A stretch of 60,550 bases of DNA from a virus, in the IMG/VR virus record IMGVR_UViG_3300042509_001483, positions 1-60,550 of that record. The stretch is one strand, 5' to 3'. How positions within the stretch are numbered: the first letter of the stretch is position 1; each line of letters begins with the position of its first letter. Below are positions 1-60,550 of the stretch, piece after piece. The notes under the pieces are model-generated. The model saw nothing but the letters and a program-made list of their open reading frames with translations. It was not told the DNA's origin and searched no databases. Both the position numbers and the translations under genes were made by a program.

Positions 1-2501
1 GTGGTGACGGAGATGTTCCCAACTTGTGTAGTGTCTCTAAAAAATTGGAACATCTGGCCATCGCTAGAACGACGGCGGAAGTAACCAACAGGTTGAGCAT
101 CCCGAGAAATAACAAGGGCTGTTGGCTCAATCTGTACACCATCTGTTGTTCCAGATCCGCTACTGATTGCACTGGTCGTCCCAATAAGCACCGTCCCGTT
201 TTGCTGGATCCTCATGCGCTCCGTCGGGCTGCTCGCTCCGTCGGCGGTAGTAGAGAACACTAACCTGCCCGGCATATCGTTGGTGCCGGGAGTGCCGTCT
301 ACGGCGGCAAAGATACGGGCACCAGAAACATTTGCGGATCCATCAGTTCCTTGGAAAACAATGCCACCTAGTTCATCATCGGACTGAACTACAGTGAACC
401 CACCAGAAGTGGTCGAGCGACTCTTTATAAAAACGTGGTTAGAACTAAATGCGTTGTTTGTATAGGTACCAGTATTTGAACTGCCAGATACTTGCAAATT
501 GCCGGTCCCATACGCACTAGACGTGCCAACCAACAACCTGCCGGAGCTGTCGATGCGAGCGCGTTCGGTGCCAGCAATAATTGCCGAGATCGCATTAGCT
601 GCAGGGTTGCCAATACCCGTAGTGTTATTAAACCAAAAACTATAGATAGGCGCAGTGCTGCTGTAACCGTTGCTAACTCTAATTTCTGAGCCGCCGCCGG
701 TAGAGCTAGTGTAATTAAACGTAGCAACGGTGCCGGCGGATGATTGCGCGGCTTGTAACAACGTTGCAGGGCTTGCGGTACCGACCCCTACGTTGCCTGC
801 CGATGTAATCCGCATCCGTTCCGTCGGGCTGCTTGCCCCGTCGGCAGTAGTGGAGAACACTAATCTTCCCGGCATGTCGTTAGTGCCGGGGGTGCCGTCT
901 ACTTCAGTTCGGATCCATGCTGCAATTGGATATGCATTAGAAGCGTTACCAGCAGCACCAGTAAATAGAACTTCACCCAGCACATCTCCACTTTGCACTA
1001 TTGTGTTAGTACCAAGCGAGCCACGGGATTTGGCGAAAGTTAATCTGGGCTTGTCTACGTCATTGGAGAATCGCGCAATCAATAGCTGAGAATTTTCATT
1101 GTTAGTGCCAGCGACTTGCAAATACGCGGAGTCAAGCAGTGATGAGCTAATAGCACTAGACGTGCCAACTAACAACCTGCCGGAGCTGTCGATGCGGGCG
1201 CGTTCAATGTTGCTTGTATTTAACGTAAGCGCGCCTGCTTCAATCGCGCTGATATTTAGGTTGCCAGTACCTCTGTGCAGTAGGTTTGTGTTGCCATTTG
1301 CTCCACCAGAAGTGCGCACAAGTCTTGCGCCGTAATCTGTGTAGGTCGTGTCACCAACTAAATCAATAAAAACAGCTCTATCGCCCGTTGCCCCACCGCC
1401 AAGCTCAAGCGTAACTGCATTAGCATCTTGAGTACCAATTGAAGCATTTCCCCGAACATCTAGGGTCGCGCCAGGACTCGTAGTGCCAATCCCTACGTTG
1501 CCTGCGGAAGTAATGCGGGCGCGTTCGGAGCCATCAATTCTGAAGTCGATAAAACTTGTGGTACCAGAAGAGCCTTCATCAGCTCGTAGGGATAATGTGC
1601 CGTTGTTATTAAGTATTTCAGCGTAAGAAGTGTCAGTTGTGTCCCTTAGTCTTAATGTTGGTAAATCACTAGATAATTCCAGCAATGAGCTAGGGCTACT
1701 AGTCCCCAGACCCAGTCGGCCACTGGAGTCCAGGCGCATGCGTTCGGTGTTATTTGTCCTAAATACAAATGGATGATTGGACCATGTTCCTATTTGTCCT
1801 GCATTTCCCGTAAGCCCCAAAGAGTTAATGCGAACATCAACTCCATTTGTGGTAGCCCTTAATCTCGCTTGAGTATCATCCGCAGTTGCTACATCGAGTT
1901 GAACTGCAGGACTTGCCCCAATTCCAACATTCCCACTCGAATCAACAAACAACCGCCCAGTGCCATTAGTCGAGATGGCTACTTGGTCTGCGCCGGGGGA
2001 GTAGATGCCCGTATTGGGGTCTGATGTAAAACTAATTGATGGGTTTGCAGCAGTACCTGCCGCAAATACACCTGACGTAATGGTATGAGTACCACCGCTG
2101 ATATTAATGAAGTTACCGCTAGTGAAATTTGCAGTGGTACCAGTAACAGTAACACCTGAAATTTGAGTACTAAAAACACCGGATACAAAATTAGCAGTTG
2201 TACCAGATGTCGTTGTTCCCGTTAATGAGGTAAAACTACCGGTCGTATAAGTTGCTGTTGTTCCCTGAAGAGTAGTACCCGTTAACGAAACAAACGTTCC
2301 ACTGGTAAACTGCGCTGTGGTGCCAGTGACAGTAACACCTGAAACTGTTTGTCCTCGTACGGTGTTGCCAGAGATCGTTCCGGTTACTGTTACATTTCCC
2401 GTAAAAGTAGGATTCTGAACTAAGCCAGAAATTGCAACGCTCTTATCAATACCACCATCAGTAAAGGTGATCGTATCAATCTTGATAGTGCCGTACGCCA
2501 T
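1..2501 (-). CDS. Tail fibre-like protein, partial (runs off left edge)
   Basis: The frame opens at an ATG (MAYGTIKIDTITF) and stays open to the window edge, so at least 833 residues are coded and the C-terminus is missing. The N-terminal ~150 residues are Thr/Gly-rich repeats of the TVTGTTAQFTSG type. After that come repeated modules containing ERMRIDSSGRLLVGTSS or ITSAGNVGIGT, and a duplicated module with TPGTNDMPGRLVFSTTADG. Such modules are typical of tail fibres and often precede a C-terminal intramolecular chaperone, which would lie outside this window. It is the twin of the next fibre gene upstream. Role in host adsorption is inferred. Confidence 0.85.
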   Translation of the reverse strand, partial: MAYGTIKIDTITFTDGGIDKSVAISGLVQNPTFTGNVTVTGTISGNTVRGQTVSGVTVTGTTAQFTSGTFVSLTGTTLQGTTATYTTGSFTSLTGTTTSGTTANFVSGVFSTQISGVTVTGTTANFTSGNFINISGGTHTITSGVFAAGTAANPSISFTSDPNTGIYSPGADQVAISTNGTGRLFVDSSGNVGIGASPAVQLDVATADDTQARLRATTNGVDVRINSLGLTGNAGQIGTWSNHPFVFRTNNTERMRLDSSGRLGLGTSSPSSLLELSSDLPTLRLRDTTDTSYAEILNNNGTLSLRADEGSSGTTSFIDFRIDGSERARITSAGNVGIGTTSPGATLDVRGNASIGTQDANAVTLELGGGATGDRAVFIDLVGDTTYTDYGARLVRTSGGANGNTNLLHRGTGNLNISAIEAGALTLNTSNIERARIDSSGRLLVGTSSAISSSLLDSAYLQVAGTNNENSQLLIARFSNDVDKPRLTFAKSRGSLGTNTIVQSGDVLGEVLFTGAAGNASNAYPIAAWIRTEVDGTPGTNDMPGRLVFSTTADGASSPTERMRITSAGNVGVGTASPATLLQAAQSSAGTVATFNYTSSTGGGSEIRVSNGYSSTAPIYSFWFNNTTGIGNPAANAISAIIAGTERARIDSSGRLLVGTSSAYGTGNLQVSGSSNTGTYTNNAFSSNHVFIKSRSTTSGGFTVVQSDDELGGIVFQGTDGSANVSGARIFAAVDGTPGTNDMPGRLVFSTTADGASSPTERMRIQQNGTVLIGTTSAISSGSGTTDGVQIEPTALVISRDAQPVGYFRRRSSDGQMFQFFRDTTQVGNISVT

Positions 2502-2520
2502 TTTGTTGTCTCTTTTTGTT

Positions 2521-2530
2521 TATTTTAACT
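2521..2530 (-). promoter_or_regulatory. Candidate late promoter (TTAAAATA type)
   Basis: On the minus strand AGTTAAAATA lies about 20 nt before the start of the partial fibre gene. The same TAAAATA core occurs before other minus-strand structural genes, notably near 31482 and 39086. No clear -35 box is seen. Confidence 0.3.
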
Positions 2531-2537
2531 GAAAGAA

Positions 2538-4394
2538 TTAAGGCAGAATAACCAATGGTCCCTGGATAATTAAACCGTTTGCAGCACCACCGGAAATAAC
2601 ACCAGAACACACAATGGCAGGTGTTGCGCCAGAAGGAGTTGTAACTGCAAGTGTGCTGCCGGTAAGCGACGTAAATGCCCCGGTATTACCAGTGACCGTA
2701 GCTCCTGAAAGCTGTGATGTAAAAACACCGGACGTATATGTTGCCGTAACCCCTGTTGTCGTTGTTCCTGTTAAAGAAGTAAAACTACCTGTTGTAAAAG
2801 TAGCCGTAATGCCAGTGGTTGTTGTACCCGTTAGAGAAACAAATGTTCCAGTTGTTGCTTGAACGGTCGTTCCGGTAATGGTCGTACCACTAAGTGTTCC
2901 TGTAATTTGTACACCGGACGCAAAGAAACCGGAACCAAGAACGTTCAAATCACCAGATACGGTTGTATTTGTGAACGATAAGTTGGTTGCTTGAAGGGTG
3001 TTAAAGATACCAGTCGTAGCATTGACCGTTGTTCCTGTAATGGTCGTACCACTGAGGTTGACAAAAACACCTGATGTCCCCTGGACGGTATTACCAGTGA
3101 CTGTGGCACCAGAAACACTTGTGGTGAAGACACCTGCAATACCGGTTAGGTTTGTAAAAGCACCCGTGTTGCCAGTAACGGTCAGGCCAGAAACACTTGT
3201 TGTAAAGGTACCAGTGGTTCCAGTGACGGTTGTGAAGTTTGCGCTGTCTCCGGTAACTGTACTTCCACTGAGGTAACTGCTGAACGTACCAGAGATACCA
3301 TTGACAATTGAAAATAAACCCGAAGCACCTGTAATAGTCATGCCTGAAACACGACTATTAAAAACACCAGATACACCGGAAATTATTGTCGCGTTGACGT
3401 TGGTACCAGTAATAGTTGCACCGGAAAAATTGGTGAATGTCCCCGAAACACCTGTGAGTGTTGTGTAGTTTCCAACATCGCCAGTAATAAAAGCCCCTGA
3501 CAACACCTGGGTAAAAACACCCGAGATGCCGCTGATGTTGCCAAAAGATCCCGTATTTCCTGTTACGGTTGCACCAGAAACCCTGGTCGTAAAGGTACCA
3601 GATACACCGGTAATATTCGAGAAACGTGCTGTATCACCTGTAATGGTGGCACCTGAAAGCACGGTTGTGTAGACTCCAGATACACCAGTAACGGTCGTAA
3701 ATTGAGCTGTAGTTCCGGTAATTGTTGTTCCAGAGAGCGTCCCGGTGGCTTGGATACCGTTTGCAAACTGAGCTGTACCAGTAACAGTCAATCCGCTTGC
3801 AACGGAAAGATTACCACTGACGTTAAGGACGGGAGTACCAAGGGTTTGGAATGTACCCGTCGTTGCGGCAACCGTTGTTCCAGTAATTGTTGTACCGCTT
3901 AGCGCAGTAAAGACGCCACTGGTTGCGGATAGATTGTCTCCAGTGATTGTGGCACCGGACAAGGTTTGGTAACGACCACTGGTAAACAAAGCTGTTGTAC
4001 CGGTTGCAGTCGTTGTTGTTACCGTGCCTGCATTAAGGGTTGTCCCCTGGAGGGCTGCACCTGTGATAGTGGCGCCACTGATGGTTCCGCTGACTGTTGC
4101 ATTGTTTTGAACGATGATGCCACTGAACGTTCCAGTGCCAGACGCCGTTACGGTATTAAATGTGCTGCTGCCTGAAACAGATAAGTTACCAGTAATATCA
4201 ATGTTGCCACTAATGGTTTCACCGCTGATATTTGCGTAGTACTGATCAAGATATGAACGAAACTGCGTAAAGGTAATTTTTTTGTTGCGCAGTACAGGAT
4301 CCACCTCAAAAACGTGGACCAGAGTAAGTAGATCCTGCTCGTCAATATCAATCCCGCTGATGGCAGGAAATTCTGAAATCCTACGGTTTGACAC
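2538..4394 (-). CDS. Repeat-rich tail fibre/spike protein
   Basis: This protein has 618 residues and starts at GTG. The first ~50 residues (MSNRRISEFPAISGIDIDEQ...) form a non-repetitive head that probably anchors it to the virion. The rest is an almost unbroken array of ~20-30 residue units built around SGATITGTT and TTGTFTSLTGTT, rich in Thr, Gly, Ser and Val with no Cys, as expected for a beta-helical or triple-stranded fibre shaft. The N-terminal array of the adjoining partial fibre gene has the same units, so the two genes probably share a duplicated shaft. Host attachment is inferred. Confidence 0.8.
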   Translation of the reverse strand: MSNRRISEFPAISGIDIDEQDLLTLVHVFEVDPVLRNKKITFTQFRSYLDQYYANISGETISGNIDITGNLSVSGSSTFNTVTASGTGTFSGIIVQNNATVSGTISGATITGAALQGTTLNAGTVTTTTATGTTALFTSGRYQTLSGATITGDNLSATSGVFTALSGTTITGTTVAATTGTFQTLGTPVLNVSGNLSVASGLTVTGTAQFANGIQATGTLSGTTITGTTAQFTTVTGVSGVYTTVLSGATITGDTARFSNITGVSGTFTTRVSGATVTGNTGSFGNISGISGVFTQVLSGAFITGDVGNYTTLTGVSGTFTNFSGATITGTNVNATIISGVSGVFNSRVSGMTITGASGLFSIVNGISGTFSSYLSGSTVTGDSANFTTVTGTTGTFTTSVSGLTVTGNTGAFTNLTGIAGVFTTSVSGATVTGNTVQGTSGVFVNLSGTTITGTTVNATTGIFNTLQATNLSFTNTTVSGDLNVLGSGFFASGVQITGTLSGTTITGTTVQATTGTFVSLTGTTTTGITATFTTGSFTSLTGTTTTGVTATYTSGVFTSQLSGATVTGNTGAFTSLTGSTLAVTTPSGATPAIVCSGVISGGAANGLIIQGPLVILP

Positions 4395-4422
4395 CTACTT
4401 TACTGCGCAATCCTTTGTATCA

Positions 4423-4428
4423 ATTATA
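4423..4428 (-). promoter_or_regulatory. Candidate promoter -10 (TATAAT)
   Basis: A perfect TATAAT reads on the minus strand about 30 nt before the fibre start, in the context TATAATTGATAC. The same TATAATTGA string occurs before the gene ending at 17803. No good -35 was found. Confidence 0.4.
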
Positions 4429-4439
4429 GGTCTGCTTAT

Positions 4440-4775
4440 TTAGCGCACTTTAATCTCAACACGGGGCAAAACATTGGATAATGCGTTCCAGCTCCACTGA
4501 ATTCCTGTTACAATGCCACAGGAAAGCAGTAGTACCAAAAGGACTTCTGCAACGGTCAAGTTGCGGCGTAAGTAAATAACTTGCGGCGGTTGAGGCGGCT
4601 GCTGTTGTTGAAGGGCAGCTTGCTGAGCAATGGTTTGTTGGATGGCAAGTTCCCTGGCACGAGCCTTCAATTCAGCCAATTGTTCAGGCGTAATTTGACC
4701 TTCCAGGGTCATTTGATTTTGCATCTGCGGAGGCATTGGCATCGGTGGTTGACTAGCGGGAATTTGTTCTTCCAT
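4440..4775 (-). CDS. Small membrane-anchored phage protein
   Basis: I place the start at the internal ATG (MEEQIPASQPP), giving 111 residues; a GTG seven codons upstream is possible. The N-terminal part is Pro/Met/Gln-rich (PPMPMPPQMQNQM) and followed by a helical Ala/Gln-rich segment. Near the C-terminus is one hydrophobic segment (VAEVLLVLLLSCGIVTGI) followed by a short basic tail. I do not recognise a family. Its position beside the fibre genes would fit a virion or lysis accessory, but this is a guess. Confidence 0.55.
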   Translation of the reverse strand: MEEQIPASQPPMPMPPQMQNQMTLEGQITPEQLAELKARARELAIQQTIAQQAALQQQQPPQPPQVIYLRRNLTVAEVLLVLLLSCGIVTGIQWSWNALSNVLPRVEIKVR

Positions 4776-4827
4776 GGTCACAAATTGTTTTCTCACAGGT
4801 TAGCATCTAAACAAAGCGTGTGAAGGT

Positions 4828-5265
4828 ATGCAGTACGGACTTCGTAAAAGTTTAGAAGATATTGCGCATGAACTAAAAGGAATCAGAAATATCCTTGGTT
4901 CTATGTGGCACTCCCGTTATTCAAACGGAGAGACAGACGTTTTGAGTCCCCAAGCTTTTGCCGATGAGTACATCTCGACAGAAGAGTGTGGCAGACGGCT
5001 TGGCGTCTCAGATCAAACCATCCGTAACTGGATGTCCATTGGCAGGAAGCAACCAGGAAAGGGCTGGGTAGAAGGCATTCATTATGTCAACGTCTCCCCT
5101 GATCCAAAAAAGAAAGCAGTCTTACGAATCCCTTGGAATCAACTGATCCAATCCTTTTCTAAAAATCCAGAGGTTTTGACGGTTGATCTTAACCCTCAAC
5201 GTCAAGATCGCAAACCAATGTACCAAAAAACGTGGGATCCTACTGAGAATGGCGCACCGTTTTAA
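4828..5265 (+). CDS. Helix-turn-helix DNA-binding protein
   Basis: This 145-residue protein has a central HTH of excisionase/MerR type: STEECGRRLGVSDQTIRNWM followed by a basic wing and GWVEGIHYVNVSPD. It heads the plus-strand auxiliary operon and is transcribed divergently from the small membrane gene 50 bp away, so it may regulate both directions. Its 3' end overlaps the next gene by 17 bp, which suggests translational coupling. The exact target and whether it is an activator or repressor cannot be read from the sequence. Confidence 0.7.
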   Translation: MQYGLRKSLEDIAHELKGIRNILGSMWHSRYSNGETDVLSPQAFADEYISTEECGRRLGVSDQTIRNWMSIGRKQPGKGWVEGIHYVNVSPDPKKKAVLRIPWNQLIQSFSKNPEVLTVDLNPQRQDRKPMYQKTWDPTENGAPF

Positions 5266-5707
5266 TGGTATTGATCTCGATGCAGTAACCGTAGAGAACC
5301 ATGAGGAACTGCTTCCAGAATCTTTGGTCAGGCAAGTGGAGATGTTCTTGCCTCCCAGTGGCTCGTTTGATGACGGATGCCTGCGTCGGTACTTGGAAAA
5401 CTTAAGGAATTATGAAGAAGAAGACGCCAATTCTGGCATGACACTTGCCAATAGGTTGCGTCTTGCTTTCTGTGATTTACAAGCAGATACGATCTGCGGT
5501 AAATTCCCGCAAGCGGAATTACCTCTTAAGCGGAGGTTGCGTTGCGTCGCAGAGTATTTGATCCGCTCTGGAGAATTTGATAAGGTAAGAGATGACTTTG
5601 GTAAGCTCGTCAAAAAACGCGGCGTTCTTGGCAAGTTGGTGGTTATGTACCAGCCGACGCCAAAACTTTTAGAATCACTAAATCGACAAGGGTTACTCGA
5701 AAAATGA
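5249..5707 (+). CDS. Conserved-looking phage protein, unknown function
   Basis: I chose the ATG giving MAHRFNGIDLDAV (152 residues) because it only slightly overlaps the upstream HTH gene; a longer form starting further upstream would overlap more. The protein is charged and mostly helical by eye, with no transmembrane segment, Cys pair or recognisable catalytic motif. It overlaps the following gene by 4 bp, so it belongs to the same coupled operon. Confidence 0.6.
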   Translation: MAHRFNGIDLDAVTVENHEELLPESLVRQVEMFLPPSGSFDDGCLRRYLENLRNYEEEDANSGMTLANRLRLAFCDLQADTICGKFPQAELPLKRRLRCVAEYLIRSGEFDKVRDDFGKLVKKRGVLGKLVVMYQPTPKLLESLNRQGLLEK

Positions 5708-6087
5708 ACCGACGTGAAAAATTAATTGCTTCTGTGATCGGTCCAGAGCTGGATGAAACAAAAGCAAAGATGCTCGATGCCACGATGAAATTGATTCTCG
5801 GGGATATGGGCGGATTGTACGTAAAGTTCTGGGAATCAGAAGGTCCGGGAGTCATGTGTTTTCAACCAGACTCAGATCGTACAATGTTTTATTTGACACT
5901 CAAAGAGCTTCACGCTGCTCAAGAACAGGAAGAGCGTGACAATAACGGTGATCTGGCTGAGACGTTCCGACGCATCTTGTCGGCAGCACAAAAGATTGAT
6001 CCAACAGAAAAAGCTGGGTATCTCATTAACGATGCGGGTGGTATCCGTTTTCTTGAAATCGATTACAACAAAGTATCTGATCAATGA
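5704..6087 (+). CDS. Hypothetical protein of the auxiliary operon
   Basis: It starts in an ATGA overlap with the preceding gene and ends in an ATGA overlap with the next, the classic sign of a coupled operon. The 127-residue product is soluble and helical, with MNRREKLIASVIGPELDETK at the N-terminus and GYLINDAGGIRFLEIDY near the C-terminus. No family is recognised. Confidence 0.6.
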   Translation: MNRREKLIASVIGPELDETKAKMLDATMKLILGDMGGLYVKFWESEGPGVMCFQPDSDRTMFYLTLKELHAAQEQEERDNNGDLAETFRRILSAAQKIDPTEKAGYLINDAGGIRFLEIDYNKVSDQ

Positions 6088-6680
6088 GCAACGAAGGGCT
6101 TCAACGCACATCCAATCGCCGAGAGGGCATTGAGCTGATCACCAGCTCAGACCTAATCATTGCTGCAAATGAGTTGATGGGTGGCATCACATTAGATGTT
6201 GCTAGTTCCAAAGTTGCCAATGAGTATGTCGGCGCTGAGAGCTTTTACACGCCAGCGGATGATGGACTAAATGCGCAGCAGTGGTACGGCAAGGCTTACT
6301 TGTTTCCACCTGCGGGCATGTACTTTTGGGATAAGAAGAATGGACGCTGGAAAAAAACAAGGGCTTCTGCGGTGTCATTGACATCGTCCCATGCCGTGTG
6401 GTTTCGGCGTATGTACCACGCATGGATCTCGGGGGAGATAGAGCAGGGCCTGTATTTCAGCAACTGTCCTGACATGATTCGTTACGAGCCTAAAATCTTT
6501 AGTTTTCCGATGTGCATTTTACGTACACGACCAGTGCTACAGGAGTATGACGGAAAGAAATTTTCGCGTCGCCAGACGTGCACTTCATTTGTCGTCTACC
6601 TACCTCCCACTGATTTAACAGATGATGCTACCCAACGGTTTAAAAACATCTATGAAGATCGCGGACATATTCTCATCTGA
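6084..6680 (+). CDS. Phage Dam-like adenine methyltransferase relative, catalytic motif degenerate
   Basis: The 198-residue protein has the overall pattern of the phage N-6-adenine-methyltransferase family (PF05869): GGITLDVASSKVANEYVGA resembles the SAM-binding DVAAS..N segment, then SFYTPADDGLNAQQWYGKA matches the DGL..W.G spacer before motif IV. Active members have N/DPPY there. Here the sequence is LFPPAG, with Phe in place of the catalytic Asn/Asp. The N-terminal W.TP is also missing. It may be catalytically dead or have changed function. It sits between a hypothetical gene and dCTP deaminase. Confidence 0.6.
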   Translation: MSNEGLQRTSNRREGIELITSSDLIIAANELMGGITLDVASSKVANEYVGAESFYTPADDGLNAQQWYGKAYLFPPAGMYFWDKKNGRWKKTRASAVSLTSSHAVWFRRMYHAWISGEIEQGLYFSNCPDMIRYEPKIFSFPMCILRTRPVLQEYDGKKFSRRQTCTSFVVYLPPTDLTDDATQRFKNIYEDRGHILI

Positions 6681-6713
6681 TCTCTGTATACTGAAGGACG
6701 ATTACAAGGATCT

Positions 6714-7301
6714 ATGAGCGTCCTGGCCGATTGGGAAATCAAAAAACTTGCTGAAGAAGAGGAGATGATCGCTCCCTTCGTTGATCACTTGGTCAGCAAG
6801 GAAGATGGCCGCAAGCTCTTAAGCTATGGTCTCAGCTCATACGGTTACGACATTCGGCTATCCCCTTCCCAATGCCTAATTTTTGGCAAGGTACAAGCTG
6901 GTGATTGCGATCCAAAGAACTTTGACCCTGACATCCTGAAGCCTGCAGATCTTCTGGAGGATGAACGCGGCCAGTACTTCTTGCTCCCTCCGTACGGCTA
7001 TTGTCTTGGTGTTGCGCAAGAACGCCTGAAGCTTCCCAGGGATGTCACTGTTGTTGCAGTAGGTAAATCTACCTATGCACGTTCAGGCATCTTGGTTAAT
7101 ATCACGCCTGCCGAAAGCGGTTGGGAAGGTTACTTGACGTTGGAGATCAGTAACTGCACTGGGCTCTTCAATCGCATCTATGCAAATGAGGGGATCACGC
7201 AACTGCTGTTCTATCGTGGCAACCCCTGTCACACCACGTACCAAGATCGGAAAGGAAAGTATCAAGACCAACCGAATAACGTAGTCTTTTCTCAGGTTTA
7301 A
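6714..7301 (+). CDS. dcd: dCTP deaminase
   Basis: This 195-residue protein deaminates dCTP to dUTP, feeding dTMP synthesis. It fits the dCTP deaminase/dUTPase fold: LSSYGYDIRLSPS near residue 40, GKSTYARSGI (the conserved KSxxAR active-site segment), GWEGYLTLEISN carrying the expected catalytic Glu, and a C-terminal GITQLLFYRG strand. In this genome it works naturally with ThyX, encoded at 51.2 kb. An AGGA sequence lies just before the ATG. It ends the plus-strand auxiliary operon and is convergent with the next gene, overlapping it by 4 bp. Confidence 0.92.
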   Translation: MSVLADWEIKKLAEEEEMIAPFVDHLVSKEDGRKLLSYGLSSYGYDIRLSPSQCLIFGKVQAGDCDPKNFDPDILKPADLLEDERGQYFLLPPYGYCLGVAQERLKLPRDVTVVAVGKSTYARSGILVNITPAESGWEGYLTLEISNCTGLFNRIYANEGITQLLFYRGNPCHTTYQDRKGKYQDQPNNVVFSQV

Positions 7302-7624
7302 CCAAAGGCTTTACCAAATTGCTCTTTGGGTTTACGGGCGTAGCCAACGGAACCGGCACGCCCACCTGAATCTCCTAAGGTTGCACTCGTTGGCTCACGT
7401 ACTAAAGCACGTTTCTGGTACTCGCCAGCGCTACGGGCAGCCCGCATGAATTTGGCGACTCGGTTTTGATTGCTGTTGACAGATGCTGCTGAACGCCTAT
7501 CGCCTGCATCTACTCGACGCAAGTCTGTGTCATAAGCCTGCTCAGGACGCAAGTCTGAGACTTCAGCTCCAGAGGTACCGGAGTTGATGCCCGGATCGTA
7601 TGTAGGCTTAAATCTGTTGGCCAT
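7298..7624 (-). CDS. Small basic hypothetical protein
   Basis: I prefer the ATG at MANRFKPTYDPG (108 residues) over a TTG nine codons upstream. The product is Arg/Ser/Ala-rich and basic (RRVDAGDRRSAASVNSNQNR, FMRAARSAGEYQKRALV), with no hydrophobic segment, probably a partly disordered virion-associated protein. It is divergent from the next gene and convergent with dcd. Confidence 0.55.
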   Translation of the reverse strand: MANRFKPTYDPGINSGTSGAEVSDLRPEQAYDTDLRRVDAGDRRSAASVNSNQNRVAKFMRAARSAGEYQKRALVREPTSATLGDSGGRAGSVGYARKPKEQFGKAFG

Positions 7625-7662
7625 ATTAACATTGTAGGAGAAGTGAATCAATTAATCCCGTG

Positions 7663-8004
7663 ATGCATTCCGCCGCAAGCTTCCTTGACGCATTTGTACA
7701 GGATGAAGTCAAGTGTCGTTGTTTAGATGAAGAAGATTTTGGTGCACCTCTCGATAACAAGCAAAATGATGTACCCTTGTATGATTCCTACAACAGAGGT
7801 TTAGTCGCATGCGAGCAGGGTCTAGAGCGAAATCCATTGAATCTCGAGGGGGCACGTCCTGGAATGACGGGCTATATCCCTTCGATGGAGGAGGGCTTGG
7901 CAATGGGAGCCTCTCCGAAACCAAAGACTCTGGTACTGGAGCTGGAGGAGCCGGACGAGGAGGAACAAATGCTGTCGGCAAAACGTCGTGGTTTGATCCG
8001 ATAA
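7663..8004 (+). CDS. Acidic hypothetical protein
   Basis: It codes about 113 residues, starting MHSAASFLDAFVQDEVKCR (a GTG one codon earlier is also possible), and is markedly acidic near the end (VLELEEPDEEEQML). No family is recognised. Another frame is open across its second half and could be an N-terminal extension of the following gene, but that stretch is Gly/Ser-rich and looks like an overprint of this one. Confidence 0.5.
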   Translation: MHSAASFLDAFVQDEVKCRCLDEEDFGAPLDNKQNDVPLYDSYNRGLVACEQGLERNPLNLEGARPGMTGYIPSMEEGLAMGASPKPKTLVLELEEPDEEEQMLSAKRRGLIR

Positions 8005-8036
8005 AAACTGATTCCGTTTCAGAGAACCAACCCGTG

Positions 8037-8327
8037 ATGGAATGTAAGGATGGTGTCTGCCCGGTACCCTGGGCAACCAAAGAAGAAGCACCTGTCGTTC
8101 TTCCAGATGTAGTAAACCATCCTCCGCATTACACGGAAGGTGGTGGTGTGGAATGTATCGAAGCCATCGAATCCTCTCTTACAACTGAAGAGTATCGTGG
8201 CTACTTAAAGGGTAATATCCAAAAGTACTGCTGGCGAGAGCGTCACAAAGGCGGCACAGAATCACTGAAAAAAGCACAGTGGTATCTAGAGCGCCTTATC
8301 CAGCTTGATGAAGCTCAGAAGGGCTGA
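8037..8327 (+). CDS. DUF3310 family phage protein (nucleotide kinase-like)
   Basis: About 96 residues from the ATG at MECKDGVCPVPW. It has the characteristic DUF3310 pattern: VNHPPHYTEGGGVECIEAIE, then a helical YLKGNIQKYCWRERHKGG and a final WYLERLI. The family is common in phages and is often labelled SaV-like or nucleotide kinase-like; its biochemical role is uncertain. An in-frame start at 7809 would add 76 low-complexity residues and overlap the preceding gene, so I consider it less likely. The 3' end overlaps the convergent NblA-like gene. Confidence 0.8.
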   Translation: MECKDGVCPVPWATKEEAPVVLPDVVNHPPHYTEGGGVECIEAIESSLTTEEYRGYLKGNIQKYCWRERHKGGTESLKKAQWYLERLIQLDEAQKG

Positions 8328-8620
8328 AGCTCATCTTCATCATCGTCGTACTCGTCGTCATCCATGCAGGCGGCGGCGAGTTCGGCTAATTCCAGATCTG
8401 TCGGAGCATCCCAATCCAATTCAATATTTTCACTTGCCATTAAATCTTTAATAGCACACCACTCCATCATGCGTTGATGGTAAAGGCTAAGCAGGGCGTA
8501 ACGCAGTTCCTCCCAAGTCATCTCTTGCGATTGAAGCTCTGCTTTACGCATGGAAAACTGGAGTTCCAGGGGGAGTTCAAATTCCCGTGGCTCAACTGAA
8601 CGCTCCATCCCACTCTGCAT
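8315..8620 (-). CDS. NblA-like phycobilisome degradation adaptor (putative)
   Basis: Residues ~12-62 match the NblA (PF04485) pattern: FELPLELQFSMRKAELQ, then MTWEELRYALLSLYHQRMM, then IKDLM. Compare the family form LSLEQQFSLR...MSREQ...L..LYRQ.M....I..L. NblA recruits Clp protease to phycobilisomes, and phage NblA proteins are known from freshwater and uncultured marine cyanophages. This one has 101 residues against the usual ~60; the extra C-terminus is strongly acidic (CMDDDEYDDDEDELQPF). Located between DUF3310 and the lysozyme. The similarity is by eye and is short, so a false match is possible. Confidence 0.6.
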   Translation of the reverse strand: MQSGMERSVEPREFELPLELQFSMRKAELQSQEMTWEELRYALLSLYHQRMMEWCAIKDLMASENIELDWDAPTDLELAELAAACMDDDEYDDDEDELQPF

Positions 8621-8644
8621 TTGCTTGTTGCAATTATTCTAATC

Positions 8645-9304
8645 CTAGCTAGTGAATAGCAAATCAAGTTCCTGGTCTGGGAAATCGCCCAACTTGTTTT
8701 CATTCACACGAAACGCATTGGCAAACTCTGACAGGATGTAAGGACTGATGCGTTCTTCCAGTTGACGAACTGCACGTACCTCATGGGGAGCGGCGCTGTA
8801 GTTGCGGAAGGCTGTCAGAAGCACTTCAGTGGAAGACCAAGGATTGGCATCGACCTCTTGGAGGAACAGGTTGATCTCTTCCCTGCGGCGGTCCAGAAGG
8901 CCACCAATGACGTTGTGCTCCTCATCACAGATCCAATGGCCCATCTCCTGTGTAGCACCACAGAAGTCCTCTGCCTCGATGCGGTCGATGACGTGGCTGT
9001 ACAGGAAAGGATCCCAGCCGACCGAATGGATGAATGAGATTAAGGCCTGGCGCATGCTGTTGTCCAAACCAAGGTTGAGCTTAGCTAGCTGATTGTCAAT
9101 GACATTGATCTCGTGGAAGAGGTATTCCAGGGCCTTCTCACGAGTACAGCATTGTCCACGCTTGACGGGAGAACCATCGGGATAGAACTGAGTACCAAAC
9201 CCGATGGTGTAGGGATCTTGACCAGTTGTCGGATCGGGGTAGGCTTTTTCGCTATACCCTTCGTATTTGCGGATTAGGTTAACCGCATGCGAAAGATCCG
9301 ACAT
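8645..9304 (-). CDS. GH24 phage lysozyme (endolysin)
   Basis: This 219-residue lysozyme of the T4/P22 type cleaves peptidoglycan at lysis. The catalytic region is at the N-terminus: YEGYSEKAYPDPTTGQDPY then TIGFGT, giving Glu15, Asp24 and Thr33 as the expected E-D-T triad, with a short insertion between Asp and Thr. Later GLLDRRREEINLFLQ matches the conserved C-terminal R.RR..E helix of the family. There is no signal peptide or membrane segment, so a holin is needed; none next door is obvious. The ~50 residues after the lysozyme fold are unassigned. Confidence 0.88.
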   Translation of the reverse strand: MSDLSHAVNLIRKYEGYSEKAYPDPTTGQDPYTIGFGTQFYPDGSPVKRGQCCTREKALEYLFHEINVIDNQLAKLNLGLDNSMRQALISFIHSVGWDPFLYSHVIDRIEAEDFCGATQEMGHWICDEEHNVIGGLLDRRREEINLFLQEVDANPWSSTEVLLTAFRNYSAAPHEVRAVRQLEERISPYILSEFANAFRVNENKLGDFPDQELDLLFTS

Positions 9305-9340
9305 AGGAGTAACAATTAGTACTCCTAATATACATAATTT

Positions 9341-9463
9341 TTACTTGCCTTGGCCCCTCATTTTTTTGCGGCCATGATTAGGTAAAGAATTGCGGCCCTG
9401 TCCTTGACGTGTCTTTTTGGGCTTGGACTCAAGTCGCAGTGCGGTTGATTTGGGTTTGGCCAT
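9341..9463 (-). CDS. Very short basic protein (40 aa)
   Basis: A 40-residue Lys/Arg/Gly-rich protein starting MAKPKSTALRLESKPKKTRQ and ending in a GRKKMRGQGK-type tail. It is co-directional between the lysozyme and the HNH gene. The composition suggests nucleic-acid binding, possibly DNA condensation or a virion basic peptide. I have seen similar short MAKPKS proteins in cyanophages, but I give no function. Confidence 0.6.
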   Translation of the reverse strand: MAKPKSTALRLESKPKKTRQGQGRNSLPNHGRKKMRGQGK

Positions 9464-9489
9464 ACTGGTGAAGCGTCAGCTCGTGCAGT

Positions 9490-9915
9490 TTAGCGGGGAA
9501 CTGAGCTTCTGGCTCTTCGGTTGGCAGCTTGTTCTTTAGCTGTAGCCCATCGAACATTACCTGGCTCGTAGTGGCCAAGATTATTAATACGATCCAAAGA
9601 AGTACCTTCCGGTCTTATGCCAATTTCGTCAACCAACTCCTGTAAAGAAGTAAAGCGAAATTCAACATTTACATAGTAACCTCGATGTCCAGTCTTGCAG
9701 CGATATTTTGCCTTGTAATAACTTGATCTTGTTCTAAGCATCGCTGGATCATTCTTGACCCCTGTTCCCTTGTTTGTAGGTACTTGACCTTGCTTGGTGC
9801 ACGAACGACATCTCCAAGTGCCGTTTCTTCTACTGTATTGATCAATGCGAATACTTCCTTCGCAAGAGCAAGACTCACAAAGAACATTAACAAAACGACT
9901 GTTGGCGTTGGCCAT
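9490..9915 (-). CDS. HNH homing endonuclease-like protein
   Basis: About 141 residues from the ATG at MANANSRFVNVLC. It has an N-terminal zinc ribbon (CESCSCEG ... CRSCTKQG), then a degenerate HNH core of the common phage type: TSLDRINNLGHYEPGNVRWA followed by TAKEQAANRR. Such proteins nick or cut DNA and are usually free-standing homing endonucleases. It is located between small basic genes with no visible intron around it. Confidence 0.8.
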   Translation of the reverse strand: MANANSRFVNVLCESCSCEGSIRIDQYSRRNGTWRCRSCTKQGQVPTNKGTGVKNDPAMLRTRSSYYKAKYRCKTGHRGYYVNVEFRFTSLQELVDEIGIRPEGTSLDRINNLGHYEPGNVRWATAKEQAANRRARSSVPR

Positions 9916-9955
9916 TGGGTTCAAGCGACCCAACTATCATACCACTTGACGCTAT

Positions 9956-10255
9956 TTACCATTTTGTTTTATGGCTCCAGTACCTTGCTGACATTTTGTC
10001 AGGGTTAGGATCCTGGGCATTATGCCTAGCGTAATAAGATTTCTTGCGTGCTTTGTCTTTGGCGGTTTGTGGATTTTTACCTGCGCCTTCTACGCCTTGC
10101 TGGCCAAAACGAATGATTTTCTCTTCTCCTCCTTCACAGGCTTTGACCACATGAGATTTGGTTTTATGGCCAGGGGTACGTTGTGGCTTGTTGCAAGGCA
10201 TTGAATCCTTTGCGAGCTTAGCGGCTTTTGCTGCTTTTTTTCGTTTATCTGACAT
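9956..10255 (-). CDS. Basic conserved phage protein
   Basis: This 99-residue protein begins with a Lys/Ala helix (MSDKRKKAAKAAKLAKDSM) and then has KSHVVKACEGGEEKIIRFGQ and KARKKSYYARH segments ending in ARYWSHKTKW. It is rich in Lys and Arg. It looks like a family of short basic phage proteins of unknown role that often sit among structural genes. It precedes the large virion gene in the same orientation with a 6 bp gap. Confidence 0.6.
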   Translation of the reverse strand: MSDKRKKAAKAAKLAKDSMPCNKPQRTPGHKTKSHVVKACEGGEEKIIRFGQQGVEGAGKNPQTAKDKARKKSYYARHNAQDPNPDKMSARYWSHKTKW

Positions 10256-10261
10256 GTGTTA

Positions 10262-12499
10262 TTAACCGAAGAAAGAGCCAAAGCTGCCAAGAAAATCTTG
10301 AGCAGACGGAGATTTACTAGCTGTTGTCTTGCTACTTCCTATTTTAAAGTATGAGGGCGCACCTTCATCCTCTTCGTCTGCAAAGATGCTGAAATAACTT
10401 TTCTTTGTAGGCAACTCAGGTTCTTTTGCACTGCTGTCTTCAAACATGCTACCGATGGATGACATGGCGGCAAATGGGTCGGACATGTCAGGCATGGAGA
10501 AACCAAATAAACCTTGCATCCCTCCCTTAGTAGCTAACCTGCCGTCTACTTTTCCAAGGTTTTTGTCTTCGTCTGTTGCGTCTGGAAAGAAGTCACGATA
10601 AAACTCAGACTCATTTCCGTTATACCCGGCTTTCTTAAAGATGTTAAAAAGAGCTGTGCCACCGGCTGGTGATTTAGCTTTTTCATCAGTATCCCGCTGA
10701 ATGTAACTAACACCCAATTGTTCTTGCGTAGGCTTAATTTGTTGTTCATTGAGGATGCGAATCTTTTCGCGTATTTCAGAAGCAGGTTCTGTCCTTAAAA
10801 ATTCAGCAAGATAAGCCTTGACTTGATCGGCCGGCGTCTCATTAGGATCCATACCAACACCTTTTAACTGTGTTAGATATTCTTCCGGAAGGTCCTTCAG
10901 GTTTAATTTGTCAACCAGTTCTTGTGTCTTTGTCTCAGCGGAAACAAAGTCTAAGAATACCGGATTACCATACGATGCTTTTTGGTTTTGTAGTGCTGTT
11001 GCTAGGTCCTTTTGAATGAAAGAAGCAAGATCATCTCGTGTATAGGTGTCAGCAACTGGATCATAGCCTTGAGGCTTGCCAATCAATTCGTAATGTAACC
11101 TTGCAAAGTCATCTTTATTGTTGACGTCTAATCCGTATTCATATGCCCACTGTGCCCATGTTTTTCCGTCTTTTACAGCATTAGTAGAGGCTCTATTTTC
11201 CCATGCTCCGTTAACGCTTGCTTTCTGTTGAGCATATAGATTTGCCTTGCTTGTGGCATCTGTACCACTCAGCAATTCAGGATTCAGATAAAACTTAGGA
11301 TCAAATGCTTTACTTGTGGTTTTTGTTGCAAGGTCACTTAAATAGTTATTGGCTTGTTTGTTGGCAAAATCTTTTAATGCACTTGATGCAAGCTGAGTTT
11401 GCAAAACGTTTTGCTCATCTTCTTTCACATCCATATAGCTAACAAATTCCGTGATTGATTTTGATGTATCAAAACGTGGCTTCAAATAATCGTTAATAAA
11501 TTTGTTTGCAAATTCTTGTTCAATCTTGTATGTGGTTGCAGCATCCGTGGGATCTTTAATCTCCTTCATGTTGCGATAACGTTCGGCAAGCGTTTCGTCA
11601 AACCACTTCTGCCAGTTGTATTTAACAGAGGAACCAATCCCTAAACTCTTGTCAAGAGATTTAGAAAGGCTTTGACCAAAACTTGCAAAACCACCGCCGC
11701 CAAGATCGCCAAGAATTGAGTTCTTGATGTCCTGCTTAAAGCCATTGACATCAGGCATACCCATGCCTTGGAACATGGAACTCATCTGCTCTTGTTTAAG
11801 AGTTTTTGAGTATTGGTCCAGGGTTTGCTTGAGGACATCAGCGGAGAGCGCACCAAAGGTTTGTTCCCCTTGGCGGTCAATGTAATCTTGCGTAGAAAGC
11901 TCAACCAAGGAAGTGGGCTGAGCAGACGATGTGCCTAATAAAGTCTCTCGTAAAACTTGACGTTCTCTATCAGTTGGAGGACGCAGTTTTTCTGTGTACT
12001 CGGTAAGCTGTCTTTGTTTACCAGGAAGACCAGCCGGAGAACCAACAAAGCTATAGTCTGCGTGAAGGTAACTATCTAAGTCGGGATATTGTTTGGTGAT
12101 ATCAACGTCTGCAATCTTTTGCCCTGCAAAGGTAACTGCCTTACTTGCTTCTTTCCAGGTCTTAGCTTTATCTGGAACTAAACCAGCGTAAAACTTTGCA
12201 TCAAAGTCAGTAAGATTCTTGCCTTGTTTAGTTGAGTCCCAGGGTTTTATGCCTGCTGCTTTTTCGTAAAATGATTCAATAGTGCCAATGGCATCCGCAT
12301 CGACGATGTCCTTGGACGCAATACCTTTGCTTTGGAGATCTCTATCAATCCCCTCCATCAATGTTTTATAACTTCCTGCAGATCCTTGAAAAGCGTTTAA
12401 GCGCGTAGCAATAAGCTCTGCTGCTTCTTGTTCCTGAGTAGAAGCATCTTCCGCAAGAGCAGGTGTTAAACGCCCGTTGGATACAATAAAACGAATCAT
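10262..12499 (-). CDS. Large putative virion protein (745 aa)
   Basis: A long, mostly helical hydrophilic protein with no recognised catalytic motif. It contains a Gly-rich stretch (LGDLGGGGFASFGQSLSKSL) near the middle and another near the C-terminus (FGFSMPDMSDPFAAM). The position at the distal end of the structural cluster, beyond the tail/neck-like genes, fits an internal virion protein or tail protein. It starts in an ATGA overlap with the upstream HNH gene, which suggests the endonuclease inserted at the gene boundary without disrupting it. Confidence 0.6.
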   Translation of the reverse strand: MIRFIVSNGRLTPALAEDASTQEQEAAELIATRLNAFQGSAGSYKTLMEGIDRDLQSKGIASKDIVDADAIGTIESFYEKAAGIKPWDSTKQGKNLTDFDAKFYAGLVPDKAKTWKEASKAVTFAGQKIADVDITKQYPDLDSYLHADYSFVGSPAGLPGKQRQLTEYTEKLRPPTDRERQVLRETLLGTSSAQPTSLVELSTQDYIDRQGEQTFGALSADVLKQTLDQYSKTLKQEQMSSMFQGMGMPDVNGFKQDIKNSILGDLGGGGFASFGQSLSKSLDKSLGIGSSVKYNWQKWFDETLAERYRNMKEIKDPTDAATTYKIEQEFANKFINDYLKPRFDTSKSITEFVSYMDVKEDEQNVLQTQLASSALKDFANKQANNYLSDLATKTTSKAFDPKFYLNPELLSGTDATSKANLYAQQKASVNGAWENRASTNAVKDGKTWAQWAYEYGLDVNNKDDFARLHYELIGKPQGYDPVADTYTRDDLASFIQKDLATALQNQKASYGNPVFLDFVSAETKTQELVDKLNLKDLPEEYLTQLKGVGMDPNETPADQVKAYLAEFLRTEPASEIREKIRILNEQQIKPTQEQLGVSYIQRDTDEKAKSPAGGTALFNIFKKAGYNGNESEFYRDFFPDATDEDKNLGKVDGRLATKGGMQGLFGFSMPDMSDPFAAMSSIGSMFEDSSAKEPELPTKKSYFSIFADEEDEGAPSYFKIGSSKTTASKSPSAQDFLGSFGSFFG

Positions 12500-12852
12500 G
12501 ATGCTGCTTTATATTCTTGCATGTCAATTAAGTTTACATTCCCTGGTTGCGTCCAGGCTTTTATTGCATCTAACTTGGCTTGATCAAAAAAATCTTGTTG
12601 CTTGTACCAGGTTTCCATATGGGATGAAGCTTTGTTTGCGTTGCAACGGCAACAAGCTGGGATCAAGTTATGTCGATTAGAACACCCTGATTTAAACCGT
12701 GGGATTACGTGGTCAAGACTTGTGGCGTCCTTGCCGCAATAACCACATTTGTAGTCCCAGGCTTGATATATACTTTCTCTGAAACGTTTCTTGGCAAGTT
12801 TTGGAGTTATTTCAACTAGCAGGGCGAGAGGCTCGTGCTGGCTGCAAAACAT
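12496..12852 (-). CDS. HNH endonuclease
   Basis: This 118-residue protein carries a classical HNH module: YKCGYCGKDATSLDHVIPRF, then NLIPACCRCNANKASS, with two CxxC pairs for structural zinc and the DH catalytic pair. It is likely a free-standing homing endonuclease. It overlaps the start of the 745-residue virion gene by 4 bp, so it is translated from the same late message. Confidence 0.88.
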   Translation of the reverse strand: MFCSQHEPLALLVEITPKLAKKRFRESIYQAWDYKCGYCGKDATSLDHVIPRFKSGCSNRHNLIPACCRCNANKASSHMETWYKQQDFFDQAKLDAIKAWTQPGNVNLIDMQEYKAAS

Positions 12853-12935
12853 GCTCTTCGATTGCCGTTAATTCATTTTAAGTTGTCCACACTGTTACAG
12901 GTTTGGGCGTAAAGATAAATTTTAAATAAAGACCC

Positions 12936-12963
12936 TTGACTCCGCGCTGATCTTGTGTATGGT
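12936..12963 (+). promoter_or_regulatory. Sigma70-type promoter
   Basis: TTGACT at 12936-12941 and TATGGT at 12958-12963 are separated by 16 bp, a good consensus promoter reading plus, against the surrounding late genes. It would start transcription just before the ATG at 12988. Confidence 0.65.
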
Positions 12964-12987
12964 AAAAGGGTTGCTACTACCGCCTTC

Positions 12988-13206
12988 ATGGCCTCGCATC
13001 CTGGTTGGGTTTCTGCTCAGAAGCTAGAAGAACTTCTTGGCATTGACCGTAAGACACTCTTCAAGCTCCGCGATGACGGTACCCTTAAGCTTGGTCCCCA
13101 CTATGCGGCATTCCCGGAGACCCGCTCCAGGGATAGCTACCGCTGGAACGTGACGGCAGTACGCAAGCAACTCACAAAAACTGGTATGATGGCAATGGCC
13201 GCCTAG
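12988..13206 (+). CDS. Small winged-helix/HTH protein
   Basis: It codes 72 residues from ATG (MASHPGWVSAQKLEELLGID). The SAQKLEELLGIDRKTLFKLR segment is a helix-turn-helix, followed by a wing with GPHYAAFPETRSRDSYRW and a C-terminal helix, as in small excisionase-type regulators. I chose this start because the promoter's -10 box overlaps the upstream in-frame GTG. It is the only plus-strand gene within the minus-strand structural block and has its own promoter and terminator, so it may be expressed early, independently of the late genes. Confidence 0.7.
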   Translation: MASHPGWVSAQKLEELLGIDRKTLFKLRDDGTLKLGPHYAAFPETRSRDSYRWNVTAVRKQLTKTGMMAMAA

Positions 13207-13227
13207 GGGACGGCCGGGGGAAAAGAA

Positions 13228-13257
13228 ACGGTCCTGTCAGTGATGGGGCCGTTTTTT
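13228..13257 (+). terminator. Rho-independent terminator of the wHTH gene
   Basis: ACGGTCC pairs with GGGCCGT (one G-T pair) around a 10-11 nt loop and is followed by TTTTTT on the plus strand. It lies 20 bp after the wHTH stop and also touches the stop of the convergent virion gene. Confidence 0.8.
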
Positions 13258-14785
13258 ATGGCTTGTAGGGCCTGCCGTCTTTATCAAACATGGTAAAGCC
13301 TTGCATCAAGATAAACTCTGGTGGAACGTTGAATAGCTTCTGCATCATTGGCATCATCATCACGGATTGACAGTTGTAAGGAGGTACATCCATCTGCGCC
13401 AGGGAAAAGTTATTCAACAGGGAGGATTTAATGGATTGCTGTTCACTTTCTGTTTGATCGACAAGGCGTTGTTCCCATGCCGTCATACTTTCTCTCCCAA
13501 CAGGAAAATCAGAAGGCTCTGGTGGAAATGTGTTGTCTGCAAACTTAAGTGCGTAGATATGCTTGCAGTAACGCATCTCATCAAGCAACGGTTCCCAGTT
13601 GTCTGTTAATGAGATAAGCTCTCCTTGCTCAGCAGTATAGTCATTGTATCCAGGTAAGCCTTCTGCCCTGGCGCCTGTAATGCCTGGGTTCGCGGTACTC
13701 CTGATGTAAGTGGCACCAAAGTCAGCGTAGATCCCTGGGTTGTCTCGTGTCGCTTTATTGTCAACGACACTGTCGGCAACATTGTAAGGAAGTTGGAATC
13801 CAGAAGGTGCATAGACCTCCATCTGACGATTGATATTGCCAGGTGTCATGGCACTGTTGTCAATCTCGCCGCCTCTCCTCACTAACTCAAAACGTCCTGG
13901 CTTAACAGAAGATGCGCCACTTCTTGGGAAACGCGTCTTAATGCTCTTCGTGATATCCCGCATGAATGCGTAATCACGGTGCGTAAAATCCTGGCAAGAA
14001 CAACAAAATCGTGCGCCTGTAATGATGTATCGACCAGGGGTAAAACTAATGGGAGATGGCGTTAAGTACTCTTGGTCAGGTGTGACCTGCACAGATCCAG
14101 CCTTACGCAAGGTAAGGATGCCCGTTGTCGGGTTTGTAGCTGTCAGTACAGCTTGTACATAACCATACCGTTTTTGTGTTGTAGGGTCAATCGTGTCCTT
14201 GTCAATAATTTGACCACCTGGAGTGATGACGCGATCTTCGATAATTTCACTGTTCAGTGGAGTGAGCCCCCCTGGTACCCCTGGAACAGCAACATAAAAA
14301 GGCGGAGGAAGCGGGTTGGCTACACTCCAAGATCCCGCAAGCTTTACATACCAATTCTCAGTATCTTCTGTAACCGATTCAATGTAAAGACCGCTTGTTG
14401 TGATGGGATCAACGAGTCGATCACTACGCATGGAACCGGCATAACGCCAGCCAGCCCAATGCATTCCCATCTCTTTGTTCTTGGTCGGGAACCCTACAAA
14501 CGTCCCGGAAATGATTGGTGCAGGGTTTGCAACAGAACTTGGTGTGCCAGATGGAACAGGAATTTGATATTGGAAAGGATATTCGTAGCTGTTGTCGTAG
14601 AAGGTAGCCGTTGCCAACTCATACCCACGACGCCAACGAGACCAGGCTGATTCCCTGTTTGCTGCGTAAATAGAATCTGGTACTGAGCCACGCGAAAACT
14701 CAGTCGTGATCGGCTTTATCCCATTGGGAGCACTGACCACTGACTGAGTGAAATTACCAAAAGAGCTTCCACTCTTTTTGGCCAT
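13256..14785 (-). CDS. Putative virion structural protein (509 aa)
   Basis: A soluble beta-rich protein with many Pro/Gly turns and a Cys cluster RFCCSCQDFTHRDYAFMRDI near the middle, perhaps a metal site. It begins MAKKSGSSFGNFTQS and ends GFTMFDKDGRPYKP. Adjacent minus-strand genes are structural, and the gap to the upstream gene is only 2 bp. A tail or baseplate role is an inference from position; no family is recognised. Confidence 0.6.
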   Translation of the reverse strand: MAKKSGSSFGNFTQSVVSAPNGIKPITTEFSRGSVPDSIYAANRESAWSRWRRGYELATATFYDNSYEYPFQYQIPVPSGTPSSVANPAPIISGTFVGFPTKNKEMGMHWAGWRYAGSMRSDRLVDPITTSGLYIESVTEDTENWYVKLAGSWSVANPLPPPFYVAVPGVPGGLTPLNSEIIEDRVITPGGQIIDKDTIDPTTQKRYGYVQAVLTATNPTTGILTLRKAGSVQVTPDQEYLTPSPISFTPGRYIITGARFCCSCQDFTHRDYAFMRDITKSIKTRFPRSGASSVKPGRFELVRRGGEIDNSAMTPGNINRQMEVYAPSGFQLPYNVADSVVDNKATRDNPGIYADFGATYIRSTANPGITGARAEGLPGYNDYTAEQGELISLTDNWEPLLDEMRYCKHIYALKFADNTFPPEPSDFPVGRESMTAWEQRLVDQTESEQQSIKSSLLNNFSLAQMDVPPYNCQSVMMMPMMQKLFNVPPEFILMQGFTMFDKDGRPYKP

Positions 14786-14787
14786 GA

Positions 14788-15570
14788 TTAGAAGAAGCCG
14801 CCTTGAGCAACGATGTGAGCGCCAGGGTTGTAGCCAGAGATGTTAGGCCCGTCTGGGAACACACCAACGTAAATACGGTCGCCACGTTCCAGGTAGATAC
14901 CCTTGTTGCGCAGAGGAGCTGTGGAGCCAAGGCCAGCGGTATTGCCTGCTTGTGCCACAGGAGCTGCCAGTTGCGGCATCAGATCCGAACAGTCGACTGT
15001 ACCACTGTTGGCAGGGACTGTCTTGGCAAACAACACACGGTAATCACCTGACGCAGGGATGGGTACCGTCGTTCCACGGGTGTGGTAGAACACGAAGGTG
15101 ACAGCAGGCTGGTAGCCGTAAGCAACACCGTTGTACGTGAAACCACTCGATGTACCACCTGAGTAGTGCAGAGCGGTATTGACGCCCGTCAAGGTCGTTG
15201 CACCGGTGTAGGTGTAGTAACCAACGCCACTGGCCGGTGTGGTTGCAGTGATGACGCCTGTGGTTGTTACATGTACGATCTGTCCACTGACCAGGGAGAT
15301 CACAGTGCCTGAAGTAGAGGCATTGATGATGTAGTCAGGCGAGCGATAGAAGTCGTTACGGCTGATTGTAATCGAATCAACAACGCCACCATTGTTGTTG
15401 TCTTCCTGAATAGCAGCATCCATGTCGACCAGGATCGACGGTGCTTGTCCACCTTGAACAAAAAGGGTATTAGCAGTGGAGCTACCAACCGTCTGTGTGG
15501 TTACTCGAACCGAATCAAATAACGGACGATCGATTAATAGGGGCTGTTTGTTTGTGCTAGTACTCGACAA
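14788..15570 (-). CDS. Putative virion protein (260 aa), tail-like
   Basis: The start appears to be TTG (MSSTSTNKQPLLIDRP) with AGGGTAAAG just upstream. The protein is rich in Thr, Ser, Gly and Val, with stretches such as SGTVISLVSGQIVHVTTTGV and GYYTYTGATTLTGVN that predict beta structure. Composition resembles the protein encoded after the MCP at 19.0-19.9 kb. It may be a tail, decoration or adhesin-type protein. Confidence 0.6.
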   Translation of the reverse strand: MSSTSTNKQPLLIDRPLFDSVRVTTQTVGSSTANTLFVQGGQAPSILVDMDAAIQEDNNNGGVVDSITISRNDFYRSPDYIINASTSGTVISLVSGQIVHVTTTGVITATTPASGVGYYTYTGATTLTGVNTALHYSGGTSSGFTYNGVAYGYQPAVTFVFYHTRGTTVPIPASGDYRVLFAKTVPANSGTVDCSDLMPQLAAPVAQAGNTAGLGSTAPLRNKGIYLERGDRIYVGVFPDGPNISGYNPGAHIVAQGGFF

Positions 15571-15593
15571 TGTTCTTTACCCTAGTTGTTTAC

Positions 15594-15599
15594 ATTATA
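15594..15599 (-). promoter_or_regulatory. Candidate promoter -10 (TATAAT)
   Basis: TATAAT reads on the minus strand about 24 nt before the TTG start of the 260-residue virion gene, in the intergenic gap after 15570. No strong -35 is visible. Confidence 0.4.
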
Positions 15600-15613
15600 A
15601 AGCTTGTTTTCAA

Positions 15614-16297
15614 TCAAGCGTACGGATTAAGGTAGCTTGACAAGAAATCAAGGGGGCCTGCCATGGTTTGAGGGGAGAGTAGTTGCCCCATCAATTCCTG
15701 CTTCAGGAGATCTTTCATGGACACTTCCTTGGTATTACTGCCGGACATTGCCGCCATAAAACCTTTCAAGAAGTCGTTGCTAGATAAATCTTGCTGTTGC
15801 TGTCCTTGGGACGCTTGGCCTGCAGAAGGCAAGGTGCCATAGCCTTCAGGTATATCTCCTAAAACACGTTGTGCATTTTTAAAGAGATCTCCACCTTCTT
15901 TGAAGCGTGGTAAAGCACTCCTTACAGATGTCCCAAAAGAATCCTTGGAATCTAGCGATACGTTTGGATTTCCACCAAGGACTGTTGCATAAGCACGCCC
16001 AATATCCATTCCAGGCTTAAAGCCACGGTCTTGAAAATATTTCAAGACAGCAGGCATCTGACCGGCTCTTGTCTGAGGTCCAGTAATGCCGTAAAGCTTT
16101 TGTTCGTTCTGCCCGAATTGAATCAGTCCCTTATGGCGACGTCCTGCACCACCAACAATGTTGGGATCCATATTGGGTCCGGATTCTAAAGAAAGGAATC
16201 CGCCAAACTCATAAGGATGCAAACCTAATTGCTGTGCCCCACGGAAGATTGCCATCCGCTCTTCATGGGGAAGGATACCAACGCGTGGAGTAGACAT
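15614..16297 (-). CDS. Virion lytic transglycosylase-like protein
   Basis: A 227-residue protein whose N-terminal half resembles lysozyme-like transglycosylase domains: AQQLGLHPYEFGGFLSLESG carries the expected catalytic Glu, followed by VGGAGRRHKGLIQFGQNEQ (the G.GLIQF motif) and LKYFQDRG. The C-terminal half is Gln/Ser-rich and probably disordered. Such enzymes make a local hole in the peptidoglycan during DNA entry. It lies among the tail-like genes, close to a second cell-wall hydrolase (17.8-18.5 kb). Confidence 0.75.
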   Translation of the reverse strand: MSTPRVGILPHEERMAIFRGAQQLGLHPYEFGGFLSLESGPNMDPNIVGGAGRRHKGLIQFGQNEQKLYGITGPQTRAGQMPAVLKYFQDRGFKPGMDIGRAYATVLGGNPNVSLDSKDSFGTSVRSALPRFKEGGDLFKNAQRVLGDIPEGYGTLPSAGQASQGQQQQDLSSNDFLKGFMAAMSGSNTKEVSMKDLLKQELMGQLLSPQTMAGPLDFLSSYLNPYA

Positions 16298-16310
16298 AAG
16301 AGCCGAAGTT

Positions 16311-16427
16311 TTATTCTCCTACCCAATTTGATTGTGCTTTGAGACCAGGGATAAAGACTGCTTGTACTGCAACAACCAGGCTTAGTTTGGCAGCAAGGCG
16401 CTTAACAAAATTGGGACAAAGGATCAT
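16311..16427 (-). CDS. Possible 38-aa hydrophobic peptide
   Basis: The 217 bp gap between the transglycosylase and the next gene contains an open frame MILCPNFVKRLAAKLSLVVA that continues through a hydrophobic stretch to TAA. It has no Shine-Dalgarno site. The rest of the gap holds nothing I can identify. The peptide could be a small membrane protein or chance. Confidence 0.25.
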   Translation of the reverse strand: MILCPNFVKRLAAKLSLVVAVQAVFIPGLKAQSNWVGE

Positions 16428-16514
16428 TGGTTTAAAGCAACAACACTGGCCCCCGTGAATCAAAAGATTCGTGTCCAGTTGGATTGGGCTTACATGCGAC
16501 GCAATGCCAATGAA

Positions 16515-17339
16515 TCAAGACTTTGCTTGATTAAGTAAAGCTTGGAACTTCTTCTGCATCTCGGGATCGATATCAATGCCTTGAGCGCCATAGGTAGCAG
16601 AAGGTCCAATGGATTCCACAGCAGGTAAGCCTTGGGGCGTATTGACGCCGGGGGGAGGCGTGAAGATCATCTGCTGGGGCATCTGATAACCAAACCCCTG
16701 AGAAGCAGCTTGTCCTGCCATAGCTCCTTGAATGGCGTCATAACCGGATTGACCGGGCTTGACTTTAGCAGCAAGTGTTGGATTTGCTTTTGCCCACATC
16801 TGCATGCCAATATCTTCTGCAGACTGCACTTGTTCTGCTGTTGCGCCAGGTGCTACGGCTTTCAGACGTGCTGCTTCGTAACGCTGAAGCTCAGGGTCTT
16901 GCGCAGTTAACTGAGCAACACGAGATGCCTCGGATTGATATGCACGTTCTGCAGCGGGAGAATAACCGCTTTGCGGGGAAGAAAAAGAAGTTGCATACCC
17001 AGCATTGCCGCCACTGCCACCACCACCGCCTGCTGCTAAACGTAGCTCGGCATCGCGATAAGATTCCCCATTGGCACTAGGAGGAATTCTACCAATTGCA
17101 GGGCTGGAATAAGGATTCCGTCCTTGCATAAGCTGCCCACCAATGTACTGCAGCTCATTCCAGGCAGCGCGGCCCGCATCAGTATTTTTAGTTGAGGGAA
17201 TAGCTCGCAGTGCTTTATCTAATACTGAACCTGTACGTCCTTGATTAAACAAAACAGCACCCGTGGCCGGTGCTGCAATAAAACGATTTAGTACGCCTCC
17301 CAATCCAGCAAGTTCTTTGCCCATTGCAAAACTAGGCAT
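16515..17339 (-). CDS. Putative virion protein (274 aa)
   Basis: The start at MPSFAMGKELAGLGG is fixed by a perfect GGAGG five bases upstream of the ATG. The N-terminus has a short apolar stretch (AGLGGVLNRFIAAPATGAVL); the middle is Gly/Ser-rich (AAGGGGGSGGNAGYA), the rest Ala/Gln/Pro-rich. No catalytic motif is seen. The location suggests a minor virion or ejection protein. Confidence 0.6.
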   Translation of the reverse strand: MPSFAMGKELAGLGGVLNRFIAAPATGAVLFNQGRTGSVLDKALRAIPSTKNTDAGRAAWNELQYIGGQLMQGRNPYSSPAIGRIPPSANGESYRDAELRLAAGGGGGSGGNAGYATSFSSPQSGYSPAAERAYQSEASRVAQLTAQDPELQRYEAARLKAVAPGATAEQVQSAEDIGMQMWAKANPTLAAKVKPGQSGYDAIQGAMAGQAASQGFGYQMPQQMIFTPPPGVNTPQGLPAVESIGPSATYGAQGIDIDPEMQKKFQALLNQAKS

Positions 17340-17341
17340 AA

Positions 17342-17803
17342 CTACCTCCAAACCTCATGTAAAAATATGCGAGTGCCGACTGAAACGTCAGCCGGGCCTG
17401 GTAGCGCCTGAATAAACTCAGCGCCTGAACGCTCGTAACGGTAACGAGCTTGGAACGGATCCTTGTAGTTAGGTACGTAAAGGATGCCGGCTAAACGGTT
17501 GGTCTCGTAGAGATAAATCTCATCCCAAACCTTGAGAGCTTCTTTGGCATTACTGGACCGAATTGTACGGTCCACATCACCAACGATGCTTTCTAACCGA
17601 GTGGAGGGCGATGTTGCAACTTCTGTTTTCTTCTCGGCCGTATCACAACGACCAATCTGAATAACAATTTTGTCGTAGAAGTATGAATCCGGAACCGTGT
17701 TCATAGCTTCTTCTAAACGGGCGAAGTCACCCGCCGGCACGGAAACCGTGAAGTAGCCCAGATGATACCGGACCCTACTCTTGTCAAAATCGCTGAGCTG
17801 CAC
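17342..17803 (-). CDS. Putative neck/tail protein (153 aa)
   Basis: A GTG start opens a soluble alpha/beta protein (MQLSDFDKSRVRYHLGY ... GTRIFLHEVWR). The regular layout (an acidic helix EEAMNTVPDSYFYDKIVIQI, then an Arg-rich segment) resembles small head-tail connector or tail-completion proteins, but I cannot name a family. It is 2 bp upstream of the next gene, so the two are cotranscribed. Confidence 0.55.
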   Translation of the reverse strand: MQLSDFDKSRVRYHLGYFTVSVPAGDFARLEEAMNTVPDSYFYDKIVIQIGRCDTAEKKTEVATSPSTRLESIVGDVDRTIRSSNAKEALKVWDEIYLYETNRLAGILYVPNYKDPFQARYRYERSGAEFIQALPGPADVSVGTRIFLHEVWR

Positions 17804-17825
17804 AGCTTACTTCCGTATGTTCTCA

Positions 17826-17831
17826 ATTATA
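17826..17831 (-). promoter_or_regulatory. Candidate promoter -10 (TATAAT)
   Basis: TATAATTGA reads on the minus strand about 23 nt before the GTG of the 153-residue gene. The same nonamer is found before the fibre gene at 4.4 kb, which supports a shared promoter type. Confidence 0.4.
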
Positions 17832-17842
17832 GATGAACTGAA

Positions 17843-18508
17843 TTAACCAAACAGTCCACCTGTGGAAGACGACAACAACTGCTGGAACAATGCGCCAGTC
17901 ATATCATTTTGTTGTGGCTGTACCAGCTCTTTAACAAACCCTCGCATCATTTGTGTTTTTGGATCTTCTTTTGGTTCACCTCTCAGCAAAGAACCAAGAA
18001 GATAACCAGATAGCATCCCTTGGAAATCAGAAGGATTTGATACACTGGTGTTAGCAGTGGACGCACCCTGAGAAAGATCTGCTGCCTCTCCCAGTGATTG
18101 CATATGTCCCAAGCGAATTTGATATTTGTTGTCCCCCGTGGTAAACGTAGAAAGGTTTCCGTAAGCTCCTTGGTTGGCTAGAGGAACGTATTTACCGGCA
18201 CCTTCATAAAAGATTGGAGTACCCTCTGGTAAAGCCCAGTCCTCACCTTTGTGCTGCCTTCCTCCACGGGGGCCGTATTTAGACGTAATGGTAATGCCGG
18301 CCTCAGGATTAAATGTAAATTTTCCTTCTGGCGTTTGGATTAATGCTGGAATTCTCTTCTCACCAATTCGTAATCCACTTAAAGGGGTGCGAATTGTTTC
18401 AGGATTTAAGAAGGCGCCTGTTGCAAGATCTTGTACTTCAACATGCAAGTGCGGCCCAGTTGATCTACCAGTGGAACCAACACGCCCTTTAAACGTAATG
18501 CCAGCCAT
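17843..18508 (-). CDS. M23-type metallopeptidase with circularly permuted motif order
   Basis: The 221-residue protein carries all zinc-site motifs of LytM/M23 endopeptidases but in an unusual order. The C-terminal motif normally found last, GRSTGPHLHVEV (His20, His22), is at the very N-terminus. The first motif, QHKGEDWALPEGTP (His86, Asp90), follows. The catalytic GHM (His135) comes last. In ordinary M23 proteins the order is HxxxD, then GH, then HxH. The residual C-terminus is Gln/Gly-rich. It probably cuts peptide cross-bridges during entry. A strong terminator follows the upstream gene, so this one may have its own promoter. Confidence 0.8.
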   Translation of the reverse strand: MAGITFKGRVGSTGRSTGPHLHVEVQDLATGAFLNPETIRTPLSGLRIGEKRIPALIQTPEGKFTFNPEAGITITSKYGPRGGRQHKGEDWALPEGTPIFYEGAGKYVPLANQGAYGNLSTFTTGDNKYQIRLGHMQSLGEAADLSQGASTANTSVSNPSDFQGMLSGYLLGSLLRGEPKEDPKTQMMRGFVKELVQPQQNDMTGALFQQLLSSSTGGLFG

Positions 18509-18540
18509 ATCACGATGATCTTTTATCCTTCATTCTAAAA

Positions 18541-18566
18541 TAAAAACCCCCGGTTTCCCAGGGGTA
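18541..18566 (-). terminator. Rho-independent terminator
   Basis: On the minus strand ACCCCTGG-GAAA-CCGGGGGT is followed by TTTTATTTT. It lies about 20 bp after the stop of the helix-hairpin-helix gene, so it ends the MCP-side transcript. Confidence 0.85.
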
Positions 18567-18585
18567 TCTCTACAGAAGGAGTTAG

Positions 18586-19014
18586 TTATACACGGATCAA
18601 GTCAGCGGCGAAGACCGCGTCCCAATCAACTCTTTTGATCTGTTTTAGCTGTTCGAGATTGTTAAACCTTTCACCCGATAAGGACATCTGAAGATCTTTA
18701 ATCTCTCGGGCCGTTTTCAATCCGATACCCTTGATATGATCAGCGATCATTTGAGCGGTAGCGCCATTGATATTTAAACGTGTATCAGGAGGAAAGGTAC
18801 GTGGTTCTTCTTGCGCTGCCTTATCTTTTACTTGAAGAGTCTTGACCTTTTTAGTGGCTTCTTCGTCGGGCTCAATCTCAGTTCTGTAAACGGTAAAAAG
18901 GCGACCATCCTGATCTTCGACCATGAACCAATCGCCTTGATCCCATTCGCTAATAACTTTGACGCGAGCACCTGTTTTTTTATGCTGATAAAGCATTGCT
19001 GCCGTGGTTGACAT
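18586..19014 (-). CDS. Helix-hairpin-helix protein
   Basis: This 142-residue protein has an N-terminal small beta-barrel-like part (GARVKVISEWDQGDWFMVED) and a C-terminal HhH of ComEA type: LNINGATAQMIADHIKGIGL, then KTAREIKDL and FNNLEQLKQIKRV. HhH motifs bind DNA backbone non-specifically. It lies between the decoration-like protein and the permuted peptidase. No Shine-Dalgarno is visible; the ATG is inside the leg of an inverted repeat. Confidence 0.7.
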   Translation of the reverse strand: MSTTAAMLYQHKKTGARVKVISEWDQGDWFMVEDQDGRLFTVYRTEIEPDEEATKKVKTLQVKDKAAQEEPRTFPPDTRLNINGATAQMIADHIKGIGLKTAREIKDLQMSLSGERFNNLEQLKQIKRVDWDAVFAADLIRV

Positions 19015-19038
19015 AAGACCAGTGATTAACTGGTCTTA
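19014..19038 (-). repeat. Perfect 9-bp inverted repeat at the HhH gene start
   Basis: TAAGACCAG and CTGGTCTTA are separated by 7 nt and lie between the decoration-like gene and the HhH gene. The stem begins on the last base of the HhH start codon. It could act as a weak terminator for the abundant capsid message or as a translational brake. It has no clean U-tract on the minus strand. Confidence 0.6.
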
Positions 19039-19049
19039 GTTTAACTCAA

Positions 19050-19853
19050 TCAGCTAACAGTGCGGCCCAGGAGGTAACCATCAATGTCTTCGTAGCCAGG
19101 AGCCACATCAGGCTGCACGTAGCAGACTTCCACGACCAGGTAACCGGTGCGACCAGCGGACGAATCACCACTGGAGATGTAGAAGCCGCCAGAGGTAGCA
19201 GTGCTGTTTGCAGTTTCCTTAGCAAAGACACGCAGGGTGGTTGCAGAGGTAACAGCGTAGTTCACGTTACCAGCGGTCACACCGGCTGCGCCGGATGCAA
19301 TCAGGAACGGATTGGTGCTGTAAGCAGCGGAACCACCTGCGAAGAAGATTTCACCAGCCTGGGTACCAGACACGGTGGAAGTCAGGTTGGCCTGGATCAC
19401 ACCTTCGCCAATACCGGAGGCAGCAGTGGGGCTACCACCGTTGCTGCGACCGAAGGAGATCACGTTACCAGTGGCGGCATAAACACCAGAGGAAACACGA
19501 CCGTCACCCCAGCCAGAAGCAACGGAGATGGTGGCGCGGTACACATAAGCAGGCAGGGTGCTGCTACCAGAAATCACCATGCCGGTGATGTCGGGACGGG
19601 TGTCGTCCTGGCGATAAGGCGAAGGAACGATCACTGCAGCAGAAGCCACAGCGCCAGCGCCAGAGGTGGCAGTCACAGGGACGTAACCACGCTGCTGGAA
19701 GTAACGGTAGCCAGGAACAGCCAGCACGGAAGTGGGGCCACCCTTGGAACCATCATCGGTACCAGCGTAGTCGGCATCAATGTTCTTGTACCAACCGTTC
19801 AGGGGTTCTGCCCAGTTACCTGGGTAGATTTTCTTAGCGGACAAATAGGTCAT
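19050..19853 (-). CDS. Putative capsid decoration/virion protein (267 aa)
   Basis: A Gly/Ser/Ala/Thr-rich beta-type protein starting MTYLSAKKIYPGNWAEPLN and ending DIDGYLLGRTVS. It is immediately downstream of the MCP in the same orientation, the usual place for a head decoration or major tail protein. G+C rich codons and strong synonymous preference, shared with the MCP, suggest high expression. No family is recognised. Confidence 0.6.
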   Translation of the reverse strand: MTYLSAKKIYPGNWAEPLNGWYKNIDADYAGTDDGSKGGPTSVLAVPGYRYFQQRGYVPVTATSGAGAVASAAVIVPSPYRQDDTRPDITGMVISGSSTLPAYVYRATISVASGWGDGRVSSGVYAATGNVISFGRSNGGSPTAASGIGEGVIQANLTSTVSGTQAGEIFFAGGSAAYSTNPFLIASGAAGVTAGNVNYAVTSATTLRVFAKETANSTATSGGFYISSGDSSAGRTGYLVVEVCYVQPDVAPGYEDIDGYLLGRTVS

Positions 19854-19889
19854 TTATCTTTTCCTATGTTGAGTGTTTATGTTCAGTTA

Positions 19890-21051
19890 TCAGATAGTGC
19901 CGTCATCTTGCACAAAGCTGTAAGCAGTGGTCACGAAGTCCTTGTTCAGGATCTCGAAACCAGCGTACAGTTGCCAAATCAGGATGATAAAGCGGCTGAA
20001 GTCATCGTTGTTGTTGATGAGCACCTGAGCGTTAGGACCGCCGATACCAACACCAACAGACTGAGGACCGAAGAAGTAACCTTGGGCCACTTCACGGGAT
20101 GCATAGGTGGAGCCACCATCGAAGGAAGCAGACACGTTCTTGGTCGGGAAGTTGGTCGACTCGAAGAACTTGACGCCTTCAAACTGCACACCAGTCGGCA
20201 TCACGGGTTCACCAGCCAGGAAGTAGCCCTGACCAGCTTGGGGACCCATGTAGAAGCTGGCGTTGTTAGGCATCATGGGGTTACCCATGTACATGCCTTG
20301 GCCAGGATTGCCGCTGTAACGAGCAATCTCACGGAAGTCTGGGTCACGACGCAGGTGCATCATGAAGGTGGGATCGCAGATGCAGCGATACAGACCATCA
20401 GCGAAGGTAGGAGTATTGCGCTTACGCAGGTCCTTAACAACGGTCAGAAGGTCGGTACGCACCTGGAACTGCTGCACCTCATTACCATACTCAGTGGAGG
20501 TGTAAGAAACACGACCCTGAGAATCTTTGGTCTTACCACCAGCGAAATAGTAACCGCCTTGGGTGGTGGAAGCAGCGCCATTGGCTTCTGCTTTGGCAAG
20601 TTCGTCAATGAAGACGCGGTCACGCCAACGGCGATAGTCGTCGAGCAGCGTCAGGCTACCGATCGACTGGTGGAACATGTTGAGGTTACCGGTGTCCAGC
20701 AGAAGACGCTGGGCGGTAATCAGAGTTTCACGCGCAATCTTGAAGGTCGAAGGCTGGGTCGGATCACCCGGGTCGGCAGGACCAGTGTATTCCTTAAGCA
20801 CCACCAGGACTTTCTCCTTGGTGATGTTACGGCTGTTAGCGGTACCGATCGTTTGGTCGGCAATACGCTCACGGCTGTCCTTCGTACCAGGGGTACCCCA
20901 GAACTTATAGCGGTCTAACTGAACGGTTTGACCGGGCTGACGGGTGAAGTCATGGACCACCACGGGCTCCACTGCCATTTCAGCAATGTAAGCAGGGTGA
21001 GGACGGTAAAGTTCCGCACCCAGAATCTTTGGAAAGTCGTTCTCCTGGTCT
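19890..21051 (-). CDS. Major capsid protein, HK97-fold type (3' exon)
   Basis: From the ATG at 20978 the frame codes 362 residues, but it remains open upstream of that ATG (ENDFPKILGAELYRPHPAYI) until it meets a group I intron near 21052, so the natural start lies on a short 5' exon near 21871-21878. The C-terminal half looks like N4 gp56-type capsid proteins: CICDPTFMMHLRRDPDFREI, GVQFEGVKFFES, and a final IILIWQLYAGFEILNKDFV. Position after portal and scaffold supports the call. The splice sites are not certain; a frame-consistent model is GTGTTTAT joined to AGACCAGGAG. Confidence 0.82.
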
Positions 21052-21870
21052 CTAGTTTCTTAGAGGGGTGGACTATCTCTTCATCCCTGTGGGATGCCGG
21101 ACGCTAAATCTGGTATTACGTAACAAGAGCGTGTTACACCCAGTAGTCTCTGCACCTTCCAATCACGACTTGATTGGCTTGGCTCAGGATTACCCTCGTC
21201 TTTACGTTAGGGCTTCCCTGAATTCATCCGGTTTGCACCCATCGATTGCTCGGTGGGGTGACAACGTTGAGCGTTCAGTTGAGGCATGCTATGCTTTGGA
21301 AAGCTGTTTATGAACAACATGGATCCAAAACTTGTTCCTGGATTTGGTAACCTTTACTTAACGGAAGAGGGAAAAGCTTTTGAAAAACAACTTGATCCCG
21401 ATAATCAAGAATATTTTCAAGAGATTCCCATTCGTTCAACCAGTGTTTACGACCGCATTTCAGTTCTTGTAGATGGGAAGAGAAAACGTTTTCATCTTCA
21501 TGTCTTGATGGCGGTTGCTTTCTTAGGATTAGATCTTCGTTCACATGGAACTAGTAACTTTTCCTTACAAGTTGATCACAAAGATAATGACAAGAGGAAT
21601 AATCGACTTGACAATCTAGAGATCGTTACCAAACAAGAGAACTTAACAAGAGCCTGGAAGAGCGGTTGTTATAAAAACAATGGCTTTGCCAGTAAAGGAG
21701 CACCGAAGAAATCTTTGAGAAAATTTTCTTCGGAGGATGTGGCTCAGATTAAAGCTTTAAAAGAAGCGGGACTTTCTTATCGAAAGATTGCTGAAAAGTT
21801 TAGCTGTAACCACGGAGCTATTTACCAAATCTTGAAGGGCTATACCTACCAGGATCTGAACTAGCTATCA
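21052..21870 (-). ncRNA. Group I intron in the major capsid gene
   Basis: The minus strand carries the conserved core in order: AATTCAGGGAAGCCCT (21209-21224, P3/P4), ATCCTGAGCCAAGCC (21176-21190, P4'-P6'/R), GTGCAGAGACTA (21144-21155, P7/S) and AGAGATAGTCC (21070-21080, P7'/P3'). It interrupts the MCP reading frame close to the start codon. The end coordinates are estimates; the 3' end must lie near 21052-21060, the 5' end near 21870. An HNH gene lies within the 5' half on the opposite strand. Self-splicing is required for a complete MCP. Confidence 0.85.
21310..21864 (+). CDS. HNH homing endonuclease, antisense within the MCP intron
   Basis: This 184-residue protein starts at ATG (MNNMDPKLVPGFGNLYLT). 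It has FHLHVLMAVAFLG, then SLQVDHKDNDKRNNRLDNLE and IVTKQENLTRAW, a typical HNH_3/NUMOD4-type catalytic module, and a C-terminal helix-turn-helix (AGLSYRKIAEKFSCNHGAIY). It presumably spreads the intron by cutting intron-less MCP genes. Unusually it reads opposite to the intron RNA, so it cannot be translated from the MCP precursor and needs its own promoter. Confidence 0.88.
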   Translation: MNNMDPKLVPGFGNLYLTEEGKAFEKQLDPDNQEYFQEIPIRSTSVYDRISVLVDGKRKRFHLHVLMAVAFLGLDLRSHGTSNFSLQVDHKDNDKRNNRLDNLEIVTKQENLTRAWKSGCYKNNGFASKGAPKKSLRKFSSEDVAQIKALKEAGLSYRKIAEKFSCNHGAIYQILKGYTYQDLN

Positions 21871-21893
21871 ATAAACACCTTGGTTTATCCTCC
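21871..21893 (-). promoter_or_regulatory. Proposed ribosome binding site and start (5' exon) of the MCP
   Basis: On the minus strand GGAGG (21889-21893) is followed after 10 nt by GTG TTT ATT GAT, which then runs into a stop. This fits a very short first exon (GTG at 21878) cut off by the intron. It is the only good Shine-Dalgarno near the expected MCP start. The exact 5' splice site is not resolved. Confidence 0.5.
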
Positions 21894-21919
21894 AGTGTCG
21901 ATGTTTTTATCGGGTGAAA

Positions 21920-21942
21920 GATAAAGACATTTACGTCTTATC
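21920..21942 (-). repeat. Inverted repeat upstream of the MCP
   Basis: GATAAAGAC and GTCTTATC pair around ATTTAC, with one bulge. It lies in the leader between the preceding gene and the MCP ribosome site, and may be a processing or stabilising hairpin for the capsid message. No U-run follows. Confidence 0.5.
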
Positions 21943-21976
21943 TAACACAAATTTTAGCAGGTAGTGAACTTAGATG

Positions 21977-22609
21977 TCACATGTACTGCGTACTAGCGTA
22001 AGGTGTTACGCCATATTTGGCACTTGCCGTGTTGCTAGACCCAGGAGATTCTGGATCAATTGCACCACCTTGACCAAACCCTGGAACACCCATAGAACCA
22101 GGAATCGCGCCAAGAGCAACGCCGCCGAGACCAGCGGTAATTGCTGCGGTAGGTGCTGCAATAACACCTAAACCTCGCTTAAGGCCTGTTTCAATCCCAG
22201 CTCCTGTAACGGAAGGGAGTCCTTGCAAGGCGCCTGCTAATCCCCCGAGGGCAGCGGCACGTTTACTAGAGCCTGCTTTTTGTGCGCGTTCCGCATTGAT
22301 CGCAGCCGCTTTTGCAGCTTCTTCCGCTGTTATTTCCCGCGCAGAGGTTTTTAAAGGAGCGTAGATATTTTGTGAAGCAGTGGTAAGACCGCGAACAGCG
22401 CCTTCGCGGCCAGTATTTACTGCTTTAGCAATGTCTCCTGCATATTTACCGGCAAGAGCCCGAGCACCCAATAAACCCGCACCTGCACCAAGGCCACCGG
22501 CAGCCGCAGCAAGAGCAGCAGATCCAGGATCTTCACTTTGGGAAAGGGCATACCCACCAACGCCTAAAGCAGCGGCAGCAGGTACACCGTATTTAAGAGC
22601 GCCACGCAT
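21977..22609 (-). CDS. Ala/Gly-rich membrane-active virion protein (210 aa)
   Basis: The N-terminus has two Gly/Ala-rich hydrophobic stretches (VPAAAALGVGGYALSQ, and ALAAAAGGLGAGAGLLGARA) and a later one (GLGVIAAPTAAITAGLGGVA), with a basic-acidic helix between. Glycine-zipper segments like these are seen in phage ejection proteins and holin-like proteins. It lies between the scaffold and the MCP. Membrane action is inferred from hydrophobicity only. Confidence 0.6.
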   Translation of the reverse strand: MRGALKYGVPAAAALGVGGYALSQSEDPGSAALAAAAGGLGAGAGLLGARALAGKYAGDIAKAVNTGREGAVRGLTTASQNIYAPLKTSAREITAEEAAKAAAINAERAQKAGSSKRAAALGGLAGALQGLPSVTGAGIETGLKRGLGVIAAPTAAITAGLGGVALGAIPGSMGVPGFGQGGAIDPESPGSSNTASAKYGVTPYASTQYM

Positions 22610-22613
22610 GGCC

Positions 22614-23579
22614 TCACTCCATCACAAACAGTTTGTTGGCAACAACTTGAGGCTGAGCTTGGTTCAGAAGGCGCCAGGCTTGCGCAGGATCTACATCCAT
22701 TTGCTGCTTGAAGGAACCCCAGAAGTTTTCAGGCTGTTGGGGAGCGGAGGCTGCAGGAGGTGCAGGGAATTGACCCAGGGCTTGGTAAGCAGATGTGGTG
22801 GGATAACCACGGGTCTCCAGTTGAGCCTCATCTTCGTACACAGGGTACGGACCTTCGGGACCGAAGAACTTCAGCGTGTAATCGCTCAGTACATCGGGGT
22901 TGGTCAGGATCTCGTTGTAAGCCAGATTCTCTTGGTGCTCAGCAACAGAGAAGTTGGCATAACGCTGCAGGACATCTTGGGCCTTGCTGCCCCAGGCAAC
23001 AGCGCTATCCAGCATCCCTTCCAGTTGAAGGGCGTAGTTATTTAGGATTGCGGGTGCTTCTACCCCGTACGCGTCTACCACGTGGCGCGTTTCCGGACTC
23101 CACTGGAGCAGATCCGCCACGTCCGCCAAGGATTGAACCGAGTAGGTTTGGGAAGAGTTGGGCGAGGAGATCTGGTTGGGTGACCAGGTCTGCTGAGCCG
23201 ATTGTTGCGTAGCTGGGTTGCTGTACTGCTGGCCGTAATTGGCTGGAGCGTATTGAGTCGTCGGAGACGATTGACCCTGGAACGGGGATTGAACTGGTGC
23301 GCTCAGCAGATTCACCACCTTGTTGAACGCCGACTCCCATGGGTTGCTGCTCGGAGCTTCCGGTTGGGATTGGGGGGCGTACTGCGTAGGGGCTGATTGG
23401 TAATTGGGGGCCACCTGAGGCACCGCTTGGGGGTAACTGGTACCCACTTGATACGCCACTGGAGCCGGGCTCTGTGCCACCTGGTAATTGACCGGGGCTG
23501 GAGCCACGTAGCTGCTTGGAGCCACCGCTGCCGGGACTTGGCTCGTCTGTGGGATCGATTGGACGGTAGCGTCCTGCAT
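22614..23579 (-). CDS. Putative capsid scaffolding protein
   Basis: The start is fixed by a near-perfect AAGGAG upstream of the ATG (MQDATVQSIPQTSQVPAA). The first ~150 residues are Pro/Gln/Ala/Ser-rich and disordered-looking; the C-terminal half is helical and acidic (LADVADLLQWSPETRHVVD, ENLAYNEILTNPDVLSDY). Lying between portal and MCP, this is where scaffolds sit. Its first 542 bp overlap the 3' end of the portal gene in a different frame. Confidence 0.65.
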   Translation of the reverse strand: MQDATVQSIPQTSQVPAAVAPSSYVAPAPVNYQVAQSPAPVAYQVGTSYPQAVPQVAPNYQSAPTQYAPQSQPEAPSSNPWESAFNKVVNLLSAPVQSPFQGQSSPTTQYAPANYGQQYSNPATQQSAQQTWSPNQISSPNSSQTYSVQSLADVADLLQWSPETRHVVDAYGVEAPAILNNYALQLEGMLDSAVAWGSKAQDVLQRYANFSVAEHQENLAYNEILTNPDVLSDYTLKFFGPEGPYPVYEDEAQLETRGYPTTSAYQALGQFPAPPAASAPQQPENFWGSFKQQMDVDPAQAWRLLNQAQPQVVANKLFVME

Positions 23580-25326
23580 AACTCATCTCCTTTTGTAGAG
23601 CTTCTAAGGTTCGATACAGATATGGAGTTAAATCCAATCTTGGATCCGCAGCCATCGGAAGATCCGGTGCTTGCGGGTGAGGAGTCTGCATCATGCCCCC
23701 CACTAAGCGAGCGAATTGAGAGTATGCACCCTGTAATTCGTTCACCATCCTGAATGGGAACCCAGATAACATCTCGGCCCTTTCCTCATCCGTCTTAGAC
23801 GGGAAGAGGTATTTCAGTGCTTCAATGCTATCAACACCTAACTCCTGAAGGTTGCGTACCACGATGGAGTTGTTAAGGATGTCCTGTGTGGAATCCTCGT
23901 AAACAGGTCCCAACCAACGCCACAAAACAGTGACGTCACCATCTGGAATCAAACCAATGACATTGGGCGGAATCTGTTGCGCTTCCACGCAAGCCATCAT
24001 AAGGCTCTTGAGTTGCTCATTGTATTGTTTCTCTGCTGCTTCATAACCAGCTTCGTCCTCTGGTGAAGCATCTGGCGGTAGATCTACAGGCTTTTCAAGT
24101 CCTGCTGCAGATGCAAGTGTCGCTTTAAATAATTGCTCTTCTTGATAAATAATCAATTCAAAACAACGACACAAACCATGTGTATAAATAGCATTTGCTT
24201 TTTTCTTTGATGTTGCAGCAACACGTCCAAACAATGATTTGTACTCAGTTGCTGTCACACCAGCAGAAATTGATAGTTCGTCTACACCACCAAGGGCAGT
24301 GCGAATCTCTTCTCGATACTGACGAGCAAATGCGTTTTGGTCACCAGTGATTGCATCTGGGACGATATAGCCAACACGATCGTTTGGTTCCAGGTTTGCG
24401 ATGACGCGTGGAACGCGGATCTGACCATCAACACCACGGCTGACAGGATCCGCCTTAAACATCGACCGACTCATCGGTGATGGGCTAGTAAAGCCAGAGT
24501 TTGCAGCAATGGACGGACGCTGGACAATAGCATCTCCCCCTGCCTCCATGAGGTCAGTTTTGGGACGAGACGACAACAGCGTTGGGTTACCGAAGAAGGT
24601 GATATTCTTCCGCATCGTACGCATCATTTCGTCATGCGTACAAATATGATTGGCTAGTGCATCAAATTCACCAGTGCCCTCAGAAGAAAAGCCCTGGGGA
24701 TTATTGATAATCTCAACGCACGGGATAAAGCCAAGACTATTTTTAAACGTTTTGGTATGACCGGTCAGTGCATAGGTCGGCATCTCAAACGACATCTCGG
24801 AATCCGAGTGCGTCTCTTCAATCTCTCTGGGCTTGATTGAAAGCCTGATGTAACGCTTTGCACCAGGACTGCCAGTGCTCAAGCCACCTGTCAGCGATGT
24901 GGTTGCAAGCTGATCACCAAAGCCATTAGCCTTGCGAACCTTATAACTGTAGATGATTACAACTTCGTCAAGCTCACCGTCAACGTTGTAGTACGCACGA
25001 TACTCATGTTCGCGGAAATAATAGAGACGATAGTTTTGTTTTGTAGGGCGGATGTAGAAAAGACCTTTGCCATCACACAGGAAATACTCCCAGATCGAAT
25101 CCAGGCGTGTGTCAAGTTTGTTGTACTTGGCTACACGATCGATAAAGTCTTTGCGCTGGTTGCCAAAGTTATCTTGGGACGGGAAGAATTCAACCCCTTG
25201 GCGAATGCCAAAGAGTTTCATCTGTGCGATATGAGACGCAACAACGCCAGTGTCTACAACAACGTCACTATCTTTGTCGAGATAGGCATTGATGATTTCT
25301 TGAAGCCTGGCTTTAGCGTCTGCCAT
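23038..25326 (-). CDS. Portal protein with long Ser/Pro/Gly C-terminal extension
   Basis: 762 residues starting MADAKARLQEIINAYLDKDS. The body (residues 1-580) fits a portal: an alpha/beta N-terminus (WEYFLCDGKGLFYIRP, YYFREHEYRAYYNVDGELDE), a stem region (FARQYREEIRTALGGVDELS, TATEYKSLFGRVAATSKKK) and a helical crown (EALKYLFPSKTDEERAEML). It lies between TerL and the scaffold. The last ~180 residues are low-complexity Ser/Gly/Pro/Gln with a final DLLAQLFPNLLGSILGG and an Arg-rich tail, encoded by the same DNA as the scaffold N-terminus. Confidence 0.8.
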   Translation of the reverse strand: MADAKARLQEIINAYLDKDSDVVVDTGVVASHIAQMKLFGIRQGVEFFPSQDNFGNQRKDFIDRVAKYNKLDTRLDSIWEYFLCDGKGLFYIRPTKQNYRLYYFREHEYRAYYNVDGELDEVVIIYSYKVRKANGFGDQLATTSLTGGLSTGSPGAKRYIRLSIKPREIEETHSDSEMSFEMPTYALTGHTKTFKNSLGFIPCVEIINNPQGFSSEGTGEFDALANHICTHDEMMRTMRKNITFFGNPTLLSSRPKTDLMEAGGDAIVQRPSIAANSGFTSPSPMSRSMFKADPVSRGVDGQIRVPRVIANLEPNDRVGYIVPDAITGDQNAFARQYREEIRTALGGVDELSISAGVTATEYKSLFGRVAATSKKKANAIYTHGLCRCFELIIYQEEQLFKATLASAAGLEKPVDLPPDASPEDEAGYEAAEKQYNEQLKSLMMACVEAQQIPPNVIGLIPDGDVTVLWRWLGPVYEDSTQDILNNSIVVRNLQELGVDSIEALKYLFPSKTDEERAEMLSGFPFRMVNELQGAYSQFARLVGGMMQTPHPQAPDLPMAADPRLDLTPYLYRTLEALQKEMSYAGRYRPIDPTDEPSPGSGGSKQLRGSSPGQLPGGTEPGSSGVSSGYQLPPSGASGGPQLPISPYAVRPPIPTGSSEQQPMGVGVQQGGESAERTSSIPVPGSIVSDDSIRSSQLRPAVQQPSYATIGSADLVTQPDLLAQLFPNLLGSILGGRGGSAPVESGNAPRGRRVRGRSTRNPK

Positions 25327-25359
25327 TATCTATTCTTGTGTTAGTTAAAGCTTAGCAGT

Positions 25360-25713
25360 TCAAGAGACGTATTTAGCATCAAAGTTTGCAGGAGCCGATG
25401 CCTGTAAGCCAAGAGGGTTTGATTTTAAATAGTTTTTAATTTCTTGCCTGAACGAACCTGGCGCCTGATACTTTTTATTGAAACGCAATTCTTCAACTTC
25501 TCGTTGAAACTGATCTTGCGTCATAGGGAAACGAGGATCTTGAAAAGCAGGAATACCCTGAGCAAGCGGTTGTATTTCTACTGGAGCGCCGTAATAAGGC
25601 ATAGGCATTGCTTGAACGGGCTCTCCACGATACACAAGATCATTCAGCGCACCTGCGCTAACCGGAAAATTTCCTGGGGCGCCAGGGACATTAGCCATAC
25701 CGCTGTAACGCAT
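25360..25713 (-). CDS. Hypothetical structural-cluster protein (117 aa)
   Basis: It starts MRYSGMANVPGAPGNFPVSA and is Pro/Ala/Met-rich in its first half (VQAMPMPYYGAPVEIQPL), with a short helix REVEELRFNKKYQ near the C-terminus. It is directly upstream of the portal in the same orientation. The mix of disorder and a short helix would suit a head-assembly accessory, but no family is recognised. Confidence 0.55.
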   Translation of the reverse strand: MRYSGMANVPGAPGNFPVSAGALNDLVYRGEPVQAMPMPYYGAPVEIQPLAQGIPAFQDPRFPMTQDQFQREVEELRFNKKYQAPGSFRQEIKNYLKSNPLGLQASAPANFDAKYVS

Positions 25714-25738
25714 CTAACTACCTATCGATCTTTTTATT

Positions 25739-25921
25739 TTACTCTTCTATAACCTCGTAGCCAGCAGCGTCATTTACTTTGCTGAGAACAATGCCGTTAC
25801 TGCGTACGTCCCAATTGAGGATATCGCCTTCTTGCCAGCCCAAATCTTCGATCACCTCGTCGGGAAGAACAATATACTGGTCTCCGTTTTCGTCCTCCTG
25901 GACCTCAAGGATGTAGCTCAT
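25739..25921 (-). CDS. AbrB/MazE-like small DNA-binding protein
   Basis: A 60-residue protein with the SpoVT-AbrB swapped-hairpin pattern: YIVLPDEVIEDLGWQEGDIL then NWDVRSNGIVLSKV. Such proteins bind DNA as dimers. It begins in a 4 bp ATGA overlap with the end of the upstream membrane coiled-coil gene. No toxin partner is visible, so a transcriptional role is more likely than a toxin-antitoxin role. Confidence 0.75.
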   Translation of the reverse strand: MSYILEVQEDENGDQYIVLPDEVIEDLGWQEGDILNWDVRSNGIVLSKVNDAAGYEVIEE

Positions 25922-26214
25922 TTACTGTCAAGCATCTTATCGATCAGTTTATCAAGTTTATTATTAATCTCGCGAAAATTATCATGCATATCTTGAATTT
26001 CTCTTAAGAAGTCAACCTTTAACACATATTCCAATGGCATGCGTTTTAGGTCTTCTTCCAAAACATCAATCCTTCGTTTTTGGGACCCGATGTAACTATA
26101 GGCTTGCTGAACCTGATCGTTGTATCGATTCAAGATTTTAGATGCGGCCCAGCCACCGCCTGTGATGGCCGATATAACGGCTGTCAAGCCGATGGCCAAG
26201 TATTCGGGTCCCAT
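25918..26214 (-). CDS. Membrane protein with coiled coil, holin/spanin-like
   Basis: 98 residues: an N-terminal transmembrane segment with a short outside tail (MGPEYLAIGLTAVISAITGG) followed by a long charged helix with heptad character (RRIDVLEEDLKRMPLEYV, REINNKLDKLIDKML). This layout matches many phage holin-like or inner-membrane lysis proteins. It is far from the lysozyme gene, so a lysis role is only a suggestion. Confidence 0.6.
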   Translation of the reverse strand: MGPEYLAIGLTAVISAITGGGWAASKILNRYNDQVQQAYSYIGSQKRRIDVLEEDLKRMPLEYVLKVDFLREIQDMHDNFREINNKLDKLIDKMLDSK

Positions 26215-26215
26215 G

Positions 26216-26908
26216 TCACACCAGGTCCTTCAAGTAACGGTTAAGAAAAGATTGTGGATCAGCTTTTTGACTATAGAGCCAATTCTTATATGTTTCATCT
26301 TTACGCTTATCCATGATATTAGTAATCTCTGGATTAAAGTCCTCTCTTGCGTTTGCCTCGGGACGAGAAGAGGCATAAGAATAGAAATCCTCTTTAGATA
26401 AACTATTAATACTTGGCCCTTTATTCCAAGTTCCGGCTGCATCTTGGCTGTTAATAAAACCTGTCATGAAATTCAACAGGCCAGAAGAAGAGCGATAAGG
26501 ACGCCCTGCGCCACCTCCTACAGGAGTAGGTTCTCCCCCGTAAAGAGCGTCAAAAGCTTGTTGTCCAACTTTATAACGCCCTTTTTCGATGCCAGTGCGG
26601 ATGTCTTGGTCAGAAACTCCGGCTGCCCTGGCTCGTTCGACAGCGGCCAATCCAATAGAGCCGTAGTTATCTTTGTTGAATTGTTCGAGCTGACCAATCT
26701 GTTGTTGATAGTCTTTATGAACAGACATTGAGTAGGCAGGATCAAATCCTCCTCCCCACGTTTTTGCTTTTTCACCTACGTTATAACCAGAGCTTTGTAA
26801 ACGACTCAGCTCATCTCTGATTTCTTTTTGACTACGTCCGGCGGCAATAGCGCGGTCAATGTCTGCTCGACCTACGCCACCGCTTTGGTTTGTATCTAAC
26901 CAAGACAT
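26216..26908 (-). CDS. Hypothetical protein of packaging cluster (230 aa)
   Basis: Starts MSWLDTNQSGGVGRADIDRA. Two similar segments, ADIDRAIAAGRSQKEIRDEL near residue 15 and RARAAGVSDQDIRTGIEKGR near residue 92, are an internal repeat of a short helical unit. The C-terminus is charged and helical (DKRKDETYKNWLYSQKADP). It lies one base from the preceding gene and just downstream of TerL. Function unknown. Confidence 0.6.
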   Translation of the reverse strand: MSWLDTNQSGGVGRADIDRAIAAGRSQKEIRDELSRLQSSGYNVGEKAKTWGGGFDPAYSMSVHKDYQQQIGQLEQFNKDNYGSIGLAAVERARAAGVSDQDIRTGIEKGRYKVGQQAFDALYGGEPTPVGGGAGRPYRSSSGLLNFMTGFINSQDAAGTWNKGPSINSLSKEDFYSYASSRPEANAREDFNPEITNIMDKRKDETYKNWLYSQKADPQSFLNRYLKDLV

Positions 26909-26937
26909 CTGTAAATTCTTTTTTCTAATTCTAGGTC

Positions 26938-28464
26938 TTAGTAATCAAGCTGAAGTTGCCCCTTACGCATCAATCCGGTCAACAGGTAAACCAAGGCGTC
27001 AACGCAGTCGTCATGACTGCTGACACCAAAGTTAGTCAACTCTTCAAACATAGCTGTGAAGTTACGAAAACGATTAAAGATAATCTTGCGATCCTCAAAC
27101 ATGCCCATGCAACCACGGAAACGTGCCAGCTTATCGGCGCGGAATCCTTTGACGGCATGCCAGTTCAAGTTGTACAAGCTTTCGTTGGTGAGGCATACAC
27201 GTTTGAAGTCAGCCTCTAGAGATGCCTGGTACGCAACCGCTTCACTCCAGATGTCACACGTGGAATAAGTCGGGAAGTAATGGCCGCCTTCATCTTTGCC
27301 GAGGATTGACCAATCATTTAGCAACTCCTTGAGGGCATCCAGTTTTTCTAGGTTGCCCATGACGCGTAGACGCCTGTAATCAATGATGTGAATCTGATCG
27401 CCAATGCGGCCACCAAGAACCATAACAGTGTAATCATTTTTTTCTTTTGTGCCAACCGAAAGATCAACCCCAATCCCAAGAGCATCAAACTCTGTTGCAA
27501 TCTCCGCCTTAACAATCAGCTCTGGCGCCAACGACAACTCGTTTTGCCTGATGACTTGATTCATGTACTGGAACGAGAAAGCAATTGGAGCTTGTCGTTT
27601 CTTTTCCTTCAAGTAATCCAAGGACCACATCGATGGCCAGTACGACATTTCATCCCCTGTTTTGGGATCATTGATAATTGCGGAAAGAACAATTTGCAAC
27701 CAATTGTTTTGTGGGTTGAAGGTCGTGGCATGAATGTCATCATGTCTAAAGCGCGTACCAAGGCAGATCGCCCGGCCCCCTTCAAACATGGTGGGTGCAA
27801 TCACAGCATTCCAGTTGTCCTGCATCTGTTTCCGGATGTCAGGGTTGGAAATATCTGCAGCAGATTTAATGGCGTCATCGATGATGACCAGATGGGAACG
27901 CTTGGAGGTCACCGAGCCCTTGAGACCTGCAGCGCAAAGTGTAAATTGTTCCTCACCAGTGGTATCAATGCCTGCAAATTTATGGTCAATGGACCAGTAC
28001 TCATTACTGGTGACGTTCTTTAGAAGGCGTACGGTTGGGAAAACTTCTTGGTATCGCTTGCTTTCAATGATGCGTTTAATGGTTGCTGATTTGGAACGCG
28101 CAATATCGACTGTGTACGACAAATACAGGATCTGCAGCGGTAACTTGGCTGCCGTATGAACACCAATGGCCCAAGCGGTAAACAAACCTAAGACTGTTGA
28201 TTTAGCAGAACCACGGGGTGCCAGGAGATCAACGTTTGGTCCTGCAATCTTTCGCAAGCAGCTACTGTCTTCGTTGGTGACAAAGTGACGATGCCATTCT
28301 TTGTGGTGGTCAGCCGGAGGTTTATCTGCTACGTACTCACAAAAAAATCCAAAATCTTCCCTTGCTTTCTCCAGGGATTCAAGATTTCGTGGGATTCGAA
28401 TTTGTTGCCTGCGAGCAGCCGCTTGTGCGTTACGGCGGTATGCAAGATGTTGATACGCAGGCAC
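26938..28464 (-). CDS. terL: Terminase large subunit
   Basis: 508 residues, GTG start (MPAYQHLAYRRNAQ). Walker A is LLAPRGSAKST (residues 80-90), Walker B is LVIIDDAIK (192-200). The nuclease domain has GIGVDLSVGTKEKNDYTVMV with the first catalytic Asp at 334, and HDDCVDALVYLL near residue 490 with the last acidic pair. This is the ATPase-nuclease motor that cuts and packages DNA into the prohead at the portal. Small genes upstream may include the small terminase. Confidence 0.95.
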   Translation of the reverse strand: MPAYQHLAYRRNAQAAARRQQIRIPRNLESLEKAREDFGFFCEYVADKPPADHHKEWHRHFVTNEDSSCLRKIAGPNVDLLAPRGSAKSTVLGLFTAWAIGVHTAAKLPLQILYLSYTVDIARSKSATIKRIIESKRYQEVFPTVRLLKNVTSNEYWSIDHKFAGIDTTGEEQFTLCAAGLKGSVTSKRSHLVIIDDAIKSAADISNPDIRKQMQDNWNAVIAPTMFEGGRAICLGTRFRHDDIHATTFNPQNNWLQIVLSAIINDPKTGDEMSYWPSMWSLDYLKEKKRQAPIAFSFQYMNQVIRQNELSLAPELIVKAEIATEFDALGIGVDLSVGTKEKNDYTVMVLGGRIGDQIHIIDYRRLRVMGNLEKLDALKELLNDWSILGKDEGGHYFPTYSTCDIWSEAVAYQASLEADFKRVCLTNESLYNLNWHAVKGFRADKLARFRGCMGMFEDRKIIFNRFRNFTAMFEELTNFGVSSHDDCVDALVYLLTGLMRKGQLQLDY

Positions 28465-28494
28465 AAGAAGTATCGTTCAGTGTATTACTGAATA

Positions 28495-28845
28495 CTACCT
28501 CATTCTTTGTCCTTGCTGTCTTTCTTTTGTTCCTGGTACTTCCGAGCTTTGTCCAATGCTGCTTTCCTCTTCTCCTTGTCCGACATTTCGCTGCCGTCCT
28601 CCCTCTTGGCCTCCTTCTTTTTGAAGTGCTCCAGGAGTTCTGGCGGCATCTTGTTTTTGCTCATCTTGTTTATTGGCTTGTAAAGCGGCGATGACTTTTT
28701 CCCCGTCAGCTACCTTATCAATAACGGGTGTGGGACGACGAAAACCAGTTACGCGCTCACGATTCTTTTGAAGTTGGCGAGCAACGTCAAATAATCGTCC
28801 AGCGATATTTTCCCCGTATTGAGGTTTTTGTGCCGGTTGGTTCAT
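28495..28845 (-). CDS. Hypothetical protein, 3' half overlapped out of frame
   Basis: 116 residues starting MNQPAQKPQYGENIAGRLFD. Residues 1-60 look like a normal helical protein (VARQLQKNRERVTGFRRPTP); the rest is Gln/Gly/Glu-rich and is read from the same DNA as the 54-residue gene below in another frame. Either the C-terminus is an overprint or the true stop is lost by a local frameshift. Confidence 0.45.
   Translation of the reverse strand: MNQPAQKPQYGENIAGRLFDVARQLQKNRERVTGFRRPTPVIDKVADGEKVIAALQANKQDEQKQDAARTPGALQKEGGQEGGRQRNVGQGEEESSIGQSSEVPGTKERQQGQRMR
28500..28664 (-). CDS. Lysine-rich small phage protein (54 aa)
   Basis: This frame codes MSKNKMPPELLEHFKKKEAK then SDKEKRKAALDKARKYQEQKK, a highly charged helix of a type seen as short orphan genes beside terminases in phages I know. 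It is just upstream of TerL. The frame is preferred over the overlapping one because of its regular codon pattern. The start has no Shine-Dalgarno. Confidence 0.55.
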   Translation of the reverse strand: MSKNKMPPELLEHFKKKEAKREDGSEMSDKEKRKAALDKARKYQEQKKDSKDKE

Positions 28846-28863
28846 CCTTCAAGTTTACTTGGT

Positions 28864-29469
28864 CTATTCTTCGAGTTGCATATGAGCCCAGACGCTCATT
28901 GAGGCTTCTTCCAAGGGAACTTCAATTGGATCATCTTTGAAAATGGTAAGAAGCTCACGTATAGCACGATCCGCACCAGCCATAAGCAAGCCCTTGCGAT
29001 CCTTATTGGCCGTGCTCAGTTCAACTTGTGCAATGGTCCCACGCAATTCTTTTTGCATGCCAGCGATACGTGCAACGCCGGCGTCACGTTTAACAATGCC
29101 GTCATCAACGTCCGCACGAAGCTTACGAATATCTTCCTGCATCTCTTCAATTTCATTCAAAAGAACTGCCCTGTGATCAGGCTTGGGATAGTTCTTTTGA
29201 ACCCATAGATCACAACCTGCAATGCTGCCAGTGTAACCAAGGAAGCGGGCGTAAAGATAGCACTCAATTACCGAATAGTTTTCAGAGCAAAAACCCGTGA
29301 ACGCTTCTTCGGTTGGTGCATCAAGATTATCGACCCATTGGCCGAAGATCTCAATATCGATATGCCCTTTGGGACTGATTATAGTCTCGTGCTTCGTCTT
29401 CCTGAGCGAAGCGCTGGGCTTGAGCTGCTGTCTCACGTTGTTGTTCACCAGAGGTTCCAATGGTTGCAC
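28864..29469 (-). CDS. Putative small terminase-like protein
   Basis: Up to 201 residues from a GTG (MQPLEPLVNNNVRQ). The central part has an N-terminal helical segment (APTEEAFTGFCSENYSVIEC) and then a strong coiled coil (LLNEIEEMQEDIRKLRADVD, VARIAGMQKELRGTIAQV). Helical DNA-binding plus coiled coil and the position upstream of TerL fit a small terminase subunit. The 5' 119 bp overlap the next gene, so the true start may be internal and non-ATG. Confidence 0.5.
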   Translation of the reverse strand: MQPLEPLVNNNVRQQLKPSASLRKTKHETIISPKGHIDIEIFGQWVDNLDAPTEEAFTGFCSENYSVIECYLYARFLGYTGSIAGCDLWVQKNYPKPDHRAVLLNEIEEMQEDIRKLRADVDDGIVKRDAGVARIAGMQKELRGTIAQVELSTANKDRKGLLMAGADRAIRELLTIFKDDPIEVPLEEASMSVWAHMQLEE

Positions 29470-29647
29470 GTTGCTGAGCGCCTTCTTCCTTCATCTTTTC
29501 CTTGGTAGAACCAACGGAAACATCTTGGAAAATCTTAACGGCAGACGCAGCTTTACGAGCCTTATCCTCGTCAAACAGTAGATCGTATGGATCAAGATTT
29601 TCGGGTGTCTCCCAATCAGATGGGGTACCCGTATAGGAGGATGTCAT
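29351..29647 (-). CDS. Hypothetical charged protein (98 aa)
   Basis: MTSSYTGTPSDWETPENLDP begins an acidic N-terminus, followed by a long Gln/Glu/Arg/Ala-rich helix (KEKMKEEGAQQRATIGTSG, RETAAQAQRFAQEDEAR). The gene starts in a 4 bp overlap with the upstream 56-residue gene, so both are coupled. Family unknown. Confidence 0.55.
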   Translation of the reverse strand: MTSSYTGTPSDWETPENLDPYDLLFDEDKARKAASAVKIFQDVSVGSTKEKMKEEGAQQRATIGTSGEQQRETAAQAQRFAQEDEARDYNQSQRAYRY

Positions 29648-29814
29648 TTTTGAACCTCTTCTTTTTCAGGGCCAAACGCTGACTCGTCTTCCTTGTCCTC
29701 AGGTTTTACCTTGGACTCAAGCTTGTTCTTTGCGTAGCGATAGGCTACGTCTGCAGCCTGCCGATATCGGTTGAGTTCAGCTTGTTCAGTTGAGCCAGCG
29801 TTGTCGCCCTTCAT
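29644..29814 (-). CDS. Small charged protein (56 aa)
   Basis: The frame ATG...TGA codes MKGDNAGSTEQAELNRYRQA then DVAYRYAKNKLESKVKPED and an acidic/Lys tail. The stop overlaps the ATG of the next gene (ATGA). A short helix with a disordered end; function unknown. Confidence 0.55.
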   Translation of the reverse strand: MKGDNAGSTEQAELNRYRQAADVAYRYAKNKLESKVKPEDKEDESAFGPEKEEVQK

Positions 29815-29818
29815 GTCA

Positions 29819-30097
29819 TCAGAAATTAGTCATCATGCTGGCGAGACCACCGGCCATGACGTCGCGTTGGCGAGCACGGTTACCTTGAGCAGCCTGACGC
29901 ATCTTGGAACCTTCCAGACGACCGATAAGAGTCTCAAAGTCCTGAAGCTCGGCACGCGACATGCCACCACCGTATTCACGGGAGCCAATGGAATTGATGA
30001 GTTCCGTAGCTTCGGCATCAGTCATGCCTTCAGCAAGGAGCTGTGCTTTGGTGGGGCGGCTGCGATTGCCAGCGGCAGGATTCACGCTGTAAGTCAT
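29819..30097 (-). CDS. Hypothetical protein (92 aa)
   Basis: Starts MTYSVNPAAGNRSRPTKAQL with AAAGGA in the leader. It contains AEGMTDAEATELINSIGSRE and an Arg/Gln-rich helix, ending VMAGGLASMMTNF. Part of the minus-strand operon upstream of TerL. No family recognised. Confidence 0.55.
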   Translation of the reverse strand: MTYSVNPAAGNRSRPTKAQLLAEGMTDAEATELINSIGSREYGGGMSRAELQDFETLIGRLEGSKMRQAAQGNRARQRDVMAGGLASMMTNF

Positions 30098-30138
30098 GTG
30101 TCCTTTAAGAGGTATAAAGATATTTTAGTACAAACAAC

Positions 30139-30831
30139 TTAGAAGTTGAATGCACCCATGATGCTAGAGAACATATTTGAACCCCGTTCGATATTGGCAA
30201 TGTTCTTGTAGCCAGCATTAACAATGCCTTGGAGATCTAGCTTTCCTTTTACTTCTGCACCCGTGACAGCAAGATTGTTTTCATTTATGAGTTTTTGGCG
30301 TTCAGTCTGACCAGCTTGGCGGAGCTGCTCAATCTGGCGCTGCATGTCCAGATTAGCTTTATCTAATCCTGCTTCATATTCAAGGTCAGTAACATAACCT
30401 TCGGGCACTTCCGATAAAACATCATTAGTGCCGATACCTCTCTCATTTAGAATGTCTTCAAAAACTTGATGAGTAGCAGCGACATCAGAATCTGCTTTAG
30501 CCTGAGCAGCTGCCGAAGCTGCGGCTTTAAACGTATCCTTGGCACCTGAACCAATTGCTATATCCTTTCCCCGAACTTTTTGTTGAATTTGAGAAAGATT
30601 GGCAGCAGGAACAGCAGCTTGAATCCTAGTAATATCTCCAGCACCAAAAGTCTTACCTACATCAAAAGATTGACCGGCAACCTTAATAGTTCGGCCTCCT
30701 CCGCCAGGGGATGGGCTGCTTACTCCGCGTGATTGATTAGCAGCCTGTGTAGAAAGAGGGTTTTTACCTCTAGCCGTATTCCCTGCTGGACCGCGATCAT
30801 TTTTTTTCGCTGGAGCGTTTTTCTTAGACAT
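30139..30831 (-). CDS. Hypothetical virion-associated protein (230 aa)
   Basis: The N-terminal ~50 residues are basic and disordered (MSKKNAPAKKNDRGPAGN, SSPSPGGGGRTIKVAGQSFD). The middle is Ala-rich helical (TFKAAASAAAQAKADSDVAA) and later a coiled coil (ANLDMQRQIEQLRQAGQTER). The C-terminus is apolar and may associate with a membrane or capsid. It heads a run of minus-strand genes with regularly spaced starts; role unknown. Confidence 0.55.
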   Translation of the reverse strand: MSKKNAPAKKNDRGPAGNTARGKNPLSTQAANQSRGVSSPSPGGGGRTIKVAGQSFDVGKTFGAGDITRIQAAVPAANLSQIQQKVRGKDIAIGSGAKDTFKAAASAAAQAKADSDVAATHQVFEDILNERGIGTNDVLSEVPEGYVTDLEYEAGLDKANLDMQRQIEQLRQAGQTERQKLINENNLAVTGAEVKGKLDLQGIVNAGYKNIANIERGSNMFSSIMGAFNF

Positions 30832-30837
30832 TTTTGA

Positions 30838-31452
30838 TCACCCTAAAATCATTTGTGCAACAGTATTAGCAGAGCCAGGCCTAAATACTTTAAAGCCACG
30901 AATTCTTTCGCCGCTTTCAGATACCGGCATCGGACCAAATCTTTGCTCCCATTCAATATCACCCGGTGTTTTTGCTTTACCAGATGCAATTAGATCGCTA
31001 CGCACAATATCCGAAAGAGCTTCTGGACTGCGGACGCCAGTTGCTTTAGCAAGATTAATATATTTCTGGAAAGCGTCCTCAGATAGATTTAAACCTTGCT
31101 GCCCATAAGCATAAGAGGCTACATCACGATATGGACCAGACTCAAAATCAATAGGTGTTTTGTAACTTTTTGCTAATCGTTTTTCAATGAAGGGAGAAGC
31201 AAACTTGCCAACATAGCTTTGAAGAAAAGCTTCTTTAGCACCAGGAGAGCCATAGGTTGCGGCTTCTTTTAAGATCGCTTGTTTCTGTGATTTTGTAGGC
31301 TTTATTTGTTTTTCAGCATAGCCACCAAGTAACTCCATGAGCTTTGAAGGCTCATAGGTAGGTACGTCATTTCCTCCGAAAAGACCGCCTAATAATGAGC
31401 CACCTGCGCTAGAGGCGAGGCCAGCTCCAATTGCAGCCAATGGGAAAGCCAT
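30838..31452 (-). CDS. Virion protein with N-terminal glycine-zipper segment (204 aa)
   Basis: MAFPLAAIGAGLASSAGGSL then LGGLFGG is a Gly/Ala/Ser-rich apolar segment that could insert into membranes. The body is helical, with no catalytic motif. The layout resembles proteins ejected with phage DNA. A candidate late promoter (TAAAATACAGATAAC) lies just upstream. Confidence 0.6.
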   Translation of the reverse strand: MAFPLAAIGAGLASSAGGSLLGGLFGGNDVPTYEPSKLMELLGGYAEKQIKPTKSQKQAILKEAATYGSPGAKEAFLQSYVGKFASPFIEKRLAKSYKTPIDFESGPYRDVASYAYGQQGLNLSEDAFQKYINLAKATGVRSPEALSDIVRSDLIASGKAKTPGDIEWEQRFGPMPVSESGERIRGFKVFRPGSANTVAQMILG

Positions 31453-31473
31453 TTATTTTATAAAACCTTACAC

Positions 31474-31489
31474 GTTATCTGTATTTTAA
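31474..31489 (-). promoter_or_regulatory. Candidate late promoter (shared 15-mer)
   Basis: The minus-strand 15-mer TAAAATACAGATAAC is identical to one at 39078-39092 before the 1154-residue gene. It lies about 20-35 nt before the 204-residue gene. Two exact copies upstream of two genes suggest a phage-specific promoter. Confidence 0.5.
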
Positions 31490-31500
31490 CCGAAATGATT

Positions 31501-31971
31501 TTATACAGGAGAATACGAGAAAGCGCCAAAACTGCCATATTTACCTGCAAGGTCTGGCAGATTAGCCTTAGCCAAAGAAAGCCTGTACGGCCCTATGTTA
31601 TTTGCAACCTGTGCTCCACGAATTGGACCTAATAAAGAACTAGATTGATTCCATTTTTGCGCTAAAATGTCTTTACCAACCCCAGCATCAAACATTGCGT
31701 TTTGAGCCGCAAATTGATTCTGGGCTGCAGCGTTTAAATTCTTTTGTTTAATAGCATCGGCAAATGATTGCGCGGCGTTAAGGCCCATCATCATGCCGCC
31801 CATGTTGCCGAATGCGCCAGTTGCAACATTACCGCCGTAAGAAGGGGCAGCACCACCAAAGCTACCAACATTCAGACCGCCGTAACCGCCAAAGGGATTG
31901 TTTCCTAAATTGGCACCAATAGCGCCAAAAACACCATTGTTATCAACTCCAAAACCACTATTCCAGCTCAT
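31501..31971 (-). CDS. Gly-rich putative virion protein (156 aa)
   Basis: The first ~65 residues are Gly/Asn/Ala/Phe-rich repeats (GANLGNNPFGGYGGLNVGS, GGAAPSYGGNVATGAFGN). The rest is a helix (SFADAIKQKNLNAAAQNQFA) and an apolar tail. Low complexity and position suggest a virion component. No family. Confidence 0.55.
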   Translation of the reverse strand: MSWNSGFGVDNNGVFGAIGANLGNNPFGGYGGLNVGSFGGAAPSYGGNVATGAFGNMGGMMMGLNAAQSFADAIKQKNLNAAAQNQFAAQNAMFDAGVGKDILAQKWNQSSSLLGPIRGAQVANNIGPYRLSLAKANLPDLAGKYGSFGAFSYSPV

Positions 31972-31974
31972 GAT

Positions 31975-32400
31975 TTAAAGGCTCACGTAACTACGATTGG
32001 AAAAAGGAATGGCTCGATCAATACCCCGTTGAATGGTCTGCATGGTCTCGGGAAGGTAATAATGACCAGCAAGACGTGCGTCGCTCATTCTTTGAGGGAA
32101 ATTTACAAAACCAGCAAAAAGGCTGGACTCCATTCCAAGGCGTTGATTCTCTTTTGCAATCTCCCTTTGATACGGGCCAATCACATCAAGCATTTCCTTG
32201 ATGCGTTGTGGATCAGACGCTTGTGAACGCTGTTGCTCAAGCAGGTATGCCATGGCACCAAGATCGCTACCAAATGCATCCTTGTATTGCTGGATGCGAT
32301 CTTTATCAAAGTTTAGAAACCGGCCAGCAACTGGTGTCGGGCTTGGTTGTGCGGCACCAAAACCTGAAACATTTAGTTGACCGTAGCTAGGAGTATTCAT
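31975..32400 (-). CDS. Hypothetical protein (141 aa)
   Basis: I use the ATG giving MNTPSYGQLNVSGFGAAQPS; a GTG overlapping the previous stop by 4 bp is also possible. It has a helical middle (DRIQQYKDAFGSDLGAMAYL, EQQRSQASDPQRIKEMLDV). It is cotranscribed with its neighbours. Function unknown. Confidence 0.55.
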   Translation of the reverse strand: MNTPSYGQLNVSGFGAAQPSPTPVAGRFLNFDKDRIQQYKDAFGSDLGAMAYLLEQQRSQASDPQRIKEMLDVIGPYQREIAKENQRLGMESSLFAGFVNFPQRMSDARLAGHYYLPETMQTIQRGIDRAIPFSNRSYVSL

Positions 32401-32405
32401 TGTGA

Positions 32406-33299
32406 TCACCCAAAGCGAATTTGAGGAGCTTGGATAGTAGAGCCTGCGTACGGATTATTGGTCAATGCTGTTTGCGTTAAACCGTAACTACCAGCTTGTG
32501 CGCCTTGTGCCAGGGAACCGGCAGTGGCTAACACGCCAAGTTGGCCTTGGATATTACCTTGAAGTGCCATTGCTGATTGGTAACGAATGAAATCATTGCG
32601 CTTAGCTTTTTCAATCTCAGGCGCCATTGCCTTGAATTGGTCAACTTGAGCTTGGTTATAGAACTGAGTCAAATCTTTGATGTTGCTTGTGCGGACACCA
32701 AGTTCACGATTCAACATGCTCAAGTCTTGCTCGGTAATCTTACCGCGCATTGCAAGTTGAGTACTGAAGGAGTCACTACCAGTAGTTGGTTCACCAGTAG
32801 CCTTTTGCTTTGCCGACTCAACACCTTTAGCTGCTGCGCCGGGGAGAAGTGCGCCAAGACCCATCAGACCGTAGCCTGCAACCCTAGCAAGAGGATGAGG
32901 TGCCATCGCCAGTCCTGTACCGACAGCGCTCAATGCCCCTGGAGCAAGAGCACCTAAAGCACCTGCAGGACGACCGGCTTCAAGTTCAGAGAGAGCAGTT
33001 GTTGCGCCTGGTACAAGAGAAGCCGCTCCAATCGCAACTGGTGCGTATTTGCCATATTTACCAAGGAATTGCTGAGCAGCTTCTTTGCCTCGACCTATGG
33101 CTTGTCCTGTGGCATCCACCCCTTGCCGAAACGTTTGTCTAGCTTGTTGTTGAAGATCAGTTCGTGGGCCAATCGGTGTTGCGCCACGGGGATTCAATGC
33201 TTCAGGTGGAAGTTCACCAGCCAGTACACGTGCACGAAGGTTCGGATCGTATACTTCTTCTGCGCCAGCTTGCAATAAGGCTAACTGTTCCGGTGTCAT
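32406..33299 (-). CDS. Putative ejection protein with long glycine-zipper segment (297 aa)
   Basis: The N-terminus is a helix (MTPEQLALLQAGAEEVYDP) followed by an Arg/Gln-rich region. Residues ~90-165 are a long Ala/Gly/Leu stretch (AGALGALAPGALSAVGTGLA, MGLGALLPGAAAKGV) sufficient for several membrane passes. The remainder is helical. This is the strongest membrane-type segment in the structural cluster, and fits a pore or ejection protein rather than a capsid component. Confidence 0.6.
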   Translation of the reverse strand: MTPEQLALLQAGAEEVYDPNLRARVLAGELPPEALNPRGATPIGPRTDLQQQARQTFRQGVDATGQAIGRGKEAAQQFLGKYGKYAPVAIGAASLVPGATTALSELEAGRPAGALGALAPGALSAVGTGLAMAPHPLARVAGYGLMGLGALLPGAAAKGVESAKQKATGEPTTGSDSFSTQLAMRGKITEQDLSMLNRELGVRTSNIKDLTQFYNQAQVDQFKAMAPEIEKAKRNDFIRYQSAMALQGNIQGQLGVLATAGSLAQGAQAGSYGLTQTALTNNPYAGSTIQAPQIRFG

Positions 33300-33331
33300 T
33301 TATAAATAGGACCTTATTTAAATAAATTCTA

Positions 33332-34261
33332 TCACTGCATTATTTCATACTGACCGATGGTTGGTAGTTTTTGCTCAGTTGCTTTTGCGGCAAGTGCGGT
33401 GTTAGCTAAGTTGCCTGCGATGATGCCAGCACCAGAACCTAATGCAGCGCCTGCTAAGCCACGCTTGAAGGAACCTCCCAATTTGGGAGCAGTCCGTATC
33501 GCAGCAGCAGCGCCCGCAATACCACCAACAGCCGTGGTAACAGAAGGAATAGTCACTGGATAACCAAGGAGCCGAGCTTCTGGTACGCCTTCTAAGTTCT
33601 CAGGTGTTGCTTTTAGGATGCCAAGGAATCCCTTGTCTTGATAGTAGTTGCGTAGGTAATTGCCGTAGCGTTCAGGTGTTAAGGAGGGAATATCTTTTTG
33701 TGCTTCTTCGTATGCAAGAGGGCGTCCTGTGCGGCCAAGGAAAAAACGTTCAAACAGTTCAGGTACGGGCTGTGTTGTTTCTCTGCGATCTTCTGAACCT
33801 TCACCTGCATACGCTTGAGCAAAACCCTTTGGCCTAAACATTTCACCAGGATTGGCAATGTTGTATGCACCGGCAAGAGCAGTAGCGGGTACAACAATAC
33901 TGGCAGTAATAAGACCTGTCTTTGCGGGTCCCAGGGCTTCGTATGCCTCTTTACCAATGGCAGCCTTGGCGCCTGTCTCCAAGATTGCTAGGGGGTGGTT
34001 ATAACGCCAATAGATGCCGCGTGTTCCGTCATTTGTGACATCAGTCATCAGACGGGTCGCAAAAGCACCTACGGCTTGAACAGGTGTTTCAGAAAGAGAA
34101 ACACCTAACTTTTTAAGGTTTTGGTGGTACTCACCACGAAGACCTGGAGCACTTTTAAGAATCGTTGGATTGCGCTCACCCTGCAAGTAAGCAAGGCGAC
34201 TAGCTTCAGCGCTTTTGCTTGCACCAGTGGAAAGGTCATTGAGTAGCTGCTGGAACCCCAT
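33332..34261 (-). CDS. Putative membrane-active virion protein (309 aa)
   Basis: Starts MGFQQLLNDLSTGASKSAEA. It contains an apolar segment (TGLITASIVVPATALAGAYN) and a C-terminal Gly/Ala-rich region (GGIAGAAAAIRTAPKLGG, GAALGSGAGIIAGNLANTAL). The rest is a soluble charged part. The start overlaps the previous stop by one base. Similar architecture to the two neighbouring genes suggests one functional complex. Confidence 0.55.
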   Translation of the reverse strand: MGFQQLLNDLSTGASKSAEASRLAYLQGERNPTILKSAPGLRGEYHQNLKKLGVSLSETPVQAVGAFATRLMTDVTNDGTRGIYWRYNHPLAILETGAKAAIGKEAYEALGPAKTGLITASIVVPATALAGAYNIANPGEMFRPKGFAQAYAGEGSEDRRETTQPVPELFERFFLGRTGRPLAYEEAQKDIPSLTPERYGNYLRNYYQDKGFLGILKATPENLEGVPEARLLGYPVTIPSVTTAVGGIAGAAAAIRTAPKLGGSFKRGLAGAALGSGAGIIAGNLANTALAAKATEQKLPTIGQYEIMQ

Positions 34262-34782
34262 TACACCACGCCTCCCATAGTTTGTTGAATTAAAGCTTGA
34301 TCTTCAGGGCTTAAGTATTGAGTCCAGTTATTGCGTTGATTTAAAAGCTGTTGAAAATTTTCAGGGTCAGGCATTCCTGCCATTTGAAAATTAGTGCCAG
34401 GGGATAGGAGCTGTCCTTGTCCCAGGTTATTAACTAAAGCACGTTGCTCAACTTGTTGCGCAATCTGTTGAGATTGTGGTGCCAATGCCTGATTACCGTA
34501 AAGCAAGTTACTTGCAACAAGAGTAGATCCAAGAGATGCTCCAATATTTGCTGTGTTTTCTGCTGCACCCCTGATCCAAGGTGTCTTTACATTACGCGTC
34601 AAAGCACGGGCTGCCATTGTTGCTGGGAAAGCAGCCGCTGCGTCCGCAAGGCCATAGGTCAGTGCTGCGCCAGGGCCTTCAAGCATACCAAATCCCCCGG
34701 CCAGTAAACTGCCGGGGAGAACGGACTTTGCAACGTCACCAGCATTGCGTCCAACAAAACTTAATAACCGCTGGAAAGACAC
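34261..34782 (-). CDS. Putative membrane-active virion protein (173 aa)
   Basis: GTG start (MSFQRLLSFVGRNAGDVAKS), with similar N-terminus to the downstream gene (MGFQQLLNDL). Residues ~20-60 are Gly/Ala-rich (VLPGSLLAGGFGMLEGPG, LADAAAAFPATMAARAL). The C-terminal part is Gln/Asn-rich. A candidate TATAAT box lies about 20 nt upstream. Function inferred from composition only. Confidence 0.55.
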   Translation of the reverse strand: MSFQRLLSFVGRNAGDVAKSVLPGSLLAGGFGMLEGPGAALTYGLADAAAAFPATMAARALTRNVKTPWIRGAAENTANIGASLGSTLVASNLLYGNQALAPQSQQIAQQVEQRALVNNLGQGQLLSPGTNFQMAGMPDPENFQQLLNQRNNWTQYLSPEDQALIQQTMGGVV

Positions 34783-34801
34783 CTATCTACTCTTTTTCTT
34801 T

Positions 34802-34807
34802 ATTATA
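34802..34807 (-). promoter_or_regulatory. Candidate promoter -10 (TATAAT)
   Basis: TATAATAAAG reads on the minus strand between the 173-residue gene and its upstream neighbour, about 20 nt before the GTG start. No convincing -35. Confidence 0.35.
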
Positions 34808-34810
34808 GAC

Positions 34811-35368
34811 CTAGGCTTTTTCTGGCTCTTCCTTGTTGTCTTCTTCTGAAGGTTTATTAAGTAGTTGAGCAACAGACTTATTGTCTTCCACCTCATTTAA
34901 TGCACGCTTCTCTGCTGATGCCATCATATAACCCTTGGGATCAGGGTTGGTCATACGTGGCATTGGATTACTTGCGCGCTTATCTGGATTAACGGTCGGA
35001 CTAATGCGATAAGCTTCTACCCACACAGGAGAAAAGCCTGGCTGGTCTTCAGGACGCAAGGCTGTCAAAGCACGCCCTTCATTAAAGTCATAACTTTCGT
35101 TGCGTACAAAACGACCGATGTCAGCAAACACCTCATATTCTTCTGGTGTTTTACCAACAAAATTAAGGCCAGGGTTAAGTCTTAACTTACGTGTTTGAAT
35201 GCGACGCAATAAGTCCGATTGCTCGAATCGACTTGGCATCCACGGTGCGGCACCACTGGATGGCTTAGATGCAAAAGAATCGTCAAAGTTAACTTGACGT
35301 TTTTTAAGAAAAGGATCTTTTGTGTAATCAATATAACGATCTAAAGCTAAGCGATGATCCTTTGCCAT
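34811..35368 (-). CDS. Hypothetical structural-cluster protein (185 aa)
   Basis: Soluble and charged: MAKDHRLALDRYIDYTKDPF, SDLLRRIQTRKLRLNPGLNF, ending in an acidic-Lys tail KPSEEDNKEEPEKA. No motif recognised. It shares a 1-base stop/start junction with its upstream gene. Confidence 0.55.
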   Translation of the reverse strand: MAKDHRLALDRYIDYTKDPFLKKRQVNFDDSFASKPSSGAAPWMPSRFEQSDLLRRIQTRKLRLNPGLNFVGKTPEEYEVFADIGRFVRNESYDFNEGRALTALRPEDQPGFSPVWVEAYRISPTVNPDKRASNPMPRMTNPDPKGYMMASAEKRALNEVEDNKSVAQLLNKPSEEDNKEEPEKA

Positions 35369-35583
35369 TACTTCTTATCTTTACGTTTTTTCAATCCTAC
35401 CAACGTCTGACGAAGCCGTGCTTGTTTCACTGTTTTTTCATCGTACTCATCTGGATTGGATAGCACGTTTTCCTGGAGTTGAGCAGTGGTAATGCCTTTG
35501 CGTTTTGCTTTAGCAGTAAAGGCCCCCTCCTTCATCTCCATGCCTTGAATCCACTTTTTGTCTTTCTTTTTCTTTTCAGTCAT
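35368..35583 (-). CDS. Lysine-rich small protein (71 aa)
   Basis: MTEKKKKDKKWIQGMEMKEG then FTAKAKRKGITTAQLQENVL: an extremely basic protein with a short helix. Proteins of this shape next to large virion genes may condense DNA, but this is inferred. The 2 bp gap to the upstream 1154-residue gene implies cotranscription. Confidence 0.6.
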   Translation of the reverse strand: MTEKKKKDKKWIQGMEMKEGAFTAKAKRKGITTAQLQENVLSNPDEYDEKTVKQARLRQTLVGLKKRKDKK

Positions 35584-35585
35584 AT

Positions 35586-38500
35586 TTAACCCCTTTGGAA
35601 AAATACATTACGTTGTTTGGGCCTCGTAACTTGACTCAGTGGAACCAATTTACCTTGTCTACGAACGAGACGTTCTTGAGGTTGATTAGCTGCAAGTTGA
35701 GCAGCTTCTTGTTGTAAGGTACGTTCATAAAAATCAAGTGTTGGGTTAGGGCTGTACCCACGCTCGTTTAAGGGAGAACCTTCCAGGACACCTGGAATTA
35801 CAGGCTGCCTAGAACCACCGGTAGACGGTACTTGAGGAGCAGCGGAAACACTAGTTGGGCCAGAAGGAAGATTGCGACGTTGTGCTGCCTGATCCATGAG
35901 CTGTCTACCAAACTGCTGTAATTGTCCACCGGTTAGTCCGTAGCGTTGAATGGTTTGGGACTCGGTTAGATTTCCAAGGCCTGCATTAATAATACCAAGA
36001 TTTCCGCTGAGATTTAAAGCACCTGCTTTAACACGTCCACCGGGAGTAAGATTTGCAGCTAATGCAAACCTATTACGTTCTTGTTGTTGACGTGGTGATG
36101 TCGGCTCAAGATCAACTGTTAATTGAGGATCTGTGTATTGATAATTACCAGAAATAACACGTGATGCGGGTCCCATGGCAGGTGCGGCAGGTCCTGTATA
36201 AGGATTTTGTGTCCGCGCAAAAGAACCAATATTCATAGTCGAGACTTGCTGGCGGCCAATAACATTTCCTGTTCTCGGGTCTCTGACAGGAACAGTGCGC
36301 ATGCCTTCACCCGTTTGGGGCGTTGACATTTGATTACGCAAGGCAGTCATTAAATTACCAGTGGGGGTGCCTGCTACCAAGGGTGAGGCCAATACTCCAA
36401 TAGGATTGGAAACCGCGCCAATCATTGAAGATGCCGGGATGTCAAGAGTTTTACCTAACTGCATGACTTTAGATTGAGAAGCCGTATCAACGCGTGGTGT
36501 GTAATAAGAAACACTACCTTTTTCGTATTCATCCGCAATGGTCATTGGATCAACACCCCCGCCGCCGGTTACGTCATATTTTCCGGGAACTGCAACTTTC
36601 TTGCCAGTGGTCTGATAAATGACATAACCACCTCTATTGGTCATGATCTTGCCTTGGTCATCCCTGAGCGGAATTCGCTGTCCAGTATTAGGATCAATTA
36701 AAAATTGTTCACCAAAGACAGGTGTATTTTTCTCTGTCTTAAGTAAATTCATTGCAAAAGTACTTGCTTCCTTATTTAAGCGTTGCGCACCGGTTACTTT
36801 ATCGATATCCGGCTTTAAGAAAGGAAGATCAATCCCTTCATTTTCCATTAACTGTTTATCGAGTTGCTGCGTAATAAATCCTTGGTAATCGTAAGGCTCG
36901 CCAATCTCGGCCAATGTTTTACCCTGCGCTCTTCCAAGTTCCAGAGCTTCTGGATTACGTTCTTGAAGGTAACGTAACTTAGCCGATGGATCATTGAAAT
37001 ATGCATTTTTTGCATCCTCTGCATATTGCTGTAACGTCTGACGCGATAATGTCAAAGGGACGGGAGTTGCATCTGGTGGCGTTTCAAACCCAATGCGCCT
37101 CTCTCTTCCTGTTGTCGGATCTATTTGGATAATAGGAGTACGTTTGAAGCCAATCAGGGGTTGCTCACCAACAACTTCAAGGCCAACAGCGGAATATAAT
37201 TTGCCATCAGAGCCACGGATAACCCCGCCTTCTTGACGCCATTCTGTCAAAGGCAGTGTACTAATTGCATCTGATACATTTGATTCCGCCGTTTCAAAAC
37301 CACCCACAAGTCTTGTTCCTTGTGCACTGAGATCTTCCGAGGTCAAACGTCCACCTTGCCGGTAACCCACGTTTTGAGCGCGAAGTTGACGAGCAAAAGG
37401 CATTTCCGGGTTAGCAACAACGTCAAGGCCTGACGTTTGCTGCCCTTCCGCTGTGCGGCGTAATGGAGTGACAACATCGGAAAAACGTTCCTGACGTTCT
37501 GATCCACCGCGTAATCCCGACATTTGTTGAACAGCGCCTGGGATTTGAGTTGTTCCTTGATTGGTGCGCTCGCGGAAAGATTCTGTTTCAATCAAAAGAT
37601 TGCCAACACCTTCTGTGTCTCCATAATCAGTACCCATTTGAGGACCGCGAGACATGTATTCCGTAGGATCTAAATCAGGAATATCTTCTTCCTGTAAGTA
37701 ATTGCCTGTATTTGGATCATAGGTAAAACCAGCTTGTTCTAACTTTTCTTTTTGTTGCAACTGTTTTAAATTAGTTGTATCTGCGTATGTCAAGCCCTGG
37801 CCGCCAACTGTAGCGGTTTGCAGTTCTTCGACGTTTGCTCCAGTCATTGACGCACGTGCACCACCTGCGATCTCCATCGTTGGGTTGATGCTTACTGCAC
37901 CACCACGAACTTGCGGAGTACGCCCCAAGAACTGAGAAAGTGTTAATTGCTCAGGTGTTGCGTACTTACGCACTAACGCAGGATTTTTAATTGCACCAGC
38001 CTCATAAAGGCGATCCGCATTCTCCGACACGTACTTGTTTAAATAAGTATCACGTGCTTCAACTGGACCAAGGGGGATTACATCAGAAAGTTTGACGGAA
38101 GGGTCCAGGAGCATGTCACGTATTTCACGTGGATATGAAGCCGCAGCCATCGTACGCTCCAAGATTTCGTTAGGCGTGAAGCGGTTAACACCAATACCTT
38201 CGCGTGTGGGGGTATCAGAAAATTGACTTAACTGAACACCACGTCCCTGGCGGACATTGATGCCAGATTTACGTAATTGTCTACCAAGGGCCGGAGAAAC
38301 CTCAAGCTCTCCTGTTAAATCTGCAACGGTACGACCGCCACGTTCATAACGCGAGCCAAGAAATTCTTGGGCCTGACGACCACCTTCTTCAAGTAACTCT
38401 TCAAGTTCCCAAGGATTGCCTGATACAACACCCTGGCGTACTTGTGCGACATTAGCAACTTCAGTTGGAAATTGGTTTGTTAACTCTTGAAGACGCGCTT

Positions 38501-39050
38501 CACGGATAATACGGTCAACATCCTGACTGAATAGCTTAAAACCGTTGACTTGACGTTGTTCGGGAATAACTGACAAATTAGTAATAGCTTGATCAAGACC
38601 GCCGTCTACAGCTTCTGTCGCTTGAACAACAACATTAGGGTTTTGCGTTTGTTGAATTGTTGTTAAATCAACAGTTGACCGAGGAATTGCAGTTGGAGCA
38701 CCCCATGGATCAGCCACTTTTGAAGGAGCAGGTGCTGTTGACCGCAAAGGAGTCTCTTTGACCTTGGTAAGATCAGTCAGATTCACGCCCAAGGGGGCTT
38801 GTGGTGTTTTTTGCGCCTCTCGCCCACGTAATGCACGGACGCCAAGGAACCCACCACCTAAAATACCAGCGCCGGCAAGTGCAGCTCCCACAGCACCAAG
38901 GAGATTACCGCCTTGATCAGGGGCTTTGAGCTGATTACGGCGGAATTCCAGGACTTCTGGAGCCATTTCAGCCCTTTCCTCCGGATCTTCTGGTACCGGC
39001 ACCCCGGTTGCACGGCTGTAGGCGTAAAAATCAGCGGGTGCTAGTGCCAT
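35586..39050 (-). CDS. Large virion protein (1154 aa) with N-terminal membrane segment
   Basis: The largest protein of the window. Residues ~43-72 are a Gly/Ala/Leu apolar stretch (GGNLLGAVGAALAGAGILGG). The rest is hydrophilic, rich in Gln, Arg and Pro, with repeated short motifs such as TPREGIGVNRF and RTVPVRDPRTGNVIGRQQV. It is the first gene of the leftward structural operon, so made in the late block. The size and the membrane tip fit an internal ejection protein; a tape measure is also possible, though I see no clear long coiled coil. Confidence 0.6.
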   Translation of the reverse strand: MALAPADFYAYSRATGVPVPEDPEERAEMAPEVLEFRRNQLKAPDQGGNLLGAVGAALAGAGILGGGFLGVRALRGREAQKTPQAPLGVNLTDLTKVKETPLRSTAPAPSKVADPWGAPTAIPRSTVDLTTIQQTQNPNVVVQATEAVDGGLDQAITNLSVIPEQRQVNGFKLFSQDVDRIIREARLQELTNQFPTEVANVAQVRQGVVSGNPWELEELLEEGGRQAQEFLGSRYERGGRTVADLTGELEVSPALGRQLRKSGINVRQGRGVQLSQFSDTPTREGIGVNRFTPNEILERTMAAASYPREIRDMLLDPSVKLSDVIPLGPVEARDTYLNKYVSENADRLYEAGAIKNPALVRKYATPEQLTLSQFLGRTPQVRGGAVSINPTMEIAGGARASMTGANVEELQTATVGGQGLTYADTTNLKQLQQKEKLEQAGFTYDPNTGNYLQEEDIPDLDPTEYMSRGPQMGTDYGDTEGVGNLLIETESFRERTNQGTTQIPGAVQQMSGLRGGSERQERFSDVVTPLRRTAEGQQTSGLDVVANPEMPFARQLRAQNVGYRQGGRLTSEDLSAQGTRLVGGFETAESNVSDAISTLPLTEWRQEGGVIRGSDGKLYSAVGLEVVGEQPLIGFKRTPIIQIDPTTGRERRIGFETPPDATPVPLTLSRQTLQQYAEDAKNAYFNDPSAKLRYLQERNPEALELGRAQGKTLAEIGEPYDYQGFITQQLDKQLMENEGIDLPFLKPDIDKVTGAQRLNKEASTFAMNLLKTEKNTPVFGEQFLIDPNTGQRIPLRDDQGKIMTNRGGYVIYQTTGKKVAVPGKYDVTGGGGVDPMTIADEYEKGSVSYYTPRVDTASQSKVMQLGKTLDIPASSMIGAVSNPIGVLASPLVAGTPTGNLMTALRNQMSTPQTGEGMRTVPVRDPRTGNVIGRQQVSTMNIGSFARTQNPYTGPAAPAMGPASRVISGNYQYTDPQLTVDLEPTSPRQQQERNRFALAANLTPGGRVKAGALNLSGNLGIINAGLGNLTESQTIQRYGLTGGQLQQFGRQLMDQAAQRRNLPSGPTSVSAAPQVPSTGGSRQPVIPGVLEGSPLNERGYSPNPTLDFYERTLQQEAAQLAANQPQERLVRRQGKLVPLSQVTRPKQRNVFFQRG

Positions 39051-39077
39051 GGGTCCTTTATTTACTTATGTGATCCT

Positions 39078-39093
39078 GTTATCTGTATTTTAG
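39078..39093 (-). promoter_or_regulatory. Candidate late promoter of the structural operon
   Basis: The minus-strand CTAAAATACAGATAAC lies about 28-43 nt before the 1154-residue gene and repeats the 15-mer seen at 31474. The plus-strand side of the same gap carries the inverted repeat AACGCA-TGCGTT at 39102-39119. Confidence 0.5.
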
Positions 39094-39172
39094 GGTATTA
39101 AAACGCACGTAGATGCGTTAAAGTAGTAGCAGAAGACGTAAAAATACCCTGAATCTAGGGCGTTAACACAAG

Positions 39173-39379
39173 ATGAACCCTAAAAACCGGGCAGAACGCG
39201 TTGTTGCGTTAGATGCAATTACCCAAGAAGCTGAAAAGTTAGCAGCAGGTGGTGCTGATCCCCTTACCGTCAAGAGTTTTACGGTTGGTGCCAGGAAAGA
39301 ACTAGCCGATCAACGGCCAGATGTGGAAAATTACTTTGATGCAGCCGTTGCAGCAAAGAAAGCAAAGAACAGTTTTTGA
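39173..39379 (+). CDS. Small hypothetical protein, first gene of the early region
   Basis: 68 residues, MNPKNRAERVVALDAITQEA then ADPLTVKSFTVGARKELAD, ending AVAAKKAKNSF. Helical, charged, Ala-rich. It is divergent from the structural operon and followed by a strong terminator, so it forms a one-gene transcript. Confidence 0.65.
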   Translation: MNPKNRAERVVALDAITQEAEKLAAGGADPLTVKSFTVGARKELADQRPDVENYFDAAVAAKKAKNSF

Positions 39380-39411
39380 TTTTAGGTAAAACAAAAGTAA
39401 ATTTACACACA

Positions 39412-39437
39412 GCCGGGGATAATACCCCGGCATTTTT
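39412..39437 (+). terminator. Strong terminator
   Basis: GCCGGGG-ATAATA-CCCCGGC followed by ATTTTTG on the plus strand; 7 GC-rich pairs. The rest of the ~290 bp gap up to 39671 holds a TATATAAG near 39611 that may be a promoter -10, without a clear -35. Confidence 0.88.
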
Positions 39438-39670
39438 GTCTGTAAATTAGGGTAAAACCTTAGATACCACGACACTTTTTAGGTTTTGGTACGTTGTGAT
39501 ACAAAAGAAGGCCCCCTATAGGGTCAAAAAAGGATAAAAAATTATCTGAGCCTTCTCCAACACCCCACGCGTAGTGAATTGCGTATAGAAAAAAAGAAAG
39601 GTGTGATGGGTATATAAGTTATCGGGGGCTGCGCATCCGTATCACGCAGAGTACCATCGCGTTTAGTTCA

Positions 39671-39982
39671 ATGGCAACAGTGATTGCAACGATTTCAGCT
39701 GAAGAGCTTGACTATCGTATTGAGATGTCAGCTTACAACTTGATTGAAGGCAAGAAGCTTTGGTTAGCGCCAGGTTTCTTCCGTGCTGCTGGCATTACGC
39801 CGAAGGAGTTTATGAATAAGATGCTCCAGCAGTTGTATCAGGAAGAGCTAGAGCTAGCACAAGCTGAGCTTTACGCTAACAGCTACGATCAAGGTTACGT
39901 GAACATCCGCCAATGGCGGGTGATGATAACACGAAAGCCTGAAGATCTTAGCTTCGTTGTTACAGCAACTTGCATTGATTGA
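39671..39982 (+). CDS. Hypothetical early protein (103 aa)
   Basis: MATVIATISAEELDYRIEMS starts a helical protein with FFRAAGITPKEFMNKMLQQL and a basic C-terminus (NIRQWRVMITRKPED). No family is recognised. A terminator follows 13 bp later. Confidence 0.6.
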   Translation: MATVIATISAEELDYRIEMSAYNLIEGKKLWLAPGFFRAAGITPKEFMNKMLQQLYQEELELAQAELYANSYDQGYVNIRQWRVMITRKPEDLSFVVTATCID

Positions 39983-39994
39983 CGGTTATCTCTT

Positions 39995-40020
39995 CCCCTG
40001 GGCGACCAGGGGTTTATATA
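39995..40020 (+). terminator. Terminator
   Basis: CCCCTGG-GCGA-CCAGGGG followed by TTTATATA. It isolates the preceding gene. Confidence 0.85.
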
Positions 40021-40031
40021 GCCCTCTTTCT

Positions 40032-40047
40032 GATACGAATTCGTATC
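40032..40047. repeat. Perfect 16-bp palindrome GATACGAATTCGTATC
   Basis: Recurs with one change (GATACGAATTCATATC) inside D element 2 at 41730. It may be an operator or the core of a degenerate D-like element; a GGGTTTTAGGC string follows, like the GTAGGTTTTC of the D elements. Confidence 0.6.
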
Positions 40048-40173
40048 GCGCGTGCGGGTTTTAGGCTTTCCGCGGCACCGATTCGCCAAGAATCGTTCTC
40101 GCGCAAGGGATCTCAGCGATTGCTCGTCAAGCTGGACGTTAAACGCAGCAGACAACTCGGCGGTTGGTCACGA

Positions 40174-40208
40174 CCTTGGCATCCACACTTCAGTGGTGTA
40201 AGCCCAAT
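40174..40208 (+). ncRNA. Structured element A, copy 1
   Basis: CTTGGCATCC-hairpin-GGTGTAAGCCCAA. Inner stem CCAC/GTGG, outer stem TTGG/CCAA. It shows the family signature G-TAAG-(T)CCCA after the hairpin. The next start codon is 22 nt downstream. Confidence 0.6.
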
Positions 40209-40229
40209 CTCACCCTACGGAGTAACACC

Positions 40230-40391
40230 GTGACCATCAACCCCACCAAGCTGCTCTCTCGCGAAGAGGTTGGCGACAAGATCATGCTCGAGATCCTTGA
40301 TCTCCTTGAGCATGGTCATAGCCAGACTCTTGGAGCGCAGCACCTCCAGGTCATCAAGTCCTACGTGGACGAGATGCTGGAGAACAACTGA
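40230..40391 (+). CDS. Small early protein (53 aa)
   Basis: A GTG start with CGGAG eight bases upstream codes MTINPTKLLSREEVGDKIML then a helical segment to SYVDEMLENN. An upstream in-frame extension would run through the A element, so the GTG is preferred. Element B1 begins at its stop codon. Confidence 0.6.
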   Translation: MTINPTKLLSREEVGDKIMLEILDLLEHGHSQTLGAQHLQVIKSYVDEMLENN

Positions 40392-40392
40392 T

Positions 40393-40454
40393 CCGTTAAA
40401 GCGGGTGACCAGGTGCAAACCCTGGTCCAGTTATTGCCACCCATTGAAGGTGGC
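40393..40454 (+). ncRNA. Structured element B, copy 1
   Basis: Three hairpins: CCG-TTAAAG-CGG; GACCAGG-TGCAAAC-CCTGGTC; GCCACC-CATTGAA-GGTGGC, joined by CCAGTTAT. Loop sequence GCAA could also pair with TTGC downstream. Starts right after a TGA and ends 13 nt before the next ATG. The stems differ from copy 2 but stay paired. Confidence 0.7.
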
Positions 40455-40466
40455 TTATACAACACC

Positions 40467-40637
40467 ATGACTATTCAACAAGAGACAGTAAGCACTACGT
40501 ACGCAGAACTGCGTAAGTACTTTACTGAACAAGAGTTAGATGACGCTGCTGTTATTGCGCGTCATTTACAACACCATGAAGAACACTTGAACTATGCAGA
40601 GATCTACATCCAAGTCTTGCTTGAGATGAGAAGCTGA
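40467..40637 (+). CDS. Small early protein (56 aa)
   Basis: MTIQQETVSTTYAELRKYFT, acidic helical, ending IYIQVLLEMRS. The leader is TATACAACACC without Shine-Dalgarno. It lies between the two B elements, and the shared N-terminal pattern (MTI..) suggests a relation to the 53-residue gene. Confidence 0.6.
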   Translation: MTIQQETVSTTYAELRKYFTEQELDDAAVIARHLQHHEEHLNYAEIYIQVLLEMRS

Positions 40638-40638
40638 T

Positions 40639-40698
40639 CCGTCAAAGCGGGAGGCAGGGTGCAAACCCCTGCCCAGTTATTGCCACAACTCAGTGGCA
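40639..40698 (+). ncRNA. Structured element B, copy 2
   Basis: CCG-TCAAAG-CGG; GGCAGGG-TGCAAAC-CCCTGCC; TGCCAC-AACTCA-GTGGCA. Conserved with copy 1: the loop TGCAAAC and CCAGTTATTGCCAC. The middle stem has several compensatory changes compared with copy 1. Confidence 0.7.
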
Positions 40699-40718
40699 TT
40701 CACCTACACCACACCACC

Positions 40719-40907
40719 GTGATCAAAGGCGAATCCGTATTTGCATCCATCATCGTTACTGCATTTGGGCTAGGCATCCTTGCTGGCCCAGTCGCTGGGT
40801 ACTTCATTGATCGGGCAACTGCCGAGCAGTGTCGTACGCATGACTGGCCTAAGGAGGCTAACCAAGTGCATCGTGATTGGTGCATTACCAACGGCTACAA
40901 GATCTAA
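40719..40907 (+). CDS. Small membrane protein (62 aa)
   Basis: GTG start after the leader CACCTACACCACACCACC. The protein has one transmembrane helix (ASIIVTAFGLGILAGPVAGY) and a soluble tail with two Cys. Probably an inner-membrane early protein acting on the host; function unknown. Confidence 0.6.
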   Translation: MIKGESVFASIIVTAFGLGILAGPVAGYFIDRATAEQCRTHDWPKEANQVHRDWCITNGYKI

Positions 40908-40912
40908 CAGAC

Positions 40913-40948
40913 TCCTGCTCTGGGGACTACGGTCCCCTCAACAGGACT
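40913..40948 (+). terminator. Hairpin after the membrane gene
   Basis: GGGGAC-TACG-GTCCCC is enclosed by CCTG/CAGG. No U-run follows, so it may be a processing or stability hairpin instead of a true terminator. The leader of the next gene starts after it. Confidence 0.45.
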
Positions 40949-40981
40949 CAACATCCTGTATCCCACTACTAACTCAACACT

Positions 40982-41215
40982 ATGTTGATTTACCAGCCTG
41001 AGTTCGATAGACTCCATCGCGTCATCTGGAATGGAGGTGAAAGCTCTATGCTTCACTTCCAGAAACTGAAAGATGGCGAATGGAAGTACCTCGACACGAT
41101 GTCATTCATGTCAGGGATACCGACAGGTACCAAGGAGTTATACGACGAGATGCGCGAGTACTACAACTACTCTATGACCATGATTCAAGACATTATGTAT
41201 GCGATAGCATTCTGA
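40982..41215 (+). CDS. Hypothetical early protein (77 aa)
   Basis: MLIYQPEFDRLHRVIWNGGE then QKLKDGEWKYLDTMSFMSGI and an aromatic helix ending IQDIMYAIAF. The leader is CTAACTCAACACT. No family recognised. Confidence 0.6.
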   Translation: MLIYQPEFDRLHRVIWNGGESSMLHFQKLKDGEWKYLDTMSFMSGIPTGTKELYDEMREYYNYSMTMIQDIMYAIAF

Positions 41216-41218
41216 CTC

Positions 41219-41290
41219 CTGCACTTAACCCTTTCGTTGTGGTATGTATGTACTACGACGGTAGGTTTTCTGCAGGCAATCAAGCCTGCT
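41219..41290 (+). ncRNA. Structured element D, copy 1
   Basis: CCTGCACTTAACC...CGGTAGGTTTTCTGCAGG. The outer arm CCTGCA/TGCAGG and AACC/GGTT enclose a long inner hairpin around CGTTGTGGTA/TACTACGACG. The same CTGCAGGC can instead pair with GCCTGC just downstream, giving two exclusive folds. The next ATG is 20 nt on. Confidence 0.65.
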
Positions 41291-41309
41291 ATTCAACTCA
41301 ACTCAGCTC

Positions 41310-41498
41310 ATGACTGCACTCAACATCCGCAAGAACATTGCTGCTGCACTGTTTAACACAGCGGCAGCTATCGACAATGCCAAGCTTCCTACCAAGGAAG
41401 ATATCGGTACTAAGGTGAATGAGTATCGTCTGCGTGCAGCGGCACTCATGATGCCGAACGATATGGCATTTGTCATCACTCCTAAGCAAGGCAACTGA
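41310..41498 (+). CDS. Small early protein (62 aa)
   Basis: MTALNIRKNIAAALFNTAAA, helical and Ala-rich, ending AFVITPKQGN. The leader is TTCAACTCAACTCAGCTC with no Shine-Dalgarno. Cotranscribed with the following membrane gene (2 bp gap). Confidence 0.6.
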   Translation: MTALNIRKNIAAALFNTAAAIDNAKLPTKEDIGTKVNEYRLRAAALMMPNDMAFVITPKQGN

Positions 41499-41500
41499 TC

Positions 41501-41704
41501 ATGCAACGTAATTACTTTTCTGACGCCTGTGTTGCTATCGTTTGTGGGACTGGTCTTGGCTTACTCTTATCTGTTGGAGCGCAGAAAGTTCTCAACAGGC
41601 ACTACAAGGCCACGTGCCACAACCAACCAGGACATAACCTGATCTACACCAAGTCTTTCCTTGGTGATACGTACTACTGCATCGATGCAAAGTACATGAA
41701 CTGA
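41501..41704 (+). CDS. Small membrane protein (67 aa)
   Basis: A hydrophobic N-terminal helix (CVAIVCGTGLGLLLSVGAQ) then a soluble domain with two Cys (HYKATCHNQPGH, DTYYCIDAKYMN) which could form a disulfide outside the cytoplasm. Possibly an early envelope-located protein. Confidence 0.6.
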   Translation: MQRNYFSDACVAIVCGTGLGLLLSVGAQKVLNRHYKATCHNQPGHNLIYTKSFLGDTYYCIDAKYMN

Positions 41705-41705
41705 T

Positions 41706-41779
41706 CTCTGCACTTAACCTTTCCGTCTTGATACGAATTCATATCGGACGGTAGGTTTTCTGCAGGGTTCTCCCTGCAT
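41706..41779 (+). ncRNA. Structured element D, copy 2
   Basis: CTGCACTTAACC ... CGGTAGGTTTTCTGCAGGG with an inner hairpin CCGTC/GACGG plus GATACGAATTCATATC. As in copy 1, TGCAGGG can pair instead with CCCTGCA downstream (7 bp), an alternative to the CTGCA/TGCAG stem. The next start is 30 nt on. Confidence 0.65.
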
Positions 41780-41808
41780 ACACCACACGACACCACCAGG
41801 ACTCAACC

Positions 41809-42054
41809 ATGACTCCTAAAGCTGTTGAACATCTCCTGACCCAAGACGCTCGTCTGCTCGCCAGGAGAGATGCCCCTTGCATCGACCAAGAACTTGAGGC
41901 GCAGCGTCAAGCTGCTCTCGAGTTGTTCTTCGAGTGGCAAGACGGTATGCGTCAATTCCAAGACCTTGTTCCCTTCGTTGCCATCGTGCAGCGTAAAGTA
42001 GATCTCAACCGGGATCTGCTGCGGTGGGAACGCAAGCAACTGGAACAAGACTGA
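41809..42054 (+). CDS. Hypothetical early protein (81 aa)
   Basis: MTPKAVEHLLTQDARLLARR, then an acidic/Arg helical body with EAQRQAALELFFEWQDGM and a basic C-terminus. The leader is ACCACACGACACCACC. An entirely helical small protein; function unknown. Confidence 0.6.
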   Translation: MTPKAVEHLLTQDARLLARRDAPCIDQELEAQRQAALELFFEWQDGMRQFQDLVPFVAIVQRKVDLNRDLLRWERKQLEQD

Positions 42055-42055
42055 C

Positions 42056-42091
42056 GACTACACTGAGGGGCTTCGGCCCTTCTCTGTAGTC
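42056..42091 (+). terminator. Hairpin after the 81-aa gene
   Basis: GACTACA...TGTAGTC encloses GAGGGGC-TTCG-GCCCTTCTC. A stable UUCG tetraloop stem, but no U-run; processing hairpin or weak terminator. Confidence 0.5.
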
Positions 42092-42126
42092 CTCAACGAG
42101 GGCTACTACACCATTGCTACTACACT

Positions 42127-42399
42127 ATGGCTATTAGCATTGACCACCACGACATCACGCAGGCATTACAAGAGTTCAAACTTGAGGTGACTGACTATTA
42201 CCTCGAGTTTACTGACCAGTGCATTTATATGTACTGGGTTGCATGCCCCAGTGATATTGAAGAGTATTTAGCAAAAGGTGACTGGGCGTGTCTTGACTTC
42301 CAGATCAAAGGTACATGGAAGTCTGCTGAAGAGCTGTTCGCAGAACCTTTTACAGAACGTCCTTTCACTAACTGCCGTTACATCCTCGCCACTAACTGA
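42127..42399 (+). CDS. Hypothetical early protein (90 aa)
   Basis: MAISIDHHDITQALQEFKLE then YLEFTDQCIYMYWVACPSDI and an acidic middle. The leader is TTGCTACTACACT. No family; ends LATN just before the next gene. Confidence 0.6.
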   Translation: MAISIDHHDITQALQEFKLEVTDYYLEFTDQCIYMYWVACPSDIEEYLAKGDWACLDFQIKGTWKSAEELFAEPFTERPFTNCRYILATN

Positions 42400-42400
42400 A

Positions 42401-42613
42401 ATGAAGACTATTTATTCCATGGGAAGAGGCAAGTACATCACACTTGACTCCTATCATTCTTACGGTGAGTCTCATGAGAATCGCCGTTGGTCAGTGTGCA
42501 TTGCCCTCTTCTCCATCATCATCGCCACCATCAGTGCTACAGCACTTCTTGGCGTTGATATCACACAAGTCAATCCTCAACCTACCAAGGAGCAAATCAA
42601 TGCGACTCGATGA
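42401..42613 (+). CDS. Small membrane protein (70 aa)
   Basis: The ATG directly follows the previous stop. MKTIYSMGRGKYITLDSYHS then a transmembrane helix (VCIALFSIIIATISATALLG) and a short polar C-terminus. Overlaps the next gene by 14 bp. Confidence 0.6.
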   Translation: MKTIYSMGRGKYITLDSYHSYGESHENRRWSVCIALFSIIIATISATALLGVDITQVNPQPTKEQINATR

Positions 42614-42947
42614 ACACACACAAGTGCTTGAGGCACGAATCGATGGCTTGCTCAACAAGATCATCGAGAAGTACACCAAGCAATACGGCTATAACGACTT
42701 GGCCTTTGACATTGTTAAAGGCACCAAGTACTACAAGATTATCCAACGATCCATCAAACGAACGAATCTAGGTGGTGATGGTGGCTTTGTCCATGCATTC
42801 ATCCACCGTCAATCAGGTGCTGTCCACAAGCCTGCGTCGTGGAAAGCACCGGCCAAGCATGTGAGATACAATCTGCTTGACGAAGCATCGTATGAGACCT
42901 GTCTCCATAATGCTGACTGTCATGGCGGCTATCTCTACATGAAGTAA
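42600..42947 (+). CDS. Conserved cyanophage-type protein (115 aa)
   Basis: The start MRLDEHTQVLEARIDGLLNK was chosen at the leader AATCAATG. The C-terminal part has the pattern GDGGFVHAFIHRQSGAV, HKPASWKAPAKHVRYNLL, which I recognise as a recurrent short phage family without known function. A helical N-terminus comes first. The extended upstream reading frame is a shadow of the membrane gene. Confidence 0.7.
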   Translation: MRLDEHTQVLEARIDGLLNKIIEKYTKQYGYNDLAFDIVKGTKYYKIIQRSIKRTNLGGDGGFVHAFIHRQSGAVHKPASWKAPAKHVRYNLLDEASYETCLHNADCHGGYLYMK

Positions 42948-42956
42948 CGTCAATCA

Positions 42957-43006
42957 ACTGGGCAGTTGCGATTGATTCTCAATATCAATTGCAACATAAG
43001 TCCCAG
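42957..43006 (+). ncRNA. Structured element A, copy 2
   Basis: ACTGGGCA-GTTGCGATTGA...TCAATTGCAAC-ATAAGTCCCAGT. Outer ACTGGG/CCCAGT, inner 11-pair stem (one G-T). The longest inner hairpin of the family. The next start is 31 nt further. Confidence 0.7.
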
Positions 43007-43036
43007 TCCTATCTCAAACACCACAGCAACCAATCA

Positions 43037-43411
43037 ATGCGTACTCGAATCTCAATCGTCAAAGAAGATAGGATCTGGAACCTTAGGTGCCAGGGCTATC
43101 GCTATGACTCCATTGCACAAATCGTTAATTGCAAACCGGTATCCATTACACAAGTCATTAGACGTGTACGTAATCGTCCTCCGTACGAGCAAGATCCTGT
43201 GCGTCGTGGAAGATTTAATTCTTTCTTGAGCGATGCACAGATAGAAGATATTCGTACCCGTAAAGCACACGGTGTACCTGCTTCCGAACTTGCAGAGGAT
43301 TACTACGTCACTATTGCAGCTATCTATCACATCACTTCATATCGCACTTACAAGAATCCTTGTGGTGACGGTGGTTATCAATTCAATTTCAATAACCGTT
43401 TAATGGCCTAA
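43037..43411 (+). CDS. Helix-turn-helix protein (124 aa)
   Basis: MRTRISIVKEDRIWNLRCQG begins a homeodomain-like HTH (YDSIAQIVNCKPVSITQVIR) and is followed by a second one: LSDAQIEDIRTRKAHGVPAS then YVTIAAIYHITSYRTYKNP. The C-terminal TYKNP pattern recalls the HTH that ends the protein at 50.0 kb and some HNH proteins. It is likely an early DNA-binding regulator. Confidence 0.65.
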   Translation: MRTRISIVKEDRIWNLRCQGYRYDSIAQIVNCKPVSITQVIRRVRNRPPYEQDPVRRGRFNSFLSDAQIEDIRTRKAHGVPASELAEDYYVTIAAIYHITSYRTYKNPCGDGGYQFNFNNRLMA

Positions 43412-43413
43412 TC

Positions 43414-43449
43414 ACTGGGCATCCACACTATGTGTGGTGTAAGTCCCAT
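43414..43449 (+). ncRNA. Structured element A, copy 3
   Basis: ACTGGGCATCC-ACACTATGTGT-GGTGTAAGTCCCA. Inner stem CCACAC/GTGTGG, outer TGGG/CCCA. Follows the HTH gene stop by 2 bp; next ATG 30 nt downstream. Confidence 0.7.
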
Positions 43450-43478
43450 GTTCAATTTTCCACTTACCTCAACTCAAC

Positions 43479-43703
43479 ATGGGCGCACTAATGGATCAGA
43501 CTGAAGACAACAAGCGGTATCACCTCATCATCAACGTTGATGAGAAGTATGCCATCGTCAACGCACTAGCCTTCTATCATGCACATCACACCTTGGGTGC
43601 ACTGATGGATGAGGATGAGCGTGAACAATACATGCTCGCATTCCAAGAAGATGGTCCAACTCTTGTTGATTCTTTAGCAACAAGAGTGGCCAATACCTTC
43701 TGA
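43479..43703 (+). CDS. Acidic early protein (74 aa)
   Basis: MGALMDQTEDNKRYHLIINV then ALAFYHAHHTLGALMDEDER. Strongly acidic, a type of small soluble protein that could act as an inhibitor or DNA mimic; this is speculation. The leader is ACCTCAACTCAAC. Confidence 0.6.
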   Translation: MGALMDQTEDNKRYHLIINVDEKYAIVNALAFYHAHHTLGALMDEDEREQYMLAFQEDGPTLVDSLATRVANTF

Positions 43704-43747
43704 TCCCTGGGCAGCACCGACGTAAGTATGGTGTGTAAGTCCCAGGG
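43704..43747 (+). ncRNA. Structured element A, copy 4
   Basis: TCCCTGGGCAGCACCGACGT-hairpin-GTGTAAGTCCCAGGG. Almost identical to copy 5 at 45199 apart from compensating changes in the hairpin. Starts right after the TGA; the next ATG is 30 nt downstream. Confidence 0.75.
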
Positions 43748-43776
43748 TTTATTGTCCATTCACTTCAACTCAAGTA

Positions 43777-43914
43777 ATGCCTGAACTCGATCCCAACTAC
43801 AACGCTGATTTGCTTGACGCCATGGCTGATCTTGCGTACCAGCAAGAACAAGCCATGCGTGAAGAATATGAACTCAACCCACCTGAACTGGAGACCTACG
43901 ATGACCAAGCCTAA
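43777..43914 (+). CDS. Very short acidic protein (45 aa)
   Basis: MPELDPNYNADLLDAMADLA then an acidic Gln-rich tail ending TYDDQA. The leader is CACTTCAACTCAAGTA. It overlaps the next start by 14 bp. Confidence 0.55.
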   Translation: MPELDPNYNADLLDAMADLAYQQEQAMREEYELNPPELETYDDQA

Positions 43915-44389
43915 GTACACACTGCGTCAAGCATGGGATGACGGTGACATCATTGTCATCCTGATCGCAATCATTTCAATCATCATCACAGAGTTTGCAT
44001 CATGTCTTACATCTCAGAACTCAAGAAGTTCTACCCCAAGTCCTACAAAGCACGCTTTGCAATCAATGCCTACAACGTGCACAAGTACTTTGAGCACAAA
44101 GACCCAACGGTCGTCACGGTCCACGAAACCTATCTCAGGTACGGCGGACCCGAAGAAGGGGGTTGGGATTGGATTCAAGGATACCCAATCCTTACCCATT
44201 GCATCTTCTCCAAGAAGCAAGCAATCCAAACCTACATCCACTACTTTGAAGAGTACGAAATCGAAGAGCAAGCAAGCCTCAGCATCTCAACAACGTTCTC
44301 AAACTATGACATCTGCTTTGGTAGTGACTACGCAAAGCTGTACCCTACAGAACGACCTCGATATTGCTGATGAACAAGCCATTGCCTAG
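43901..44389 (+). CDS. Small membrane protein, possibly with an overprinted C-terminus
   Basis: The ATG (MTKPKYTLRQAWDDGDIIV) leads into a transmembrane segment VILIAIISIIITEFA. Beyond residue ~35 the frame stays open for 120 more codons, coding a Ser/Thr/Lys-rich low-complexity tail from the DNA of the next gene. The membrane part is likely real; the tail may be an overprint. Confidence 0.4.
   Translation: MTKPKYTLRQAWDDGDIIVILIAIISIIITEFASCLTSQNSRSSTPSPTKHALQSMPTTCTSTLSTKTQRSSRSTKPISGTADPKKGVGIGFKDTQSLPIASSPRSKQSKPTSTTLKSTKSKSKQASASQQRSQTMTSALVVTTQSCTLQNDLDIADEQAIA
44002..44370 (+). CDS. Hypothetical early protein (122 aa)
   Basis: MSYISELKKFYPKSYKARFA then NAYNVHKYFEHKDPTVVTVH and an aromatic, acidic C-terminus. 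A normal, balanced composition supports it as the main product of this DNA. Its TGA overlaps the ATG of the HNH gene. Confidence 0.6.
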   Translation: MSYISELKKFYPKSYKARFAINAYNVHKYFEHKDPTVVTVHETYLRYGGPEEGGWDWIQGYPILTHCIFSKKQAIQTYIHYFEEYEIEEQASLSISTTFSNYDICFGSDYAKLYPTERPRYC

Positions 44390-44879
44390 CCAGCAAGAAC
44401 TACAAGCTTTGTTTGAATACAGCCCCACTACGGGGCTGTTTACTTACAAAGTCAAGCCTAATTTCAGAATCAAGATTGGTTCTATTGCTGGCACAGTCAA
44501 GAAGACTGGTAAGTGTAAAGGCTATTGCTTTATTAAAATCAATGGCCAATTGTATCAAGCAAGTCGTCTTGCTTGGCTGTATGTATATGGCATTGATCCA
44601 GGGTATTTAACTGTTGATCACATTGACAGAAATCCTTCGAACAATGCAATAAACAATTTAAGACTTGCAACAATGAGTGAACAATCGTTTAACCGCCACT
44701 CAACAAACAAGTTGGGTGTGCGTGGTGTTTACTACAGTGAAAGCAAAGATGTTTATATTGCTCATGTTAATTTCCGAAAAGCTGGTATATGTACTAGCAA
44801 ACAGTTTGCAACAATAGAAGAAGCATCTGAATGGTATGAAGATATGCGTAAACAATATGGTAAACAGTTTGCTTCCTGA
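44370..44879 (+). CDS. HNH homing endonuclease with AP2-like domain
   Basis: 169 residues. The catalytic module is ASRLAWLYVYGIDPGYLTVD then HIDRNPSNNAINNLRLATMS (H...N...N). Downstream VRGVYYSESKDVYIAHVNF and ICTSKQFATIEEASEWYEDM is the AP2/ERF-like DNA-binding domain seen in many phage HNH enzymes. It is translationally coupled to the previous gene by TGATG. A selfish insertion between two early genes. Confidence 0.9.
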   Translation: MNKPLPSQQELQALFEYSPTTGLFTYKVKPNFRIKIGSIAGTVKKTGKCKGYCFIKINGQLYQASRLAWLYVYGIDPGYLTVDHIDRNPSNNAINNLRLATMSEQSFNRHSTNKLGVRGVYYSESKDVYIAHVNFRKAGICTSKQFATIEEASEWYEDMRKQYGKQFAS

Positions 44880-44882
44880 TTC

Positions 44883-45122
44883 ATGACAACTGCAACACCT
44901 GCACTCAGTATCAATCAACGCAATCTCTATGCGTATTACTTGAACCACAAGAAGAAGTATGGGAACACACCATGCTTTGTACCTAAGCTTCCAGCGCAAA
45001 GCTCAAGGCTTGAACAATATCTCCAGGCCTTGGTGCGACTGGAAGAATACGGATTGATACGTGTAGACAGAAGCAGTGATAACTACACAGCATGGATCAT
45101 GCTTGCACCTAAGAATGCATGA
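44883..45122 (+). CDS. Hypothetical early protein (79 aa)
   Basis: MTTATPALSINQRNLYAYYL then SRLEQYLQALVRLEEYGLIR and DRSSDNYTAWIMLAPKNA. The helical VRLEEYGLIR pattern looks like a small winged helix, but this is weak. Confidence 0.6.
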   Translation: MTTATPALSINQRNLYAYYLNHKKKYGNTPCFVPKLPAQSSRLEQYLQALVRLEEYGLIRVDRSSDNYTAWIMLAPKNA

Positions 45123-45146
45123 CGTAGGTATTTATACTTAATATTG

Positions 45147-45168
45147 TTCGCTATTCGCAAATAGCGAA
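45147..45168. repeat. Perfect 9-bp inverted repeat TTCGCTATT/AATAGCGAA
   Basis: The arms are separated by CGCA. It lies in the gap between two early genes, next to TACTTAATATT. A dimer-binding operator is the simplest reading; no promoter is certain. Confidence 0.6.
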
Positions 45169-45198
45169 TACATGCCAATACTTCAGTCATAGCTTCAA

Positions 45199-45240
45199 TC
45201 CTGGGCAGCACCGACGTAAGTACAGTGCGTAAGTCCCAGG
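45199..45240 (+). ncRNA. Structured element A, copy 5
   Basis: TCCTGGGCAGCACCGACGT-hairpin-GCGTAAGTCCCAGG. Compared with copy 4 the hairpin arm TATGGTG has become TACAGTG while the 5' arm is unchanged. The next ATG is 19 nt downstream. Confidence 0.75.
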
Positions 45241-45258
45241 CTTTACTGTGATATTTCA

Positions 45259-45891
45259 ATGACACAAGTAACAGGCTCAACACGTGCAGCACAAGGTGGT
45301 AAATCTATTTACTGCCCGCATTGCAACAATCGGACAACTGTTTATCACTTCCAGTGGACAGCGCTTCAGTGCAATCACTGTGAAGCAATGGTAAACAAAC
45401 ACGACTGGTATCTTCAACCCGACTTCACATCAACCATGGAACAAACCAAGCAAACTCCAATTGAAAAGCTCAAGCTTTCCACTGGTATTCACAATATACT
45501 CAAGCGCCATCGTCTTGATTATATTGAACAGATCGTGGACATGAAGATGGAAGACTTTATGTCACTGAATCGATGTGGACAAGCTAAAGCTCAAGAAGTT
45601 ATCCTTGCTCTTTCCAAATTCACTACTCAACACATCATGGCTCAAAACGAATACTCCAAACTGCAAGAAGTGGTAGATCTCCTTAAGGCAATCCAAGAAC
45701 GTGAGAGTAAGCGTCATCAAATGGACGAGCACCTCGATCCGCATACAGCAGATGTTGTGCTAGAGGTGATCGGCATGCTTGAAGACGAGATCGACTATGA
45801 TCCAACACCTAACGAACCTGGTGAACCACCTATGACAATGAATGAAATGCACAGTGCTGCATGGAAAGAACACCATGAGATGCATCGGTAA
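45259..45891 (+). CDS. Zinc ribbon plus RNA polymerase alpha-CTD-like protein
   Basis: 210 residues. Residues 16-50 form a zinc ribbon (IYCPHCNNRTTVYHFQW, CNHCEAM). Residues ~66-115 resemble the alpha subunit C-terminal domain: TPIEKLKLSTGIHNILKRH then YIEQIVDMKMEDFMSLNRCG and QAKAQEVILALS, the helix-hairpin-helix that in RNA polymerase contacts UP elements and activators. The rest is acidic and helical. A natural hypothesis is that it redirects host transcription during early infection. Not verified by alignment tools. Confidence 0.65.
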   Translation: MTQVTGSTRAAQGGKSIYCPHCNNRTTVYHFQWTALQCNHCEAMVNKHDWYLQPDFTSTMEQTKQTPIEKLKLSTGIHNILKRHRLDYIEQIVDMKMEDFMSLNRCGQAKAQEVILALSKFTTQHIMAQNEYSKLQEVVDLLKAIQERESKRHQMDEHLDPHTADVVLEVIGMLEDEIDYDPTPNEPGEPPMTMNEMHSAAWKEHHEMHR

Positions 45892-45900
45892 CAGCCAACT

Positions 45901-45931
45901 AGGGGGACTAGTACACAAGTACTTCCCCCCT
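45901..45931 (+). terminator. Hairpin after the alpha-CTD-like gene
   Basis: AGGGGGA...TCCCCCCT around AGTAC-ACA-AGTAC. The stem is strong, but no U-run follows. The gap to 46044 also has a TGGTAGACT extended -10 at 46009. Confidence 0.5.
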
Positions 45932-46008
45932 CAAACTCCCCCGTTGGAGCACCAGGGAATCCTTGGATTTATATAAGACATCCTTATGTTCCAATCCTTG
46001 ACTTCTCT

Positions 46009-46016
46009 GGTAGACT
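46009..46016 (+). promoter_or_regulatory. Candidate extended -10 promoter
   Basis: TGGTAGACT fits an extended -10 (TGnTANNNT), about 28 nt before the ATG at 46045. No matched -35 is found at a regular distance. Confidence 0.35.
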
Positions 46017-46044
46017 AACATCGTTAATCAACTCATCTCAACTC

Positions 46045-46254
46045 ATGACTGACAACACTCCCCGCATACCAGACTCTATGGATATGCAAAGACTTCAAGC
46101 TATGCAACTTGTTGCCAAGATGAAGGAATCTGCAGAAAGACATGGCATTGGATTCATTGGTGGATTCATCTCACCTAACGGTGAGAAGTTTGTTATGACC
46201 AACATGACAGACGACGATGACATCAATGCACTAATGCCCGAAGATCTTAAATAA
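46045..46254 (+). CDS. Hypothetical early protein (69 aa)
   Basis: MTDNTPRIPDSMDMQRLQAM then MKESAERHGIGFIGGFISPN and an acidic end. The leader is AACTCATCTCAACTC. Short helical start and beta end; function unknown. Confidence 0.6.
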   Translation: MTDNTPRIPDSMDMQRLQAMQLVAKMKESAERHGIGFIGGFISPNGEKFVMTNMTDDDDINALMPEDLK

Positions 46255-46256
46255 AC

Positions 46257-46451
46257 ATGAAGAAATCACACGTAAGTTTTGACAAAACTATCGCAGGATT
46301 TAATGTTACCGAGCGCGGTGTGCGCTCGTACAGTAAATCAATTAAGCTTGGTCCGCTCCAGGTCACACTTAATGCTCGTGAATCTGGTGTCCGTGGTACG
46401 ATCAGTATCCCAGGCACAGGACTAAGCATTCCAAGTATTAAATTATTCTAA
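46257..46451 (+). CDS. DUF4236-like protein
   Basis: 64 residues with the DUF4236 pattern: RSYSKSIKLGPLQVTLNARE then VRGTISIPGTGLSIPSIKLF, compare SKSIKLGPGV...SIPGTGLSY of that family. DUF4236 proteins are small beta proteins with unknown role. Overlaps no neighbour; 2 bp after the previous stop. Confidence 0.65.
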   Translation: MKKSHVSFDKTIAGFNVTERGVRSYSKSIKLGPLQVTLNARESGVRGTISIPGTGLSIPSIKLF

Positions 46452-46454
46452 AGA

Positions 46455-46485
46455 TCCTGGGCATCCTTACGGTGTAAGTCCCAGG
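46455..46485 (+). ncRNA. Structured element A, copy 6
   Basis: TCCTGGGCATCC-TTAC-GGTGTAAGTCCCAGG: the shortest member of the family, with a minimal inner hairpin. Next ATG 27 nt downstream. Confidence 0.7.
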
Positions 46486-46511
46486 TCTTATCCATCAACT
46501 CAACTCAACTC

Positions 46512-46697
46512 ATGTCTGCTTACGTCAACTACCTCAACATGTTTGATCGCATCAATCTTGCTGCCTGCGCAAAGCGCAGAGCAACAGACAATCTATTGGA
46601 TTCAACTCGTTGGGAAGGCGAGTACGACACAGCACGTCTGTGGATGAAGTACCGCCTTATCAAGACCACCACTCATTCCTACATCGACGAAGACTGA
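46512..46697 (+). CDS. Hypothetical early protein (61 aa)
   Basis: MSAYVNYLNMFDRINLAACA then LDSTRWEGEYDTARLWMKYR. The leader is the perfect ATCAACTCAACTCAACTC without Shine-Dalgarno. Stop and next start overlap (TGATG). Confidence 0.6.
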   Translation: MSAYVNYLNMFDRINLAACAKRRATDNLLDSTRWEGEYDTARLWMKYRLIKTTTHSYIDED

Positions 46698-46957
46698 TGA
46701 CTGTACTTGCAATCGAAAACATTGTCTTTGGTGATCACAATGCAACAGTTACAGCAGTTGTTGAAGACATGCGCCTGCTCTATCGGGCGACTCGCTTCGA
46801 GCCTGAAGAATGGGCTCCTGCATTGTGTCAAGCAACTATTGAGCTGGATCCAGAGGAACCGATTCCTCTTGACGAAGATGGCTTCTGCAGCTATCTTGAT
46901 CAGCTCGATCCTCACTGGCAACTCGTTGACACCTCTGACTACGCTCTAGATTCATGA
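46697..46957 (+). CDS. Hypothetical early protein (86 aa)
   Basis: MTVLAIENIVFGDHNATVTA then an acidic, aromatic C-terminal half (EEWAPALCQATIELDPEEP). Coupled to both neighbours by short overlaps. Confidence 0.6.
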   Translation: MTVLAIENIVFGDHNATVTAVVEDMRLLYRATRFEPEEWAPALCQATIELDPEEPIPLDEDGFCSYLDQLDPHWQLVDTSDYALDS

Positions 46958-47157
46958 TTGGTTTTTCAATTGAATTCAAACGCTGGTACTTTGTACTGCG
47001 TGGTCCCAAGGGTCGAGTATACCTGGCGACTGGTTTTGCTAAACGCATGCCAGTCATAACACTGACTGGTGCTTACATGCTAGACCAGTGCATTGGTACA
47101 TGGCCTGGTGATGAGACTGATGAAGAACTTCTTGATCAGTTGAAAGACATCCGTTAA
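46954..47157 (+). CDS. Hypothetical early protein (67 aa)
   Basis: ATGA overlap with the previous gene. MIGFSIEFKRWYFVLRGPKG then a helical C-terminus with DETDEELLDQLKDIR. Function unknown. Confidence 0.6.
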   Translation: MIGFSIEFKRWYFVLRGPKGRVYLATGFAKRMPVITLTGAYMLDQCIGTWPGDETDEELLDQLKDIR

Positions 47158-47162
47158 TCAAA

Positions 47163-47189
47163 CGTCCTGGACATGACGCTAAACTGTCC
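47163..47189 (+). ncRNA. Structured element C (pseudoknot), copy 1
   Basis: CGTC-CTGGACAT-GACG then CTAAACTGTCC. The loop GGACA pairs with downstream TGTCC, an H-type pseudoknot. It starts 5 bp after the stop of the previous gene and lies 23 nt before the ATG of the PcfJ-like gene. Confidence 0.7.
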
Positions 47190-47212
47190 TTTCCATTTAC
47201 CTACACCACACC

Positions 47213-48949
47213 ATGAAATTCGCTCTGCCTTCTAACCTTCAGACTGAACTCTTGGCTTATGACCCAAAGCTTAAGGCTTTGGCTAAGCAAGCTAACAAAC
47301 CAGCAGCCAAGAAACCTACGTATCCACTTGGCAAGATTCCTTGTTTGATACCAACGCACATTGTGCGTGAAACTGATCAGCAAGATGCAATTGCTCAGAT
47401 CAATCAGCGTCCAGCACCACAGCGTTATCAAGTCTTTACCAGGCCTGTAGATGTGGCAACACCACAGGCTAGGCTCAAGGTCATTGCCATCTTGTATCAC
47501 TACGAACAGGTGTGGTACGCGGCATGGTTACCTTCCAAGCAAGAGAAAGATCAATATGTGTATGGCCATGCTTACGCATTCAAGAACACATCAACTACAC
47601 AGAAGATTGCACCAACTTGGATATGGAATAGCAAAGATGATTGCGTTGTTCACGACATTGGGCGTGGCTCGCAACTTTTTGTCTACACCAATACAGCAAC
47701 CATAGAAGATATCCGTGGGAAAGATTACGATAGCTGGCGCAGTTACCCATGGCGAGCAGGTAACCTTTACTGCCAAAAGGGTTATACAATTCGTGATAAT
47801 GTTGTCAATGAATTTGATAACAGCCTGAGGGAAGATCTCCCAACATGGGAGGATTCACGTGGATTGTTTGATCGTATACGTTGCAAGAATATCTTTGATG
47901 CAGCAAACATACCATCAATGATGTCAAAGCATCTTGATGAACGTCAAGGCTTGACTGTTGATAACTTCATTGCTGCTTCACTTGCATTCAAAGAAGAACA
48001 TGGTTATAGCTCCATGACATACTCCGTTGTCACAAAAATCCAACACATTGTTACTAAGCCTACCATCAAGAAACTATTGCAAGCAGAGTTAAACCGTAGC
48101 GTTGATGCATACAATGATCCTAATAACAAACAACAGCAACCTATTAAGCAAGGCTTTGCAACCTTTGTTCAAATCATTAATTCAATTGAATGGATCAATA
48201 ACATTTGGCCAGACTGCCCTATTGATTACTATCAGACTTACTTCAAGGAGCTTAAGTATCTTCGCTTGACTGAAGTGCGTATAGGTAGTTCAGTTATACA
48301 AGATACAAACTTAATCAACTGGCTGCGTGAACACATGCCCATTGCATCGTTGTTTACAATCATGCGTAAGTACTTGGATAGACAACTCACTGAATACAAT
48401 GGCCGTTGGGTTGATAACGAGGTTGGCTACCAGCGTCAACGCTTTGGTGAACTCAACGATACATTCTCCATGATGCTTAAGATCCTGCATGTTGGTAATA
48501 CACTGGAGCCACCGAAGCGTTGGCGTTTGACTGAGTTCCATGACTACGTACAATCCGAAGCATGGAAGATTGAGAATCCAAAGGAATCTCTACGGCAAGA
48601 TCTATTCCCTGAACCTATTAAAGTTACACGTCTTGATAAAGTATGGACATTCTTCCAGCCTCATGACACACATCAACTATCCATGTGGGGTCAAGCCGTA
48701 CGTAATTGCGTTGGCTCTGCATCCCACTATGCCGATGACATCAAGAAACGTAAGCACTTCATTGTGTTATGTATGATTGATAACAAACCCACCTTCACAA
48801 TTCAATTGGTTGTGGACCAGGGTATGATGTCGGTTAAGCAGATTGCTGGCGTTGGCAATCGGAGTCTTGACGCATGGGAGCGCGATGCTTACACGGAAGC
48901 TTTCCGTGAGGTCTTGCAGCAACGCGAGAAGCAGCTAGCATGTAGCTGA
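47213..48949 (+). CDS. PcfJ-like protein
   Basis: 578 residues starting MKFALPSNLQTELLAYDPKL. The C-terminal ~120 residues match the PcfJ-type pattern: MWGQAVRNCVGSASHYADDI, then FIVLCMIDNKPTFTIQLVV and VKQIAGVGNRSLDAWERDA. PcfJ-like proteins are found in plasmids and phages, and their activity is poorly known. The N-terminal two thirds are helical without a family I recognise. The gene carries a C pseudoknot leader and a CTACACCACACC leader, and is followed by a strong terminator. Confidence 0.65.
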   Translation: MKFALPSNLQTELLAYDPKLKALAKQANKPAAKKPTYPLGKIPCLIPTHIVRETDQQDAIAQINQRPAPQRYQVFTRPVDVATPQARLKVIAILYHYEQVWYAAWLPSKQEKDQYVYGHAYAFKNTSTTQKIAPTWIWNSKDDCVVHDIGRGSQLFVYTNTATIEDIRGKDYDSWRSYPWRAGNLYCQKGYTIRDNVVNEFDNSLREDLPTWEDSRGLFDRIRCKNIFDAANIPSMMSKHLDERQGLTVDNFIAASLAFKEEHGYSSMTYSVVTKIQHIVTKPTIKKLLQAELNRSVDAYNDPNNKQQQPIKQGFATFVQIINSIEWINNIWPDCPIDYYQTYFKELKYLRLTEVRIGSSVIQDTNLINWLREHMPIASLFTIMRKYLDRQLTEYNGRWVDNEVGYQRQRFGELNDTFSMMLKILHVGNTLEPPKRWRLTEFHDYVQSEAWKIENPKESLRQDLFPEPIKVTRLDKVWTFFQPHDTHQLSMWGQAVRNCVGSASHYADDIKKRKHFIVLCMIDNKPTFTIQLVVDQGMMSVKQIAGVGNRSLDAWERDAYTEAFREVLQQREKQLACS

Positions 48950-48963
48950 GTCCGCACGGCTTA

Positions 48964-48996
48964 CCAGCCTTAGCCTCGTTACTAAGGCTGGTTTCT
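48964..48996 (+). terminator. Strong terminator
   Basis: CCAGCCTTAG-CCTCGTTA-CTAAGGCTGG followed by TTTCT, 10 perfect pairs. It ends the PcfJ-like transcript. Confidence 0.88.
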
Positions 48997-49000
48997 ATCC

Positions 49001-49243
49001 ATGACTGACTACACCGACGATCAACTACTTGCCATGGCTATGGCCAACATTGGTGAGTACATCACAGACAACTCACCACAGTACATCTTGATTGAAGAAG
49101 ATCCTCGTAATGAGGATGACTATGATAGCTGGACTTACGGAATGGAAGTCCTACCTCAAGATCACACTTGGCAGCATGCGTCAATTGACGTAAGCGTAAG
49201 CCCAAGTGATGGGGACGTAGCCCAATCGGAAGTAGGCAAGTGA
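49001..49243 (+). CDS. Small acidic protein whose 3' end enters the tRNA
   Basis: 80 residues (MTDYTDDQLLAMAMANIGEY ... DYDSWTYGMEVLPQDHTW). The final ~26 residues are read from an A element and the first half of the tRNA. This suggests that the original 3' end was replaced when element and tRNA inserted, or that the C-terminus is an overprint. Confidence 0.5.
   Translation: MTDYTDDQLLAMAMANIGEYITDNSPQYILIEEDPRNEDDYDSWTYGMEVLPQDHTWQHASIDVSVSPSDGDVAQSEVGK
49168..49206 (+). ncRNA. Structured element A, copy 7 (divergent)
   Basis: CTTGGCAGC-ATGCGTCAATTGACGTAAGC-GTAAGCCCAAG. Outer CTTGG/CCAAG, inner CGTCA/TGACG. It has the G-TAAGCCC signature, lies in the 3' part of a coding frame and ends 5 nt before the tRNA. 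Confidence 0.6.
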
Positions 49244-49288
49244 CTTAAAATCACTCAAGTACGAGTTCGAATCTCGTCGTCCCTACCA
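49211..49288 (+). tRNA. tRNA-Leu (UAA), short variable loop
   Basis: A complete cloverleaf: acceptor GGGGACG/CGTCCCT (one G-T), D stem GCC/GGC, anticodon arm AGTGA-CTTAAAA-TCACT with anticodon TAA, T arm ACGAG-TTCGAAT-CTCGT, discriminator A and encoded CCA. UAA reads UUA leucine codons. Ordinary bacterial leucine tRNAs have a long variable arm; this one has only CAAGT (5 nt), so its charging identity deserves a check. The T loop TTCGAAT is canonical. Confidence 0.92.
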
Positions 49289-49310
49289 ACCCATCCAATC
49301 AATTCACGTC

Positions 49311-49676
49311 ATGCAAATCTTTGCTGCCTTTAAACATCTCATCCCTGAACTACATGCATTCAGTGATGAAGACCAACGTTACAACCTTGGTGCTACATGG
49401 ACTGATAAGAATGGTCTCAGGGATTACCACAACCTTGAGCTGCGTTATCAGTACAACTCCGAGAAGCTTGCCATCGAGCAAGGCCAGCCGCAGCCCGATG
49501 GGTCATGGCAGTACATTGAGCCTTGCGGTCGGGTACACACCATGAGTGCTGACCGTGCCAGGGCATTCATGGAGCAGACGCAAGCGCATGCCACACTCAT
49601 GGTCAACATGCTGGATCGTCTCAAAGACTCCGGCTTGTTGGACCAGGTGGTTGACACGACTGCTCAGCCAACTTAA
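49311..49676 (+). CDS. Hypothetical early protein (121 aa)
   Basis: MQIFAAFKHLIPELHAFSDE then ELRYQYNSEKLAIEQGQPQP, ending in a helix (HATLMVNMLDRLKDSGLL). Helical-charged. First coding gene after the tRNA; a terminator follows. Confidence 0.6.
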   Translation: MQIFAAFKHLIPELHAFSDEDQRYNLGATWTDKNGLRDYHNLELRYQYNSEKLAIEQGQPQPDGSWQYIEPCGRVHTMSADRARAFMEQTQAHATLMVNMLDRLKDSGLLDQVVDTTAQPT

Positions 49677-49700
49677 GATTCATTTGCCAAGGAACCTATC

Positions 49701-49727
49701 GACCCCTGCGTAAGCGGGGGTCTTTCT
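49701..49727 (+). terminator. Terminator
   Basis: GACCCCTGC-GTAA-GCGGGGGTC followed by TTTCTC. It lies only 3-8 nt before the next ATG, so some read-through or an overlapping promoter is needed for that gene. Confidence 0.8.
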
Positions 49728-49729
49728 CT

Positions 49730-50050
49730 ATGACACACGACTCCATTGATCTTGACCTTGTTGACAAGACCATTGCGTTAATACCAAAGCAAGCTTGGAC
49801 TCAAGTGAGACAAGCAATTGTTACAGCCTTGGTTGATAACATGCCTGGCTCTGTGATCCAACATCTGACTGGTTCTTATGATGACTTTGATCGTGCAGAA
49901 GAAATTCTGTACGATTACTACGAACTTCCTGCACTGTCGCATGAACTAATTGCAGATGCATTCAAGATCATGGGCGAAGTCAATTGTCTTGAACTCCTTC
50001 ATTCATTGAACCTCACTGAAGATGAATTGCAGACAATGCAACAGCAGTAA
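49730..50050 (+). CDS. Hypothetical early protein (106 aa)
   Basis: MTHDSIDLDLVDKTIALIPK then NMPGSVIQHLTGSYDDFDRA, acidic and helical. The last 29 bp overlap the zinc-ribbon gene that follows. Confidence 0.6.
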   Translation: MTHDSIDLDLVDKTIALIPKQAWTQVRQAIVTALVDNMPGSVIQHLTGSYDDFDRAEEILYDYYELPALSHELIADAFKIMGEVNCLELLHSLNLTEDELQTMQQQ

Positions 50051-50357
50051 CACACGCGTTACTTGTACTGAACATCTAGGGCCTGATGTAACCAAGCGTT
50101 ATTGTCGTTGTCTTGATTGTGGTTGCAAGTATCGCACTGTTGAACGGTACGAAGTTGCTAAGCCAATTCCATTAAAAGTCTACAAACCTGTTGGCACTAG
50201 GAATGGAAACTCTTTTTTGACTGACAATGATGTGTTGATGATTCGTCATCTACATCAAAAGGGATTGAGCAATGGTCAGATAGCGATACGCTATGACACT
50301 GCTCGCAGTACAATCTCACGTATTGTCAACTACAAAACTTACACCAACATCAAATGA
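50022..50357 (+). CDS. NrdR-like zinc ribbon fused to helix-turn-helix
   Basis: 111 residues. The N-terminus has MNCRQCNSSNTRVTCTEH and RYCRCLDCGCKYRTVERYE, the CxxC...CxxCG.(Y/F)RT.E pattern of NrdR zinc ribbons, but no ATP-cone follows. Instead a homeodomain-like HTH appears: FLTDNDVLMIRHLHQKGLSN then IAIRYDTARSTISRIVNYKT. A probable DNA-binding regulator. The HTH resembles that of the 43.0 kb gene. Confidence 0.7.
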   Translation: MNCRQCNSSNTRVTCTEHLGPDVTKRYCRCLDCGCKYRTVERYEVAKPIPLKVYKPVGTRNGNSFLTDNDVLMIRHLHQKGLSNGQIAIRYDTARSTISRIVNYKTYTNIK

Positions 50358-50728
50358 CACAACAACACCCAATTGTCCCACCATGGGAACTTGTGCAGCA
50401 GTGGCGAGAAGCGCCCGAGTTTTCTGCGTTGTCTCCGTGTGTAATAGTAACTGTTACTACTACCAAGCTGCAAGACATTGCCACTCGCGCTGCTCAATGG
50501 GGCAGCGACCAAGAGCTAGATGCGTGCTGTGAGTGGATTAACTCATTCCAAAACAAATTTGTTCATGCCCATGATCTTCGTCTTGTCCGCCGGCCCAAGG
50601 CGCCAAGCTTGAAGGAGCAGGCGTTACAAGCACTTGCTGAAGCCGACGTTGGTCTAACAGAATTGGAGTGGCCTCAATGTTCCGACACCATCCGCCGCGC
50701 TCTTGAACAACTTCCCGACAACAACTAA
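50354..50728 (+). CDS. Conserved phage protein (124 aa)
   Basis: ATGA overlap with the zinc-ribbon gene. The segment IATRAAQWGSDQELDACCEW followed by I is a recurrent pattern in cyanophage small proteins I remember, of unknown function. The C-terminus is Leu/Ala/Glu helical. Confidence 0.65.
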   Translation: MTQQHPIVPPWELVQQWREAPEFSALSPCVIVTVTTTKLQDIATRAAQWGSDQELDACCEWINSFQNKFVHAHDLRLVRRPKAPSLKEQALQALAEADVGLTELEWPQCSDTIRRALEQLPDNN

Positions 50729-50736
50729 TTACTACA

Positions 50737-51036
50737 ATGACAACCAAGCCTCAATACCGTTACGCAATTGGTGATCGCGTAGCTGAACGGCCCAAGACCC
50801 ATGGGTTATTCACCAATCAACCTAAGGTTGTAGAGCGCATTGCTCAGTACCGTAAGCAACGATACGGCACTGTGGTTGGTATGACAACCAAGCTTGCTGC
50901 TAAGAACCGCAAGGTTAAATTCCTTTTGATCCAATGGGATAATCTCAAGACTCCTACTGAACATGCCAAGATGCGCATCTGTCCTATCTCTGAACTTGAT
51001 AGACTGACTAGAGAAACTATTGTGCCAGGAGAATGA
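50737..51036 (+). CDS. Basic early protein (99 aa), small beta barrel
   Basis: MTTKPQYRYAIGDRVAERPK then YGTVVGMTTKLAAKNRKVKF and LLIQWDNLKTPTEHAKMRIC. The IGDRV...YGTVVG...V.WD layout is SH3-like/KOW-like, common in small nucleic-acid-binding proteins. Overlaps the next gene by 4 bp. Confidence 0.6.
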   Translation: MTTKPQYRYAIGDRVAERPKTHGLFTNQPKVVERIAQYRKQRYGTVVGMTTKLAAKNRKVKFLLIQWDNLKTPTEHAKMRICPISELDRLTRETIVPGE

Positions 51037-51239
51037 AAAGCAGGGAGGTTACTGAACTACTTGTTGTCAGTGCTGTGTCTTGCCTAATTGCTTTTGTGTT
51101 TGTTGTGTTGCTTTCTTATGGTGGAAATTCTTCTCCACCTAAAGAACGCTTTGCCATTGTTGATCAGTACCAAGGCTGTGATGTCGTACGGTACACTGAT
51201 CCTTCTAGTCGGTACCACTATCTATTGAAGTGCTCATGA
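51033..51239 (+). CDS. Small membrane protein (68 aa)
   Basis: One transmembrane helix (LLVVSAVSCLIAFVFVVLLS) followed by a soluble domain of ~40 residues with two Cys. Overlaps ThyX by ATGA. Unknown function; similar layout to the protein at 41.5 kb. Confidence 0.6.
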   Translation: MKSREVTELLVVSAVSCLIAFVFVVLLSYGGNSSPPKERFAIVDQYQGCDVVRYTDPSSRYHYLLKCS

Positions 51240-52753
51240 GTAATGCCAATCTTGTTTGGGTAACGCCCAATGCAGAAGAGATGATTGTCAAGATGGCACG
51301 CGTCTCTGCACCCAAGAATCAAGACAACATGGATACCGCACCCAATTTGTTGCGTTATCTGATTAAACATCAGCACTGGTCACCGTACGAAATGGCCAAC
51401 ATGTGTGTTGAAATCAACACAACACGTGCAATCTCACCGCAGATCCTTAGGCATCGGTCCTTCTCGTTCCAGGAATTTTGTTTAGCTGGCAATGTGCGTA
51501 TCACTATCTCAACCGAATCAGGAGTAGTTCAACGCTTGCCTATTGAAGAGTTGTATTCTAAATGGAATAAAAGCTCTTTCCGGGCAAGGTATGCACGTTC
51601 TTATGATCCAGAAGCGGAGCGTTTTATTTCAGCTCCCATACTTTCTGTTTATCAGTCAGGAGAAAAACCTATTTATCAGTACACTATAGAAGCGCCGGAT
51701 TCATACAAAACAATTGACTGTACTCAAGAGCATCGTATTTTCACAAAGGAAAAAGGATTTGTAGCTTTTAAAGAAGCTTATGAACAAGGTTTATCAGTTG
51801 CTTTAAATGGAAAAGAAACTTTTCCTTTGCCTTATCAAAATCCCGATGTTTTAAAAGAGAACGCTTGGATGGGTTCAACAGCTTTTGCTGAAGCGTATGG
51901 AATTAAAGATGTGACTGCACGTAAATGGTTTCGTAAACATGGCATTGTCCCTGCTAAACCAAACAATGCAGCCTCTAGTAGGATTGACATTTCATTTGAA
52001 GCAAAGAAATCTTCATTCATGAAATGGGCAAGATCTACAATGCTTCAGCAAAGCTGTGAGTGTTGTGGGCATGATGGTTCTGTATCGCGTCTTGAATTAA
52101 GCCATATTACTGCACACGATAATAACGAAGAATTATGTTTTGATGAAACTAATTTGCAAACATTATGTGCATCATGCCATCGCAAGTATGACATTGCCAT
52201 ACAAGGCAAACAGTATGGATGGACTTTAGGGATGACTGCTAAATGGGGAAAAATTACAGAAGAAAAATATTTAGGTATTCAAATGACGTACGATATTGAA
52301 ATGGACCATCCAACTCATAACTTTGTTGCCAATGGAATTGTTGTTCATAACAGTCAACGTTACGCAGACACCAGTGAACTTGGCTCAGCTATTATTCCTC
52401 ATCTGCGTCGACAAGACTTTAAGAATCGTCAAAACAGTATTGATGATTTGTCTGCTGATGCAATCAGTGGTTATTACCGTCGCATTAGCAAGTTGTATGA
52501 AGACGCTGAACATCTCTACCGTGAGATGGTTAGCAGCGGCGTTGCAAAAGAATGTGCCAGGTCTATCCTGCCACTTTCAACACAGACCCGTCTCTTTATG
52601 AACGGCACCATCAGATCTTGGATCCATTATCTACAACTGCGGACACATGAATCAACCCAACTTGAACACAGAGAAATTGCAGAAGCAATCAAAGGAATCT
52701 TCTGCAAAGAATTCCCAATCATCGGAGAGGCTGTGTTCTCAACAGATCAATGA
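51236..52753 (+). CDS. thyX: Flavin-dependent thymidylate synthase ThyX containing an intein
   Basis: The precursor has 505 residues. The exteins give ThyX (~214 residues): residues 1-81 (MSNANLVWVTPNAEEMIVK) end in RHRSFSFQEF, and the downstream extein continues SQRYADTSELGSA, restoring the ThyX motif RHRx7S. ThyX makes dTMP from dUMP with FAD and folate, fed here by dCTP deaminase. The C-extein has RRISKLYEDAEHLYREMVSS and RSWIHYLQLRTH. The intein starts with Cys and ends HN|S. Translation starts in an ATGA overlap. Confidence 0.95.
   Translation: MSNANLVWVTPNAEEMIVKMARVSAPKNQDNMDTAPNLLRYLIKHQHWSPYEMANMCVEINTTRAISPQILRHRSFSFQEFCLAGNVRITISTESGVVQRLPIEELYSKWNKSSFRARYARSYDPEAERFISAPILSVYQSGEKPIYQYTIEAPDSYKTIDCTQEHRIFTKEKGFVAFKEAYEQGLSVALNGKETFPLPYQNPDVLKENAWMGSTAFAEAYGIKDVTARKWFRKHGIVPAKPNNAASSRIDISFEAKKSSFMKWARSTMLQQSCECCGHDGSVSRLELSHITAHDNNEELCFDETNLQTLCASCHRKYDIAIQGKQYGWTLGMTAKWGKITEEKYLGIQMTYDIEMDHPTHNFVANGIVVHNSQRYADTSELGSAIIPHLRRQDFKNRQNSIDDLSADAISGYYRRISKLYEDAEHLYREMVSSGVAKECARSILPLSTQTRLFMNGTIRSWIHYLQLRTHESTQLEHREIAEAIKGIFCKEFPIIGEAVFSTDQ
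51479..52351 (+). mobile_element. Intein with HNH endonuclease domain in ThyX
   Basis: 291 residues beginning CLAGNVRITIS (block A) and ending GIVVHN before Ser (block G). Block B is TIDCTQEHRIFT. Near the middle there is an HNH zinc module: SCECCGHDGSVSRLELSHIT and TLCASCHRKYDI, rather than LAGLIDADG. It also has an AEAYGIKDVTARKWFRKHGI helix-turn-helix for target recognition. It inserts between Phe and the invariant catalytic-motif Ser. Confidence 0.92.
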
Positions 52754-52865
52754 TCTGATTGAGAGGTACAAAGAGCCAGAGCAAGCACGCCAGTTTCTTG
52801 TGGGGGCTGGCATCATTGATGAGAATGGAGACCTCATGCCTCCATATCAAAACACCTCAACGTAA
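52647..52865 (+). CDS. Small hypothetical protein downstream of ThyX, start uncertain
   Basis: The clear part is QQINDLIERYKEPEQARQFL then VGAGIIDENGDLMPPYQ, which has the look of a recurrent cyanophage small protein. The upstream ATG gives 72 residues and overlaps ThyX by 107 bp; a later non-ATG start would remove most of the overlap. The N-terminal Lys/Ser-rich part is probably not translated. Confidence 0.5.
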   Translation: MNQPNLNTEKLQKQSKESSAKNSQSSERLCSQQINDLIERYKEPEQARQFLVGAGIIDENGDLMPPYQNTST

Positions 52866-52888
52866 GTAACCATTACTACTAATCACTT

Positions 52889-53104
52889 ATGACACGACAA
52901 AAACTTGTCAATTGTTCCACTGTTACTCAAAAAGTATATGATGCATTTTGGCCACTTGGTATGTATCCAGATGATATGGATGCTGATAATCTTGCGCTAG
53001 CTTTGCGAGTTGTTGCTAGTCAGCTTGGTTATGAGCTGTTGGGTGTGCGTGTTGTCGACTGCTCACAACTCCTTGCTATCGCCGATGAACTTGAATCTCA
53101 GTAA
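52889..53104 (+). CDS. Hypothetical early protein (71 aa)
   Basis: MTRQKLVNCSTVTQKVYDAF then MDADNLALALRVVASQLGYE and VDCSQLLAIADELESQ. Fully soluble helical protein; no family. Confidence 0.6.
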   Translation: MTRQKLVNCSTVTQKVYDAFWPLGMYPDDMDADNLALALRVVASQLGYELLGVRVVDCSQLLAIADELESQ

Positions 53105-53107
53105 GCA

Positions 53108-53224
53108 TTAAAAGGTTGCAGCACTTTGCTTCTTCAGTTCCGTGACGGCATGCTTGGACTCCACATCCTTGCGTGCCAGCTTTTTCCGTTTGTCCACCAG
53201 GTAGACGATCAGTGCCTTGTTCAT
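53108..53224 (-). CDS. Very short Lys-rich protein (38 aa)
   Basis: MNKALIVYLVDKRKKLARKD then ELKKQSAATF. Minus-strand gene in the plus-strand early region, starting in an ATGA overlap with the upstream DUF4278-like gene, so the two form a two-gene operon. Confidence 0.5.
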   Translation of the reverse strand: MNKALIVYLVDKRKKLARKDVESKHAVTELKKQSAATF

Positions 53225-53373
53225 TTGATTTGTCCTCCAGTGACATAAGGAAAGTAACAAATGTTACGGTAGGTCAGGCAAAGCCATGGACGGTGTGCTA
53301 AGTTCCACCAGGCTTTGTCCTTCCTGGCCTGATCCTCTTGGTTGTATTTGCAACCACGATACGTTAACGTCAT
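53221..53373 (-). CDS. DUF4278-like protein
   Basis: From ATG: MTLTYRGCKYNQEDQARKD then HRPWLCLTYRNICYFPYV, 50 residues. The MxLTYRGxxY start is the mark of cyanobacterial DUF4278. A TATACT box lies upstream on the minus strand. A longer N-terminal form is possible but the DUF starts at this methionine. Its orientation is opposite to all neighbours. Confidence 0.65.
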   Translation of the reverse strand: MTLTYRGCKYNQEDQARKDKAWWNLAHRPWLCLTYRNICYFPYVTGGQIK

Positions 53374-53456
53374 GGCTTTAGTATCTATTGATACGGAAAG
53401 TATATGATGATTGATGTATATGATGTCGTTCACCATGTAACACAACTCAAGGTTTA

Positions 53457-53756
53457 ATGAGAGGTTTTAGTTCAACTCAACAATCAACAAAGTCAGCATC
53501 CTATTGGGTTGCTTCTTACACCAAGGACAATGAGGATGAACCACTTGGCATTCACAAAAAAGTTTTGTCCTACAAACCAGGGCAAGACAAAGAACTCTTG
53601 ATGATTCGTTACTGCAATTCAATCATGAAGATCAACCAAAACATATGGGAGATCCTGGTCCACCAAGGACCAGGTGATACTCCAGACTCTGGTGACCAAA
53701 TTGTTTTACGTCTATCCAGGGGAAAATTTAACGGTTCTATACAAATCAAAAACTAA
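53457..53756 (+). CDS. Hypothetical early protein (99 aa)
   Basis: MRGFSSTQQSTKSASYWVAS then KVLSYKPGQDKELLMIRYCN and DSGDQIVLRLSRGKFNGSI. A beta-rich protein ending in a Lys/Arg-rich strand. Function unknown. Confidence 0.6.
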   Translation: MRGFSSTQQSTKSASYWVASYTKDNEDEPLGIHKKVLSYKPGQDKELLMIRYCNSIMKINQNIWEILVHQGPGDTPDSGDQIVLRLSRGKFNGSIQIKN

Positions 53757-53776
53757 ACAAACTTGGAGCTACACTA

Positions 53777-54100
53777 ATGAGCCTTGACGTACATCTTGAA
53801 GACGAAAGCGGTAATAATCTTTACTGGCGCAACATCACCCACAATCTCACAACAATGGCCAGCACGGCTGGTCTTTATGAGTGTCTATGGCGCCCTGAAG
53901 AAATTGGCATTACAACTGCGCATCAGTTAATTGAACCTATCTCCAAAGGCATTGCATTCCTAGCAATGCACCGCCATTTGTGCGAACAAGACAACTCGCC
54001 TAACGGCTGGGGTACTTGGCAAGGTTTGTATGATTTCTGCTGTGACTATCTCAAAGCTTGTACTGAACATCCTTTAGCAACCATTCGCGTATGTCGATAA
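53777..54100 (+). CDS. Conserved phage protein (107 aa)
   Basis: The segment NLYWRNITHNLTTMASTAGL then YECLWRPEEIGITTAHQLIE and PNGWGTWQGLYDFCCDYLKA is a pattern found in many unrelated phages as a small protein of unknown role. Full length here. Confidence 0.75.
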   Translation: MSLDVHLEDESGNNLYWRNITHNLTTMASTAGLYECLWRPEEIGITTAHQLIEPISKGIAFLAMHRHLCEQDNSPNGWGTWQGLYDFCCDYLKACTEHPLATIRVCR

Positions 54101-54160
54101 CTAACAAACTTTGCCGCGCACTAGAACAGTTTAACGACTGATTACTTTTATTAATATATC

Positions 54161-54186
54161 CGTCCTGGGTATGACGCTAAACTGCC
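54161..54186 (+). ncRNA. Structured element C (pseudoknot), copy 2
   Basis: CGTC-CTGGGTAT-GACG then CTAAACTGCC; loop GGTA pairs with TGCC (one G-T). 22 nt before the ATG of the GP88-like gene. Confidence 0.7.
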
Positions 54187-54207
54187 TTCTCAACTCAACT
54201 CAACACC

Positions 54208-54972
54208 ATGAAACTCCTCAAGTTTTCCACCGGTAACGGCAAGCTCAAGAACCGTCTCATCTTCAATCTGCCTGCTGGGTACGCATGCCCTCACGCTGGT
54301 GTATGCAAGACCTTTGCTGATCGCACCACAGGGCAGATCACTGACTTGCCTCAGTACACAGGCGTGACGGCAACACAGGACTACCGTTGCTTTGCTGCCA
54401 TGGCAGAGACACGGCCTACTGTACGGGAAGCACGCTGGCACAACTGGGATTTGTTGCGTGAAACTATTCACATGAATGGGAACCAGGCTGTGCTACTGCG
54501 TGATCTGATCGACCTATCACTTTTAATGCAACCAGCTAAAGATCTGATTCGCATCCATGAGTCTGGTGACTTCTGGACAGAAAACTATATGCGGGCTTGG
54601 ATCATGGTTGCCCAAGGTCGACCACAACAAAAGTTCTACGCATACACTAAGTCTCTTGGTATGTGGTACAACTTGCGTGACATTATTCCTTCCAACTTCT
54701 ATCTCACTGCATCACACGGTGGTACGCTTGACTACTTGATCGACAAGTATCCTGAGGTGTACCAGCGGGTTGCTCATGTTGTGTACACAGAAGAGGAAGC
54801 AGCAGAGCGTGGGCTATCTGTGGATCATGACGACAGCCATTGTTTAGGTGACAAGCCGTTTGCACTCTTGGTCCATGGATCCCAACGTGCTGGGTCCGAT
54901 GCCATGGCTGCTATCACACAACGCAAGAAAGAGGGCAAGTTCGTAGGGTACAGCAAGAAGAATCAGAAATGA
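54208..54972 (+). CDS. GP88-like phage protein
   Basis: 254 residues beginning MKLLKFSTGNGKLKNRLIFN. The Cys motif AGYACPHAGVCKTFADRTTG and YRCFAAMAETRPTVREARWH resemble the phage gene 88 protein family (PF17338). Conserved looking segments IRIHESGDFWTENYMRAWIM and FYAYTKSLGMWYNLRD follow. Function unknown; several Cys suggest a metal site. Preceded by a C element and by TCAACTCAACTCAACACC. Confidence 0.7.
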   Translation: MKLLKFSTGNGKLKNRLIFNLPAGYACPHAGVCKTFADRTTGQITDLPQYTGVTATQDYRCFAAMAETRPTVREARWHNWDLLRETIHMNGNQAVLLRDLIDLSLLMQPAKDLIRIHESGDFWTENYMRAWIMVAQGRPQQKFYAYTKSLGMWYNLRDIIPSNFYLTASHGGTLDYLIDKYPEVYQRVAHVVYTEEEAAERGLSVDHDDSHCLGDKPFALLVHGSQRAGSDAMAAITQRKKEGKFVGYSKKNQK

Positions 54973-54984
54973 TTCCGTAGGCAC

Positions 54985-55012
54985 TTGCGGATCAGGTGAA
55001 ATCAGATATCAT
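54985..55012 (+). promoter_or_regulatory. Sigma70-type promoter before the polA operon
   Basis: TTGCGG at 54985 and TATCAT at 55007, spacing 16 bp. It overlaps a long inverted repeat (54989-55034), suggesting operator control. Confidence 0.55.
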
Positions 55013-55034
55013 CTATCTGTCTTTCATCTGATCC
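54989..55034. repeat. 13-bp inverted repeat ending at the start codon
   Basis: GGATCAGGTGAAA and TTTCATCTGATCC, one G-T, with a 20-nt spacer. In RNA the second arm ends directly at the ATG. It covers the -10 region as DNA, so it could be either an operator or an RNA hairpin that limits initiation. Confidence 0.65.
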
Positions 55035-55268
55035 ATGGCTTACGTCATTGCCTGTACCCGCTGGGGTGTACCGCACGCCATTACAGCAAACAGTAAAACC
55101 AATAGGTTTGAGTTGATTCCACTAGACTCTGATGTAGCTTTAAACAAGATCTTCTCTCATCCCTACAGGGCAGGAGCACAGCAGATCTTGACGTGGATCA
55201 ACAACAATGACGAAGACCTTGCCAGTAAAGAACTCCAAGTTTCAGATGAAGCCCAATTCCGCAAGTGA
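55035..55268 (+). CDS. Small hypothetical protein before PolA (77 aa)
   Basis: MAYVIACTRWGVPHAITANS then NKIFSHPYRAGAQQILTWIN and an acidic-basic tail. It overlaps the PolA start by 62 bp in another frame. Function unknown. Confidence 0.55.
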   Translation: MAYVIACTRWGVPHAITANSKTNRFELIPLDSDVALNKIFSHPYRAGAQQILTWINNNDEDLASKELQVSDEAQFRK

Positions 55269-57069
55269 CAAGTTTTATGTCTTTGACTTGGAATCCGATG
55301 GTCTTTATGACAAGGTTACTAAGATCCACTGCATTGTCATTTATGACATCACCGGCCAACAAACTTTTAGTTATGGGCCTGATCGCATTACTGATGCTAT
55401 TGCTCATCTGGCAACCGCTGATGTTTTGATAGGTCACAATATTCTTTTTTTCGACATTCCTGTTCTGCAAAAGTTGCATTCATTTGACTGCAAAGCACGC
55501 ATCATTGACACACTCATTTGCACACGATTGATTTGGCCTAAGGAAAAACTCTATGAACTTGACACGGAACAATATCCGCAGGTTCCACCGAACCAGCGGG
55601 GTGCTGCATCACTTAAGGCCTGGGGATGGAGATTGGCCGATCATAAGATCGACTTCAAAGACTTCTCCGAATATTCTCAGGAGATGTTGGACTACTGTAT
55701 CCAGGACGTTGCGGTTACAACGAAACTTTGGGAGCACATCACCAGGCAAAACTATCCGGAACCTGCGCTTAGGCTTGAGCACGACTTTGCTTTTGCGATT
55801 AACAAGCAAATTAGAGCAGGTGTTCCTTTTGATGTGGATGCAGCTCTTGATCTTGTGGATGATCTCCGAGCAAAAGAAGCACAGCTTGAGCCACAACTAA
55901 AAGAAATCTTTCCACCAATCAAGCACACCACATGGTTTACACCTAAGGTAAACAACGCCAAACGTGGTTACGTCAAAGGAGTTCCATTTGAAAAAGTACG
56001 ATACGAAGAATTCAATCCTGGATCTCGTGACCAAATTGCTGATCGACTCAAGAGCAAGTACGGATGGCAACCAGAAAAATTTACTGAAAAAGGAAATCCA
56101 GTCGTTGATGATGAGGTGCTAGAGCAGTTGCCTTATCCAGAGGCAAAAGCTTTGGCAGAATACATGCTTGTCAAGAAACGGCTTGGTCAGATCACTAATG
56201 GCAACAATGCTTGGCTCAAGTTGGTTAATCATGACAGCGGTCGCATGCACGGTGACGTTGTTACTAATGGTTGTATCACTGGGCGTTGTTCTCACCGATA
56301 CCCAAATATGGGTCAGGTGCCAGCAGGTTATTCGCCGTACGGTAAAGAATGCCGTGCATTATTTCATGCACCGCAAGGGTGGGACATGATTGGTATTGAT
56401 GCCAAAGCATTGGAGCTACGTTGTCTTGCAGGGTACCTTGCTTATTGGGACCAGGGGGAATATGCGCGTGTGGTTACAAATCCTGAGATTGATATCCATG
56501 TCTACAACCAAGAAAGGTTTGGTGTAGCAACACGGGACATTAGTAAGCGTTTGCTTTATGCTGTACTGTATGGTGCCGGCCACCTAAAGGCCGGTACTAT
56601 TATTAACCCGAATGAAAAAAATGAAGAAGTTCTTCGTCAACTAGGAAGAACTGCAATCAATTCATTCATGAACGGGGTGCCAGCTCTTAAATCACTTAAG
56701 GAAAAGATTGATGAAAACATTGGATCCAGGGGTTATCTCATTGGCCTTGATCGTCGTATTTTATATTGTCGCTCAGCGTTCAAAGGATTGAATGTATTAC
56801 TGCAATCAGCAGGTGCAATTCTGATGAAGCAAGTTGTTATTAACATTCACAACAACATTGAACAAAACCTTGGCTTGACCCACGGCAAAGACTGGGAACA
56901 GGTCTTGATGGTGCACGACGAAGTACAGCTTGTCTGTAATCCTCGATACACAGAACGCATCCGTGACCAAGCCATGGCAGCTTTCCCGCAAGCTCAGAAA
57001 TTCTTTGGGTTCCAATGCGAAATTGATGGCGACTCTCGTGTAGGATCCTCATGGGCTGAAACGCACTGA
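55207..57069 (+). CDS. DNA polymerase, family A, T7-like
   Basis: 620 residues. 3'-5' exonuclease: YVFDLESDG (Asp27, Glu29), IGHNILFFDIP, YCIQDVAVTTKLW. Polymerase motif A is GIDAKALELR (Asp398), motif B is RDISKRLLYAVLYGAG (Lys447, Tyr451), motif C is VHDEVQL (570-572). Tyr at the E. coli Phe762 position matches T7. No 5' nuclease domain. The leader ATCAACAACA favours this start; an ATG at 55246 is also possible. It replicates the phage genome, together with the SSB encoded soon after. Confidence 0.95.
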   Translation: MTKTLPVKNSKFQMKPNSASDKFYVFDLESDGLYDKVTKIHCIVIYDITGQQTFSYGPDRITDAIAHLATADVLIGHNILFFDIPVLQKLHSFDCKARIIDTLICTRLIWPKEKLYELDTEQYPQVPPNQRGAASLKAWGWRLADHKIDFKDFSEYSQEMLDYCIQDVAVTTKLWEHITRQNYPEPALRLEHDFAFAINKQIRAGVPFDVDAALDLVDDLRAKEAQLEPQLKEIFPPIKHTTWFTPKVNNAKRGYVKGVPFEKVRYEEFNPGSRDQIADRLKSKYGWQPEKFTEKGNPVVDDEVLEQLPYPEAKALAEYMLVKKRLGQITNGNNAWLKLVNHDSGRMHGDVVTNGCITGRCSHRYPNMGQVPAGYSPYGKECRALFHAPQGWDMIGIDAKALELRCLAGYLAYWDQGEYARVVTNPEIDIHVYNQERFGVATRDISKRLLYAVLYGAGHLKAGTIINPNEKNEEVLRQLGRTAINSFMNGVPALKSLKEKIDENIGSRGYLIGLDRRILYCRSAFKGLNVLLQSAGAILMKQVVINIHNNIEQNLGLTHGKDWEQVLMVHDEVQLVCNPRYTERIRDQAMAAFPQAQKFFGFQCEIDGDSRVGSSWAETH

Positions 57070-57072
57070 CCT

Positions 57073-57237
57073 ATGGACTTCCTTAACTTCAAACAACCTG
57101 TACTTAATGTTGTTTGTCCTAAGCACGGTAAACATAATCAATATATTGAAAGCACCATTAAAGACCATGAAGGACATTGGTGCATGATCTGTTGGCTTGA
57201 AAGTCTTGGTGATCCATTACCTACGATTGAAGAATAA
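57073..57237 (+). CDS. Zinc-ribbon small protein (54 aa)
   Basis: The frame codes MDFLNFKQPVLNVVCPKHGK then GHWCMICWLESLGDPLP. Two half sites (CPKHG and CMIC) look like a zinc ribbon. Immediately downstream of PolA with a 3 bp gap. Confidence 0.7.
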   Translation: MDFLNFKQPVLNVVCPKHGKHNQYIESTIKDHEGHWCMICWLESLGDPLPTIEE

Positions 57238-57240
57238 ATC

Positions 57241-57271
57241 CATCTCCTAATTTGGAGAAAATTAGGAGATG
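57241..57271 (+). terminator. 13-bp inverted repeat after PolA and the zinc-ribbon gene
   Basis: CATCTCCTAATTT and AAATTAGGAGATG around GGAGA, perfect. No U-run follows, so it may be an mRNA 3' stabilising or processing hairpin. ATTAGGAG is repeated once more directly after it. Confidence 0.6.
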
Positions 57272-57281
57272 ATTAGGAGTT

Positions 57282-57308
57282 CGTCCTAAGCATGACGTTA
57301 AACTGCTT
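57282..57308 (+). ncRNA. Structured element C (pseudoknot), copy 3
   Basis: CGTC-CTAAGCAT-GACG then TTAAACTGCTT; loop AAGCA pairs with TGCTT, 5 perfect pairs with sequences different from copies 1, 2 and 4. It is 22 nt before the SSB start. Confidence 0.75.
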
Positions 57309-57329
57309 TAACACAACCCTTTTGATCCG

Positions 57330-58145
57330 ATGAATTACGTTGATGTTTGCGCAATCCTGAACGAGAATCCTCGTCAGGTGTACACCAGTTCAACCACATT
57401 CAACTACTGTGCTGAAGTAACACTTCCGCCGGTTGGCAACAAAGCTCCTACCATCCTTGTCCTCAATGTTTACGGGAAAACCGGAGATGCTTTCAGATCC
57501 CTCAACAAAGGAGACCGTGTGTACATTCACGGCTCCAAGCTACGGTTTGATCTCGAATCAAAGACGTACTCGCTCAATGGAGGAGTTGTTGCTCAAGTTA
57601 CTGAAGCATTCCCTGTCTTCAACGACGTTATCTTGACGGGTCGTTGCATCAAGGACATTGACCAAACAGATGCACGTGCCTTCAAGACAACTGCAGATGG
57701 TTTGATGATTGCCAATCAAACACTGTCAGTTAACACTGGACGCAATCAAGCTGATCTGTTTAACTTTTACGCAATCAACACTGCACAAGATAAGTTCAAT
57801 CAAGCTGAACTTCTTGTGAACATGACGCGTAAAGGCACTGGTCTTACCATTCGTGCCAGGATTGTGACCGATGCCTGGACTGATAAAGAAACCAACCAGC
57901 GCCGTAGCGTTACCAAGCTGCAGCTTGTGCAGATGACACTGGCCCCTAAGACAAGTGAGTCTCAAACAAAACAAGTGACATCCCAAACAACCGTGGCATC
58001 CACGGAGAATGTTGCTAGTCTATGGGGCGGCAAGACCGTTGAGGAGACCAGTGATCCCTGGAATGCAGGCCCCAACACTGGGCTGCCTGATCTCCCCGGT
58101 CAGTACGGCAACGCACCTGAATTCAACGACGAACCCCCATTTTGA
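57330..58145 (+). CDS. Single-stranded DNA-binding protein, tandem OB folds
   Basis: 271 residues. OB fold 1 covers about residues 1-90 (YCAEVTLPPVG, LVLNVYGKTGDAFRSLNKGD, RVYIHGSKLRFDLESKTYS), OB fold 2 about 95-210 (DVILTGRCIKDIDQTDAR, GTGLTIRARIVTDAWTDKET). A disordered linker follows, and then an acidic tail ending FNDEPPF, the SSB C-terminal tip that recruits partner proteins. Tandem-OB architecture is unusual for bacterial SSB and seen in some phages. It follows PolA and is preceded by a C pseudoknot. Confidence 0.85.
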   Translation: MNYVDVCAILNENPRQVYTSSTTFNYCAEVTLPPVGNKAPTILVLNVYGKTGDAFRSLNKGDRVYIHGSKLRFDLESKTYSLNGGVVAQVTEAFPVFNDVILTGRCIKDIDQTDARAFKTTADGLMIANQTLSVNTGRNQADLFNFYAINTAQDKFNQAELLVNMTRKGTGLTIRARIVTDAWTDKETNQRRSVTKLQLVQMTLAPKTSESQTKQVTSQTTVASTENVASLWGGKTVEETSDPWNAGPNTGLPDLPGQYGNAPEFNDEPPF

Positions 58146-58399
58146 TGTCAACTCAACCCGAAGATCAATTTACTCTTCTCTATGAGGACGGTAAACGAAA
58201 GGTGCTGCATGAGTTCCAGTGCATTGGTACGGATGAAATTGTTGATGAGTTCATTAACTTCATGCGTGGTGTTGGCCATCTTGAACTGAACATCATCGAG
58301 CGCATGCACGAAATCTCAAAACAGTATCTTGAACTTTATAACTCAAACAAAGAAATGTTTCTTGAGCTTCAACAAGAAGAACTCAACGTAATAGAGTAA
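58145..58399 (+). CDS. Hypothetical protein coupled to SSB (84 aa)
   Basis: The start overlaps the SSB stop (TGATG). MSTQPEDQFTLLYEDGKRKV then an acidic helix (LELNIIERMHEISKQYLELY) to ELNVIE. Probably a replication accessory by position; no family recognised. Confidence 0.6.
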   Translation: MSTQPEDQFTLLYEDGKRKVLHEFQCIGTDEIVDEFINFMRGVGHLELNIIERMHEISKQYLELYNSNKEMFLELQQEELNVIE

Positions 58400-58404
58400 C
58401 TTCT

Positions 58405-58431
58405 CGTCCTCTGGTATGACGTTAAACTGCC
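58405..58431 (+). ncRNA. Structured element C (pseudoknot), copy 4
   Basis: CGTC-CTCTGGTAT-GACG then TTAAACTGCC; loop GGTA pairs with TGCC (one G-T). 23 nt before the ATG of the 367-residue gene. Confidence 0.7.
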
Positions 58432-58453
58432 TGTCTTTAACTACGAAACAATC

Positions 58454-59557
58454 ATGCTTACAGCTCCGACTGACATGATGAGTGAATCCTGGATGGATGA
58501 ACTCGAAGCTGAAACAACCTCTGCCCCTTCTCTGAAAACACCTAACAAAATGACCGCCAACAAAACCTCTGCACTTGCAACACGTGGACTGGATTCCTTC
58601 AAACTTTTTCAAGATAAAAAGTTTGTGTCCGGATACCAGAATCTCGTTACCATCCAACCTCTCAACAAATCAAAGATCCGAGGTTGGTTCGTGCGGAAGT
58701 CAGACCTTGACACTTGTGGATGGAACGCCACTGAAGATCAATTTGCTAAGGGTTCAGTTATCTGGGACTACAAGCAAACTTTTGGTATGGCTCCCAACAC
58801 TTCAATTGAAGAAGGACTCAATTTCACTGAGCCTCGTTTGCAGATCCTTCTACGTTCTCCCCTTATGGTTGAGGAAACCACAGGGATGAGGCAGACGATC
58901 GGGACCTTTGAGGATCCTGATGTCAAGGCTGCATTTGATAACGACAAGCTAGCCGCTGATCTTGCCAATAGCAAAGGTGAGATGTACAAGCGTAAGTACA
59001 GTGTACGTACAAAGTACCTGGTCTATGTCCTGACCGAGGACAACAAGCGTGCTCATAAGATCCCGATGGTGCTCACACTCAAAGGTCTTAACGGTACTGA
59101 TGTCAGCGACAAAGTCAAGCTGTACGAAAAGGAGATGTCCAAATGCTTGAGCAAAGCGCTGGACTCTGAGGTACCTCTGGCATTCAACGAGAAGTTCTAT
59201 GCCACCACTGTGTTTGTACCCGTGCTTGCCAACGAGATGCGAGGTGCTAACAACGTAGAGATCTGTGCAATTGAATCGTTTGAGATTCCTGATTACAGCT
59301 CTCAAGATGAAGCGATTATTTCGCTTAATCGCCTCAGCATCCCTGATGAAGATCGTGAATCAACCTGGAAGTATCAGGACATGTTCAGTGATTACATCAA
59401 TCAACATGCACGGCAAGACGCACAAAAGCTTGGCGGTGCATACGGAATCAAAGAAGGAGTTGAGATCCTTCCTGTCTCTCGGACCACGGACACAGTTGAT
59501 GTGAAGGCATTGCCTGCCCGTGATCCGCTGACTGGTGAGGATGCAGACCTGATGTGA
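58454..59557 (+). CDS. Replication-region protein, possibly DUF5895-like (367 aa)
   Basis: The first ~60 residues are disordered (MLTAPTDMMSESWMDELEAE). The core (GLDSFKLFQDKKFVSGYQNL, RGWFVRKSDLDTCGWNATED, FTEPRLQILLRSPLMVEET, RKYSVRTKYLVYVLTEDNK, KIPMVLTLKGLNGTDVSDK) is alpha/beta with a layout I associate with DUF5895-like cyanobacterial and phage proteins. It is beside the SSB and under the same C leader type, so a role in ssDNA handling is likely but not shown. It is convergent with the next gene, stops adjacent. Confidence 0.55.
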   Translation: MLTAPTDMMSESWMDELEAETTSAPSLKTPNKMTANKTSALATRGLDSFKLFQDKKFVSGYQNLVTIQPLNKSKIRGWFVRKSDLDTCGWNATEDQFAKGSVIWDYKQTFGMAPNTSIEEGLNFTEPRLQILLRSPLMVEETTGMRQTIGTFEDPDVKAAFDNDKLAADLANSKGEMYKRKYSVRTKYLVYVLTEDNKRAHKIPMVLTLKGLNGTDVSDKVKLYEKEMSKCLSKALDSEVPLAFNEKFYATTVFVPVLANEMRGANNVEICAIESFEIPDYSSQDEAIISLNRLSIPDEDRESTWKYQDMFSDYINQHARQDAQKLGGAYGIKEGVEILPVSRTTDTVDVKALPARDPLTGEDADLM

Positions 59558-59785
59558 TTAGTCTTTGACTGCAGGGAGCTTGTGTGAGTAATTCTCTTGC
59601 ATAAGCTCCATAGCATCAGCTACTAATCCTTTGATTGCAATCTGACGCTGCGTGGCAATCTTCGTTAGTAAGGTTGCCATTTCTTTTAGCTCACTCATAG
59701 AGTTGCAATCATTGATGCTACGTATCATCTTTTCTTGCCAGAACATATCCTCTGGCGACATTTCAAATTTCAACATGTTATTCAA
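59558..59785 (-). CDS. Conserved-looking cyanophage protein (75 aa)
   Basis: MNNMLKFEMSPEDMFWQEKM then IRSINDCNSMSELKEMATLL and a helical C-terminus (ATQRQIAIKGLVADAMELMQ, ENYSH). This SPEDxFWQEKMIRSIN pattern is frequent in small cyanophage proteins. Minus-strand gene in the plus-strand early block; convergent with the neighbour. Confidence 0.65.
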   Translation of the reverse strand: MNNMLKFEMSPEDMFWQEKMIRSINDCNSMSELKEMATLLTKIATQRQIAIKGLVADAMELMQENYSHKLPAVKD

Positions 59786-59855
59786 TTGGTTGAGTTTATT
59801 CTACGCCTTCATTTAAACTTGATTTGATTCCACTGAATGTGTTAAGGATTACCAA

Positions 59856-60059
59856 ATGAAACCTGAAGACAAAGCTGCACTCAAGGTTGGTGCTGCCACT
59901 GCCATAGTGGTTGGTACTATTGCGTTTTGCGTACCAAACCCCGCTGCTTGGGCCGCTGTGATCTGGGGATCGTATAGGATGGGTAAGCAAGCCAGAGATC
60001 GAGAGATCGAACGGCAAGCCAGGGATCGCTGGTCTTCTGACCAAAATCACTTCATCTAA
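59856..60059 (+). CDS. Small membrane protein (67 aa)
   Basis: A hydrophobic segment (VGAATAIVVGTIAFCVPNPA, AWAAVIWGSY) follows a short polar head (MKPEDKAALK); the tail is Arg/Asp-rich (KQARDREIERQARDRWS). Two membrane passes may be possible. Function unknown. Confidence 0.6.
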   Translation: MKPEDKAALKVGAATAIVVGTIAFCVPNPAAWAAVIWGSYRMGKQARDREIERQARDRWSSDQNHFI

Positions 60060-60062
60060 CTC

Positions 60063-60227
60063 ATGCTGAAACTATTTCAACTTTTGTTAGTTGGTCATGT
60101 ACACAAATGGAAGATCATCAAAGAAAGTAAATTTGAGTATGAAGGTGACTTCACTAGCTACACCTGCACTCGTTACCATCTTCAATGTCAGGTATGTGGT
60201 GATGTAAAAGTACGCGACATGCGCTGA
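60063..60227 (+). CDS. Small protein with CxxC (54 aa)
   Basis: MLKLFQLLLVGHVHKWKIIK then TSYTCTRYHLQCQVCGDVKV, ending RDMR. The HKWKI...C...CQVCG layout resembles recurrent small cyanophage zinc proteins. Starts 3 bp after the previous stop. Confidence 0.65.
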   Translation: MLKLFQLLLVGHVHKWKIIKESKFEYEGDFTSYTCTRYHLQCQVCGDVKVRDMR

Positions 60228-60252
60228 CAACTTATTCAATTCAACTCAACTC

Positions 60253-60550
60253 ATGACAACTCAACTTCAGCAACAAGAACTTAACGCTGCTCAGTCTCTG
60301 ATCTACACACGTACTAACATCAGTCGTGCGTTCCAGGATTTTGATGACACCGAAATTGCTGGCATTTATTTGCGAGATGACAATTGTCTCGTGGTGCGTC
60401 GTGATGGTAGTGAGCAAACTTATCCACGGGAGCTGATCAAACTAGCCTTTACTAACTACACCCACCGTCTCAAAGATTTCTTTTCTTACCTTGGTCCTAA
60501 TTATCGTGGCCCTAGTGTATGGCACAACAATGCTTACGTATTGTTTAAGG
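60253..60550 (+). CDS. Hypothetical early protein, partial at right edge
   Basis: MTTQLQQQELNAAQSLIYTR then FQDFDDTEIAGIYLRDDNCL and ELIKLAFTNYTHRLKDFFSY; open to the window end (99 codons). The leader is TTCAATTCAACTCAACTC, the same AACTC type as in many other early genes. Function unknown. Confidence 0.6.
   Translation, partial: MTTQLQQQELNAAQSLIYTRTNISRAFQDFDDTEIAGIYLRDDNCLVVRRDGSEQTYPRELIKLAFTNYTHRLKDFFSYLGPNYRGPSVWHNNAYVLFK

What the first reader, a model, noticed from the sequence alone, without database searches (positions are those of the whole stretch)
45259..45891. Protein joining a zinc ribbon to an RNA polymerase alpha-CTD-like domain
TPIEKLKLSTGIHNILKRH ... SLNRCGQAKAQEVI strongly resembles the helix-hairpin-helix of the RNA polymerase alpha subunit C-terminal domain. 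A small early phage protein that mimics this domain could compete with it at promoters or recruit the host polymerase. Phage proteins with such an architecture are not common to my knowledge.
Basis: partly seen in the sequence, partly recalled or inferred. Interest (0 to 1): 0.75.

Follow-up and report, generated by a model that had tools for sequence, protein, structure and literature searches.

The report
Cyanophage protein with borrowed polymerase domain
A freshwater cyanophage carries a three-part small protein whose middle part is a copy of the host RNA polymerase's alpha-subunit tip, slotted into a common phage gene; the copy has lost key residues with which that tip grips DNA, so it was probably put to another use.

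Summary
The 210-aa ORF at 45259-45891 is real and has three modules: a C4 zinc ribbon (cyanophage family phrog_5602), an RNA polymerase alpha-CTD domain, and an acidic C-terminal module. The middle domain is a genuine alpha-CTD, not a generic HhH: it passes the PF03118 cut-off, its best sequence and fold matches are cyanobacterial RpoA, and a tree places it inside cyanobacterial RpoA. The phage is related to Synechococcus phage S-EIV1. Most relatives encode only the C-terminal module as a 91-95 aa gene; two have ribbon plus module; only this record has the alpha-CTD. At the DNA level it is a 195-nt in-frame insertion just after the ancestral start codon. R265, present in all 79 other alpha-CTDs compared, is Gly here; N294, K298 and S299 are also replaced, and D259/E261 became Lys. 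Competing with the host at UP elements by normal DNA binding is therefore unlikely. I favour a captured alpha-CTD fold reused as an adaptor or decoy acting on host transcription (0.4), with non-specific nucleic-acid binding close behind. Alpha-CTDs in phage proteins are not rare (33 IMG/VR loci), so this is a new variant of a known kind, seen in one record only.

The parts
45259..45891 (+). Three-module ORF, 210 aa
   Evidence: one open frame; modules
45259..45417 (+). Zinc ribbon (CPHC...CNHC), aa 1-53, cyanophage family phrog_5602
   Evidence: E 6e-8; 54% identity to free-standing S-SM2 SSM2_073 and Bellamy gp92
45418..45450 (+). Former 5' leader and start codon of the stand-alone gene (FTST-MEQTK); internal ATG at 45436 with CA-rich context
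   Evidence: 45414-45450 is 89% identical to the leader and start of L007, whose gene starts at this ATG
45451..45645 (+). Inserted alpha-CTD segment (195 nt), absent from all examined relatives
   Evidence: PF03118; 0 of 23 related records; DNA junctions against L001, L002, L003, L007
45646..45888 (+). Conserved acidic C-terminal module, aa 130-210; free-standing 91-95 aa gene in most close relatives, 94 aa AHV82193.1 in S-EIV1
45200..45240 (+). Repeated intergenic inverted-repeat element CCTGGG...CCCAGG just upstream; the ribbon segment begins right after it
44364..44879 (+). Neighbouring HNH homing-type endonuclease, absent at this place in L001, L003 and L007

Best explanation
Shown: the middle domain is an alpha-CTD, most probably captured from a cyanobacterial rpoA, and inserted in frame between the first codons and the body of a small gene typical of S-EIV1-like cyanophages, downstream of a zinc ribbon. 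It keeps conserved core positions (L262, N268, L270, K271, G296, E302) and a confident alpha-CTD fold, but has lost most of the DNA-contact surface (R265G, N294R, K298A, S299K) and the acidic sigma-facing positions (D259K, E261K). Inferred: it no longer works as a UP-element reader. It most likely works as a protein-contact module, an adaptor or decoy that offers an alpha-CTD-like surface to host transcription factors or polymerase, with the zinc ribbon and the acidic module supplying the other contacts, so that host transcription is redirected or damped. The phage seems to rely on host polymerase: no multi-subunit RNAP beta or sigma region 4 gene was found. Also inferred: the retained ATGs at 45436 and 45637 may allow shorter products.
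For: PF03118 above cut-off. Best PDB sequence matches are cyanobacterial RNAP alpha, 8syi E 2e-6 and 8gzg 7e-6, against 1e-3 or worse for other phyla. A cyanobacterial RpoA profile scores 41 bits, a viral alpha-CTD profile 37, picocyanobacteria alone 30. The tree puts it inside cyanobacterial RpoA, 100/99. The AlphaFold model of the domain has pLDDT 90 and its best fold matches are the Synechococcus 7942 alpha-CTD bound by RpaA, 9dvu/9dvt, E 3e-4. Residue table. Insertion junctions. Host-order genomes carry essentially only RpoA as an alpha-CTD protein (120 of 120; extra over-cut-off matches in two genomes). No beta-subunit or sigma-r4 match in five related records. R265 and N268 are the documented key DNA-binding residues (PMC11434276).
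Against: No binding or expression data. Only one sequence has the domain, so selection on it cannot be measured. The acidic faces used by sigma and some activators are also changed (259, 261, 273), so the activator-facing surface may be lost as well. The source is nearer to non-pico cyanobacteria than to the presumed picocyanobacterial host, which weakens the idea of host mimicry. The branch is very long (7.0), so the placement is unsure in detail. In the full-length model the domain is not confidently folded (pLDDT under 50 over most of aa 52-90), because the alignment there held one sequence.
Confidence: 0.4

Rival explanations
1. The captured alpha-CTD has become a general HhH nucleic-acid-binding module: with the zinc ribbon it binds phage or host DNA or RNA without sequence preference, and no link to polymerase remains.
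For: Net charge of the domain is +2 against a mean of -3.3 in cyanobacterial alpha-CTDs. The second hairpin keeps G296, N268 and E302 and gains R294 and K299, which could contact phosphates. By fold alone Rad51-type HhH domains score as high as alpha-CTDs (Z about 10).
Against: By sequence it is specifically RpoA-derived. R265 and K298, main DNA contacts of this very fold, are gone. Other viral alpha-CTDs are also near neutral or basic (mean +0.6, range to +4), so the charge is not special.
Confidence: 0.33
2. One reading: the protein mimics alpha-CTD in the usual way, competing with it for UP elements or recruiting polymerase through DNA.
For: Clear alpha-CTD homology and fold; N268, G296 and E302 kept.
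Against: R265G, N294R, K298A, S299K; R265 is Arg in 48 of 48 cyanobacterial and 31 of 31 viral alpha-CTDs. [quoted passage not shown] coli (PMC11434276).
Confidence: 0.12
3. The insertion is a recent or tolerated passenger in an accessory gene and is drifting without function.
For: Found in one record only; conserved functional residues lost; long branch; neighbouring genes also vary by insertion.
Against: The frame is open through the whole insert; structural positions are kept while surface positions changed; at about 40% identity to its source it has remained foldable.
Confidence: 0.15

Closest known systems
C-terminal domain of cyanobacterial RNA polymerase alpha subunit (PF03118; PDB 9dvt, 9dvu, 8syi)
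   Same: Fold, length, core residues, about 40% identity; nested with cyanobacterial RpoA in the tree
   Different: No alpha N-terminal domain; DNA-contact residues 265, 294, 298, 299 and acidic residues 259, 261 replaced; sits between a zinc ribbon and an acidic module
Phage sigma region 4 plus alpha-CTD fusion proteins (e.g. IMG/VR loci L042, L048, L051)
   Same: Small phage-encoded protein bearing an alpha-CTD next to another transcription-type domain
   Different: Those carry sigma region 4 and keep R265; none has the acidic module
Bacillus phage Goe8 Goe8_c00050 ('RNA polymerase subunit alpha'), Ruegeria phage V16 gp23
   Same: Alpha-CTD at one end of a small accessory phage protein
   Different: Other partner regions; canonical R265; unrelated hosts
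Free-standing zinc ribbons of cyanomyoviruses (phrog_5602; S-SM2 SSM2_073, Bellamy gp92)
   Same: 54% identical zinc ribbon
   Different: Single-domain proteins of about 50 aa
S-EIV1 AHV82193.1 and the 91-95 aa genes of related IMG/VR phages
   Same: C-terminal module and gene neighbourhood
   Different: No zinc ribbon and no alpha-CTD

Membership tests
RNA_pol_A_CTD (PF03118) | Profile score above the curated cut-off over the whole domain | tested here: met
   30.1-32.3 bits against 23.8, profile 7-66 of 67
RNA_pol_A_CTD (PF03118) | Alpha-CTD fold | tested here: met
   Model pLDDT 90; best Foldseek hits 9dvu/9dvt; VIA-align Z 10.0, rmsd 1.8 over 60 residues; Rad51-type HhH domains tie on Z
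RNA_pol_A_CTD (PF03118) | 265 determinant for minor-groove DNA binding (R265, N268, N294, G296, K298, S299, E302) | tested here: not met
   Only N268, G296 and E302 kept; G265, R294, A298, K299
RNA_pol_A_CTD (PF03118) | Attached to an alpha-NTD that assembles into RNA polymerase | tested here: not met
   No alpha-NTD in the 210 aa
Generic HhH DNA-repair domain | Better match to an HhH family than to alpha-CTD | tested here: not met
   No HhH family in the Pfam list at E<=10; NCBIfam's best are rpoA models
Cyanophage zinc ribbon phrog_5602 | Profile match and two CxxC pairs | tested here: met
   E 6e-8, CPHC and CNHC
Cyanophage zinc ribbon phrog_5602 | Binds zinc | not testable with these tools
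   Only the cysteine pattern was seen
Phage sigma region 4 plus alpha-CTD fusions | Sigma-70 region 4 domain (PF04545) next to the alpha-CTD | tested here: not met
   No Sigma70_r4 in the protein or the record
Phage inhibitor or hijacker of host RNA polymerase | Binds host RNAP or a regulator and changes transcription | not testable with these tools
   Needs pull-down and transcription assays

The most novel reading that the evidence does not exclude
A lytic cyanophage captured the host RNA polymerase alpha-CTD, removed its DNA grip and mounted it on a zinc ribbon and an acidic phage module, making a decoy that soaks up alpha-CTD-dependent activators such as the circadian regulator RpaA, and so shuts down or redirects host gene programmes.
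Probability: 0.15. Interest if true: 0.75.

Novelty: new variant of a known kind. Interest (0 to 1): 0.45.

Why it matters
Alpha-CTD is a main docking point for bacterial activators. A phage-borne copy that keeps the fold but has lost the DNA-contact residues would be a natural separation-of-function variant and a way to ask which alpha-CTD contacts matter in cyanobacteria, where RpaA engages this domain (PDB 9dvt). The junctions also show how small phage proteins are built by in-frame addition of domains around a retained ancestral start codon.

Tried and rejected
A viral-contig search with the alpha-CTD segment alone found no relative, nor did one with a cyanobacteria-weighted alignment; PF03118 was absent from 23 related records. 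A combined alignment of fragments from all three modules was unusable, so the structure was predicted in two jobs. The full-length model gave no confident PDB match for the zinc ribbon or the C-terminal module, and its viral matches are weak apart from a few zinc-ribbon-sized proteins such as that of S-SM2. The C-terminal module matched no Pfam family; Cas_Csn2 at E 0.1 was dismissed as chance. Human-fecal and 'Kay'-type records with alpha-CTD hits were not used as examples of phage proteins: the one I examined, MT835508, encodes a full-length bacterial-type RpoA. The PF00940 (T7-type RNAP) search is uninformative because its controls did not ring. Literature searches found no paper on phage alpha-CTD proteins with zinc ribbons. 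Conservation of R265 among the cyanobacterial set is partly ascertained, because one search pattern held VRAYNCLK; the viral set was searched with [RG] at that place.

Full report
Observation. The ORF at 45259-45891 (+) encodes 210 aa. Pfam finds RNA_pol_A_CTD at aa 60-119 with 30.1 bits against a cut-off of 23.8; a six-frame search gives 32.3 bits and no other alpha-CTD in the record. The N-terminus is a C4 zinc ribbon of phrog_5602, 54% identical to free-standing proteins of Synechococcus phages S-SM2 and Bellamy. The rest, aa 130-210, matches no Pfam family but is highly conserved in related phages.

Setting. The window is an IMG/VR virus record of 60,550 bases. It is related to Synechococcus phage S-EIV1. 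The + strand from about 40 kb holds many small genes, then thymidylate synthase, DNA polymerase A and SSB. No RNAP beta-subunit and no sigma region 4 were found in this record or four relatives, with working controls. Reliance on host polymerase is therefore likely, although the record may be incomplete and a single-subunit polymerase was not properly excluded.

Architecture in relatives. 35 related loci were found. Most encode only the C-terminal module, 91-95 aa in the close relatives and 69-89 aa in the more distant ones. L001 and L002 encode zinc ribbon plus module, 156 and 152 aa. None has the alpha-CTD: PF03118 is absent from 23 related records searched whole, S-EIV1 included. The DNA comparison shows the steps. 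Against L007, identity is 92.6% up to 45246; the ribbon segment 45247-45413 is missing in L007; 45414-45450 (leader, ATG, MEQTK) is 89% identical; then homology stops. Against L003 it resumes at 45646. Thus a zinc ribbon was joined in frame to the old 5' leader, and a 195-nt alpha-CTD segment sits just after the old start codon. The order of the two events is inferred from the ribbon-plus-module forms. The old ATG (45436) keeps the CA-rich leader seen before several genes here, so internal initiation is possible (inference).

Origin of the alpha-CTD. The best PDB sequence hits are cyanobacterial RNAP alpha subunits. Profiles score 41.1 bits (cyanobacteria), 36.9 (viral alpha-CTDs) and 30.4 (picocyanobacteria only). 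A 56-row tree places it within cyanobacterial RpoA (100/99), outside the picocyanobacterial clade, on a branch of length 7; only 71 columns were usable and few other phyla were sampled. In 120 genomes of the picocyanobacterial order every genome has one strong match, in frames of RpoA-like length; only two genomes show extra matches over the cut-off, in large ORFs, and about twenty others have weaker hits near 20 bits, mostly in ORFs of about 652 aa. The domain model has pLDDT 90, and Foldseek ranks Synechococcus 7942 alpha-CTD first. On structural Z alone Rad51-type HhH domains tie, so the specific assignment rests on sequence.

What it has lost. In E. coli numbering, R265 is Arg in 48 of 48 cyanobacterial and 31 of 31 viral alpha-CTDs and Gly here; N294 is Arg, K298 Ala, S299 Lys, C269 Ile; D259 and E261 are Lys. 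N268, G296, E302, L262, L270 and K271 are kept. R265 and N268 are documented as critical for DNA binding (PMC11434276); the roles of 294, 298 and 299, and of 259 and 261 towards sigma, are from general knowledge of the CAP-alpha-CTD-DNA and sigma-alpha-CTD structures. The domain is therefore an alpha-CTD by descent and fold but fails the DNA-binding test of that family.

How common this is. A scan with an alpha-CTD alignment found 33 IMG/VR loci. They include sigma region 4 plus alpha-CTD proteins (confirmed by Pfam for three), near stand-alone domains, and two with Cys clusters before the domain (L059, L070). Annotated phages with such proteins include Bacillus phage Goe8 and Ruegeria phage V16. 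Phage alpha-CTD proteins are therefore a known kind in the data, although I found no paper that treats them.

Mechanism. I favour an adaptor or decoy acting on host transcription through protein contacts (0.4). A non-specific nucleic-acid-binding HhH module is close behind (0.33), passenger drift is possible (0.15), and classical UP-element competition is unlikely (0.12). Shown: modules, homology, insertion, residue losses. Inferred: partners, effect on transcription, internal starts.

Noticed in passing
window 43706-43746, 45200-45240, 46456-46485; L036 5245 and 5936: Repeated intergenic element with inverted repeat CCTGGG...GTAAGTCCCAGG (0 expected in shuffles) followed by a CA-rich leader before small genes; also in S-EIV1 and the close relatives L001-L018, always on the gene strand. 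The zinc-ribbon segment starts directly after one copy, so it may be a cassette boundary. Its RNA fold is not more stable than shuffles (z -0.5).
   Followed up: partly
window 40388-40440 and 40634-40686: A second repeated element (53 nt, 85% identical) with CAGG...CCTG-type inverted repeats before small ORFs.
   Followed up: no
window 51230-52753: FAD-dependent thymidylate synthase (Thy1) interrupted by an intein-like segment with an HNH endonuclease.
   Followed up: no
window 44364-44879: HNH endonuclease with a weak AP2 match, next to the ORF and missing at this place in L001, L003 and L007.
   Followed up: partly
window 47213-48949: PcfJ-like protein of 578 aa (PF14284, just above cut-off) in the small-gene region.
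   Followed up: no
L155 (G130:C3:76-480) and L156 (G050:C1:354535-354717): Very large ORFs in genomes of the picocyanobacterial order with divergent alpha-CTD-like domains; both show sigma-region-4-like motifs by eye and L156 a helicase-like C-terminus; possibly mobile-island or defence proteins.
   Followed up: partly
window 50022-50357: Small protein with a C4 zinc-ribbon-like N-terminus and a resolvase-type HTH (phrog_20467).
   Followed up: no
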